DNA of 39,494 nucleotides from an uncultured Bacteroidota bacterium (GTDB lineage Bacteria > Bacteroidota > Bacteroidia > UKL13-3): NCBI GenBank assembly GCA_903910445.1, contig CAIVZR010000106.1:1-39494 (forward strand). The letters run 5' to 3'. The notes beneath the pieces are model-generated. The model worked only from the letters and a program-made list of their open reading frames with translations, was not told where the DNA came from and did not search any database. The position numbers were made by a program, and so were the translations under genes. Below are positions 1 through 39,494 of this stretch, piece after piece (the first letter of the stretch is position 1; each line of letters starts with the position of its first letter).

Positions 1-1
1 A

Positions 2-112
2 TTAAGCGCTTCCATGTTTGATAAAACTCATTTAAAAGACCTTTTGCAAAGCCCTATCTGTCAGGATGTCAAAGAACAAAACAGCGAACAGTTAAAAATG
101 GACCTAAATTAA
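2..112 (+). mobile_element. possible C-terminal scar of a transposase gene at the window edge
   Basis: A reading frame is open from the window edge and stops with TAA at 110-112. It is followed at once by AACCGGACACTAGTG (111-125), which reads in reverse as CACTAGTGTCCGGTT and looks like an insertion-sequence end. The visible peptide (DKTHLKDLL, then DVKEQNSEQL) is reminiscent of the C-termini of IS4-type transposases in Bacteroidota, but this is recollection of style and not a match I can verify. The rest of the element would lie outside the window. It could equally be chance open frame. Confidence 0.25.
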
Positions 113-212
113 CCGGACACTAGTGATCACAAATGTAGATTTATTTTGAATTAGAGGAAAATAGAATAATGTTAAATGTGCGATTGTTTTATTATTCAAC
201 TATCCCTTTTTA

Positions 213-241
213 TTTGTTCTGAAATCATAATCGTATACTTG
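213..241 (+). promoter_or_regulatory. near-consensus Bacteroidota promoter for the TlpA-like gene
   Basis: TTTG at 213-216, a 17-bp spacer and TATACTTG at 234-241, one mismatch from TAnnTTTG. The start codon follows 22 nt later. The spacer is slightly short, so the call is tentative. Confidence 0.35.
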
Positions 242-263
242 TAATAGTTATAAAATAAGTAAT

Positions 264-1712
264 ATGAACAAAATATATCTTTTAATTACTGGACTACTAC
301 TAATTCAACCATCTTATAGTAAAACTACCTATATCGGTGGGCATTTTGATAAATCAACCTCAAAAACGATTACAATTCAATATTATGCTTCTATTATAAA
401 TATGATCGAAAGTCGGACTACGAAGCAGGAATTACCTTTAGACAGTTTTAATAATTTCCGGTTTGAAATTGAAACTGATATCCCTATTAAATTCCATTTG
501 ATTAACGGTGAGAATTGGCTTTTTATTAATAAATATGCCGCTCCCGGAGATAGCCTCTGGTTTGAGGTTCAGAACGGAAATGTAACGGAAGTAAATGGTA
601 ATTGTGAAGATTGTATTGGATTTATGTTCGAATGGGAGGATAAATTTTTGAGTGGAAAAGCGGTAAACGAAGAGTTTAATTCGAGTGCCAGACGACTAGA
701 GCCAAAGGAATATGTTGAATACTGGAATAAACGAAGAACGGATCAGCTAAATTATTTTTATGATTTCTTTAAAGATAAAGCTATGCCTGCTTTGTTTAAA
801 GAAGTGATGGAAGATGAAATTAATTATTCATACGCTGTTGAAATACTTCAGTATTCCAGAAAAAATGTAAAATCATCTAATCGTTTAGAGGATTCTGTCT
901 TTTTGAAATTCTTAGAGTTTATCCCGGTTGATAATCCAAATGCACTCACTCATGGTACTTATCTCCATTTTTTACGAGAGCTGCCTGCGAATATTTATTT
1001 CGCAATGACCTCCGACCCAAGAATTAGTAACTCAGATAAAAGTTACCTATGGCAGAACCAAATACATATCAGGGATTCTATAGCAAAAAAATACTTTTCA
1101 GGTAAGATATATGAATATGCCTTGTATCAGATTCTTTATGAACAAATTCGGACTGCTGGAAGCATGAAGGGGCAATCGTATTTTGAATCATTTTATCATA
1201 GTACAGATAGCATTATTACACAATTCGGTTCCAGTTTTGCTGATCGTAGCTTGTATGAAAGAGTTAGCAAAAAATTCCATGAAATAAAGGATACTTTGAA
1301 AGCTGCAACTGACTTTGTTTTAAAAGATATTCATGGAAAACAAGTACGGTTGTCGGATTTCAAAGGGAAGGTAGTTTATCTCGATTTTTGGGCTACCAAT
1401 TGTGCTCCTTGCGTTGCGGAAATTCCCGACGCTAAAAAACTAAGTGAACGATTTAAAGGGAAAGATGTGGTATTTATTTATGTATCGCTTGACCATTCAA
1501 CTGAAAAGTTAAAGCAATTTCTAAACACCAATTCATTTAAAGGAATTCACCTTATTGCCCCTCAGGGTTTTGCCTCCGATATTGCAAATCTCTATGAAAT
1601 TAATGCGATACCTCATTATTTTTTAATTGACAAGGCTGGTAATATTGTGAATGCGGATGCACCAAGACCCAGCTCCAATCCAGATGAGATTATTGAAAAG
1701 CTATTAAAATAG
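264..1712 (+). CDS. exported TlpA-family thiol-disulfide oxidoreductase
   Basis: A 482-residue protein with a signal peptide (about residues 1-19, ending near SYSK), a long N-terminal region of roughly 300 residues that I do not recognise, and a C-terminal thioredoxin fold of the TlpA/AhpC-TSA type from about residue 350. The active site is WATNCAPC with Cys380 and Cys383, and the cis-proline is at about residue 450 (AIPHYF). Proteins of this layout act in the periplasm or at the outer membrane, passing electrons to disulfide-containing or haem-maturation substrates; the actual partner is not visible here. The gene stands alone between the window edge and convergent gldB. The ATG at 264 fits the signal peptide. 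Confidence in the fold is high, in the role moderate. Confidence 0.88.
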   Translation: MNKIYLLITGLLLIQPSYSKTTYIGGHFDKSTSKTITIQYYASIINMIESRTTKQELPLDSFNNFRFEIETDIPIKFHLINGENWLFINKYAAPGDSLWFEVQNGNVTEVNGNCEDCIGFMFEWEDKFLSGKAVNEEFNSSARRLEPKEYVEYWNKRRTDQLNYFYDFFKDKAMPALFKEVMEDEINYSYAVEILQYSRKNVKSSNRLEDSVFLKFLEFIPVDNPNALTHGTYLHFLRELPANIYFAMTSDPRISNSDKSYLWQNQIHIRDSIAKKYFSGKIYEYALYQILYEQIRTAGSMKGQSYFESFYHSTDSIITQFGSSFADRSLYERVSKKFHEIKDTLKAATDFVLKDIHGKQVRLSDFKGKVVYLDFWATNCAPCVAEIPDAKKLSERFKGKDVVFIYVSLDHSTEKLKQFLNTNSFKGIHLIAPQGFASDIANLYEINAIPHYFLIDKAGNIVNADAPRPSSNPDEIIEKLLK

Positions 1713-1809
1713 CTTATTCTAAATATTAAATTTAGGGATTGCAAATAGTTTTGAATTTGCTCACCAAAAACGAATACCGAGGCTTTAGCAAAAGCGAAAA
1801 TTGAAAACT

Positions 1810-2841
1810 TTATTTCGGTCGATAACCCGATTCTTTATAGATTTTCATTAAATCTTTTTCGTTCATCAATTCGGATAAGGTGATATTGGAATGGGTTTCC
1901 ATATACTTCTTTACAATTTGCCATCCCAGCCACTCTCCTACTCGTGGCGGTGAATCGCGGCTTACATCCGGGGCATTGGTAAAAGGGCCATCGGTGAAAT
2001 ATTTCTCGTTTTCAAAGGCATTTTTACTGAATAACACTTTTCTGTTTACGAGGTCAATCCACATTTCTTTCTCTACTGATTTCATCCAGTTGAGTTTTTC
2101 CGAACTGTATTGTATCTTAATGGTATCGGGCATTTCAGGGCATAGGGCATCCATCATATAATATATTTTTCCTTGTTGCAACGCATGTTCAATAAATACG
2201 GGGCTGGGTACCAAATCGAAATGTTGTTCAATAAAGGCGCGCATCGCATTCCTAACCAAGTATGCCCTATCAAGCTTATCAATAAAGTATTGAGCAAACT
2301 CTAAACGCGAATCGGTATAGTACAAAAAGTCTTTACCAAAATACATATCCAAACCAATACCAACATAATCTTGTCCGGCAACATTTTGAAAATCGAAAGT
2401 AGAAACAAAGGCAATGAACTTTGGGATACTATCATTTTTAAAATGATATTTAAAATGCTTCATGGCATCATTGAGCCCGTCCTGAATGAATTTTGTATCG
2501 CTAAAAATATATTGTGTGGTATCGTATATTTCATGGCTGCCAATAAATTCAAGCATTTGGGCAGTGCATAATGGATCTGACTCCGTAGGAACAAATTGAC
2601 GAATTTGCTGTACGTAGTCATTATAAAACACAGGATATTTCGCTTTCAGATTTTTAATATCCTCTGTGGTCTTGCAGCGATACATTTCCTGATCGAATCG
2701 AAGTAATGGGGCTTGCACCTCAATATCCTTCACATTTATATCTAACTTATCGCTGCCGCATCCTTTATTGCAACTCACCATAAAAGTGAGGAAACTAATA
2801 AATAAAAGAATTTGTACTTTTTTTATGATATTTGCTTTCAT
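1810..2841 (-). CDS. gldB: gliding motility lipoprotein GldB
   Basis: A 343-residue lipoprotein resembling GldB of Flavobacterium johnsoniae, a protein required for gliding and part of the gliding/T9SS gene set. A longer frame begins with TTG at 2853, but the ATG at 2841 directly opens a type II signal sequence (KANIIKKVQILLF, then a lipobox ending VSC near residue 24), so I choose 2841. The body carries the family pattern RFDQEMYRC, AKYPVFYNDYV and GIGLDMYFGKD. Gene gldC, often beside gldB, is not seen. The gene is divergent from the PorT-like gene, with only 26 bp between the start codons; TAATTTTG at 2858-2851 is a plausible -7 box, which would give a very short leader. Confidence 0.85.
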   Translation of the reverse strand: MKANIIKKVQILLFISFLTFMVSCNKGCGSDKLDINVKDIEVQAPLLRFDQEMYRCKTTEDIKNLKAKYPVFYNDYVQQIRQFVPTESDPLCTAQMLEFIGSHEIYDTTQYIFSDTKFIQDGLNDAMKHFKYHFKNDSIPKFIAFVSTFDFQNVAGQDYVGIGLDMYFGKDFLYYTDSRLEFAQYFIDKLDRAYLVRNAMRAFIEQHFDLVPSPVFIEHALQQGKIYYMMDALCPEMPDTIKIQYSSEKLNWMKSVEKEMWIDLVNRKVLFSKNAFENEKYFTDGPFTNAPDVSRDSPPRVGEWLGWQIVKKYMETHSNITLSELMNEKDLMKIYKESGYRPK

Positions 2842-2850
2842 ATTAAAATT

Positions 2851-2858
2851 CAAAATTA
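2851..2858 (-). promoter_or_regulatory. -7 box (TAATTTTG) for gldB
   Basis: The reverse strand reads TAATTTTG, a match to TAnnTTTG, ending 9 nt before the ATG at 2841. No clear -33 TTTG is visible in the expected place, which would lie inside the divergent gene. Confidence 0.4.
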
Positions 2859-2867
2859 GTTATAAAA

Positions 2868-3587
2868 ATGAAAAGATTGATCCTTTTATCAACGATACTA
2901 TCGTTAGTTTATTTTACCAACGCCCAAACGACTGCCTCAACAGGCGATGCAAGTGCAGAAAACAAGGTACGGTTGGGGCTGCATTTCACTCCAACAGTAG
3001 GCTTTGCTAAAAGTGATAAGACCGCAATTGCAAATGGTGGTGCTCGTTTAGGATATAATTGGGGATTGGTTGTAGATTCTAAATTAGCCGACAACTACTA
3101 TTTTTCTACTGGAATTAACCTAGTGAACTCTCCAATTAAAATTACTTTCGTAGATACTTTAAGAGATACTTCATCCACTTCCACCTTCTCCACCAATAAT
3201 GTTGAATTGAAATACAAACTTCAATATTTGGGTATACCCTTAACTTTGAAAATGAAGACTAAGGAAGTGAACTACATGAAATATTACGGTCAGATTGGCC
3301 TTGAGCCACAGTTTAATATAGGCAAAAGTATCAATGCTGATAAAGGACGTTATGCAGGAAAAGAATATTTTACGCCTGCACAAATGGTTTTTTCAAACTT
3401 CAATGAAGATATCAGTTTCATAAGAATGGCTTTTGTAGTTGGTGGTGGGGTAGAATATTCTTTAGGTGGAAAAACTGCCTTGGTTGGTGGACTCACCTAT
3501 AACGGTGGATTCTCAGACATCAATAAAGACAAAGGTTCTAAGATTACCAACAATTATGTAACTCTTAATTTAGGAATTTTATTCTAA
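2868..3587 (+). CDS. PorT-family outer-membrane beta-barrel protein
   Basis: A 239-residue protein with a cleavable signal peptide (MKRLILLSTILSLVYFTNAQ) and amphipathic beta strands to the end, finishing in the aromatic residue (LGILF) typical of outer-membrane barrels. Length and layout fit the PorT / OMP_b-brl_2 family (about 200-250 residues). True PorT/SprT is a T9SS component, but the wider family includes many barrels of unknown role, so I do not assign the porT symbol. Its divergence from gldB makes a gliding or secretion role attractive but this is inference. A strong terminator follows at 3610-3640. Confidence 0.78.
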   Translation: MKRLILLSTILSLVYFTNAQTTASTGDASAENKVRLGLHFTPTVGFAKSDKTAIANGGARLGYNWGLVVDSKLADNYYFSTGINLVNSPIKITFVDTLRDTSSTSTFSTNNVELKYKLQYLGIPLTLKMKTKEVNYMKYYGQIGLEPQFNIGKSINADKGRYAGKEYFTPAQMVFSNFNEDISFIRMAFVVGGGVEYSLGGKTALVGGLTYNGGFSDINKDKGSKITNNYVTLNLGILF

Positions 3588-3609
3588 GCTGAATAGCTAA
3601 AATATAAAA

Positions 3610-3640
3610 GCATCTTTCTTAAAAGGAAGGTGCTTTTTTT
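3610..3640 (+). terminator. rho-independent terminator after the PorT-like gene
   Basis: Stem GCATCTTTC (3610-3618) pairs with GGAAGGTGC (3625-3633) including two G-U pairs, with a TTAAAA loop and a run of seven T. It abuts the stop codon of the convergent mtaB gene. Confidence 0.85.
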
Positions 3641-4946
3641 ATGCAATCACTTCTGATAATATTTGAGCAGAAACGGTGAGGTCGTCATTCAAATCCATAA
3701 TTTGAATTTCATTCAAAGTATTTATACGTTGCTCATTAAAGGCAGTTTTTACTTTGATATAGTTGCGGGTGAAGCCATGCATTACACCATGATCATGATC
3801 GGCTTCCCATAATACCTGATGTGTAGTATTCAGATGTTGCTCATAAAACTCACGTTTCTTTTTATCGCTTAAAATACGAAGCATGGCATTGCGTTCGAAA
3901 CGATCGCGATCGAGCACCCGTCCAGGCATGGCCGCAGCCAGGGTATTGGGGCGTTCACTATAGGTAAATACATGCAAATAAGAAATATCGAGTCCGCTGA
4001 TAAATTGATAAGACTCCATAAAGTCGTCGTACGTTTCTCCTGGCGAACCAACAATAACATCAACGCCAATACAGCAATGCGGCATCACCGATTTTATTTT
4101 GGCTACCCTGCTTGTATATACATCGCGAAGGTAACGGCGGCGCATGAGCTTTAAAACCTTATCACTGCCGCTTTGTAAAGGGATATGAAAATGCGGCACA
4201 AAGCGTTTCGATTGCGCTACAAAATCGATAATTTCATCGGTTAATAAATTGGGTTCTATTGAAGATATTCTGAATCGGGAAATACCATCAATCTCATCCA
4301 AGGCATGAATCAAATCGAGAAATGATTCACCAGTATCATTGCCAAAGTCGCCAGTATTTACCCCTGTAATTACAATTTCATTCACTCCTTGTAAGGCAAT
4401 CGTCTGGGCTTGTTCAATGATTTGAGAGATGCTGGCACTTCTGCTTTTGCCACGTGCCAATGGAATGGTGCAATACGAACAGCTATAATCGCAACCATCC
4501 TGAATTTTCAAAAAAGTACGGGTACGATCGCCAAAGGAATGTGCTGGCATGAAATCGTTTACATCATTGATATCGCAACTATATACTGCACCTTTCTCAA
4601 GTTTGATGAGGTTATTGAGATGGTGTTCCAAATTAAATTTTTCGGCAGCACCCAATACCACATCCACCCCGGGGATATCGGCAATTTCCTGTGGTTTGAG
4701 TTGTGCGTAGCAACCCACCACCGCGATATAGGCATTGGGGTTATAACTCAATGCCTCTTTCACCACGCGTTTGCATTTTTTATCCGCATGTTCGGTTACC
4801 GAGCAGGTATTGATAACATATACATCTGCTCCCGAATCAAACTCCGCTTTCACGAATCCAGCATCATTCATTTTTCGTTGAATAGATGAGGTTTCCGAAA
4901 AGTTGAGCTTACATCCTAAGGTATAAAATGCGACACTTTTTTGCAT
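3639..4946 (-). CDS. mtaB: tRNA t6A37 C2-methylthiotransferase (MtaB type)
   Basis: A 435-residue radical-SAM enzyme of the MiaB/MtaB group, which adds a methylthio group to N6-threonylcarbamoyladenosine at position 37 of tRNAs. The N-terminal UPF0004 domain shows the three cluster cysteines (TLGCKLN, NTCSVTE, VVGCYAQ). The radical-SAM motif Cx3Cx2C is in DGCDYSCSYCTIP near residue 150, followed by the IEP segment. A C-terminal TRAM-like tail is present. The length fits MtaB (about 430-440) and the first residues QKSVAFYTLGCKLN fit this subfamily rather than MiaB. A -7 box TATCTTCG sits only 7 nt before the ATG, so the mRNA may be nearly leaderless. Confidence 0.92.
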   Translation of the reverse strand: MQKSVAFYTLGCKLNFSETSSIQRKMNDAGFVKAEFDSGADVYVINTCSVTEHADKKCKRVVKEALSYNPNAYIAVVGCYAQLKPQEIADIPGVDVVLGAAEKFNLEHHLNNLIKLEKGAVYSCDINDVNDFMPAHSFGDRTRTFLKIQDGCDYSCSYCTIPLARGKSRSASISQIIEQAQTIALQGVNEIVITGVNTGDFGNDTGESFLDLIHALDEIDGISRFRISSIEPNLLTDEIIDFVAQSKRFVPHFHIPLQSGSDKVLKLMRRRYLRDVYTSRVAKIKSVMPHCCIGVDVIVGSPGETYDDFMESYQFISGLDISYLHVFTYSERPNTLAAAMPGRVLDRDRFERNAMLRILSDKKKREFYEQHLNTTHQVLWEADHDHGVMHGFTRNYIKVKTAFNEQRINTLNEIQIMDLNDDLTVSAQILSEVIA

Positions 4947-4953
4947 GGGAGCG

Positions 4954-4961
4954 CGAAGATA
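4954..4961 (-). promoter_or_regulatory. -7 box (TATCTTCG) for mtaB
   Basis: The reverse strand reads TATCTTCG CGCTCCC ATG. The box ends 7 nt before the start codon, which suggests transcription begins at or just before the ATG. No TTTG is seen upstream at the usual distance. Confidence 0.45.
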
Positions 4962-5246
4962 AGAAAAATGGAGGGGAATGGTGGTGCGGCGGTGATTAGT
5001 GATTGGTAAATAGTGAATACAGGATTGGTTGAGATATTAGAGCTAATTATCTAACATCATACTATTTATTCTATGAAGAAGATGAAACACTGAGAAATTG
5101 GGAAGCATTCACATTTTGATGCGTTTTGAAATTATTTTTTTGAATAATTGTAAAAAAACTATCAAGTATTCCCAACCCTTTCTCAAACGGAATGGTTGAA
5201 CAAAATAGTCGTGTTTCGTCGAAAAAAATCACATGAGAATTGAATT

Positions 5247-5292
5247 AACTACAAAGTAGTTCAACAATAATAGCCATAGGTGAAACCTATGG
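5247..5292 (+). repeat. hairpin module, copy 1 (two 3-nt-loop hairpins joined by a linker)
   Basis: AACTAC-AAA-GTAGTT (5247-5261), linker CAACAATAATAG (5262-5273), then CCATAGGT-GAA-ACCTATGG (5274-5292). Both hairpins have perfect stems and 3-nt loops. The same module occurs inverted at 5436-5482. Confidence 0.85.
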
Positions 5293-5310
5293 AAAATTGA
5301 TGTTCTGTAT

Positions 5311-5331
5311 TTCAACCCCAAAGGGGTTGAA
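5311..5331. repeat. isolated 9-bp hairpin between the two modules
   Basis: TTCAACCCC-AAA-GGGGTTGAA is a perfect 9-bp stem with a 3-nt loop. A related but imperfect hairpin (GAACC..CTTCC..GGTTC) lies at 5399-5415. Confidence 0.8.
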
Positions 5332-5435
5332 CAAATTCAATCTAAATATTCCAGTTTTCCTTCCATTATTGAAATGTAATTTTATTTAAGAAAATGTTGA
5401 ACCCTTCCAAGGTTCTTTCTTGGGGGCATTGTTAA

Positions 5436-5482
5436 CCATAGGTTTCACCTATGGCTATTATTGTTCAACTGCTTCGCAGTTG
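5436..5482 (-). repeat. hairpin module, copy 2, inverted
   Basis: Read on the minus strand: CAACTGC-GAA-GCAGTTG (5482-5466), linker AACAATAATAG, then CCATAGGT-GAA-ACCTATGG (5454-5436). Relative to copy 1, one base pair in the first stem is changed on both sides (A-T to G-C), so pairing is kept. The GC-GAA-GC core is the sequence known to form an unusually stable DNA mini-hairpin. Confidence 0.85.
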
Positions 5483-5566
5483 GGAAGCTATTTCAATACA
5501 TCAGGTTGAAGAACAGGAAGAACCATGAACTGGATTGATTCGGATTAAATTTTGGCATAATTTCTT

Positions 5567-5574
5567 TAAATTCG
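5567..5574 (+). promoter_or_regulatory. -7 box (TAAATTCG) for the cysteine desulfurase gene
   Basis: TAAATTCG ends 4 nt before the ATG at 5579, so the transcript is probably leaderless. A TTTG at 5551-5554 is too close to be the usual -33 element. Confidence 0.4.
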
Positions 5575-5578
5575 CGGC

Positions 5579-6712
5579 ATGCGTGTATATTTTGATAATG
5601 CGGCAACGAGCCCTTTAGCACCAGAGGTTATTGAGGTAATGTTGGCAATGATGAAAAACCAATTTGGGAATCCTTCTTCTATTCATAAACATGGTAGAGA
5701 AGTGAAGACTGAAATTGAAAAAGCGCGTAAAACCATTGCACATTTTTTAAATTGCAGCCCAGGTGAAATATTCTTTACCAGTGGAGGTACGGAAGCCGAT
5801 AATATGGCATTGCGTTGCAGTGTCGACGATTTACATGTGAAGCATGCCATCACCTCTCCTATTGAGCACCATGCGGTATTGCATACACTGCAGGAATTAG
5901 CACAGAAGGGCAAAATTACCTTGTCGCTTGTAAATGTATTGCCATCAGGACATATCGATTTAGATGATTTAGAATCATTATTGAAAGCACACCCGGGTAG
6001 CTTGGTATCGTTGATGCATGCCAATAATGAAATTGGAAATATATTGGATATCGATCGTGTATCTGAATTGTGCCAACAGTACCAAGGTATTTTTCATAGC
6101 GATACCGTTCAAACTATTGGGCATTACCGAATTGATTTAAAGAAAACCAAAGTGCATTTTATCGCCTGTGCTGGACATAAGTTCAATGGTCCTAAGGGGA
6201 TAGGGTTCATCTATATTAACAGTGATTTGAAAATTCATCCATTTATTACTGGAGGTGCACAAGAGCGCAATATGCGTGGGGGTACCGAAAATGTTTACGG
6301 TATTGTAGGATTGGCAAAAGCGATAGCACTTGCCGATCAAGAGATGGAAGCACAACAAGAATATATCAGCGGTTTGAAACAATACATGCTCACCCAATTG
6401 AAATCTAATTTCCCTGAAATTCGATTTAATGGCGATGCCGAAGGACGCAGCTCATACTTAGTACTTAATGTATGCTTCCCGCCATCCCCAGTGAGTGAGA
6501 TGATGTTATTCAAACTAGATATCGAAGGCATCAGTGCCAGTGGTGGTAGTGCTTGTAGCAGTGGCAGCGATATTGGTAGTCATGTTTTAGGTGCGTTGAA
6601 TGTGCCCGAATCATGCAGTAATGTTCGTTTTAGTTTTGGCAAGCACAATACCAAAGAAGAGATTGATTTCGTGATAGAAAAGTTGAAAGCGATGTTAGCT
6701 CCTACCAACTAA
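5579..6712 (+). CDS. cysteine desulfurase (IscS/NifS family)
   Basis: A 377-residue class V PLP enzyme that removes sulfur from cysteine as a persulfide for Fe-S clusters or thionucleosides. The N-terminus VYFDNAATSPLAPEV, the TSGGTEADNMA segment, the PLP lysine in AGHKFNGPKG (about Lys201), the RGGTEN motif and the catalytic cysteine in GGSACSSGSDIGSH (about Cys325) are all present. The short length and CSSGS loop fit class I (IscS/NifS) proteins. It stands alone without iscU or suf genes. It ends 1 bp from the stop codon of the convergent M28 peptidase gene. Which of the IscS, NifS or tRNA-sulfur roles applies cannot be decided here. Confidence 0.93.
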   Translation: MRVYFDNAATSPLAPEVIEVMLAMMKNQFGNPSSIHKHGREVKTEIEKARKTIAHFLNCSPGEIFFTSGGTEADNMALRCSVDDLHVKHAITSPIEHHAVLHTLQELAQKGKITLSLVNVLPSGHIDLDDLESLLKAHPGSLVSLMHANNEIGNILDIDRVSELCQQYQGIFHSDTVQTIGHYRIDLKKTKVHFIACAGHKFNGPKGIGFIYINSDLKIHPFITGGAQERNMRGGTENVYGIVGLAKAIALADQEMEAQQEYISGLKQYMLTQLKSNFPEIRFNGDAEGRSSYLVLNVCFPPSPVSEMMLFKLDIEGISASGGSACSSGSDIGSHVLGALNVPESCSNVRFSFGKHNTKEEIDFVIEKLKAMLAPTN

Positions 6713-6713
6713 T

Positions 6714-8075
6714 TTACATACCGTATTTATCAACTAGGTAGATGATAGAAGCAATTCCAGCAGCACCTAATTCCAATTCTCTTTTATTTACGCCTTCAAA
6801 TACATCGGTAGCTGCATGATGAAAGTCGAAGTAGCGTTGTGAGTCCGGTGTAAGACTCATCATCACACAACCTAAGTCTCTTAATGGGCCAATATCAGAG
6901 CCTCCTCCCCCATCTCTAAATTCCTGCATATGGTAAGGCTTAAACAAATTCGCGTATCCTAAAAACTTATTCAAGGTATCGCCCGTGGCATCCATCGCAA
7001 AGCCACGTGGAGTAAATCCGCCTTCATCGCTTTCTAAGGCAAACAAATGTTTTTCATTATTCGCTTTGGCCACGGCGGCATACTTCACACCACCTCTCAA
7101 ACCATTTTCTTCGTTCATAAAGAATACTACTCGAATGGTATGTTTTGGTTTTATTCCCAATTGTTTCATGAGTCGCAATGCCTCCAGCGATTGCACCACC
7201 CCCGCTCCATCGTCGTGGGCACCTTCGGCCATATCCCAGGCATCGAGGTGACCACCAATAACGATGATTTGATCTGGATGTTCGTATCCTCTAATTTCAC
7301 AAATTACATTATGTGATAAGGTATCGGGAAACCACTGGCATGACATGGCAAGAGAGAAATTTAGCGCGGGGTTGCGTTTCAAATCTTTGCTCAACATCTC
7401 CGCATCTTGTGTACTAATGGCACAGGCAGGAATTTTAGTTACCGAATCGGTATATCGCATCATGGCGCCTGTATGCGGAAAAGGATTGATACCCACACTC
7501 ATGGTGCGTACAATAACACCCACGGCACCCATATAGGAAGCCTCGTTGGCGCCTCGTCCGCGTTGATTTACAGCACCACCATAGGCTTCGAAAGTATTGA
7601 TTTTAGTATCATCCATGGCGCGGTTAAAAAAAACAATCTTGCCTTTCACTTTATCCTTACCTAAAGCTCGGAGTTCGTCGAAAGAATGCACCTCAACAAT
7701 GTTCCCTTTAATATTTCCACCGATGCTGCCTCCCAGAGCGCATACACTTACATTTATACTTGCTTTATTATCGAGCGTATAAGAAGCCTTCTCAGGATTT
7801 CCACGCACCCAATGAGGTACCATTACTTCTTGTTTGTATACGGTATCGAAACCATACGTTTTCATTTTGGCAAAGCTCCATTCAACAGCACCCGCTGCGA
7901 TGGGCGAGCCCGTGAGTCGTTTGCCATATCCTTTGCATAGCTCTCTTAAGTTTTCATGACATTGGCCATGACTCAATTCTTCATTAAATATATTTTGAAT
8001 GGTGACAGAATCGGATTGAGCAGTGGCAACCAAGCCAATAAATAAAAATGACAGAACAAGTAGGAATAATTTCAT
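6714..8075 (-). CDS. exported M28 family metallopeptidase
   Basis: A 453-residue zinc aminopeptidase/carboxypeptidase of family M28, resembling carboxypeptidase Q-like proteins. A longer frame begins with GTG at 8099, but the ATG at 8075 gives a clean signal peptide (MKLFLLVLSFLFIGLVATAQ) and lies 5 nt after a -7 box, so I choose it. A PA-like inserted domain occupies about residues 130-230. Metal ligands are visible in GGHLDAWD, HDDGAG, NEENG, ESDEGG and FHHAATD near the end. It probably digests peptides in the periplasm or outside the cell. It runs tail-to-tail into the cysteine desulfurase gene with a 1-bp gap and no terminator between them. Confidence 0.9.
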   Translation of the reverse strand: MKLFLLVLSFLFIGLVATAQSDSVTIQNIFNEELSHGQCHENLRELCKGYGKRLTGSPIAAGAVEWSFAKMKTYGFDTVYKQEVMVPHWVRGNPEKASYTLDNKASINVSVCALGGSIGGNIKGNIVEVHSFDELRALGKDKVKGKIVFFNRAMDDTKINTFEAYGGAVNQRGRGANEASYMGAVGVIVRTMSVGINPFPHTGAMMRYTDSVTKIPACAISTQDAEMLSKDLKRNPALNFSLAMSCQWFPDTLSHNVICEIRGYEHPDQIIVIGGHLDAWDMAEGAHDDGAGVVQSLEALRLMKQLGIKPKHTIRVVFFMNEENGLRGGVKYAAVAKANNEKHLFALESDEGGFTPRGFAMDATGDTLNKFLGYANLFKPYHMQEFRDGGGGSDIGPLRDLGCVMMSLTPDSQRYFDFHHAATDVFEGVNKRELELGAAGIASIIYLVDKYGM

Positions 8076-8080
8076 AGCTG

Positions 8081-8088
8081 CGAATATA
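8081..8088 (-). promoter_or_regulatory. -7 box (TATATTCG) for the M28 peptidase gene
   Basis: The reverse strand reads TATATTCG CAGCT ATG. It overlaps the upstream alternative GTG-started region, which favours the ATG at 8075 as the true start. Confidence 0.4.
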
Positions 8089-8401
8089 TTTTTTTGCACA
8101 GAGACTTAAGAATTTAAATTAAGGAATTATTAATAAACTAAAGTATAGAATGGCTTCAAATAGGCGCCCTTATTGCAATCGAATAGCGCCTTAAAAAACC
8201 TTCTGTCATTAACTAGAATGAATGTAAATAGAATGTGGAATAAAAGTGATATAAAATGCATGAAAATCAATAGTGTGTTGACGTATCATTGCATAAATAT
8301 AAAAACATAAAAGCAGTAATGAAACCAAACAAAATCCTTAAACCTAATGAATATCTGCCTTTTGGCTATTTTAATAACAAAACAATAAAAACTAATTCGT
8401 C
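8089..8401. other. gene-free divergent region before the histidine phosphatase gene
   Basis: Roughly 310 bp of AT-rich DNA between divergent genes. A 6-bp inverted repeat AGGCGC (8162-8167) and GCGCCT (8186-8191) with an 18-nt loop is the only structure I see. A 32-codon frame at 8319-8417 overlaps the next start codon and is probably not a gene. Confidence 0.5.
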
Positions 8402-8989
8402 ATGCCTATTTATTTAATCCGACATACAACTCCTGAGATTGATCATGGAATGTGCTATGGACAATCGGATATTGATGTTGCCCATACTTTCCCTACTGAA
8501 TTGGCAGGACTTGCTTCTCAAATTGAATCACTAAACATTTCAAAGATTTATTCTAGCCCATTAAAACGCAGTCATAAATTAGCTGCAGCACTTTCAGTAC
8601 AATTTAATATACCAATTCAAGTTGATGATCGATTGAAGGAATTGAATTTTGGAGATTGGGAGATGCATCGCTGGGATTCGTTATTACCTACTGAATTGAA
8701 TATGTGGATGACTGATTTTGTGAATTTATGTACACCTCATGGTGAATCATATCTGCAGATGCACAAGCGGGTGAGTGACTTTTTAAATCATACTGATTTG
8801 CGTAACGCCTTAATCATTTCACATTCGGGGGTGATGCGCAGTATCTTATGTTCGCTTACCAATACTGTCTTAAACGATGCCTTCAGTAAATTCACCTTCG
8901 ACTTCAATGAATTATTGGAGGTAGACATTATCAAACGTTCTTATAAGAAGATGGGCGTTGGTATTGGAATTAATAAATTCAGAATTTAA
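8402..8989 (+). CDS. histidine phosphatase family protein, CobC-like
   Basis: A 195-residue member of the histidine phosphatase superfamily. The N-terminal phosphate-binding motif is LIRHTTP with nucleophile His8, followed by YGQSDIDV, a hallmark of the alpha-ribazole phosphatase (CobC) branch that acts in cobalamin nucleotide-loop assembly. The acid residue lies in LKELNFGDWE (about residue 83) and the second histidine in LIISHSGVMR (about residue 140). No other cobalamin gene is in the window, so the substrate remains open; related enzymes act on other phosphate esters. No signal peptide, so it is cytoplasmic. It is followed by a run of nine T at 8995-9003 without a clear stem. Confidence 0.8.
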   Translation: MPIYLIRHTTPEIDHGMCYGQSDIDVAHTFPTELAGLASQIESLNISKIYSSPLKRSHKLAAALSVQFNIPIQVDDRLKELNFGDWEMHRWDSLLPTELNMWMTDFVNLCTPHGESYLQMHKRVSDFLNHTDLRNALIISHSGVMRSILCSLTNTVLNDAFSKFTFDFNELLEVDIIKRSYKKMGVGIGINKFRI

Positions 8990-9010
8990 TTTTATTTTTT
9001 TTTGGGATGA

Positions 9011-9083
9011 TGGTTTTATAAAACCAATTTCGCTATGTGATTACGTTGTGATGTAATTCCAATTTCGCCATGGGTATGAACCC
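9011..9083. repeat. second hairpin cluster with two copies of a CCAATTTCGC linker
   Basis: A perfect 16-bp palindrome TGGTTTTATAAAACCA (9011-9026) is followed by CCAATTTCGCTATG (9024-9037), an imperfect hairpin ATTAC..GTAAT (9040-9057), CCAATTTCGCCATG (9059-9072), and GGGT-ATGA-ACCC (9072-9083). The two linker copies are direct repeats with a 35-bp period and differ by one base. Confidence 0.75.
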
Positions 9084-9262
9084 TGATTATTTAAACAGTA
9101 AAATGCGTATTAGTTTCTCCCGGTTCAACGGCGTGAAAAGTAAATAATAAAAAGTAAAACGTATTAAATACAACAAGAAATTTTATTCATTTAGTAAAAA
9201 GAAGATTAAAATTTCAACCCTCGTTTTACGATTTACCTATTACATTTTACGTATTACGCCCC

Positions 9263-10624
9263 TCACCCAATCGCCTCAATAATATCCTGCTTGGTAATAA
9301 TATGCAATTCGCCAATGGCATCTTTTACCATCACGGCAGCATTATCTTTGGTGATGAGCTTCGATACTTCTTCGAGGCTGGCATTGGCATCAACAAATGG
9401 AAAAGGCTTTTGCATTAAGGTTCTTACTGTCTCTAATTTTAGATCTTGATTTTCGAGCAACTGCGTGAAAATATGAGAATCGTTTAGTGAGCCAATAATA
9501 TTATTGGAAGCATCTACAACAGGGATTTGTGAAATTTTAAATTTCTTTAATTTTTGAACAGCTTGAGCTATCGTTTCTGTTTCAGCAACCATCACCAGTG
9601 GCAACCCTTTATGTGGGGCGATGATATCCATGGCATTTGGTTGTTTGATATCGAGGAACCCGCGTTCGCGCATCCAATCGTCGTTAAACATTTTGCCTAC
9701 ATAACGGAGTCCGTGATCGTGGAAAATAACCACCACCACATCATCCTTAGTAAGCTCATTTTTTAATTGAAGTAAACCTCCAATAGCCGCTCCAGCACTG
9801 TTTCCTACGAATATTCCTTCTTCGCGTGCAATCTTACGGGTATAGATGGCAGCATCTTTATCGGTTACTTTTTCGAAGCGGTCAATAACAGAGAAGTCAA
9901 CATTCTTAGGCAAGAAATCTTCTCCAATTCCTTCGGTTATGTATGGATAGATTTCATCCTTATCGAAAATACCTGTTTCCTTATATTTTTTAAATACCGA
10001 ACCGTAGGTATCAATTCCCCATACTTTAATATTGGGATTCTTTTCTTTTAAATAACGTCCAGTACCCGTGATGGTACCACCTGTTCCAACGCCAACAATA
10101 AGGTGGGTTATTTTACCTTCTGTTTGTTCCCAAATTTCGGGGCCGGTGCTTTCATAATGCGCAGCACCATTGCTTAAGTTATCATATTGATTGGGTTTCC
10201 AGCTATTGGGCACTTCCCTTTCGAGGCGGCTCGATACACTATAATAACTGCGTGGATCTTCAGGGTCAACATTCGTTGGGCATACAATGACCTCTGCACC
10301 CATGGCACGGAGGGCATCCATTTTTTCTTTACTCTGTTTATCTGTGGTAGTGAAAATACATTTATAGCCTTTAAGGATGGCCACGATGGCCAATCCCATT
10401 CCAGTATTTCCGCTGGTACCTTCGATAATGGTATAACCAGGTTTTAGAATTCCTGCTTTCTCGGCATCTTCAATCATCTTGAGTGCCATACGATCCTTGA
10501 TGCTATTGCCTGGATTGAAAGTTTCAACCTTAGCCAAAACCAAGGCAGGAATATCTTTTACGATCTTATTTAATTTAACCATGGGCGTATTGCCAATGGT
10601 GCCTAATATATTTTCGAAATACAT
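9263..10624 (-). CDS. cystathionine beta-synthase-like PLP enzyme with CBS domain pair
   Basis: A 453-residue protein of the fold type II PLP family joined to a C-terminal pair of CBS domains (about residues 335-453), the layout of cystathionine beta-synthase. The PLP lysine is Lys43 in NPGNSIKDRMA, the phosphate/substrate loop is EGTSGNTGMG, and the glycine-rich PLP phosphate loop is VGVGTGGTITG. It would join serine (or an activated serine) with homocysteine, or act as a cysteine synthase; the tandem CBS region suggests control by a bound nucleotide or adenosyl ligand in the family, but this is inference. The cytoplasmic product stands alone. TACCTTCG ends 4 nt before the ATG, suggesting a leaderless mRNA. 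Confidence 0.88.
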   Translation of the reverse strand: MYFENILGTIGNTPMVKLNKIVKDIPALVLAKVETFNPGNSIKDRMALKMIEDAEKAGILKPGYTIIEGTSGNTGMGLAIVAILKGYKCIFTTTDKQSKEKMDALRAMGAEVIVCPTNVDPEDPRSYYSVSSRLEREVPNSWKPNQYDNLSNGAAHYESTGPEIWEQTEGKITHLIVGVGTGGTITGTGRYLKEKNPNIKVWGIDTYGSVFKKYKETGIFDKDEIYPYITEGIGEDFLPKNVDFSVIDRFEKVTDKDAAIYTRKIAREEGIFVGNSAGAAIGGLLQLKNELTKDDVVVVIFHDHGLRYVGKMFNDDWMRERGFLDIKQPNAMDIIAPHKGLPLVMVAETETIAQAVQKLKKFKISQIPVVDASNNIIGSLNDSHIFTQLLENQDLKLETVRTLMQKPFPFVDANASLEEVSKLITKDNAAVMVKDAIGELHIITKQDIIEAIG

Positions 10625-10628
10625 GGCG

Positions 10629-10636
10629 CGAAGGTA
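10629..10636 (-). promoter_or_regulatory. -7 box (TACCTTCG) for the CBS-like gene
   Basis: The reverse strand reads TACCTTCG CGCC ATG, with 4 nt between box and start codon. Confidence 0.45.
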
Positions 10637-10836
10637 AGGAATTGGGGTTTAATGAGAAGATGGGTGGAGAAACACAAAGAATATTTATTTTTAATTGAAA
10701 CTATTTATTACTTAACATTGCATATATGATTTTTGGATTTGTTAGTCGAAAAATGAATTCGACATTGATTACGAATTTATTTGTAACTAATTCTTCGAAA
10801 TAAAATCTATAAAAGACATTATAAAATTTCTAAGTC

Positions 10837-11358
10837 ATGTTTAAATATTTATACTTATTACTAATCCCAATTTGTATCATGTTCTCTTGTTCATCAAAAT
10901 CATCAAGCCTTCAAACAGTTCCATTTGTTGATTTGCAGCAATATGCTGGCAAATGGTTTGAAATTGCTTCTTACCCTCAAAGTTTTCAAAAAGATTGCAA
11001 TGCTACCACAGCGGAATACACACCTACGGATAAGGGTTTTGTTATTGTAGAAAACAGATGTAATAAAGGTAGCCTCAATGGAAAACAGTCCTATATTAAA
11101 GGTAAAGCATTTGTTGTCGCCAATACGGGTAATGCTAAATTAAAAGTTCAGTTCTTCTGGCCATTTACTGGAAAATATTGGATAATTGATTTGGCAAGCG
11201 ATTATAGTTATGCTGTGGTAAGTCATCCAAATAAAAAGTACTTATGGATTCTTTCCAGAACTAAGAGCATGAATGATTCCACCTACCAACAAATTGTATC
11301 TCGATTGGTGGAAAAGGGTTTCGACACTTCTAAAATTGCACGAACGATTCAAGAATAG
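10837..11358 (+). CDS. bacterial lipocalin lipoprotein (Blc-like)
   Basis: A 173-residue outer-membrane lipoprotein of the lipocalin fold. The signal sequence ends in a lipobox (IMFSC, cysteine near residue 18). The first lipocalin motif is YAGKWFEIASYP, and the conserved stretch YWIIDLASDYSYAVVSHP plus LWILSRT matches Blc-type bacterial lipocalins, which bind lysophospholipids or fatty acids and help keep the envelope in repair. The length is that expected (about 170-180). It is convergent with katG, from which it is separated by a strong bidirectional terminator. Confidence 0.92.
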   Translation: MFKYLYLLLIPICIMFSCSSKSSSLQTVPFVDLQQYAGKWFEIASYPQSFQKDCNATTAEYTPTDKGFVIVENRCNKGSLNGKQSYIKGKAFVVANTGNAKLKVQFFWPFTGKYWIIDLASDYSYAVVSHPNKKYLWILSRTKSMNDSTYQQIVSRLVEKGFDTSKIARTIQE

Positions 11359-11434
11359 AACGGATCGAAATTGAATTGATTTATTTAAAATCATCTCATT
11401 CCCTACATTTCAAAACAAAATTTTAATATTCAAT

Positions 11435-11472
11435 AAAAAAGGCGACTTGTTACCAAGTCGCCTTTCTTTTTT
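11435..11472. terminator. bidirectional terminator between lipocalin and katG
   Basis: Perfect 9-bp stem GGCGACTTG (11441-11449) and CAAGTCGCC (11454-11462) with a TTAC loop. It is flanked by six A on the left and a T-rich run on the right, so it can serve both convergent genes. Confidence 0.93.
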
Positions 11473-11490
11473 ACAAGCTATTTGAGCTTC

Positions 11491-13713
<2,223 letters not shown>

Positions 13714-13793
13714 TTAGTTGAATAATAAATTGTTTGTGATAGTTGATTGAATTATAAAAGTGATTGATAAAATCAGTTTCTTCAATCGAGGTA

Positions 13794-13801
13794 CAAAGAT
13801 A
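13794..13801 (-). promoter_or_regulatory. -7 box (TATCTTTG) for katG
   Basis: A perfect TAnnTTTG on the minus strand, implying a leader of about 75 nt. TTTG candidates upstream have spacings of 15 and 23 bp, neither ideal. Confidence 0.5.
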
Positions 13802-13899
13802 GATAAATTGAAAGAGCAAAAAAGCAAACGATATGATCAAATAATCCACTTTTTAACCCAATTCAATGCAAATAAAAATTTCCTATTTTCACCCTCCAA

Positions 13900-15237
13900 A
13901 TGTATTCCAAGTATTTCCACTTTAAATCGCACACCTTGAAGCCATGGCTATGGGGATGCTTTATTGCATTATTGCTTCAGATGTATTTAAATACTGGCAC
14001 GCTGAGTGGTTATGCTGCCACCATGACACGCCCAACGGTATATGGAGGTTATTATGTAAACTACGATTGGCCACAATATGTAGCCAATTACAAGTTTATT
14101 AAAGGTGCCGATCATACTGAATGGGAAAAGGGAGTCGTATTGCGCCGTCAGCTAATGTACGTTGTTGGCTATCCTTTTTTTTTGGTTTCCGGATTTTTCA
14201 TTGGATCGATGCTAACCATTTTGGCCAGCATTTTCTTTGCCTTATTTTTCTTCTTCCGATTTATAGAAAAGGAATTTGGTGAAGTGGCAGCCAAAGTATC
14301 CATGGTATTACTTTGTACATACACCGGTATCATGTACTGGATTGGTTCACCTTTCGTTCAAAATATGATAGTGCCCCTATGCTTGGGAGTTTATGCGTTA
14401 ATGTACAAAATGCAGAAAGGAACCTTTAAAGAAAATATCATTTATTTATTTTTGATTGGGATTTTATTTACTGGTTACGATTTGCTTCCACTTCTTGGGC
14501 CTGGTGTCATGCTCTTTGTATTTTTTAATAAAAATTTTCCATTTCGAAAACGAATTGGCCTTATCGCCATCGCTGGGGTGGCATTCATAATTCCACCTTT
14601 ACTTATTCACTTTTGGTTAATAGCCCGGGGTGCCAATCTTAATTTGGGCAACGACGACACCTATAAGATTATCATTAATGCCTACTTAAATATATTCAAT
14701 CAAATTCCTACCTGGTGGATGCGCGTGAAATTGGTTCCCGAAACATTATTCAATTGTTTCTTCTATAGTAATTTCTTCGCACTCCCAATTTTATTTCTAG
14801 CCTGCTGGATTCCTGGCAGATGGATTTTAAAATTTAAGTTGAACCTCATCGAATGTAGCTTATTGGTAAGTATATTGATTTTGTTTCTTTTTAATAATAT
14901 GGCACCACCTTATCAAGGCGAATGGCAGATGTGGGGCGACTGGATAGCACGAATTTATCAAGCAGTTTTTATAGTATTTTTAATGTATATCGTTCGTTTT
15001 TCGGCCTTCGTTTTTGAAAGTAAAAGGTATACCTGGGCCTTTAGCATTCTCTTATTTTTAACTGTGATATTCAATCTTGTTGTTAATACTGGCGGACTTT
15101 ATGCTAGCCCACTTAGCTCATTTATTTATGGCAATTTCTACAGCCATGGAGCACTTAACCGATACACCCTCAATATTAAATATTATGGTGCTCGCCCATT
15201 AGGATTCCCTGAACATTACGAAACGGAAACAAAATAA
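13900..15237 (+). CDS. polytopic membrane protein, GT-C-like
   Basis: A 445-residue integral membrane protein with about 10 hydrophobic segments. After the first membrane segment a polar loop carries YDWPQYVANYKFI, a position where GT-C glycosyltransferases have an acidic catalytic residue, but I do not see an undisputed family signature. The gene opens a run of four same-strand genes with short gaps (9 bp to the next). A run of nine T lies in frame at 14175-14183. The product may move or transfer a lipid-linked sugar; it could also be an unrelated transporter. Function is not established. Confidence 0.6.
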   Translation: MYSKYFHFKSHTLKPWLWGCFIALLLQMYLNTGTLSGYAATMTRPTVYGGYYVNYDWPQYVANYKFIKGADHTEWEKGVVLRRQLMYVVGYPFFLVSGFFIGSMLTILASIFFALFFFFRFIEKEFGEVAAKVSMVLLCTYTGIMYWIGSPFVQNMIVPLCLGVYALMYKMQKGTFKENIIYLFLIGILFTGYDLLPLLGPGVMLFVFFNKNFPFRKRIGLIAIAGVAFIIPPLLIHFWLIARGANLNLGNDDTYKIIINAYLNIFNQIPTWWMRVKLVPETLFNCFFYSNFFALPILFLACWIPGRWILKFKLNLIECSLLVSILILFLFNNMAPPYQGEWQMWGDWIARIYQAVFIVFLMYIVRFSAFVFESKRYTWAFSILLFLTVIFNLVVNTGGLYASPLSSFIYGNFYSHGALNRYTLNIKYYGARPLGFPEHYETETK

Positions 15238-15245
15238 CTCACCCG

Positions 15246-16643
15246 ATGAATCAAAACACGAAAGCCATAGGATTGAACCTACTTACCCTGATAATAGGGA
15301 GTTTCATTGGCATTTTATTCGCATTAATCAATCGGTTCCCATTGGTTTACCCCGATACCGGAACCTATATTTTTAGCGGCTGTAATTTTGAATTACCTTT
15401 CGACCGTCCCATCTTTTACGGTTTATTCCTTCGATTCACCAGCTTGAAATTATCGCTTTGGCTTACCATTTTAGTACAATCATTTTTAGGAGCCTTTTTA
15501 ATTCAGGAATTGATACATCGCGTTTTCTCAGAATCACGTAACAAGCATTGGATTACTTTAGGAGCGATAACGCTGCTTGCTTTGGGGAGCTCTTATTCCT
15601 ATACCGTATCCGAATTAATCGCAGATGTTTTTACAAGCTATCTTTTATTAGGAATGATACTTTGGTTATATAAACCCACCCAAAATTTCAAACAAGTATT
15701 CATCTTACTCCTATTTTGTTATAGCATCCTTACCCATAATTCTCATCTATTAATTGTTTTTGGCAGCCTCTCGCTATTGTTTATCTGGAGTTATTTTAAT
15801 CCACTTTTACAACGTAGGCAAATATTATTACTGGGCTTAATCACCCTATTTACAATGCTTTCGCAATTATCATTTAATTATCTAAAGCATAAAGGTTTTA
15901 AATTAAGTAGGGTTACCAATACCTTTTTATTTGCCCGCATGCTGCAAACTGGGGCAGTGCATCAATATATAAACGACCACCCCGACAGCACAGATATCAT
16001 CAATAAAAACATTAATGATATCCCAAGAAATGCAGTTGACTTTTTATGGGATGTAGATCATAGTGTATTGTATTGTGATAGTTGTTTGCCTAAGAAAGGT
16101 TGGGAACCCTGCTGGACGGAAAAAGAAGGTTTATTCAAGCATTATATCAAAAGGGTGCTACTGTATGCTCCATCAAGAAATACCTATTTAAAAGAATTAG
16201 GAATTAGTTTCCTGCATCAAACTGCATTTTATTCTGTAGAGCCTTTGGGCCCTCAAACTACTGATTATCCAGTGAAGATTAATGTGAAGCAAAACATGAA
16301 ATTTGATTTCGAACCCTATTGCAATTCCATACAATATCATCGTGTATTGATGTTTGGAACTACAAATAAAATACTCTTATACACCGCTCTATTCGGTTTG
16401 GTTATTGTCATTTTCGGAATATTCTATTTGCGTAATAAATATATGAATTTGATAATTGGTATTTATATCATTTTTCATTTGGTTAATTCTGCCATTTGTT
16501 CAAGTCTTTCAATCACTACAGAGCGTTACTCCTCTCGTATTTCCTGGGTCTTTATATTGCTTGCACTAATAATGGTTTTGCTCCTCTTCATCAAATTGAG
16601 ACAACGTAAGTTGGCCCATTCTACCCCTCCAAAATCTGAATAA
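15246..16643 (+). CDS. polytopic membrane protein, GT-C-like, paired with the preceding gene
   Basis: A 465-residue integral membrane protein with roughly 9-11 hydrophobic segments. The first external loop reads RFPLVYPDTGTYIFSG, placing an Asp after the first membrane helix as in GT-C transferases. A long polar stretch at about residues 225-360 contains several cysteines (CDSCLPKKGWEPCWTE) and separates two membrane blocks. It starts 9 bp after the previous gene, so the two are probably translated from one mRNA. I infer a paired role in surface glycan building but cannot show it. Confidence 0.58.
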   Translation: MNQNTKAIGLNLLTLIIGSFIGILFALINRFPLVYPDTGTYIFSGCNFELPFDRPIFYGLFLRFTSLKLSLWLTILVQSFLGAFLIQELIHRVFSESRNKHWITLGAITLLALGSSYSYTVSELIADVFTSYLLLGMILWLYKPTQNFKQVFILLLFCYSILTHNSHLLIVFGSLSLLFIWSYFNPLLQRRQILLLGLITLFTMLSQLSFNYLKHKGFKLSRVTNTFLFARMLQTGAVHQYINDHPDSTDIINKNINDIPRNAVDFLWDVDHSVLYCDSCLPKKGWEPCWTEKEGLFKHYIKRVLLYAPSRNTYLKELGISFLHQTAFYSVEPLGPQTTDYPVKINVKQNMKFDFEPYCNSIQYHRVLMFGTTNKILLYTALFGLVIVIFGIFYLRNKYMNLIIGIYIIFHLVNSAICSSLSITTERYSSRISWVFILLALIMVLLLFIKLRQRKLAHSTPPKSE

Positions 16644-16691
16644 TCAGGCTTTCCGAATCTCAAAATAAAAATGGTAATTTGCGGCATCATT

Positions 16692-18095
16692 ATGAATATT
16701 TACAAGAAAGGCTTCCTACTGCTGCTATTGGTATGGCAAGCAACCACTTCATTTGCACAACTTTCCTATAATACCTTATTGGTGGGCCGATGGAGTAATG
16801 ATAGTTTGCCAGCATTAGGCAATCCCGACGGACAGCGTTTCAATGAACTCTGGGGCTATTACGATAGTGCCAAGTACAAAGAATATATCATCATGGGCGG
16901 ACTCGATTCAACTTATTTCTTTGATGTAACCAACCCTGCTAAAATTAAATTATGCGATGTAGAAGCAGGAGTTTCTAAAAAATGTATCAACCGCGATTTT
17001 CAAACCTATTCGCATTATGCCTATGCAGTGAATGACCAATATTCTGGATCATTACAAGTATGGGATTTACAATACCTCCCCGATTCGGTGCATAAAGTTT
17101 ATGATAGCGATTCCTTAGGTCGTACTACCCATACCATCTGCGTTTACAAAAACTACCTATATATGTGTAGCAATACAAGTGCTTCCAATCAGCGCCATAG
17201 CATGCGTATCGCCAGTCTGGCAAAACCTGATAGCCCTGCATTTGTTGCAGTTTTCGATGCGCCAGTTGTGGGAGGTACACCACTTTTCTCCAATATTCAT
17301 GATATGATTATTGTGGATGATACTGCATATTTAAGCTGCGGCAATGATGGATTATTCATCTTTAATTTTGCCGATCCACTCAATCCAAAATATATTTATT
17401 CGCTTACTACTTATCCCGAGAAAGGGTATAACCATAACTCTTGGCTCACCTCCGATAAAAAGCATATCGTTTTCACTGATGAAAATTTAGGCTTAGGAGT
17501 AAAGCTGTATGAAATTCAAAATCCAACAACCTATAAACTTAAAAGTATTTTCCGATCGCATACTGGAGCCTTGGCACATAATCCTTTCATCGTTGGAAAC
17601 GGATTAGTATATATTTCTTATTATCAGGATGGGGTATACCTTTTCGATATAAGCGATGATGCCAATCCAAAGGTGATTGCCTATTACGATACCTATCCTG
17701 AAAATACTTCTTTCACAGGGTTTCAAGGAAGCTGGGGCGTATATCCGTATTTGCCTAGCGGAACAATTTTCGCCTCAGATATGACTCATGGGTTATTTGC
17801 TTTGCGCATGGGAATTACCGGAATTCAAGGAAATAAAAACTCAATGGAAGCCATGGTGGCCTATCCAAATCCTGCCACTTCAGAGGTTTCATTCAAATTA
17901 TTTACTCCTGAAAATACTATAGGGAAAATTACAATTACCAATGCTACAGGAAAAATTATTTTGCATGATGATTTGTTTCTCAATTTCGGTAAAAACGAAT
18001 TGAACAAGTCAATTAGCAATTTTTCATCTGGAATATATTTCGTCACCATAAGCACCCCATTCGCAAATTATACCACTAAATTTGCCGTACAATAA
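16692..18095 (+). CDS. T9SS-exported LVIVD / choice-of-anchor B type protein
   Basis: A 467-residue secreted protein. The ATG at 16692 gives a clean signal peptide (MNIYKKGFLLLLLVWQATTSFAQ), so the upstream in-frame ATG at 16671 is unlikely. The body holds LVIVD-like beta-propeller repeats (YFFDVTNPAKI, FNFADPLNPKYI, YLFDISDDANPKVI) and the segment HNSWLTSDKKHIVFTDE, as in choice-of-anchor B proteins. The last 80 residues form a type A T9SS sorting domain (VAYPNPATSEVSF, then SGIYFVTIST and a basic-aromatic tail). It should cross the outer membrane through the T9SS and be anchored or released there. It sits 48 bp after the membrane-protein pair and 7 bp before the porin gene. Confidence 0.85.
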   Translation: MNIYKKGFLLLLLVWQATTSFAQLSYNTLLVGRWSNDSLPALGNPDGQRFNELWGYYDSAKYKEYIIMGGLDSTYFFDVTNPAKIKLCDVEAGVSKKCINRDFQTYSHYAYAVNDQYSGSLQVWDLQYLPDSVHKVYDSDSLGRTTHTICVYKNYLYMCSNTSASNQRHSMRIASLAKPDSPAFVAVFDAPVVGGTPLFSNIHDMIIVDDTAYLSCGNDGLFIFNFADPLNPKYIYSLTTYPEKGYNHNSWLTSDKKHIVFTDENLGLGVKLYEIQNPTTYKLKSIFRSHTGALAHNPFIVGNGLVYISYYQDGVYLFDISDDANPKVIAYYDTYPENTSFTGFQGSWGVYPYLPSGTIFASDMTHGLFALRMGITGIQGNKNSMEAMVAYPNPATSEVSFKLFTPENTIGKITITNATGKIILHDDLFLNFGKNELNKSISNFSSGIYFVTISTPFANYTTKFAVQ

Positions 18096-18102
18096 TTTAA
18101 AG

Positions 18103-20016
18103 ATGGTGCGATACATGTTTAGGATATCTTTTTTTCGTTTACTTACGCTAATATCATTTTTGATTGGGTCGCATGAATTATCGGCACAAAAGAAAAGTGC
18201 TGCTCCTATTAGTACCGATGAGAATAACCTAATTTTATTACGAGATACTTTTTATATTGAAGATTCTACCTTGGTTGGATTTCAGAACTATTACCCTTTG
18301 ACTTTTACCCAGGATTTAGGTAATATCTCTACCCCCTTCCGGTATTTGCATTTCAAAACACCCGAAGATATTGGATTTAGAACTGGATGGCATACCCCCA
18401 CGGTTTATTTTAACACTCCCTCAAATGCCCGTTATTATAAAGCCTCTGTGCCGTATACCTATGCTAACTATACTTCCGGTCAGCGCCCCAGCAATACGCT
18501 AGATTTCTTACAGCAAATGAACTTATTGCATACTCAAAACTGGGGGCCATTATTTAATATTGGGGTTCGAATAAATAATAATCGATGCAATGGCTTTAGT
18601 TCGAATGCACAAGCAAGAACAAGTAGTGGTGAAATATTTTCATGGTTTCATACCCGTAATTACCGCTATCAAATTTTGGCAAACGTAAATTTGAGTAGTT
18701 CGGCCAACCAACTCAATGGTGGTATTGTAAGCGACTCAAGTTATGAAAACTCTTCGGGTGTTGCCAAGGAAATTGATGGATTACTCAACGATTCATCCGT
18801 TTTTAGATATCGCACCCGCCAATATTATATTCGACATTTTTATCGCTTTGGTGAAGAAACACAAAGGATAGTAACTCGAGTGGTGAAGCGCGACTCTATT
18901 GTTACTGATACCTTACGAGATATTGATACTCGCTTGCAAGTTGGGCATAGTATATTATTTGCAAGAGAAGCTTGGGTGTATCAGGACAATATCAGACCTA
19001 TGGTTGGATATTTCGAAAATTATTATTTCGATACGCTGCGTACTAAAGATAGTTTGCATCAAAACACCTTAACCAATGTATTAGATATTACTTATAAAAT
19101 ACCTGGAAAAGCTATATTATATGCAGCTTACGAGAACCGACTTCATTGGATTTACACCTTAGGAAATACAATCCTAATGAATGAGAACTTCATCAAGGCC
19201 AGTGTGGATGATACCCTTGTGAAAAATCTGATTCTGGGGTTAAAAGCAAAAATGGTAGTATTCAATAATTTCAAGGAGTTCTCTATGGGCGATGTACTTG
19301 CCGAAGCAAAGGTGGCCTACCATCTTAAAGATAACACTATTGATATACATGGATCCTTTTCTAAGCAATCGCCCAATATGATGCAAGTGTATTATCCGGG
19401 GAACCATTTTTACTGGTACAATAACAATTTTGAAAAAACGAGTACTGGTTCCTTGGTTGCTGGAATTAGTAACCTAAAATATGGATCACTTCATTTCACT
19501 GCTTCGAGAATGAATGGATATCTCTATTTCGATTCTACCATTACCGTTCGTCAGGCACTGCCGCTCACCTATATGGCAGTTCAATGGAAACAAGATTTTA
19601 AATTTCATGCATTGCATTATATGCACCAGGCTATTTTGCAAAAGAGCAGTAACTCCTCAGCAATGCCTCTACCTGATTTACTTGTAAAAGCCACCTTGAT
19701 GTATGATGGGGAATGGTTTAAGAAGGCTTTACATATTCAGTTTGGAGTTACAGCCAACTACTTCTCAAAATATGATGCACCCGCATTTATGCCGTCGGTC
19801 AACGTATTCTATGTTCAACACCAGAACCAAATTGGGAATTATCCTCAGCTCGATGGCTTTGTGAATTTACAAATTCAGCGTGTACGTATTTTTGTAATGA
19901 TGGAGCATTTTAATCAAGGGCTTCAAGGATTTAGCACTGCATCCTATATCACACCACATTACCCTCTTATCAATAAAGCAATTCGATTTGGTGTGAGCTG
20001 GTCGTTTTACAATTAG
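18103..20016 (+). CDS. putative outer-membrane porin (Porin_10 / DUF4289-like)
   Basis: About 637 residues with a signal peptide ending SHELSAQ and long runs of amphipathic beta strands. The N-terminal block FQNYYPLTFTQDLGNIS, GFRTGWHTP, ARYYKASVPYTYANYTSGQ and the following FNIGVRINN region match the putative porin family common in Bacteroidota. The protein ends in VSWSFYN. A TTG at 18082 would extend the frame into the previous gene; the ATG at 18103 (or 18115) is more likely. The stop codon overlaps by 4 bp the stop of the convergent methyltransferase gene. Substrate unknown. Confidence 0.75.
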   Translation: MVRYMFRISFFRLLTLISFLIGSHELSAQKKSAAPISTDENNLILLRDTFYIEDSTLVGFQNYYPLTFTQDLGNISTPFRYLHFKTPEDIGFRTGWHTPTVYFNTPSNARYYKASVPYTYANYTSGQRPSNTLDFLQQMNLLHTQNWGPLFNIGVRINNNRCNGFSSNAQARTSSGEIFSWFHTRNYRYQILANVNLSSSANQLNGGIVSDSSYENSSGVAKEIDGLLNDSSVFRYRTRQYYIRHFYRFGEETQRIVTRVVKRDSIVTDTLRDIDTRLQVGHSILFAREAWVYQDNIRPMVGYFENYYFDTLRTKDSLHQNTLTNVLDITYKIPGKAILYAAYENRLHWIYTLGNTILMNENFIKASVDDTLVKNLILGLKAKMVVFNNFKEFSMGDVLAEAKVAYHLKDNTIDIHGSFSKQSPNMMQVYYPGNHFYWYNNNFEKTSTGSLVAGISNLKYGSLHFTASRMNGYLYFDSTITVRQALPLTYMAVQWKQDFKFHALHYMHQAILQKSSNSSAMPLPDLLVKATLMYDGEWFKKALHIQFGVTANYFSKYDAPAFMPSVNVFYVQHQNQIGNYPQLDGFVNLQIQRVRIFVMMEHFNQGLQGFSTASYITPHYPLINKAIRFGVSWSFYN

Positions 20017-20678
20017 TTGGGAACACGAATCAGAAAGTCGAAGCGATAATAGCTATAAGGCATACTTGAAGGCTGAGAGATCAGCGTTCCTTCCAGTCCT
20101 AATTCATTACAAATTTTAAGGAGCTCTTCTTCACTCCAAAATTTCCCCATAGTATACTTCCTCGTGATTCGGTGTTTTAAGTAAAATAATTTTTTGAAAA
20201 TCGTATTATAAAACTTCCCCCACTTTTTTTTATCAGGAATATCGGTCAATAAAATTTTGGCGCCAGGGCGGGCATGATGTTTAAATTTATTGATTGCCAA
20301 TTTGCCTTTTTCATACGAATCGAAATATTGAAATGAGAAGGCTAGGTAAATTTTATCAAATGTTTTAGGGAGTAATAAGTTGGTAGCATCCTGCTGTTCA
20401 AATTCAATACCTGGATGAAGTTCGATGGCTTGTTCAATTAATTTTTCAGAGAAATCAACTCCAAGTATACTATTACAATTACTTGCAATTTCGGCAGTAA
20501 TCATACCGTTGCCACAACATACATCAAGTACCTTATCCCCTTTGGAGATATCAAGCAATTCAACAATATGAAGTGCAGCCTGTTTTATCGATTTAAACGG
20601 ATCGGCATTCACCCTCCCTACTTGGGCAAGATGATCTTTATTTGTAGCTGTGGTATTCCAATAATTCTCCCAATTCAT
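20013..20678 (-). CDS. SAM-dependent methyltransferase, class I
   Basis: A 221-residue cytoplasmic methyltransferase. The SAM-binding motif I is KVLDVCCGNGMIT (about residues 52-64), followed by ILGVDFS, an acid-ended strand for motif II, and QQDATNLL for motif III. The frame can be extended to a TTG at 20699, but the ATG at 20678 (MNWENYWNTT) is a typical start for this family. The substrate cannot be told from sequence; small-molecule or lipid methylation is common in this group. It shares a 4-bp stop-codon overlap with the convergent porin gene. Confidence 0.82.
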   Translation of the reverse strand: MNWENYWNTTATNKDHLAQVGRVNADPFKSIKQAALHIVELLDISKGDKVLDVCCGNGMITAEIASNCNSILGVDFSEKLIEQAIELHPGIEFEQQDATNLLLPKTFDKIYLAFSFQYFDSYEKGKLAINKFKHHARPGAKILLTDIPDKKKWGKFYNTIFKKLFYLKHRITRKYTMGKFWSEEELLKICNELGLEGTLISQPSSMPYSYYRFDFLIRVPN

Positions 20679-20858
20679 AGGTGGATGGTGGTATTGCAAA
20701 TATGCAGTTTTAATGCTTACAAATAGCGCTAAAGGTCATTATAATAAACTTTAGAAAAGAGAAAGAAAATAAATTAAATAACCTGCATACAAATAGACAT
20801 CTGGGTAAAGCCCCCAATATTTAATCATACTTTGTGCCCTCTCGCATTCCATGATACG

Positions 20859-20878
20859 CCCATCTCACCCAAGATGGG
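20859..20878. repeat. 7-bp hairpin upstream of the M1 peptidase gene
   Basis: CCCATCT (20859-20865) pairs perfectly with AGATGGG (20872-20878) around a CACCCA loop. It lies in the 267-bp divergent region before the peptidase promoter and has no T-run. Confidence 0.5.
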
Positions 20879-20929
20879 AGATTCTTGGGCTTTGGGTAAT
20901 TCCTTCCTTACATTATCGGAATGAAATCT

Positions 20930-20937
20930 TATTTTTG
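20930..20937 (+). promoter_or_regulatory. -7 box (TATTTTTG) for the M1 peptidase gene
   Basis: A perfect TAnnTTTG ending 8 nt before the ATG at 20946, so the transcript has almost no leader. Confidence 0.45.
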
Positions 20938-20945
20938 TTCTCTAT

Positions 20946-23900
20946 ATGAAATTATTCTTTACAATTCTCATTGCATTGATCGCAAACTCCTTGCTGGCTC
21001 AAACAACCCGTCAGGCCAAATGGCAGCAGCAAGCCAATTATACCATCAGTGTTACCCTCGACGATACTGCCCAAACTCTTGAAGGTAAAGAAACGATTGA
21101 GTACACTAATAATTCGCCCGATGAATTAAAGGAAATTTATATTCATTTATTTCCCAATGCCTATAGAAATAATAGCACAGGCTATGCAAAAGAGAATGTC
21201 GCCAAAGGAGAAATGAAATACTGGATGTCGGAAGAAAAAGATAGAGGCGCGATAACCAACCTCGATTTTATGGTGGATGGAGAGAAGGTAATATTGAAAT
21301 ACAGCAATATTACGCCCGACAATGCAAAGCTAATATTAAAAAAACCGGTGGCTTCCGGACAAACAATAAAAATCACCACCCCATTTAAAGTTAAAATTCC
21401 ATTTACTTTTTCACGCATGGGTCATGTGGGTCAATCATATCAAATATCGCAATGGTTCCCAAAAGTAGCCGTTTATGATATTAATAAATGGAACCAGATA
21501 TGCTATCTCGACCAAGGTGAATTTTATAGCGATTATGGCAATTACGACGTAACCATTACCCTTCCTAAAAACTATGTGGTAGCCGCCACAGGAAACTTAC
21601 AAAATGAATCGGAACTCAACTGGTTAAAAGAACGTGCGGAAAACAAACGTAAAATTATCAACGAATTTGATGATTCGGAAACCAAGACGCTTCGTTATAC
21701 CGAAAACAATATACACGACTTCGCCTTCTTCGCCGATAAACGCTGGTGTGTGGCCATGGAAGAAATAACCTTACCCTCTGGAAAAAAGGTGATGGCTTAT
21801 GGTTTCGATACCATTTACTCGGAAGCTAAAAGAGGCGTTGGTTATATCAAAAAAACAATTTTGTATCTGTCGGAACGCGTTGGAGAATACCCTTACCAAA
21901 CCGCCAAATCATGCACAGGAGCGCTCGAAGCTGGAGCTGGCATGGAATATCCAACGGTAACCGTGGTGGGGCATCAGCATGAAACAGAAGTGGTTCATGA
22001 AATTGGGCATAATTGGTTTTATGGAATTTTTGGATCCAACGAACGTCGCTACCCCTGGATGGATGAAGGGATAAACACCTTTTATGAATTGCAAATTTGT
22101 ACCGAGGATGATGGCACAGGATTGAATAATGTTATTAAGAAAGTGACCGGCAATGACTTTATTTATAATAATACGAATATCACCTTATTGATGGGTAAAA
22201 TCAATACCTCCAGAGGTGATGATGCCCCCATCAATAGAACAAGTCAGGAATTTTCAAGTATCAACTACGCAGCACTAATTTACTTTCGTACTGCCTTAAA
22301 TTTTGGATATCTAAAAAGCTATTTAGGTGAAGGCCTTTTCGATCAATGCATGCAAAACTATTATGCTGCATGGAATCATAAACATCCACTCCCTGGCGAC
22401 ATACAAGATTGCTTCGAAAAAACCACTGGAACAAATTTAGATTGGTTTTTCAATGGGATGCTTGCAGATAATCAAAACTACGATTTAAAAATTGGCAAGA
22501 TCATCAAAGAAAATAATGACCAGGAATTAGAAATCCATCTTAAAAACAAATCAGGAAAAGCCATTGCAGTGCCTTTAAAAGCAAGCAATAATGAAGGCTT
22601 CAAACGTTTCTGGATTGATCCTTTTGCGCACGATACCATCATTCATATCCATAACGACCACTATACCAAAATTGAGTTGAATGATTCGGATTACTATGTG
22701 GAGATAAACACCAATAACAATGTATACTATCTCAACAAAGCCAGTCATCATGCATGCCCGCCTCAATTGCGACTGGGTGTAGGTATCGAAAATAAATACC
22801 ATCGAACCATCTTTGTTGCTCCTTTTGTTGGCTACAATGACTATAATAAACTGATGACGGGTATTGCTTTTTTTAATAGTACCCTTGTAAGGAAAAAGGC
22901 AGAGTACCTTATCGCTCCCATGTATTCTTATGCTAAGAAAAATATCAATGGGTATGCTTCATTTAGCTATACTTTCATGCATCGAGGAGCCACTATCAAT
23001 TCGTGGATTGCAGGAATTCGATCGGCCAAATTTGATGCACAAACAAATAGTGCTAGTGATATTCATTATTTACGGGTTCAACCATATCTTCAATTTAATA
23101 TTACGAAGCCAAGCAATAATAGCAAGTTGCAACGCTATTTCCGTATCGATTATACCAATATCAACTCAACCAAAGCCATTGCCTCCGATTCTACTTATTA
23201 CGATAAAAAAACAAGTTTTATCAATTTGTCGTTTGTACACGAGAACAATACTTTATTGAATCCTTATAAATTTAAAGTTTGGGTAGAGAAAAATCTCGAC
23301 AATCCCGATATCCAATATATTAAAGCCGCCATCAAAGCACAATACAAGTTGAGTTACGATAACCCGAAGAAAAAGCTTGCCATTGATTTGTTTATTGGCA
23401 AAATGTACTATACAAAAAACAATAACAAAGGCAATTATGATTTCTACCTGGGTGCCGAAAACCCAGCTTATGATTATAAATATTGGTATACCGCTACCAA
23501 CCGAACTCCAGGGAATTTAAATCCTCAAATTATGAATGAGCAAGGAGGAGTACGTAGTAATGTACTCGCCTTTAATACACCGGCATTAAGTGCTACCCTA
23601 CGTTTGCGCACCCATCTTCCATTCACTAATTTAGTTCGACCTTATCTCGATTTAGGAACCTATAAAGGCTTACGTGATAATTATGATACCAAGTTCTTTT
23701 ATACTTCAGGTATATCACTTGTATTGATGGAAGATGTATTGGAAATTAATTTCCCATTGGCTTTTGTACATAAAACTGACGTGGCAGGCAATACTCAATA
23801 TGAAGTGATGAAAGTTTTCAGGTCAACCCAATCGGATATCATCAACTCCACCATTAACGCTAGCAGCATAAAATATTGGGAAACTATTACGTTCCTGGTG

Positions 23901-23957
23901 AACCTTGATAAATTAAATCCAATCCTATTTATCCGTAACTTTTCGCTTGGAAATTAG
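20946..23957 (+). CDS. exported M1 family metallopeptidase with a barrel-like C-terminal half
   Basis: A 1003-residue protein with a signal peptide (MKLFFTILIALIANSLLAQ). The first half is an M1 gluzincin aminopeptidase: an N-terminal beta domain, the substrate-recognition segment GAGMEYPTVT, the zinc motif HEIGHNW at about residue 350, and the third ligand Glu in WMDEGINTFYE 19 residues later. From about residue 590 the sequence becomes rows of alternating polar and hydrophobic strands with turns (GVGIENKY, FVAPFVGYNDYN, YASFSYTFMHRG, and late PYLDLGTYKG), like an outer-membrane barrel. M1 enzymes are often 600-900 residues, so this half is an addition. It may fix the enzyme to the outer membrane. 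Confidence 0.88.
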   Translation: MKLFFTILIALIANSLLAQTTRQAKWQQQANYTISVTLDDTAQTLEGKETIEYTNNSPDELKEIYIHLFPNAYRNNSTGYAKENVAKGEMKYWMSEEKDRGAITNLDFMVDGEKVILKYSNITPDNAKLILKKPVASGQTIKITTPFKVKIPFTFSRMGHVGQSYQISQWFPKVAVYDINKWNQICYLDQGEFYSDYGNYDVTITLPKNYVVAATGNLQNESELNWLKERAENKRKIINEFDDSETKTLRYTENNIHDFAFFADKRWCVAMEEITLPSGKKVMAYGFDTIYSEAKRGVGYIKKTILYLSERVGEYPYQTAKSCTGALEAGAGMEYPTVTVVGHQHETEVVHEIGHNWFYGIFGSNERRYPWMDEGINTFYELQICTEDDGTGLNNVIKKVTGNDFIYNNTNITLLMGKINTSRGDDAPINRTSQEFSSINYAALIYFRTALNFGYLKSYLGEGLFDQCMQNYYAAWNHKHPLPGDIQDCFEKTTGTNLDWFFNGMLADNQNYDLKIGKIIKENNDQELEIHLKNKSGKAIAVPLKASNNEGFKRFWIDPFAHDTIIHIHNDHYTKIELNDSDYYVEINTNNNVYYLNKASHHACPPQLRLGVGIENKYHRTIFVAPFVGYNDYNKLMTGIAFFNSTLVRKKAEYLIAPMYSYAKKNINGYASFSYTFMHRGATINSWIAGIRSAKFDAQTNSASDIHYLRVQPYLQFNITKPSNNSKLQRYFRIDYTNINSTKAIASDSTYYDKKTSFINLSFVHENNTLLNPYKFKVWVEKNLDNPDIQYIKAAIKAQYKLSYDNPKKKLAIDLFIGKMYYTKNNNKGNYDFYLGAENPAYDYKYWYTATNRTPGNLNPQIMNEQGGVRSNVLAFNTPALSATLRLRTHLPFTNLVRPYLDLGTYKGLRDNYDTKFFYTSGISLVLMEDVLEINFPLAFVHKTDVAGNTQYEVMKVFRSTQSDIINSTINASSIKYWETITFLVNLDKLNPILFIRNFSLGN

Positions 23958-23970
23958 GACACTTTTCGAA

Positions 23971-24008
23971 TGGTGTTAAAAAATTAACCTCCCATTTATT
24001 TGACACCA
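23971..24008. promoter_or_regulatory. inverted repeat overlapping the -33 box of the PspC-like gene
   Basis: TGGTGT (23971-23976) and ACACCA (24003-24008) enclose a second small repeat GTTAA..TTAAC (23975-23988). The right arm abuts the TTTG -33 element at 23999-24002. It may be an operator or the end of the M1 gene transcript. Confidence 0.3.
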
Positions 24009-24029
24009 TAAAAATTTTATCTATATTCG
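23999..24029 (+). promoter_or_regulatory. promoter of the PspC-like gene
   Basis: TTTG (23999-24002), a 19-bp spacer and TATATTCG (24022-24029). The spacing fits the Bacteroidota consensus, and the ATG follows 11 nt later. This supports the small gene being real. Confidence 0.6.
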
Positions 24030-24040
24030 AATTAGAATAT

Positions 24041-24271
24041 ATGCAAGCAATGATTGTCTTTTTTAAATTGTGGATTGAAAAAAATGCTTTTCAATTTTTC
24101 ACCAACCTAAGTGAAATTCTGGGAGTGGCTTCTTCAAGAGTGCGTTTGTTTTTTCTTTATACCGCCTTCTTGGCTGCAACATCTCCGCTCATTGTGAAAT
24201 TGATTCTCTATTTCTGGTACAACCTTAAATCGTACCTTAAAGAAACTCGTAATAGCGCCTGGGAGTTATAA
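24041..24271 (+). CDS. small PspC-like membrane protein
   Basis: A 76-residue protein with an N-terminal helix (FFKLWIEKNAFQFFTNLSEILG), then SSRVRLFFLYTAFLAATSP and a hydrophobic LIVKLILYFWYNL, ending in a short polar tail SAWEL. The pattern LSEILGVASSRVRLFFLYTAF resembles the PspC domain (a helix, then a membrane hairpin) seen in stress-response proteins and in short Bacteroidota paralogues. It has its own good promoter. The product probably sits in the inner membrane. The gene ends 2 bp from the convergent hypothetical gene. The PspC label rests on pattern recall and the role is unknown. Confidence 0.6.
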   Translation: MQAMIVFFKLWIEKNAFQFFTNLSEILGVASSRVRLFFLYTAFLAATSPLIVKLILYFWYNLKSYLKETRNSAWEL

Positions 24272-24273
24272 TA

Positions 24274-25053
24274 CTATTTCTCCTTCAATACTATTTTTCT
24301 TTCGATGGTTTGAAACATCAAATCCTTACTGGCAGGTTGGTTCGACTTGTTCAACAATTCCAGTTTGATGATATTTTCTCCCATTGGCAAACCTTCAATA
24401 AAGTATGGTTTCCAATCGGTAATCATAAACTCTTTCCCATTAATCGTAGCCCTTACTTTGAAGCCATTTGCTTTCAATTCGGCGTTCACCACATAAAAAT
24501 CCAATAGAATTTTCTTGGTATCGTTTCCTACATACTCCCCTTTGGGACGACTATAAAATAATAATGGTTGCTTTAAGTTGATGTCTCCGATCTTCGTACC
24601 TGCATTCTTGCCCACATTAAATTGTTTTAATACAAATGCTGAAGGCTTCTTGATACTCTCATGATAGCTGCGCGATAAAAAAGATAAGGCTACATAATGA
24701 CCTTCAGCCAGTTTCTTTTTAAATGACGACAAATACCAGGCTTCATATGGAAGGTTATTTAAAATCAAATGGATATGTTGCCCTTTGGCGCTATTGGCGC
24801 ACATCTTCGTTGATGCATCGGCAGTTTGTGATCCCAATACATATTCAGACAATTGATAATTAAATGCGATACTATCACCATCAATTTTATAATCGAAGCT
24901 TTTAATGGTGGCTTTTGGAAAATCGATAGACGCCTCACTGGGTGTGAGTTTTATTTCGTCGGCTGGCTTATTATTTCGTGTTGAATTTAAATATACAAAG
25001 CTGGTAGCTCCAAAACCCAGTATTAATAGTATTGATAGAATTTTAATTTTCAT
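24274..25053 (-). CDS. exported conserved hypothetical protein
   Basis: A 259-residue protein. The frame extends upstream to 25152, but the ATG at 25053 opens a signal peptide or single membrane anchor (MKIKILSILLILGFGATSFVYL), so I choose it. Several very regular motifs suggest a real family: MCANSAKGQHIHLILNN, ALSFLSRSYHESIKKP, LLFYSRPKGEY, and PYFIEGLPMGEN. I do not recognise a catalytic site; such proteins are sometimes loosely labelled phosphopeptide-binding in databases. It is divergent from a flippase-like gene and tail-to-tail with the PspC-like gene. No function is assigned. Confidence 0.65.
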   Translation of the reverse strand: MKIKILSILLILGFGATSFVYLNSTRNNKPADEIKLTPSEASIDFPKATIKSFDYKIDGDSIAFNYQLSEYVLGSQTADASTKMCANSAKGQHIHLILNNLPYEAWYLSSFKKKLAEGHYVALSFLSRSYHESIKKPSAFVLKQFNVGKNAGTKIGDINLKQPLLFYSRPKGEYVGNDTKKILLDFYVVNAELKANGFKVRATINGKEFMITDWKPYFIEGLPMGENIIKLELLNKSNQPASKDLMFQTIERKIVLKEK

Positions 25054-25107
25054 GGGGTGACTCAATGATAAATTTATAGAATAAAGAAATTTGTACGCAA
25101 ATGTAGC

Positions 25108-25115
25108 TATTTTTG
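25108..25115 (+). promoter_or_regulatory. -7 box (TATTTTTG) for the flippase-like gene
   Basis: A perfect TAnnTTTG that ends 8 nt before the ATG at 25124. It rules against an earlier TTG start at 25091, which would lie upstream of the box. Confidence 0.45.
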
Positions 25116-25123
25116 AAGCGCGG

Positions 25124-26431
25124 ATGCAATTGCCCAATATCAATAACTTCAAATTAACACAGCTTAGCAGCCTTCAGGTTTTTCAGCTTATGCGTTATAG
25201 TACCCTGTTTTTGAACAGTGTATTGATGAGTAATTTTTTGAACTCGGTAGATGAGGTGAGTGCCTATGAAACGCTTTTCCTTTACGGCGCTACTTTTTAT
25301 ACCTTCTGGCTCTCTGGCATCAACAATACCTTGTTTCCATTACGCGCTGTTCACGGTAAGAAAATATACTATAATGCCTTCATCGTTTTATGTGCGCTCT
25401 CGGTAGTGTCGGGTTTACTCATGATGGCTTATGCCTATACCGATAGAACCTTACCCAACCAGCAATTGCTGCAGCATTATGCTTATTATACCATTGTTAA
25501 TGCTACTACTTACCTCACCGAATTTATTCTCATCCTCGAACAACAATACTTACACGTAATCATCTATGCAGCTATAATTTTTGGGATACAAATACTCTGT
25601 AATATTATCCCCGCTTTGCTTGGAATGGATTTGTTTGTGGTGGTGCACGCCTTATTGGTATTGTCGGTAGCCAAACTCGTTTACTTGTATTTCGTCTTAA
25701 AAAAATACTCGGAAGCCACCTATGAAAAAGTAATTGCCAAAAGTTTGGTAAAGAAATCCTCTCCCGTGATGTTGAGCTTGCTCTTCAGTGGTAGCATCGA
25801 TTTCAGTAACGGATATTTGATTCGCCATTACCTGGGTGTACTCGACTTTGCTCGCTATCGCGCTGGGGCCCGCGAATTTCCTGTATTTCTTATCATGACA
25901 AATACCTTAAGCAATGTATTAAGCGGTAAGATTGCAACCCATCATATAGCCAATACCCTCAACGAAGGATTACAGTTATTAAAAGAAAAGACTGTCACCT
26001 TAATGAGCTATCTCTTCCCGGTAGCCATTATTCTCATGCTAGTAAGCAAGTACATTTTCACTTTGCTCTATTTTAATAAGCCCGAATTTGTTGAAGGATA
26101 TAAAGTATTCAATATTTTGCTCTTGCTTTTGGTGAGTCGGTTTTTATTTCCACAAACGGTTTTGCTTGGTACCCATCAAAATAGATATTTGGCCTATACC
26201 TCGTTTTTAGAAGTCGCAGCCATTTTCATACTCGCCTGGCTTTTCGTAGTCCCTTATGGTATCATCGGAGTTGCCTTTGCTTATTTGGCGGGTTGTTATA
26301 TCGAAAAAATAATTCTGTTTTATTTCTGCTCCAAACAAAAGATTCCCATTCGCTCATACCTACCTGTAAAAGAATGGGCCTTATACAGCATCATACTTTG
26401 GCTAGTTTATGGGGTGGTTTATTTTATGTAA
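25124..26431 (+). CDS. polysaccharide flippase-like membrane protein (MOP superfamily)
   Basis: A 435-residue integral membrane protein with about 12 hydrophobic segments spread over its whole length, the size and topology of Wzx/oligosaccharide flippases and related polysaccharide biosynthesis proteins. Features such as FLNSVDEVSAYETLFLYGA early on, RHYLGVLDFARYRAGAREFP in the middle and YFNKPEFVEGYKVFNILLLLL late fit this superfamily (PEF after the tenth helix is common). It would move lipid-linked sugars across the inner membrane. There are no glycosyltransferase genes directly beside it, but the GT-C-like pair lies 9 kb upstream. Confidence 0.72.
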   Translation: MQLPNINNFKLTQLSSLQVFQLMRYSTLFLNSVLMSNFLNSVDEVSAYETLFLYGATFYTFWLSGINNTLFPLRAVHGKKIYYNAFIVLCALSVVSGLLMMAYAYTDRTLPNQQLLQHYAYYTIVNATTYLTEFILILEQQYLHVIIYAAIIFGIQILCNIIPALLGMDLFVVVHALLVLSVAKLVYLYFVLKKYSEATYEKVIAKSLVKKSSPVMLSLLFSGSIDFSNGYLIRHYLGVLDFARYRAGAREFPVFLIMTNTLSNVLSGKIATHHIANTLNEGLQLLKEKTVTLMSYLFPVAIILMLVSKYIFTLLYFNKPEFVEGYKVFNILLLLLVSRFLFPQTVLLGTHQNRYLAYTSFLEVAAIFILAWLFVVPYGIIGVAFAYLAGCYIEKIILFYFCSKQKIPIRSYLPVKEWALYSIILWLVYGVVYFM

Positions 26432-26509
26432 TTGAAAAGCGTATTATTTTGTATGATTGCATATAGAACATTTTCATCTCCTAATTCCTAAAAAAAATAA
26501 TCATTGCCC

Positions 26510-27802
26510 ATGATAAACCGTCGCGAATTCATACAAAACTCCATGCTAACAGGAATCGGTATCACCTTAGGAGGGCCCACCGATATAGTGTCCCCTAATT
26601 CGAACGAAGAGGTTTCTTCGATGATACTTCTTGGAAGCAATGATAAAGTACAAGATGAAGCATATTGGAAACAAATAAGAGGCTTATTTCAAATACCCGA
26701 TGATTTCATTAATCTGGAGAATGGATATTTCAGTCCACAACCCAAAACTACCATGGCCTTTCATCAGGCCCGCGAGCAATATATCAATACCCGAACCTCT
26801 TGGTTTATGCGTAAGGAACAAGAGGCTACCCTTACGAGTGCAAGAAATGAGTTAGCAGGCTTTTTAGGATGCGTACCCAATGAGCTTGCGATAACACGAA
26901 ATACCACCGAATCGATGAATATCCTTACCAGTGGCTATCCGTGGAAGGCAGGCGATGAAATTATTATAGGCAATCAGGATTATGGCAGCATGGTAAGTGC
27001 CTTCCATCAAGTATCACGCAGGTATGGAGTCATTATCAAGGTAGCACAAGTTCCCATGCATCCGATGAGTGAGGAGGAGGTTGTGAATGCCTATAGTAGC
27101 TTATTTACCAATCGCACCAAATTGGTACATCTTACCCACTTGATCAACCTTACGGGGCAAATAATTCCAGTTACACAAATTGCGGTAAGAGCCAAGGGTG
27201 CTGGGATTGAGGTATCGGTGGATGTGGCGCACAGTGTGGCCCATGTACAGTTTAATATATTAGAGCTCGAAGCAGATTATGTTGCTGGAAGTTTACATAA
27301 ATGGCTCTGTAACCCATTGGGAGCGGGGTTTCTATGGGTAAAGCAGGAACGAATTCGCAATTTATACCCACTCCTTGCCGACGAAGAGTTCTTAGATAAT
27401 GATATACGAAAGTTTGAACATCAAGGCACCCGTCCACTCCAAACCCTTGATACCATTAAGGAATCGATACGCTTTCATCAAACTATTGGAGGCGAGCTCA
27501 AGCAAAACCGTTTAAGGTATTTGATGCGTTACTGGGTAAACAAGGTAGTAATGACTCCGGGAATAAAAATTAATACACCTTATAATAATATCAATCAGCA
27601 TGGTGCCATTGGCAATGTATCTGTTGATGGATATACCCCCGAAGCCCTGGCCGATAAACTATTAAGCGATTATAAAATTTTCACGGTGGCCATCAATCAT
27701 GATATTGTAAAAGGAGTTCGAATTACACCTCATATATATAATAGCCTAGAGGAATTGGATAAGTTGGTTGTTGCTTTGAATGAAATTGCCAATAAAAAAT
27801 AG
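26510..27802 (+). CDS. Tat-signal class V aminotransferase-fold PLP enzyme
   Basis: A 430-residue enzyme. The ATG at 26510 opens MINRREFIQNSMLTGIGITLGG, which fits a twin-arginine signal (RR-EF-I and a short hydrophobic stretch); the TTG at 26504 is rejected. The body is class V aminotransferase fold, resembling isopenicillin N epimerase-like and cysteine desulfurase-like proteins: ITRNTTESMNI, VDVAHSVAHVQFN and the PLP lysine in AGSLHKWLCNPLG. A PLP enzyme exported already folded suits the Tat route. The substrate is unknown. A 9-bp imperfect hairpin follows at 27837-27874. Confidence 0.84.
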   Translation: MINRREFIQNSMLTGIGITLGGPTDIVSPNSNEEVSSMILLGSNDKVQDEAYWKQIRGLFQIPDDFINLENGYFSPQPKTTMAFHQAREQYINTRTSWFMRKEQEATLTSARNELAGFLGCVPNELAITRNTTESMNILTSGYPWKAGDEIIIGNQDYGSMVSAFHQVSRRYGVIIKVAQVPMHPMSEEEVVNAYSSLFTNRTKLVHLTHLINLTGQIIPVTQIAVRAKGAGIEVSVDVAHSVAHVQFNILELEADYVAGSLHKWLCNPLGAGFLWVKQERIRNLYPLLADEEFLDNDIRKFEHQGTRPLQTLDTIKESIRFHQTIGGELKQNRLRYLMRYWVNKVVMTPGIKINTPYNNINQHGAIGNVSVDGYTPEALADKLLSDYKIFTVAINHDIVKGVRITPHIYNSLEELDKLVVALNEIANKK

Positions 27803-27836
27803 GTTTTCAGTTGATATTTAAAGAATTAGAAATGGA

Positions 27837-27874
27837 GGTTACCCACATTCAAAATATGTAAAAAGTGGGAAACC
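27837..27874 (+). other. hairpin after the aminotransferase-fold gene
   Basis: GGTT-A-CCCAC (27837-27846) pairs with GTGGG-A-AACC (27865-27874) apart from one A-A mismatch, with an 18-nt loop. No T-run follows, so it is more likely a transcript-end stabiliser than a terminator. Confidence 0.35.
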
Positions 27875-27990
27875 CAGTCAAAAATCCATTAAATACAAGG
27901 TTTCACGAATGTTCCAAAGGCTTTCTGTTCAGTATTTAGAGCATTATTTTTTCTTCCAACGAATCCTCCTTAAAAAAAGTGCATACTATC

Positions 27991-28021
27991 TTTGCTATTC
28001 AAAATATTTTATCTACTTTTG
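27991..28021 (+). promoter_or_regulatory. promoter of the rplM-rpsI-rpsB operon
   Basis: TTTG (27991-27994), 19-bp spacer, TACTTTTG (28014-28021): an exact match to the Bacteroidota consensus. A second box TATCTTTG at 27987-27994 overlaps the TTTG and could give a longer transcript. Confidence 0.75.
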
Positions 28022-28041
28022 CACTCCTAAAAAAATAGCTC

Positions 28042-28491
28042 GTGAATACGTTAAGTTATAAAACAATATCAGCAAATAAAGCCACCGTTACCAAAAAATG
28101 GTATGTGGTAGACGCCGAAGATCAGGTATTAGGTCGCTTTATCAGTCAGGTAGCCCTTATTGCCCGTGGTAAGAACAAACCTTCTTACACTCCGCATGTA
28201 AACTGTGGTGACCATGTTATCATCATCAATGCCGAAAAGGTAAAACTTACCGGTAAGAAATTGGATGGAAAAGAATACGTTAGTTATTCAGGTCATCCAG
28301 GTGGTCAACGTTGGATTACTGCCAGAAAATTGATGGCAAAAAAACCTACTATGGTTGTTGAAAAAGCAATCAAAGGTATGTTGCCAAAAACTAAATTAGG
28401 CGCTCAGTTATTCAAGAACGTGCATATCATTGCAGGTCCTACTCATAACCACGACGCTCAACAACCAGAAAAATTAACCTTTAATATTTAA
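28042..28491 (+). CDS. rplM: 50S ribosomal protein L13
   Basis: A 149-residue L13, which binds 23S rRNA early in large-subunit assembly. Conserved segments include WYVVDAEDQVLGRFIS, YTPHVNCGDHVIIINAEKV, YSGHPGGQR and KGMLPKTKLGAQLFKNVHI. The start is GTG at 28042, since no ATG fits the family N-terminus (MNTLSYKT). The promoter box ends only 20 nt upstream, so the leader is short. Gene order rplM-rpsI-rpsB-tsf is usual in this phylum. The gap to rpsI is 3 bp. Confidence 0.97.
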   Translation: MNTLSYKTISANKATVTKKWYVVDAEDQVLGRFISQVALIARGKNKPSYTPHVNCGDHVIIINAEKVKLTGKKLDGKEYVSYSGHPGGQRWITARKLMAKKPTMVVEKAIKGMLPKTKLGAQLFKNVHIIAGPTHNHDAQQPEKLTFNI

Positions 28492-28494
28492 TTA

Positions 28495-28884
28495 ATGGCA
28501 GTTACCAATACTTCAGGACGTAGAAAGACCGCAGTTGCACGTGTTTACTTGCAAGCTGGAACAGGTAAATTTACCATCAACGGTAAAGATTATAAAACGT
28601 ATTTCCCTACCTCATTATTACAATATGTAATTGAGCAGCCGTTTTTAGTAATCGGCTCAAATATCGATCAGTATGATGGAAACATCAATGTTGATGGTGG
28701 TGGATTCAAAGGCCAATCGGAGGCAGTTCGCCTGGGTATCTCTAAAGCATTAGTTAAAGACAATGCAGAGGTGAAACCTAAGTTACGTGCTAAAGGATTA
28801 ATGACCCGCGATAACCGTATGGTAGAGCGTAAAAAACCAGGTCAGAAAAAAGCTCGTAAGAAATTCCAATTCGTTAAACGTTAA
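28495..28884 (+). CDS. rpsI: 30S ribosomal protein S9
   Basis: A 129-residue S9, located in the head of the small subunit with its tail reaching the P-site tRNA. The N-terminus SGRRKTAVARVYLQAGTG, the GGGFKGQSEAVRLGISKAL block and the basic tail ending KKARKKFQFVKR are complete. It is co-transcribed with rplM, with 24 bp before rpsB. Confidence 0.98.
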   Translation: MAVTNTSGRRKTAVARVYLQAGTGKFTINGKDYKTYFPTSLLQYVIEQPFLVIGSNIDQYDGNINVDGGGFKGQSEAVRLGISKALVKDNAEVKPKLRAKGLMTRDNRMVERKKPGQKKARKKFQFVKR

Positions 28885-28908
28885 TATCACAGTACAAAGA
28901 ATAGCACT

Positions 28909-29652
28909 ATGCCTAAAGTATCATTGCAGGAAATGTTGGATGCCGGTTGCCATTTTGGTCACCTTAAATCTAAATGGGACCCAAAAATGTCTCCGTATAT
29001 TTTGATGGAAAAAAACGGTATCCATCTTATTGACCTTAATAAAACAGCCGCTAAATTAGAAGAAGCGACTTTAGCTATTAAGAATATCGTTAAAAGCGGA
29101 CGTAAAATTATGTTCGTTGCAACCAAGAAACAAGCGAAAGAATTTATCGCTACGGAAGCTAGACGTGTAGGAATGCCTTACGTAGCTGAACGTTGGTTGG
29201 GTGGTATGCTTACTAACTTTGCTACCGTTCGTAAATCTATCAAGAAGATGGGTAATTTCGAACGCATGGTTACTGATGGTACTTTCCAAAACATCAACAA
29301 ACGTGAGCGTTTAATGATTACTCGCGAGAAAGAAAAAATGGGACGTGTATTGAACGGTATCGCCGATCAAAATCGCTTACCTGCAGCTCTTTTCATCGTG
29401 GATATTAAGAAAGAACATATTGCTGTTTCTGAAGCAAAACGTTTAAACATCCCTACTTTCGCTATCGTAGATACCAACTCTGATCCAAATTTAGTAGATT
29501 TTGCAATCCCTGCAAATGATGATAGCATCAAGTCAATTGAGCTAATCACCAGAGCAATCACTGCAGCTATCGAAGAAGGATACAGCGAACGCAAACGAGA
29601 CAAAGAAGAAGCAGAAGCTAAATCAGCAGAAGTGAAAGTTGCCGCTGAATAA
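28909..29652 (+). CDS. rpsB: 30S ribosomal protein S2
   Basis: A 247-residue S2. It carries the family N-terminus [41 protein letters not shown] and [27 protein letters not shown]. The acidic tail after residue 225 ([15 protein letters not shown]) varies between species. A terminator-like hairpin at 29690-29723 separates it from tsf, so part of the transcripts may end here. Confidence 0.98.
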
Positions 29653-29689
29653 GAAAGAATCTCATTTGAGAAACCAATAAAATCAAAAA

Positions 29690-29723
29690 GGGATTTATCT
29701 GAAAGGGTAAGTCCCCTTTTTTT
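29690..29723 (+). terminator. terminator or attenuator between rpsB and tsf
   Basis: GGGATTTA (29690-29697) pairs with TAAGTCCC (29708-29715) with one G-U pair and a 10-nt loop, followed by C and seven T. It probably lowers tsf relative to rpsB. Confidence 0.75.
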
Positions 29724-29766
29724 GAATACCAAACCCAACCAAAATTAAAAAGTAAATTAAATAAAT

Positions 29767-30606
29767 ATGAGCACTGTATCAATATCAGCAGCAGATGTAA
29801 ATAAATTGCGCCAACAAACCGGTTCAGGTATGATGGATTGCAAAAAAGCTTTAACAGAAGCCAATGGCGATTTCGAAAAAGCAATCGAAATATTGCGCCT
29901 TAAAGGTGCTAAAATTAGCGCAAGCCGCGCCGATCGCGAAACTAAAGAGGGTGCAGTAGTTACCAAAATTAGTGCCGACGGAAAAACAGGTGTAATCTTA
30001 GGATTGAGCTGCGAAACAGATTTCGTTGCTCGTGGTGAAGGTTTCATCGCTTTCGCTGAATCATGCGCAGAGATTGGATTAAACAATAATATCGCCAACG
30101 TAGATGCTTTGAAAGAAGCTAAAACTGGTAACCAAACTATCGGTGAAGCAATCATCGAACAAGTTGGTAAAATTGGTGAGAAACTTGATATCGCACAATA
30201 CGCTTTACTTAGCGGAGAAGCTGTTGTAGCCTATATCCATAGCAACAAGAAAAATGGTGCTTTGATTGCCTTAAACCAGGCATCTACCGATGCAATTTTG
30301 GCTGCTGGTAAACAAGTAGGTATGCAAATCGTATCCATGAATCCAGTATCATTAGATAAGTCGGATGTATCGGAAGATATCGTTCGTCGCGAATTGGATT
30401 TGGCTAAAGAAAAAGCAAAACAAGATGGCAAACCAGAAAATATGTTAGAGAAAATAGCCATGGGTGCCTTGGAGAAATTCTACAAAGAAGCAACTTTATT
30501 AAACCAGGAATTCATCATGGACGGTACTAAGAAAGTATCACAAATGCTGGACGGCGTTAGCAAAGGTCTTACTGTTACTGCATTTAAGAAGGTAACTTTA
30601 GGATAA
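29767..30606 (+). CDS. tsf: elongation factor Ts
   Basis: A 279-residue nucleotide-exchange factor for EF-Tu. The N-terminal UBA-like domain reads VNKLRQQTGSGMMDCKKALTEANGD; the diagnostic TDFVAR motif is near residue 80 (CETDFVARGEGF); the remainder forms the core domains. Length fits (about 270-300). It lies 115 bp after rpsB across a terminator-like hairpin and ends before a strong terminator. Confidence 0.98.
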   Translation: MSTVSISAADVNKLRQQTGSGMMDCKKALTEANGDFEKAIEILRLKGAKISASRADRETKEGAVVTKISADGKTGVILGLSCETDFVARGEGFIAFAESCAEIGLNNNIANVDALKEAKTGNQTIGEAIIEQVGKIGEKLDIAQYALLSGEAVVAYIHSNKKNGALIALNQASTDAILAAGKQVGMQIVSMNPVSLDKSDVSEDIVRRELDLAKEKAKQDGKPENMLEKIAMGALEKFYKEATLLNQEFIMDGTKKVSQMLDGVSKGLTVTAFKKVTLG

Positions 30607-30621
30607 GCAATACATAAATTG

Positions 30622-30653
30622 AAAAGCGAAACCTTTAGTTTCGCTTTTTTTTT
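30622..30653 (+). terminator. rho-independent terminator after tsf
   Basis: GCGAAAC (30626-30632) pairs with GTTTCGC (30638-30644), extended by AAAA against TTTT, with a 5-nt loop and nine T. Confidence 0.9.
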
Positions 30654-30713
30654 GCCCTTACTTTAATATTTCAAATTCCTTCGATTAAATAATTAATAAT
30701 TCATGCGGCTTCC

Positions 30714-30721
30714 TATCTTTG
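30714..30721 (+). promoter_or_regulatory. -7 box (TATCTTTG) for pyrH
   Basis: A perfect TAnnTTTG located 34 nt before the pyrH ATG and after the tsf terminator, so pyrH is transcribed on its own. No good -33 TTTG is visible. Confidence 0.5.
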
Positions 30722-30755
30722 TCGCAGTATAAAATACAATCTACCTCCACTACCC

Positions 30756-31466
30756 ATGAAATACAAACGAATATTATTGAAGCTTAGCGGCGAAAGCCTG
30801 ATGGGCGATCAACAATTTGGTATCGACCCAAAAGTATTAGAACAATATGCAGCCGAAATCAAAAAGATTGTTGACATGGGAGCCGAAGTAGCCATCGTAA
30901 TCGGTGGTGGTAATATTTTCCGCGGTATTCAAGGAGTTCAAGGGGGTGTTGTTGATCGTGCTCAAGGCGATTATATGGGAATGCTCGCCACAGTAATCAA
31001 CTCTATGGCATTGCAAGGTGCCCTCGAAAAACATCAAATAAAAACACGCTTACTGAGTGCCATCAAAATGGAACAAATATGTGAGCCCTTCATTCGTCGC
31101 CGCGCTATACGTCACTTAGAAAAAGGACGTGTGGTAATTTTTGGTGGAGGAACTGGTAACCCTTACTTCACTACCGATACCGCAGCCGCATTGAGAGGCG
31201 TAGAAATTGAAGCCGACCTTATCTTAAAAGGTACCCGCGTAGATGGTATCTATACTGCCGATCCTGAGAAAGACAAAACAGCCACTCGTTACGATAACCT
31301 CACCTTTGCAGAAGCCATCAGCAAAAATTTGAATATTATGGATATGACCGCGTTTACCCTTTGCCAGGAGAACAAACGTCCGATCTTAGTATTCGATATG
31401 AACAAAATTGGAAACCTCGAAAAGGTATTGCAAGGAGAGAAAATTGGAACTCTAGTAACTGTTTAG
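30756..31466 (+). CDS. pyrH: uridylate kinase
   Basis: A 236-residue hexameric UMP kinase of the amino-acid kinase fold, making UDP for nucleic acids and sugars. [36 protein letters not shown] and the ATP-site [18 protein letters not shown] are present. The usual downstream neighbour frr is absent; instead the gene meets the T9SS plug gene tail-to-tail with the stop codons touching (31466/31467). Confidence 0.97.
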
Positions 31467-32738
31467 TTAACGACGCTCAACGGTGCCTGAATTGGCCTTC
31501 TGAAAGCCTATGAGCTCATCAAAATTATAGGTATAATTCTTCTGGTAGAAGAAGATATAATAATCATTCTCCGTTTCATAATGATTCCCTTCGGTAACCG
31601 AATTTTCGAGCTTGCCCGATTTGAAATCATAATATCCGTAATTATAATATCCTTGTTTTAGCAATACCGTGCATTGATAAATCTTGCGCGATTCATTGTA
31701 AACCATCTTGTATTCATCGGATGGTACCCAGTTATTGAAACCTCCAAGCACATACAATTCTTCATCATGGTTTGATGATATAGAATTTAAAGTAAAAGTT
31801 ACATAGGCATAATCCAATTGATTGGGATCGCTGGCCGTGCTATTGGCAATTAGGCATTTGCCATTATAATCGGGCAATGCCAAATGCGTAAATGAGCCTC
31901 GTGCATCATCGGCTTTTAAATTGATATGTATGGCGGTGTCGATGGATTTATTCGAAACATTAATTCCTACCGAACGGATATTGCGAATATCGAATGCCCT
32001 GAATTCATTCCCACCAAAGAAAAGATTCCCATCTTCATAATCGTAATTATATAAATTACCATTGATGTATTTTGGTGTAAGTGTGGTGACAGCATTATCA
32101 AATCTGCCATTCTGTAAGATGGTGAGTTTGGCATCAGTATAGGGCGAGGGGATGGTAGCACTTGATGCATCTACTTCCACATCTACTTCCTGATTGGTAT
32201 AACGAGCATCGATATTGGTAGCCTGATGAACGCGGCTACTGATATTGGTTTTTGTGTTTAAGATATAACAGCGTTGTGTAAGTACTACATCCTCTGTATT
32301 GAAATTGCGATATACTTTGATGACATAATTTCCAGCATATTTTACCGTCATGTTTTCTGTAGGAAAACTCAAGGAATAATGCACAAATTTTTGATATGTA
32401 GCATTGGCAAATGAGAACGTGAAAATTTGCTCAAACGAATTTCCTTGCAGGTATTCATTGGGTTGCAATGCCACAGGCACCCACTCCGAATTACAAAGAA
32501 CAAGGGTATAACAAAAATTTTCGTTGGTAGGTTTTAGGTCGTCGAAGCTCAAATTCAATTTCTCTTGAGCATTAAGGCTAATAATAGGAAACGCATAATC
32601 GGCCACACTGCTAAACATCAAAACCGATTTGATGGTAGGCGAATATACTTTGGTGGTAAGGGGTTCCGACTGTGCAGAAATAACGAAATGACTAAGTAGA
32701 ATAAAAACAACAAGAATTAGTTTTGATGACTTAATCAT
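31467..32738 (-). CDS. type IX secretion system plug protein (DUF5103 family)
   Basis: A 423-residue exported protein with a signal peptide (KLILVVFILLSHFVISAQ). Conserved stretches match the DUF5103 family: FPIISLNAQEKLNLSFDDL, VLCNSEWVPV, YSLSFPTENM, YAGNYVIKVY and the middle INGNLYNYDYEDGN. In Flavobacterium johnsoniae a protein of this family, Plug, blocks the SprA outer-membrane channel from the periplasmic side when it is empty. The second half contains an Ig/CBM48-like piece (LYVLGGFNNWVPS). The start overlaps by 4 bp (ATGA) the stop of the 56-codon gene upstream, so the two are probably co-translated. Confidence 0.83.
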   Translation of the reverse strand: MIKSSKLILVVFILLSHFVISAQSEPLTTKVYSPTIKSVLMFSSVADYAFPIISLNAQEKLNLSFDDLKPTNENFCYTLVLCNSEWVPVALQPNEYLQGNSFEQIFTFSFANATYQKFVHYSLSFPTENMTVKYAGNYVIKVYRNFNTEDVVLTQRCYILNTKTNISSRVHQATNIDARYTNQEVDVEVDASSATIPSPYTDAKLTILQNGRFDNAVTTLTPKYINGNLYNYDYEDGNLFFGGNEFRAFDIRNIRSVGINVSNKSIDTAIHINLKADDARGSFTHLALPDYNGKCLIANSTASDPNQLDYAYVTFTLNSISSNHDEELYVLGGFNNWVPSDEYKMVYNESRKIYQCTVLLKQGYYNYGYYDFKSGKLENSVTEGNHYETENDYYIFFYQKNYTYNFDELIGFQKANSGTVERR

Positions 32739-32905
32739 GGGGTATTTTTTTTCGTTGAATCTCTTATGAATATTTTGATGCCTAATGCTTTTAAGGAGAG
32801 CTTCTTACGATTCTTGTTGTTTTGAATTATACGGTCTAATTCCTGATCCGTCAATGGAACCTCCTCCGTAGTTTCAACTTTTGATTTGTTCTTCCTTTTA
32901 AACAT
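32735..32905 (-). CDS. small basic protein of 56 residues upstream of the T9SS plug gene
   Basis: ATG at 32905-32903 to TGA at 32737-32735. The product is 56 residues: a basic start (MFKRKNKSKVETTEE), a likely helix (VPLTDQELDRIIQNNKNR) and a basic end (LKALGIKIFIRDSTKK). No signal peptide or membrane segment is evident, so it should be cytoplasmic. Its stop overlaps the start of the plug gene as ATGA, and it begins 10 bp after the ABC-F stop codon, so the three genes look like one unit. I do not recognise the family. The overlap and tight packing are the main evidence that it is real. Confidence 0.6.
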   Translation of the reverse strand: MFKRKNKSKVETTEEVPLTDQELDRIIQNNKNRKKLSLKALGIKIFIRDSTKKNTP

Positions 32906-32915
32906 TCTTTTTTAA

Positions 32916-34832
32916 TTAACTCTCCAGCTCCATGATACGCTCAAAAAGCTTCTCGTATTCTTTTTGTTTATTAGCTAACTGTTCCTTAACCTTCTCGTAA
33001 TCCTGGGTTAGTTTTACAAACTTAACTTTATCTTTGATATTCTCCTCAAGAGCCAGCAAATTTTCTTGGTCATTTTTTGCTTGCTCTAGCTTGGCTACCT
33101 CCTGCTCACATTGCTCAAATTGCTGTTTTGTTTTGCGCAATTCAATCGCATTGTCATTCTTGGGCTGTTCCTTGGCTACCACTTTCTCGGGTGCTGGCGC
33201 GGGTTTGGAGTCTTTCTCTAGGGCCTTTTCCTTGATTCTTCTGTTGGTCATCCACTCTTGCCACTCATCGTAAGTACCAGGGTATTCCTTCAACTGATGC
33301 TCCTCAATCCACCATATTTTATTGGCTGTTTCGCGAATAAACTGGCGATCATGGGATACAACGATATAAGAGCCTTCATAATTTTGCAAGGCCTGTGTTA
33401 AGATATTCACACTTTGATAATCCAAGTGATTCGTAGGCTCATCGAGCATCAGATAGTTGGTATCACTTAGAATTGTTTTAGCGAGTGCTATACGAGCCTT
33501 CTCTCCCCCACTTAATACCCTGATCTTTTTAAATACTTCATCACCGGTAAAAAGGAAACAACCCAATACCGAACGGATCTCATTTTCTGTACGTTTCGGC
33601 GCATGGTATTGTAATTCTTCAACCATGGTATGGGTTAGGTTTAAACTTTCCAACTGGTGTTGCGCATAGAAGGATGGAATCACATTATAACCAATTTGTA
33701 TCTTGCCTTCGTATGGCTCGGAGTTGGCGATCATACGTAGTACGGTAGATTTACCCAATCCATTGGCACCAATAAGCGCAATTTTATCTCCGTTTAAAAT
33801 TTCTGCATTAGAGTTTTCCAGAATCACTTTGTCGCCATAGCGTTTACTGATATTCTCCAGGCTAGAGATTAATCGGCCCGGCTTCGTACCAATTCTGAAT
33901 TCAAAATTAACCATGGCAGCCGCGGCGGTGGGTGCTTCCACTTTTTCCATTTTCTCGAGCATTTTTTCTTTACTCTTCGCCATGGAAGCTTTACTGGCTT
34001 TCGCTTTAAAACGATCGATGGTGCGCTGTGTTTGCCTTATTTGCTGTTGCTGATTAACGAACTGGTTCAGTTGTATTTCATCACGCTGCTCTTTTTCCTC
34101 CATATAGAAGGTGTAGTTGCCCGAGTAGATCGTGATCTTTTCACTCGCTACTTCAACAATTTTATTCACGAGGCGATCGAGGAAATAACGGTCGTGAGAA
34201 ACAACGATGATAGTACCGTCGTATGTTTTCAAATATTCTTCGAGCCAGATGATGGAAGGTAAGTCCAAGTGATTCGTAGGCTCATCCAGCATGAGTAAGT
34301 CGGGGTGTTGTAAGATGAGTTTGGCAAGCATCACACGCATACGCCATCCCCCGCTGAACTGCTTGAAAGGCTTATCGAGTTCGGCGGTACTGAAACCAAG
34401 ACCTTCAAGAAGTTCTTCCGTTTTATGTTCCATTTCGTATCCACCCAATACCTCAAACTCATGCTGCATTTCGCTTAGCTTATGCAGGTTTTCATCGCTA
34501 TAATCTGTTTCTACAATTTTTAAAAGTTTTTCAATCTCATCGCGGTAGTGCAGTGCTTTATCAAAAGCACTCAAGGCCACATTTTTAATGCTATCTTCTG
34601 TTTCAAAACTAAGTAAGTCCTGATTAAAGAATCCGAGTTTTATTCCGTTCTGACGTGAGATATTTCCTTCAGCGATAGTGTACTCACCCATTATCACACG
34701 AAGCAAGGTCGATTTACCAGTGCCATTAAGGCCAATGAGTCCAATTCTTTCGTTGGGATGAATATGCCAGGAAGCGTTTTTATACAGTACTCTTCCTCCA
34801 AATTCAAAGGTTATATTATTTAATGCAATCAC
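32916..34832 (-). CDS. ABC-F family ATPase
   Basis: A 638-residue soluble protein with two ABC ATPase domains and no membrane part. First domain: Walker A GLNGTGKST, signature FSGGWRMR, Walker B LLMLDEPTNHLD. Second: GANGLGKST, LSGGEKAR and LMLDEPTNHLD. A linker of about 80 residues (the P-site tRNA interaction motif) joins them, and a C-terminal charged coiled coil starts near residue 550, as in Uup-like members. ABC-F proteins act on the ribosome to relieve stalling or, in some, confer drug resistance. The frame extends to a GTG at 34850, but a -7 box TATCTTTG overlaps that stretch, so I choose the GTG at 34832. Confidence 0.93.
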   Translation of the reverse strand: MIALNNITFEFGGRVLYKNASWHIHPNERIGLIGLNGTGKSTLLRVIMGEYTIAEGNISRQNGIKLGFFNQDLLSFETEDSIKNVALSAFDKALHYRDEIEKLLKIVETDYSDENLHKLSEMQHEFEVLGGYEMEHKTEELLEGLGFSTAELDKPFKQFSGGWRMRVMLAKLILQHPDLLMLDEPTNHLDLPSIIWLEEYLKTYDGTIIVVSHDRYFLDRLVNKIVEVASEKITIYSGNYTFYMEEKEQRDEIQLNQFVNQQQQIRQTQRTIDRFKAKASKASMAKSKEKMLEKMEKVEAPTAAAAMVNFEFRIGTKPGRLISSLENISKRYGDKVILENSNAEILNGDKIALIGANGLGKSTVLRMIANSEPYEGKIQIGYNVIPSFYAQHQLESLNLTHTMVEELQYHAPKRTENEIRSVLGCFLFTGDEVFKKIRVLSGGEKARIALAKTILSDTNYLMLDEPTNHLDYQSVNILTQALQNYEGSYIVVSHDRQFIRETANKIWWIEEHQLKEYPGTYDEWQEWMTNRRIKEKALEKDSKPAPAPEKVVAKEQPKNDNAIELRKTKQQFEQCEQEVAKLEQAKNDQENLLALEENIKDKVKFVKLTQDYEKVKEQLANKQKEYEKLFERIMELES

Positions 34833-34836
34833 GGCG

Positions 34837-34844
34837 CAAAGATA
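34837..34844 (-). promoter_or_regulatory. -7 box (TATCTTTG) for the ABC-F gene
   Basis: The reverse strand reads TATCTTTG CGCC GTG. The box lies inside the longer possible reading frame and ends 4 nt before the chosen start. Confidence 0.5.
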
Positions 34845-34949
34845 CGCCACAATAGACTAATGAGCCAATTAAAGATTTGTTATTTTGATTGTTAAACGGT
34901 CAAATTTGAAAATAAACTTAAATCAGGAAGAAAATATCTTTAAATAATA

Positions 34950-34982
34950 TTTGTGTAAGGTAAAACTTTAGTGTTACATTTG
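34950..34982 (+). promoter_or_regulatory. promoter of the 129-residue gene and the type B T9SS gene
   Basis: TTTG (34950-34953), 21-bp spacer, TACATTTG (34975-34982), then 20 nt to the ATG at 35003. Both boxes are exact. Confidence 0.65.
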
Positions 34983-35002
34983 TTTTAATCAAAAAATATC
35001 GA

Positions 35003-35392
35003 ATGAAAAAAGCCTTTCCTACATTCACCTATTCTCCAAATGGCAGCATATTCAGCACGTCTTTAAGCGATTTTATATCTATAAATACATCAAGCGACCC
35101 TGCCTGCTTTAATACCTTACTCATTTCACATCCTACTCATTCTATTCAAGAGTATTCGAAAAAACCAGTAGTTCAATACCAAGAGAAACAGAATGAAATG
35201 ATTATTAAAACGGATAATACAACCGAGATGCCTAGCACAATTCAATGTTATGATGCATTAGGGCGAACTTATTCATTAACTTTAATTTCATTTGAAAATG
35301 GAATTTATAAATTCGATACCAAATTTCTCTCCTCTGGTATCTATTATATTTCTATTAATAATATTAGTTTGAAATTCTATAAAACGAATTAA
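35003..35392 (+). CDS. short protein with a T9SS type A-like tail but no signal peptide
   Basis: A 129-residue protein. The second half resembles a type A sorting domain: a beta-rich stretch with IQCYDALGRTYSL, FENGIYKFDTKFLSSGIYYISI and a basic tail. But the N-terminus (MKKAFPTFTYSPNGSIF) is not a signal peptide, and no cargo domain precedes the tail. It has a good promoter of its own and its TAA overlaps the ATG of the next gene as TAATG, so it is translated ahead of the large surface protein. It could be a remnant of a larger cargo gene or a distinct cytoplasmic partner. I cannot decide. Confidence 0.6.
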   Translation: MKKAFPTFTYSPNGSIFSTSLSDFISINTSSDPACFNTLLISHPTHSIQEYSKKPVVQYQEKQNEMIIKTDNTTEMPSTIQCYDALGRTYSLTLISFENGIYKFDTKFLSSGIYYISINNISLKFYKTN

Positions 35393-38300
35393 TGAAAAGA
35401 TTTATTCTTTTAATTATTTTTATAAGTTTCTTTACAGCCACTTATAGCCAAATAGCCAATAATTGGGTGTTTGGCTATAATATTGGCCTTAATTTTGGCA
35501 GCCCAACTCCAACTTTTTTCCCAACAACAATTACAGATAGATATTGCGGATATGCATCCTCCTCAGATTCGCTTCCTGCCGCTGAATCAAATAGTATTTC
35601 TGATTGTAGTGGTAATTTACTCTTTTATTGTAATGGAAACACAATATGGAATAAATTTCATTCTAAAATGCCAAATTGCGCCATTCGAGATACACCTCCA
35701 GGTTTAAATGTCATTCGTAATGTAAAAATTCTTAAATTCCCAAATAACGATAGTTTATATTATTTATTCTACACCACCGAAGCTTATGGATTGCGCTATG
35801 ACATCGTAAATATGAATGCAGATAGTGGAAGGGGAAATATTATTAGCAATCATAATTTTATCAATGGAAATTTCTATATAGGTTCTCCCGAACTAATTAA
35901 ACATGCCAACGATACCGATTATTGGTTGGTAAGTAAAGCCAATGCAAATGAAATCTTTGCTTATTTAATTACTACAAGTGGAATATCCTTGACACCTGTT
36001 ATTAGCACTGCAGGAGGTTTGGCAAGCAATAGATCCCAACTAAAAGCCTCCCTTAGTGGTAATTATTTACTCTATTCAGATTTCAAATCACCGTTTAGTT
36101 TCAACTCTGCTAAATGCTGCAATTTTAACAGAACTAACGGAATGGTATCGAATATTAGAACACTTTTCACCTATTCTGATTTTCCTGGGAATAGTCCATT
36201 TTTAAGAGGAGTAGAATTTTCTCCAAATGATTCATTTCTTTATGCAATTACAATTGAAAGTAATAAATCTAGAATAACTCAATTTAAAAGATATTTGACT
36301 AATCCTGGAGCATTTCCAATTGAACTAAATTTTGCCAATTTACTCTTTCAAGCAATTCAATTAGCACCTGATGGGAAAATATATTTAGCTAATAATAATC
36401 AAACTTTTCTTTCCTGCATTACCCGTCCTGATGAGGTTAGCTATGGATGTAATTATATTTATAATTATATTGATTTTGCACCAAGGATTATTAATGGAGG
36501 GTTCCCGAGTGTTAATTTTAAATTGAACAGATTGAAATTTGCCACCAATGCCTATAACAAAAACAGTTGCATTGTTGATAGTGTACATTTATACCTGCAA
36601 GGCGATACCACCTTTTTAAATTACCGATGGTATATTTTTAATTCATCAAATTTATTGGTGGATAGTACCGATATTAAAAATCCAGTATTGTGGTTAGATG
36701 ATGGCATCTATAAGGTGAAATTACGAGCCCAGAACCCGCAATGTTATAGCTACACCTGGTGGACTGATGATATTTATGTGAACCATATTCCTCGACTTAA
36801 TATAACCATTGACAGCACACATATTACATGTTCACGACAATTTCTAAAACTTAAATATCAAGCGCAATTTGCTGATAGTGTTTCGGTAGATTGGAAGGAT
36901 GGTTCTCCCATTTTATGGTTGCCATCGGATAGCATAGGATATCTAACCCATAATTATTTCGACTCTTCACATATTTATAATATTGTAGTAAATATCAAAA
37001 ACACGTATTGCAATTCGGGAAAAACAATTAATGATACCGTAGCACTTCAATTACACCCTCAGGCTAAATTTGTATCCAATAATTCTTCAAAAACCTTCCC
37101 AATTAAAGGCTGTACACCGCTCTTGGTAAGCATTTCAGACAGCAGTAAAAATGCGAATCTAGTTTGGTATGTATCTCGAAGTAGCAATAACAAAGTGGAT
37201 TCTTTTACGGAAACCAACCATATCATAACCGATACTGGATGGTTCGATATCACCCAATTTGCTACCAATATCGATGGATGCATTGATAGCTTCATAGTGA
37301 AAAATGCAGTATTTATAGCATCCAAGCCTACCCTAACTATTGCTCAGGATTCAATTTATAACCTTTGTTTGCAAAACAATATTCGATTAAAAATCACAAG
37401 TGCATTCAATGATTCAATAAGCATTGATTGGGGGGATGATAAGTTCAACCTTTTCAATGGCAATATCAATGGATTGAAGAGCGATACCATCACACATTAT
37501 TACTCAGGTGCAGGGAATTATACCATACGCGTGAAAAGTAAAAATGCATATTGTGATACCTCCACTTCAATCAATCATTTGGTGCGCCCTGCCTTTCAAC
37601 TTATTACAAGTAATGCTACGAGTATCTGTAGAGGAAATCTAATCAGCATCTGGGCCAGTGCCACGGGCGGTGATAGTGTATTCAGTTATATTCTCATTGA
37701 TAGCATCTCCACCTTACAAAATTCTTCAGACTTATTTTTGGTTGCTCCATTAACTACCACCAAATATAAATTGGGTGCAATCAATACTTGCGCAAAGGAT
37801 ACCCTTTGGAAAATCGTCACCATTACTGTAAAACCGGCATTAACACTTACTTTAAACACCATCGACACCACACTTTGCAAAGGCAATACATTTACAATTA
37901 AGGCAGTAGCCAAGGGCGGTAATTCAAATTATCTATTTAGCTTAAAGCGCAATGGAATAACGCTACAAAGCAATGCCAGCGGCAGTTTTAATATCAAGGT
38001 TACAGGCAATGAATCATATATTGTGCAGGTCACCGATCATTGCACATTGCCCGATGATAGTATGGCAGTTGCAATAAAAATCTTTCCTGATTTACATTTT
38101 ACGCAACCTTTAACCGATATTTATTTGTGCGAGGCGGAGAGCACTACCCTCAAAGCATTCTCTAATAAAGGCAGTGGAACAGTTTCCTATCAATGGATGG
38201 ATGATACTGGTGCACCCCTTTCTAGTACAGATTCACTGGTGCTTTCGCCCCTTACTTCGAAAAAAATAATCTTAAAAATTGCCGATGCATGCACCAGCAT

Positions 38301-39159
38301 TTTCGATACTTCTTGGGTGTATGTTTTTCCAACGGTAGCCAATAATATTCTTAGTACTGATGTTCAAAGTGGTTGTACGCCACTTTTAGTGAATTTCGAA
38401 TCGCCTGCCCTCACTTTCAGCAATACCCTGGACTACGAAGCTTCCTGGGATTTTGGAGATGGGAATACCTTGATACAAAATTTCACTGCAAGTACCAATA
38501 TCTTAAAAGCAAAACACAGCTACCTGAGTGCTGGCGTTTATACAGTAAACTTAAATTTGAAATTTAAAAACAGTTCCAAAACGTGTTTGAATTTTAGTAC
38601 TATGGTCGAGGCACTAACTCCACCTCAAATACAACTAATGCTCAGTCCCAAAAAAGTAACCTTGCCAAATACACTTTGTACGGCCAATATAATGACTACC
38701 AATGCTGATAGTGTAGTGATTGACTGGGGAGATGGATGGAGTGATAATTTTAATAGTGGAGTTGGTCAATTCACCCAAACCCACGACTATACGGATACAG
38801 GGCATTATACAGTAAAAGCTACCGCCTTTAATAAATATTCTTGTTATGAAGAGGCATACGATAAAGTATATCATGCCGATACATTTATGTGTTTCATTCC
38901 AAATGCCTTCACACCCAATAGAGATAATTTAAATGAAGCATTTAAACCCGTGATGAGTTTTTGTAAAAGTTACGAGATTACCATTTACAATCGCTGGGGA
39001 GAAATAGTATATGAAGCCAGTTATACAGCAGGCAGCACGCCACCTCCCGCTTGGAATGGAGCCGATTACCCTTCAGAAACCTATCTCTATATTCTTAGTG
39101 CCAAAGATGGCGACAACTACCGGCATACCTATAAAGGAACGGTGATATTGTTGAGGTGA
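35392..39159 (+). CDS. large T9SS type B surface protein with PKD-like domains
   Basis: A 1255-residue exported protein. The signal peptide (MKRFILLIIFISFFTATYS) is followed by a block of about 400 residues (NWVFGYNIGLNFGSPTPTFF, NLLFYCNGNTIWN, SPELIKHANDTDYWLVSK) typical of a propeller-like N-terminal domain in Bacteroidota surface proteins. PKD-like folds lie near residues 499, 678, 1019 and 1110 (DWGDG, DFGDG and similar). The last 90 residues are a gliding-motility-associated type B sorting domain (FIPNAFTPNRDNLNEAFKP, then ITIYNRWGEIVYE and WNGADYPSETYLYIL). It should be secreted by the T9SS and remain on the surface, perhaps for adhesion. The start overlaps the previous stop (TAATG). 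Confidence 0.9.
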   Translation: MKRFILLIIFISFFTATYSQIANNWVFGYNIGLNFGSPTPTFFPTTITDRYCGYASSSDSLPAAESNSISDCSGNLLFYCNGNTIWNKFHSKMPNCAIRDTPPGLNVIRNVKILKFPNNDSLYYLFYTTEAYGLRYDIVNMNADSGRGNIISNHNFINGNFYIGSPELIKHANDTDYWLVSKANANEIFAYLITTSGISLTPVISTAGGLASNRSQLKASLSGNYLLYSDFKSPFSFNSAKCCNFNRTNGMVSNIRTLFTYSDFPGNSPFLRGVEFSPNDSFLYAITIESNKSRITQFKRYLTNPGAFPIELNFANLLFQAIQLAPDGKIYLANNNQTFLSCITRPDEVSYGCNYIYNYIDFAPRIINGGFPSVNFKLNRLKFATNAYNKNSCIVDSVHLYLQGDTTFLNYRWYIFNSSNLLVDSTDIKNPVLWLDDGIYKVKLRAQNPQCYSYTWWTDDIYVNHIPRLNITIDSTHITCSRQFLKLKYQAQFADSVSVDWKDGSPILWLPSDSIGYLTHNYFDSSHIYNIVVNIKNTYCNSGKTINDTVALQLHPQAKFVSNNSSKTFPIKGCTPLLVSISDSSKNANLVWYVSRSSNNKVDSFTETNHIITDTGWFDITQFATNIDGCIDSFIVKNAVFIASKPTLTIAQDSIYNLCLQNNIRLKITSAFNDSISIDWGDDKFNLFNGNINGLKSDTITHYYSGAGNYTIRVKSKNAYCDTSTSINHLVRPAFQLITSNATSICRGNLISIWASATGGDSVFSYILIDSISTLQNSSDLFLVAPLTTTKYKLGAINTCAKDTLWKIVTITVKPALTLTLNTIDTTLCKGNTFTIKAVAKGGNSNYLFSLKRNGITLQSNASGSFNIKVTGNESYIVQVTDHCTLPDDSMAVAIKIFPDLHFTQPLTDIYLCEAESTTLKAFSNKGSGTVSYQWMDDTGAPLSSTDSLVLSPLTSKKIILKIADACTSIFDTSWVYVFPTVANNILSTDVQSGCTPLLVNFESPALTFSNTLDYEASWDFGDGNTLIQNFTASTNILKAKHSYLSAGVYTVNLNLKFKNSSKTCLNFSTMVEALTPPQIQLMLSPKKVTLPNTLCTANIMTTNADSVVIDWGDGWSDNFNSGVGQFTQTHDYTDTGHYTVKATAFNKYSCYEEAYDKVYHADTFMCFIPNAFTPNRDNLNEAFKPVMSFCKSYEITIYNRWGEIVYEASYTAGSTPPPAWNGADYPSETYLYILSAKDGDNYRHTYKGTVILLR

Positions 39160-39279
39160 GGAGATTTAAGATTCGACCAAATAAATTGAAATTTTAGTTA
39201 GTATTCTGCTCTAGTTTGGGCCATGAATACAATTGGAAATTATAATTTAAAAATGGAATGATTGAGGGTATTGTATTTT

Positions 39280-39306
39280 GTTCCGTGGGAACTTATCGTG
39301 GGTAGA
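39280..39306 (+). repeat. hairpin plus ATCGTG..TAGA linker, copy 1
   Basis: GTTCC-GTG-GGAAC (39280-39292) followed by TT and ATCGTG-GG-TAGA (39295-39306). The stem is perfect with a 3-nt loop; the linker differs from the other copies by two inserted G. Confidence 0.75.
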
Positions 39307-39333
39307 AAATTGCAATCCCCCCTCCTGAGGAAT

Positions 39334-39358
39334 CTTCCGTAGGAAGCAATCGTGTAGA
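39334..39358 (+). repeat. hairpin plus ATCGTGTAGA linker, copy 2
   Basis: CTTCC-GTA-GGAAG (39334-39346) followed by CA and ATCGTGTAGA (39349-39358). Confidence 0.8.
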
Positions 39359-39442
39359 GCATTCTAGGTACATTGATTTATATTTGATAATTTTTCTTCC
39401 CTCATCATCTAAAGGTTAATAGCTATTTCCAATTCAGAAATA

Positions 39443-39468
39443 TCTACACGATTTGCCCCTACAGGGCA
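39443..39468 (-). repeat. hairpin plus ATCGTGTAGA linker, copy 3, inverted
   Basis: On the minus strand TGCCC-TGTAG-GGGCA (39468-39454) is followed by A and ATCGTGTAGA (39452-39443). The linker is an exact inverted match to copy 2. Confidence 0.8.
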
Positions 39469-39494
39469 GAATACAGGGGGGCATTTATTTTCTA

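Follow-up and report, generated by a model that had tools for sequence, protein, structure and literature searches.

The window studied here, a stretch of 39,494 nucleotides that forms contig C106 of the 3.43-Mb, 107-contig draft genome of an uncultured Bacteroidota bacterium, holds an inverted pair of hairpin modules that is very probably a gene-less mobile element. We give a probability of about 80% to the reading that this feature is a gene-less copy, similar to a REPIN or a MITE, which is mobilised in trans by an IS200-type HUH transposase resembling those of 'subclass 1.2'. Modules of the same family enclose a gene for such an enzyme on another contig, and the best reading of this enzyme is that it works like a RAYT without being one.

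Facing modules in the window and their dispersed copies

Two facing hairpin-linker-hairpin modules with further hairpins between them had been described in an earlier note on this DNA, and its details were right (5247-5292 and 5436-5482). The inverted arms (5247-5292 and 5436-5481; 46 nt, 91% complementary, 143 nt apart) are the longest of six inverted pairs within 400 bp returned by a search of the window with 12-nt seeds. Each module joins an outer hairpin, H1, to an inner one, H2, through the linker AACAATAATAG (5263-5273 on the + strand, 5455-5465 on the - strand). H2 is identical in both modules; the left and right H1 differ in one pair with both of its bases changed, A-T in the left and G-C in the right, and the GC-GAA-GC core stands in the right H1, both as the note had it. 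Two more hairpins lie between the arms, one perfect and one imperfect. The pair is flanked by a radical-SAM/UPF0004 gene (3639-4946, - strand), which we take to be of the MiaB type, and by a class-V aminotransferase gene (5579-6712, + strand). Its parts are as follows:

5208-5246, + strand: left-end outer conserved stretch common to left-type units (consensus of 22 such units; boundary approximate)
5247-5261, + strand: left H1 hairpin AACTAC-AAA-GTAGTT (covariance model)
5262-5273, + strand: linker with the ATAG foot at its end (an RTAR tetranucleotide, the proposed guide)
5274-5292, + strand: left H2 hairpin CCATAGGT-GAA-ACCTATGG
5313-5329, + strand: left H3 hairpin CAACCCC-AAA-GGGGTTG (weak model match at 5313-5336)
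5330-5398, no strand: gene-less interior (likeness to the tnpA-bearing copy not significant)
5399-5415 (approximate), - strand: right H3 hairpin, imperfect in the window copy
5436-5454, - strand: right H2 hairpin
5455-5465, - strand: right linker with the ATAG foot at its end
5466-5482, - strand: right H1 hairpin CAACTGC-GAA-GCAGTTG (covariance model)

An Rfam search and a tRNA scan of the window found nothing. The 11-nt linker by itself is not beyond chance in the window (4 matches at up to 1 mismatch, against 2.1 expected from shuffles), but the whole modules are: a covariance model from 27 modules, which include the sister unit on contig C18, matches the two of them at E values of 6.5e-15 and 1.7e-12.

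The module is not confined to the window. Exact occurrences of the linker number 30 in the genome, against 4 for the reversed control, and a 276-bp query returned 106 matching pieces, the weakest of which are chance. The stretches read around these matches contain 47 units in 22 places (model R1, applied to the whole genome, counts 49), with a convergent pair in 17 of the places. Because some places have identical end sequences (C10 with C18, C33 with C20), they probably meet at contig ends, and the true number would be nearer 20. There are 26 left-type and 18 right-type units, with 3 unclear. All units except one (46/47) are extragenic, in that no ATG open reading frame of at least 300 nt overlaps them, frames cut by the ends of the stretches being uncounted. 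Conservation outside H1 extends for about 55 nt in left-type units and for only about 8 nt in right-type units, as far as a conserved ACTTC. The suggestion that the pair is a small non-autonomous element or a REP-like pair is supported in kind.

The stems of further copies also vary by pairs changed on both sides. Pairing statistics of the alignment modules are inflated, since those modules were found by their hairpins; the fairer test uses 38 distinct units of this genome that were picked by their H2 sequence, with H1 unselected. Here H1 pairs in 81% of cells and H2 in 97%. At H1 columns 6 and 12, 20 of the 38 units have A-U, 12 have G-C and 1 has C-G; for one pair of H2 the counts are 35 A-U and 3 G-C. 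Three measures, namely paired cells, cells with both sides changed and covariation score, were higher than in any of 500 shuffles; 21 of the 500 attained the count of pairs altered on both sides, and 175 attained the count of pair types.

In the C60 copy the interior is similar to the 3' end of tnpA, scoring 58 against at most 53 in 200 shuffles. The same kind of shuffle comparison gave no significant match to the gene-bearing copy for the interiors of the C46, C63 and C67 copies or for that of the window copy; for the latter, a tnpA origin has no significant support, 16 of 500 shuffles matching as well.

Other repeats were observed next to some units. A larger hairpin, CAACCCTTCCGG ... CCGGAAGGGTTG, takes the place of H3 at L074:1218-1420, L091:956-1189 and L078:1160-1330. 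Another repeat, CCACGGGTAGAAACCCTGTCG ... CACAGGGTTTATACCCGTGG, with a repeated tail around CTGTATCACATACCAT, comes right after the unit's H3 at L069:1390-1580 (C1) and L085:1070-1320 (C91). Palindromic repeats such as GCTAATCTTTGATTAGC and CTTCGTACGTCTTCAGACTACGAAG adjoin the units in the flanks of L088 (C67) and L082 (C20), and may belong with the hairpins of the C60 class 2 gene described below.

An IS200-type transposase enclosed by the same modules

The genome has seven matches to PF01797. One of them, a 148-aa Y1 (HUH) gene at C18:237-677 (- strand), has two left-type units on one side and one right-type unit on the other, which is the arrangement that the earlier note had proposed to look for. 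Its expectation of a Y1 HUH transposase is borne out as far as the enclosed gene goes, and from this arrangement we infer recognition itself. Where the note had left the type open between REP/RAYT and IS200/IS605, the enclosed enzyme is not a classical RAYT; it is of the IS200 type with 'subclass 1.2' motifs. The protein reads DDHIHI, WQ and YVKNQKEHH, and all 12 aligned members, the C18 protein among them, share Y114, Q118, H121 and H122. The Y---NP motif of class 2 TnpA_REP is absent from it, Y---Q--HH standing instead. Against the NCBIfam IS200/IS605 model NF033573, whose cut-off is 55 bits, it scores 67.5 bits, and no match to REP_Tyr_transpos came up at E≤0.001. The motifs given for subclass 1.2 are DH[IV]H, WQ and YIKNQKEHH, with 'no' entered under REP (PMC6006769); with these motifs and a length of about 148 aa, the C18 protein is a putative member, as judged by motifs alone.

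A profile of 12 clade members matches IS608 TnpA (2a6m) at 1.9e-10. Among the chains ranked by Foldseek, an AlphaFold2 model of the Pedobacter puniceum clade member (mean pLDDT 87.5) aligns with ISDra2 TnpA (Z 14.8, 2.3 Å over 105 residues), IS608 TnpA (Z 14.2, 3.0 Å over 107) and the REP-associated tyrosine transposase 4er8 (Z 10.5, 2.8 Å over 113). The predicted fold indicates kinship with IS200/IS605 TnpA, not activity.

The C18-type gene is single in the genome, the nearest of the other Y1 matches being 56% identical; this single gene may be a collapsed repeat in the draft assembly. No unit of the window family was found in the stretches read around the Y1 matches of C11, C43, C6, C25 and C60:1-2500, and on C92 the nearest such unit is 5.7 kb from the Y1 match. 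The C25 gene, a clade member (L073; also L100 in G003), has other hairpins and no R1 match: its hairpins are nested, with CTTTGATG-TTC-CATCAAAG inside a CATAGGT...ACCTATG stem. That hairpin gave two matches in its own genome, both at C25. The sister species (G003) has two beside its gene, a further exact copy elsewhere and another with 2 mismatches, and G002 has one with 2 mismatches. A second dispersed family built on it was rejected, as in its own genome it occurs only beside that gene. Class 2 motifs (NHIH/NHLH and YIHNNP/YIHQNP, of the type given for subclass 2.6 in PMC6006769) are found in two of the seven Y1 genes, C92:48638 and C60:817. The class 2 gene of C60 (C60:234-1430, L037; NHLH, YIHQNP) is accompanied within 700 nt by ten hairpins whose sequences differ from those of the window family and fall into two kinds, CGAAGTC...GACTTCG and GCAAATC...GATTTGC; they form another, distinct REP-like set in this genome. 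The one of C92 (L036:1261-1806; NHIH, YIHNNP) has no hairpin within 700 nt.

Homologues were searched in 58 relatives and 395 genomes of the class. In the latter, 24 genomes hold 28 genes at E≤1e-42; together with two from relatives (G003 and G014) they make up 30 clade loci, whose proteins split from 22 sister Y1 proteins with support of 100/100 in a tree whose bootstrap is not fully settled. The usual order at a clade locus is H1, linker, H2, H3, gene, H3', H2', H1', with different stems. Some loci (L122, L127) show it almost in full on either side of the gene, others in part; L068 has H1-H2-H3 on one side and a repeated H3-H2 on the other. Within 300 nt on either side, the 30 clade loci have 134 hairpins against 0.92 expected from shuffles, and the 22 sister loci have 25 against 0.84; at least one flank hairpin is present in 30/30 and 10/22 loci respectively. 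The control set counts 23 loci, of which L075 was left out of the hairpin comparison as it had no tblastn match; all 23 served as the control of model R1. Three sister Y1 genes outside the clade (L118, L121 and L107) have 4-5 flank hairpins each, so that related systems may exist there.

Modules for alignment came from 76 readings, of which 39 were kept and 8 listed as dropped; the remainder, mostly reverse-strand readings, were left out for their loop. Alignment A1 retained 27 of the 39, without shifted loops, the linker-length variants of L133, near-duplicates, one reverse-strand reading and two others. Model R1 was trained on 27 modules outside the further loci considered next.

A protein-only search of named genomes, limited to the best 80 of a larger number of matches, gave 79 loci, and with six repeats of earlier loci removed 73 remained. 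The tree was built without these loci, whose proteins are 43-66% identical to that of C18. They have 239 flank hairpins against 3.05 expected, with at least one in 69 of the 73 (none in L212, L222, L235 and L276) and hairpins on both sides in 39 of the 65 loci with full flanks; at a distance of 1.2-1.8 kb, 14 hairpins were counted in 75.8 kb. Among its best 300 of 310 matches, R1 hits at least 69 of the 73 loci at E≤0.01, often near -106 to -58 before the gene and +46 to +96 after it, and those without a match there are L253, L261, L265 and L278. The 23 control loci gave four weak matches, the best at 4e-6. By their titles the records are mostly Bacteroidota (for example Pedobacter, Algoriphagus, Belliella, Chryseobacterium and Labilibaculum), with some from Balneola, Chlorobiota, Cloacimonadota, Verrucomicrobia and planctomycetes; many are metagenome-assembled genomes, in which binning errors are possible. 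Similar genes are held by Chryseobacterium genomes (L236, L237 and L240), and a 'RayT' transposase gene near abeS is mentioned in an account of that genus (PMC11194056). Two plasmid records contain homologues of 37-41% identity at E≤1e-20.

Two features of the module recur. One selection, made on two hairpins with a GNA loop but not on the foot, comprises 71 modules from 50 of the 103 loci; 52 of them have RTAR as the tetranucleotide before H2 and 2 have GT[AG]G, and in 64 a T closes the H2 loop on its 5' side. Another, made on a TA[AG] foot and a T-A pair closing the loop but not on the loop itself, gives 95 loops from 54 of the 103 loci, and 77 of these loops are GNA. The similarity of H2 stems follows protein similarity only weakly (Mantel r 0.16, reached by 38 of 2000 permutations, with 54 of the 103 loci usable), a weak sign of stem-protein coevolution.

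Occurrence in relatives and competing explanations

At E≤0.01, R1 finds 49 units in the genome of the window and, among the 58 relatives, 48 in G009, 32 in G003, 31 in G039 and 30 in G021. All 11 genomes with a clade gene carry 3-49 modules; of the 47 without one, 17 have any module and 7 have one at E<1e-9 (Fisher 9e-5 and 1e-7). Since R1 was trained partly on these genomes, the association is supportive, not independent. Strong modules occur in seven relatives in which a clade gene was not found; in one of them, G012, the end of a matching gene lies at the edge of a contig. The only clade gene of G003, with its 32 modules, is of the C25 and not the C18 type.

The empty-site comparison proposed in the earlier note brought out presence and absence between sister species, with imprecise breaks. 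Ten sites of this genome were compared with G003. The element is common to both at five (C34, C83, C90, C92 and the first C89 site, which is split over two contigs in G003), absent from G003 at four (C46, C60, C63 and C107), and at the second C89 site the comparison gave no decision. At the four sites the breaks fall some 35-180 nt beyond the outermost hairpins. At C60, 47 nt of different sequence stand in G003; at C63 its flanks meet without a gap and the difference of 413 bp exceeds the element; at C46 the difference is flanked by a 9-nt direct repeat, which suits deletion as well as insertion. Given breaks outside the hairpins and the other sequence at C60, absence in G003 fits a loss of the element there as well as a gain here, and no precise empty site or insertion junction was found among the ten. 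At the window site, G003 keeps only a degenerate right half, and G001, G002 and G004 offer no readable empty site, the sequence upstream of the aminotransferase gene being different.

With these data, three other explanations can be weighed. The hairpins could be the normal end structures of an ordinary IS200/IS605 insertion sequence, the short copies arising by MITE-like internal deletions. The enzyme shares its TnpA sequence profile, fold, and HUH and Y motifs with IS608 and ISDra2, and the C60 interior resembles the tnpA 3' end more than any of the shuffles does, yet we find this explanation unlikely. IS608-type ends have one hairpin each, whereas those here have several in mirror-image order. 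No multi-copy complete element was seen in this genome, where one C18-type gene stands against 47 units and four interiors are without significant match to the gene-bearing copy. IS200/IS605 elements insert next to a fixed short target without duplication, a point on which the sites compared with G003 gave no precise junction. Subclass 1.2 is described as mostly without terminal IS200 structures and as not sharing IS properties; subclass 1.1 is given a mean of 4.8 copies at 99.4% identity (PMC6006769).

A classical REP/RAYT system, with the window pair as a REPIN served by a class 2 TnpA_REP, would account for inverted, extragenic and dispersed hairpin pairs, for units that also flank one gene, and for a tetranucleotide foot 5' of the hairpin; the motifs at C92 and C60 indicate that class 2 enzymes are present in the genome. 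We nevertheless hold it to be quite improbable: the enclosed gene passes the IS200/IS605 model and differs in enzyme class and Y motif, the class 2 genes have other hairpins (C60) or none within 700 nt (C92, with the nearest window-family unit 5.7 kb off), and the foot is mostly RTAR, rarely GT[AG]G. The paired H1-H2 module with its 11-nt linker and the smaller number of copies are further differences. The system would act like REPIN/RAYT yet fails two defining features, Y---NP and GT[AG]G. With MITEs the family shares short, gene-less copies with inverted ends, probably spread by a gene-bearing relative; the partner enzymes of MITEs are DDE transposases, whereas the one here is of HUH type. 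As to the target-site duplication of MITEs, the comparison with G003 gave the 9-nt direct repeat at C46, which fits a deletion too. That the hairpins serve the host, in transcription termination, mRNA protection or chromosome structure, and spread passively would suit their extragenic position, and such roles have been credited to REPs (PMC3733652). The symmetry about the gene in a transposase clade across many genera, the far smaller number of hairpins at sister Y1 genes and the presence/absence between sister species make this a very remote prospect.

Proposed mechanism and implications

The preferred reading remains that of a gene-less copy mobilised in trans by the IS200-type enzyme. H1, H2 and H3 would fold once the locus becomes single-stranded, as may happen on the lagging strand. 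A TnpA dimer from the C18 gene, acting in trans, would bind the GNA-looped H2 and its 5' RTAR foot; the foot would guide the choice of a nearby cleavage site, and cutting and joining would proceed through the tyrosine of Y---Q--HH. In this way short inverted pairs would be copied or moved to places between genes, the part that RAYTs are believed to play for REPINs, and the window copy, lacking a gene, would depend on TnpA in trans. A guide tetranucleotide 5' of the hairpin is described for IS608, ISDra2 and TnpA_REP (PMC8266576), and by analogy the RTAR foot is likely a guide. By the rule given there, in which CT is selected by A3 and G4 of the tetranucleotide, the ATAG foot of this family would then predict cleavage at CT, and ATAA feet would predict TT; the conserved right end begins ACTTC.

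The C18 protein is like subclass 1.2 in its DH[IV]H, WQ and Y---Q--HH motifs, length of about 148 aa, low copy number and occurrence in Bacteroidota (PMC6006769). Unlike that subclass as listed, which is without REPs, the clade has hairpin-module flanks and dispersed copies, and the reported lack of REPs and terminal structures is contradicted for this one clade. The sister loci mostly agree with the published description, flank hairpins being absent from 12 of the 22. In the open PMC literature searched, we found no report of REP-like repeats for subclass 1.2. The repeats of the window family thus go with an IS200-type protein group for which their like is reported absent.

We lean towards the view that an IS200-type clade of Bacteroidota and some neighbouring phyla reached the REP/REPIN way of life separately from RAYTs, with low copy number, mirror-image multi-hairpin ends, an RTAR foot replacing GTAG and species-specific stems on trans-mobilised intergenic copies. 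Such a clade may have been overlooked because published scans required GT[AG]G feet, as the REP scan in PMC6006769 did. The way REPs spread is described as still unsettled (PMC8266576). If the view is true, a REP-like system with an IS200-type enzyme, its own foot and fast-changing stems would provide a second natural experiment, in which the guide hypothesis becomes testable (RTAR against GTAG). As class 2 Y1 genes occur in the same genome, one with its own hairpin set, both kinds can be compared in one cell. It would also propose a role for a transposase subclass described without IS or REP features, and account for a class of hairpin repeats that interrupt this draft assembly.
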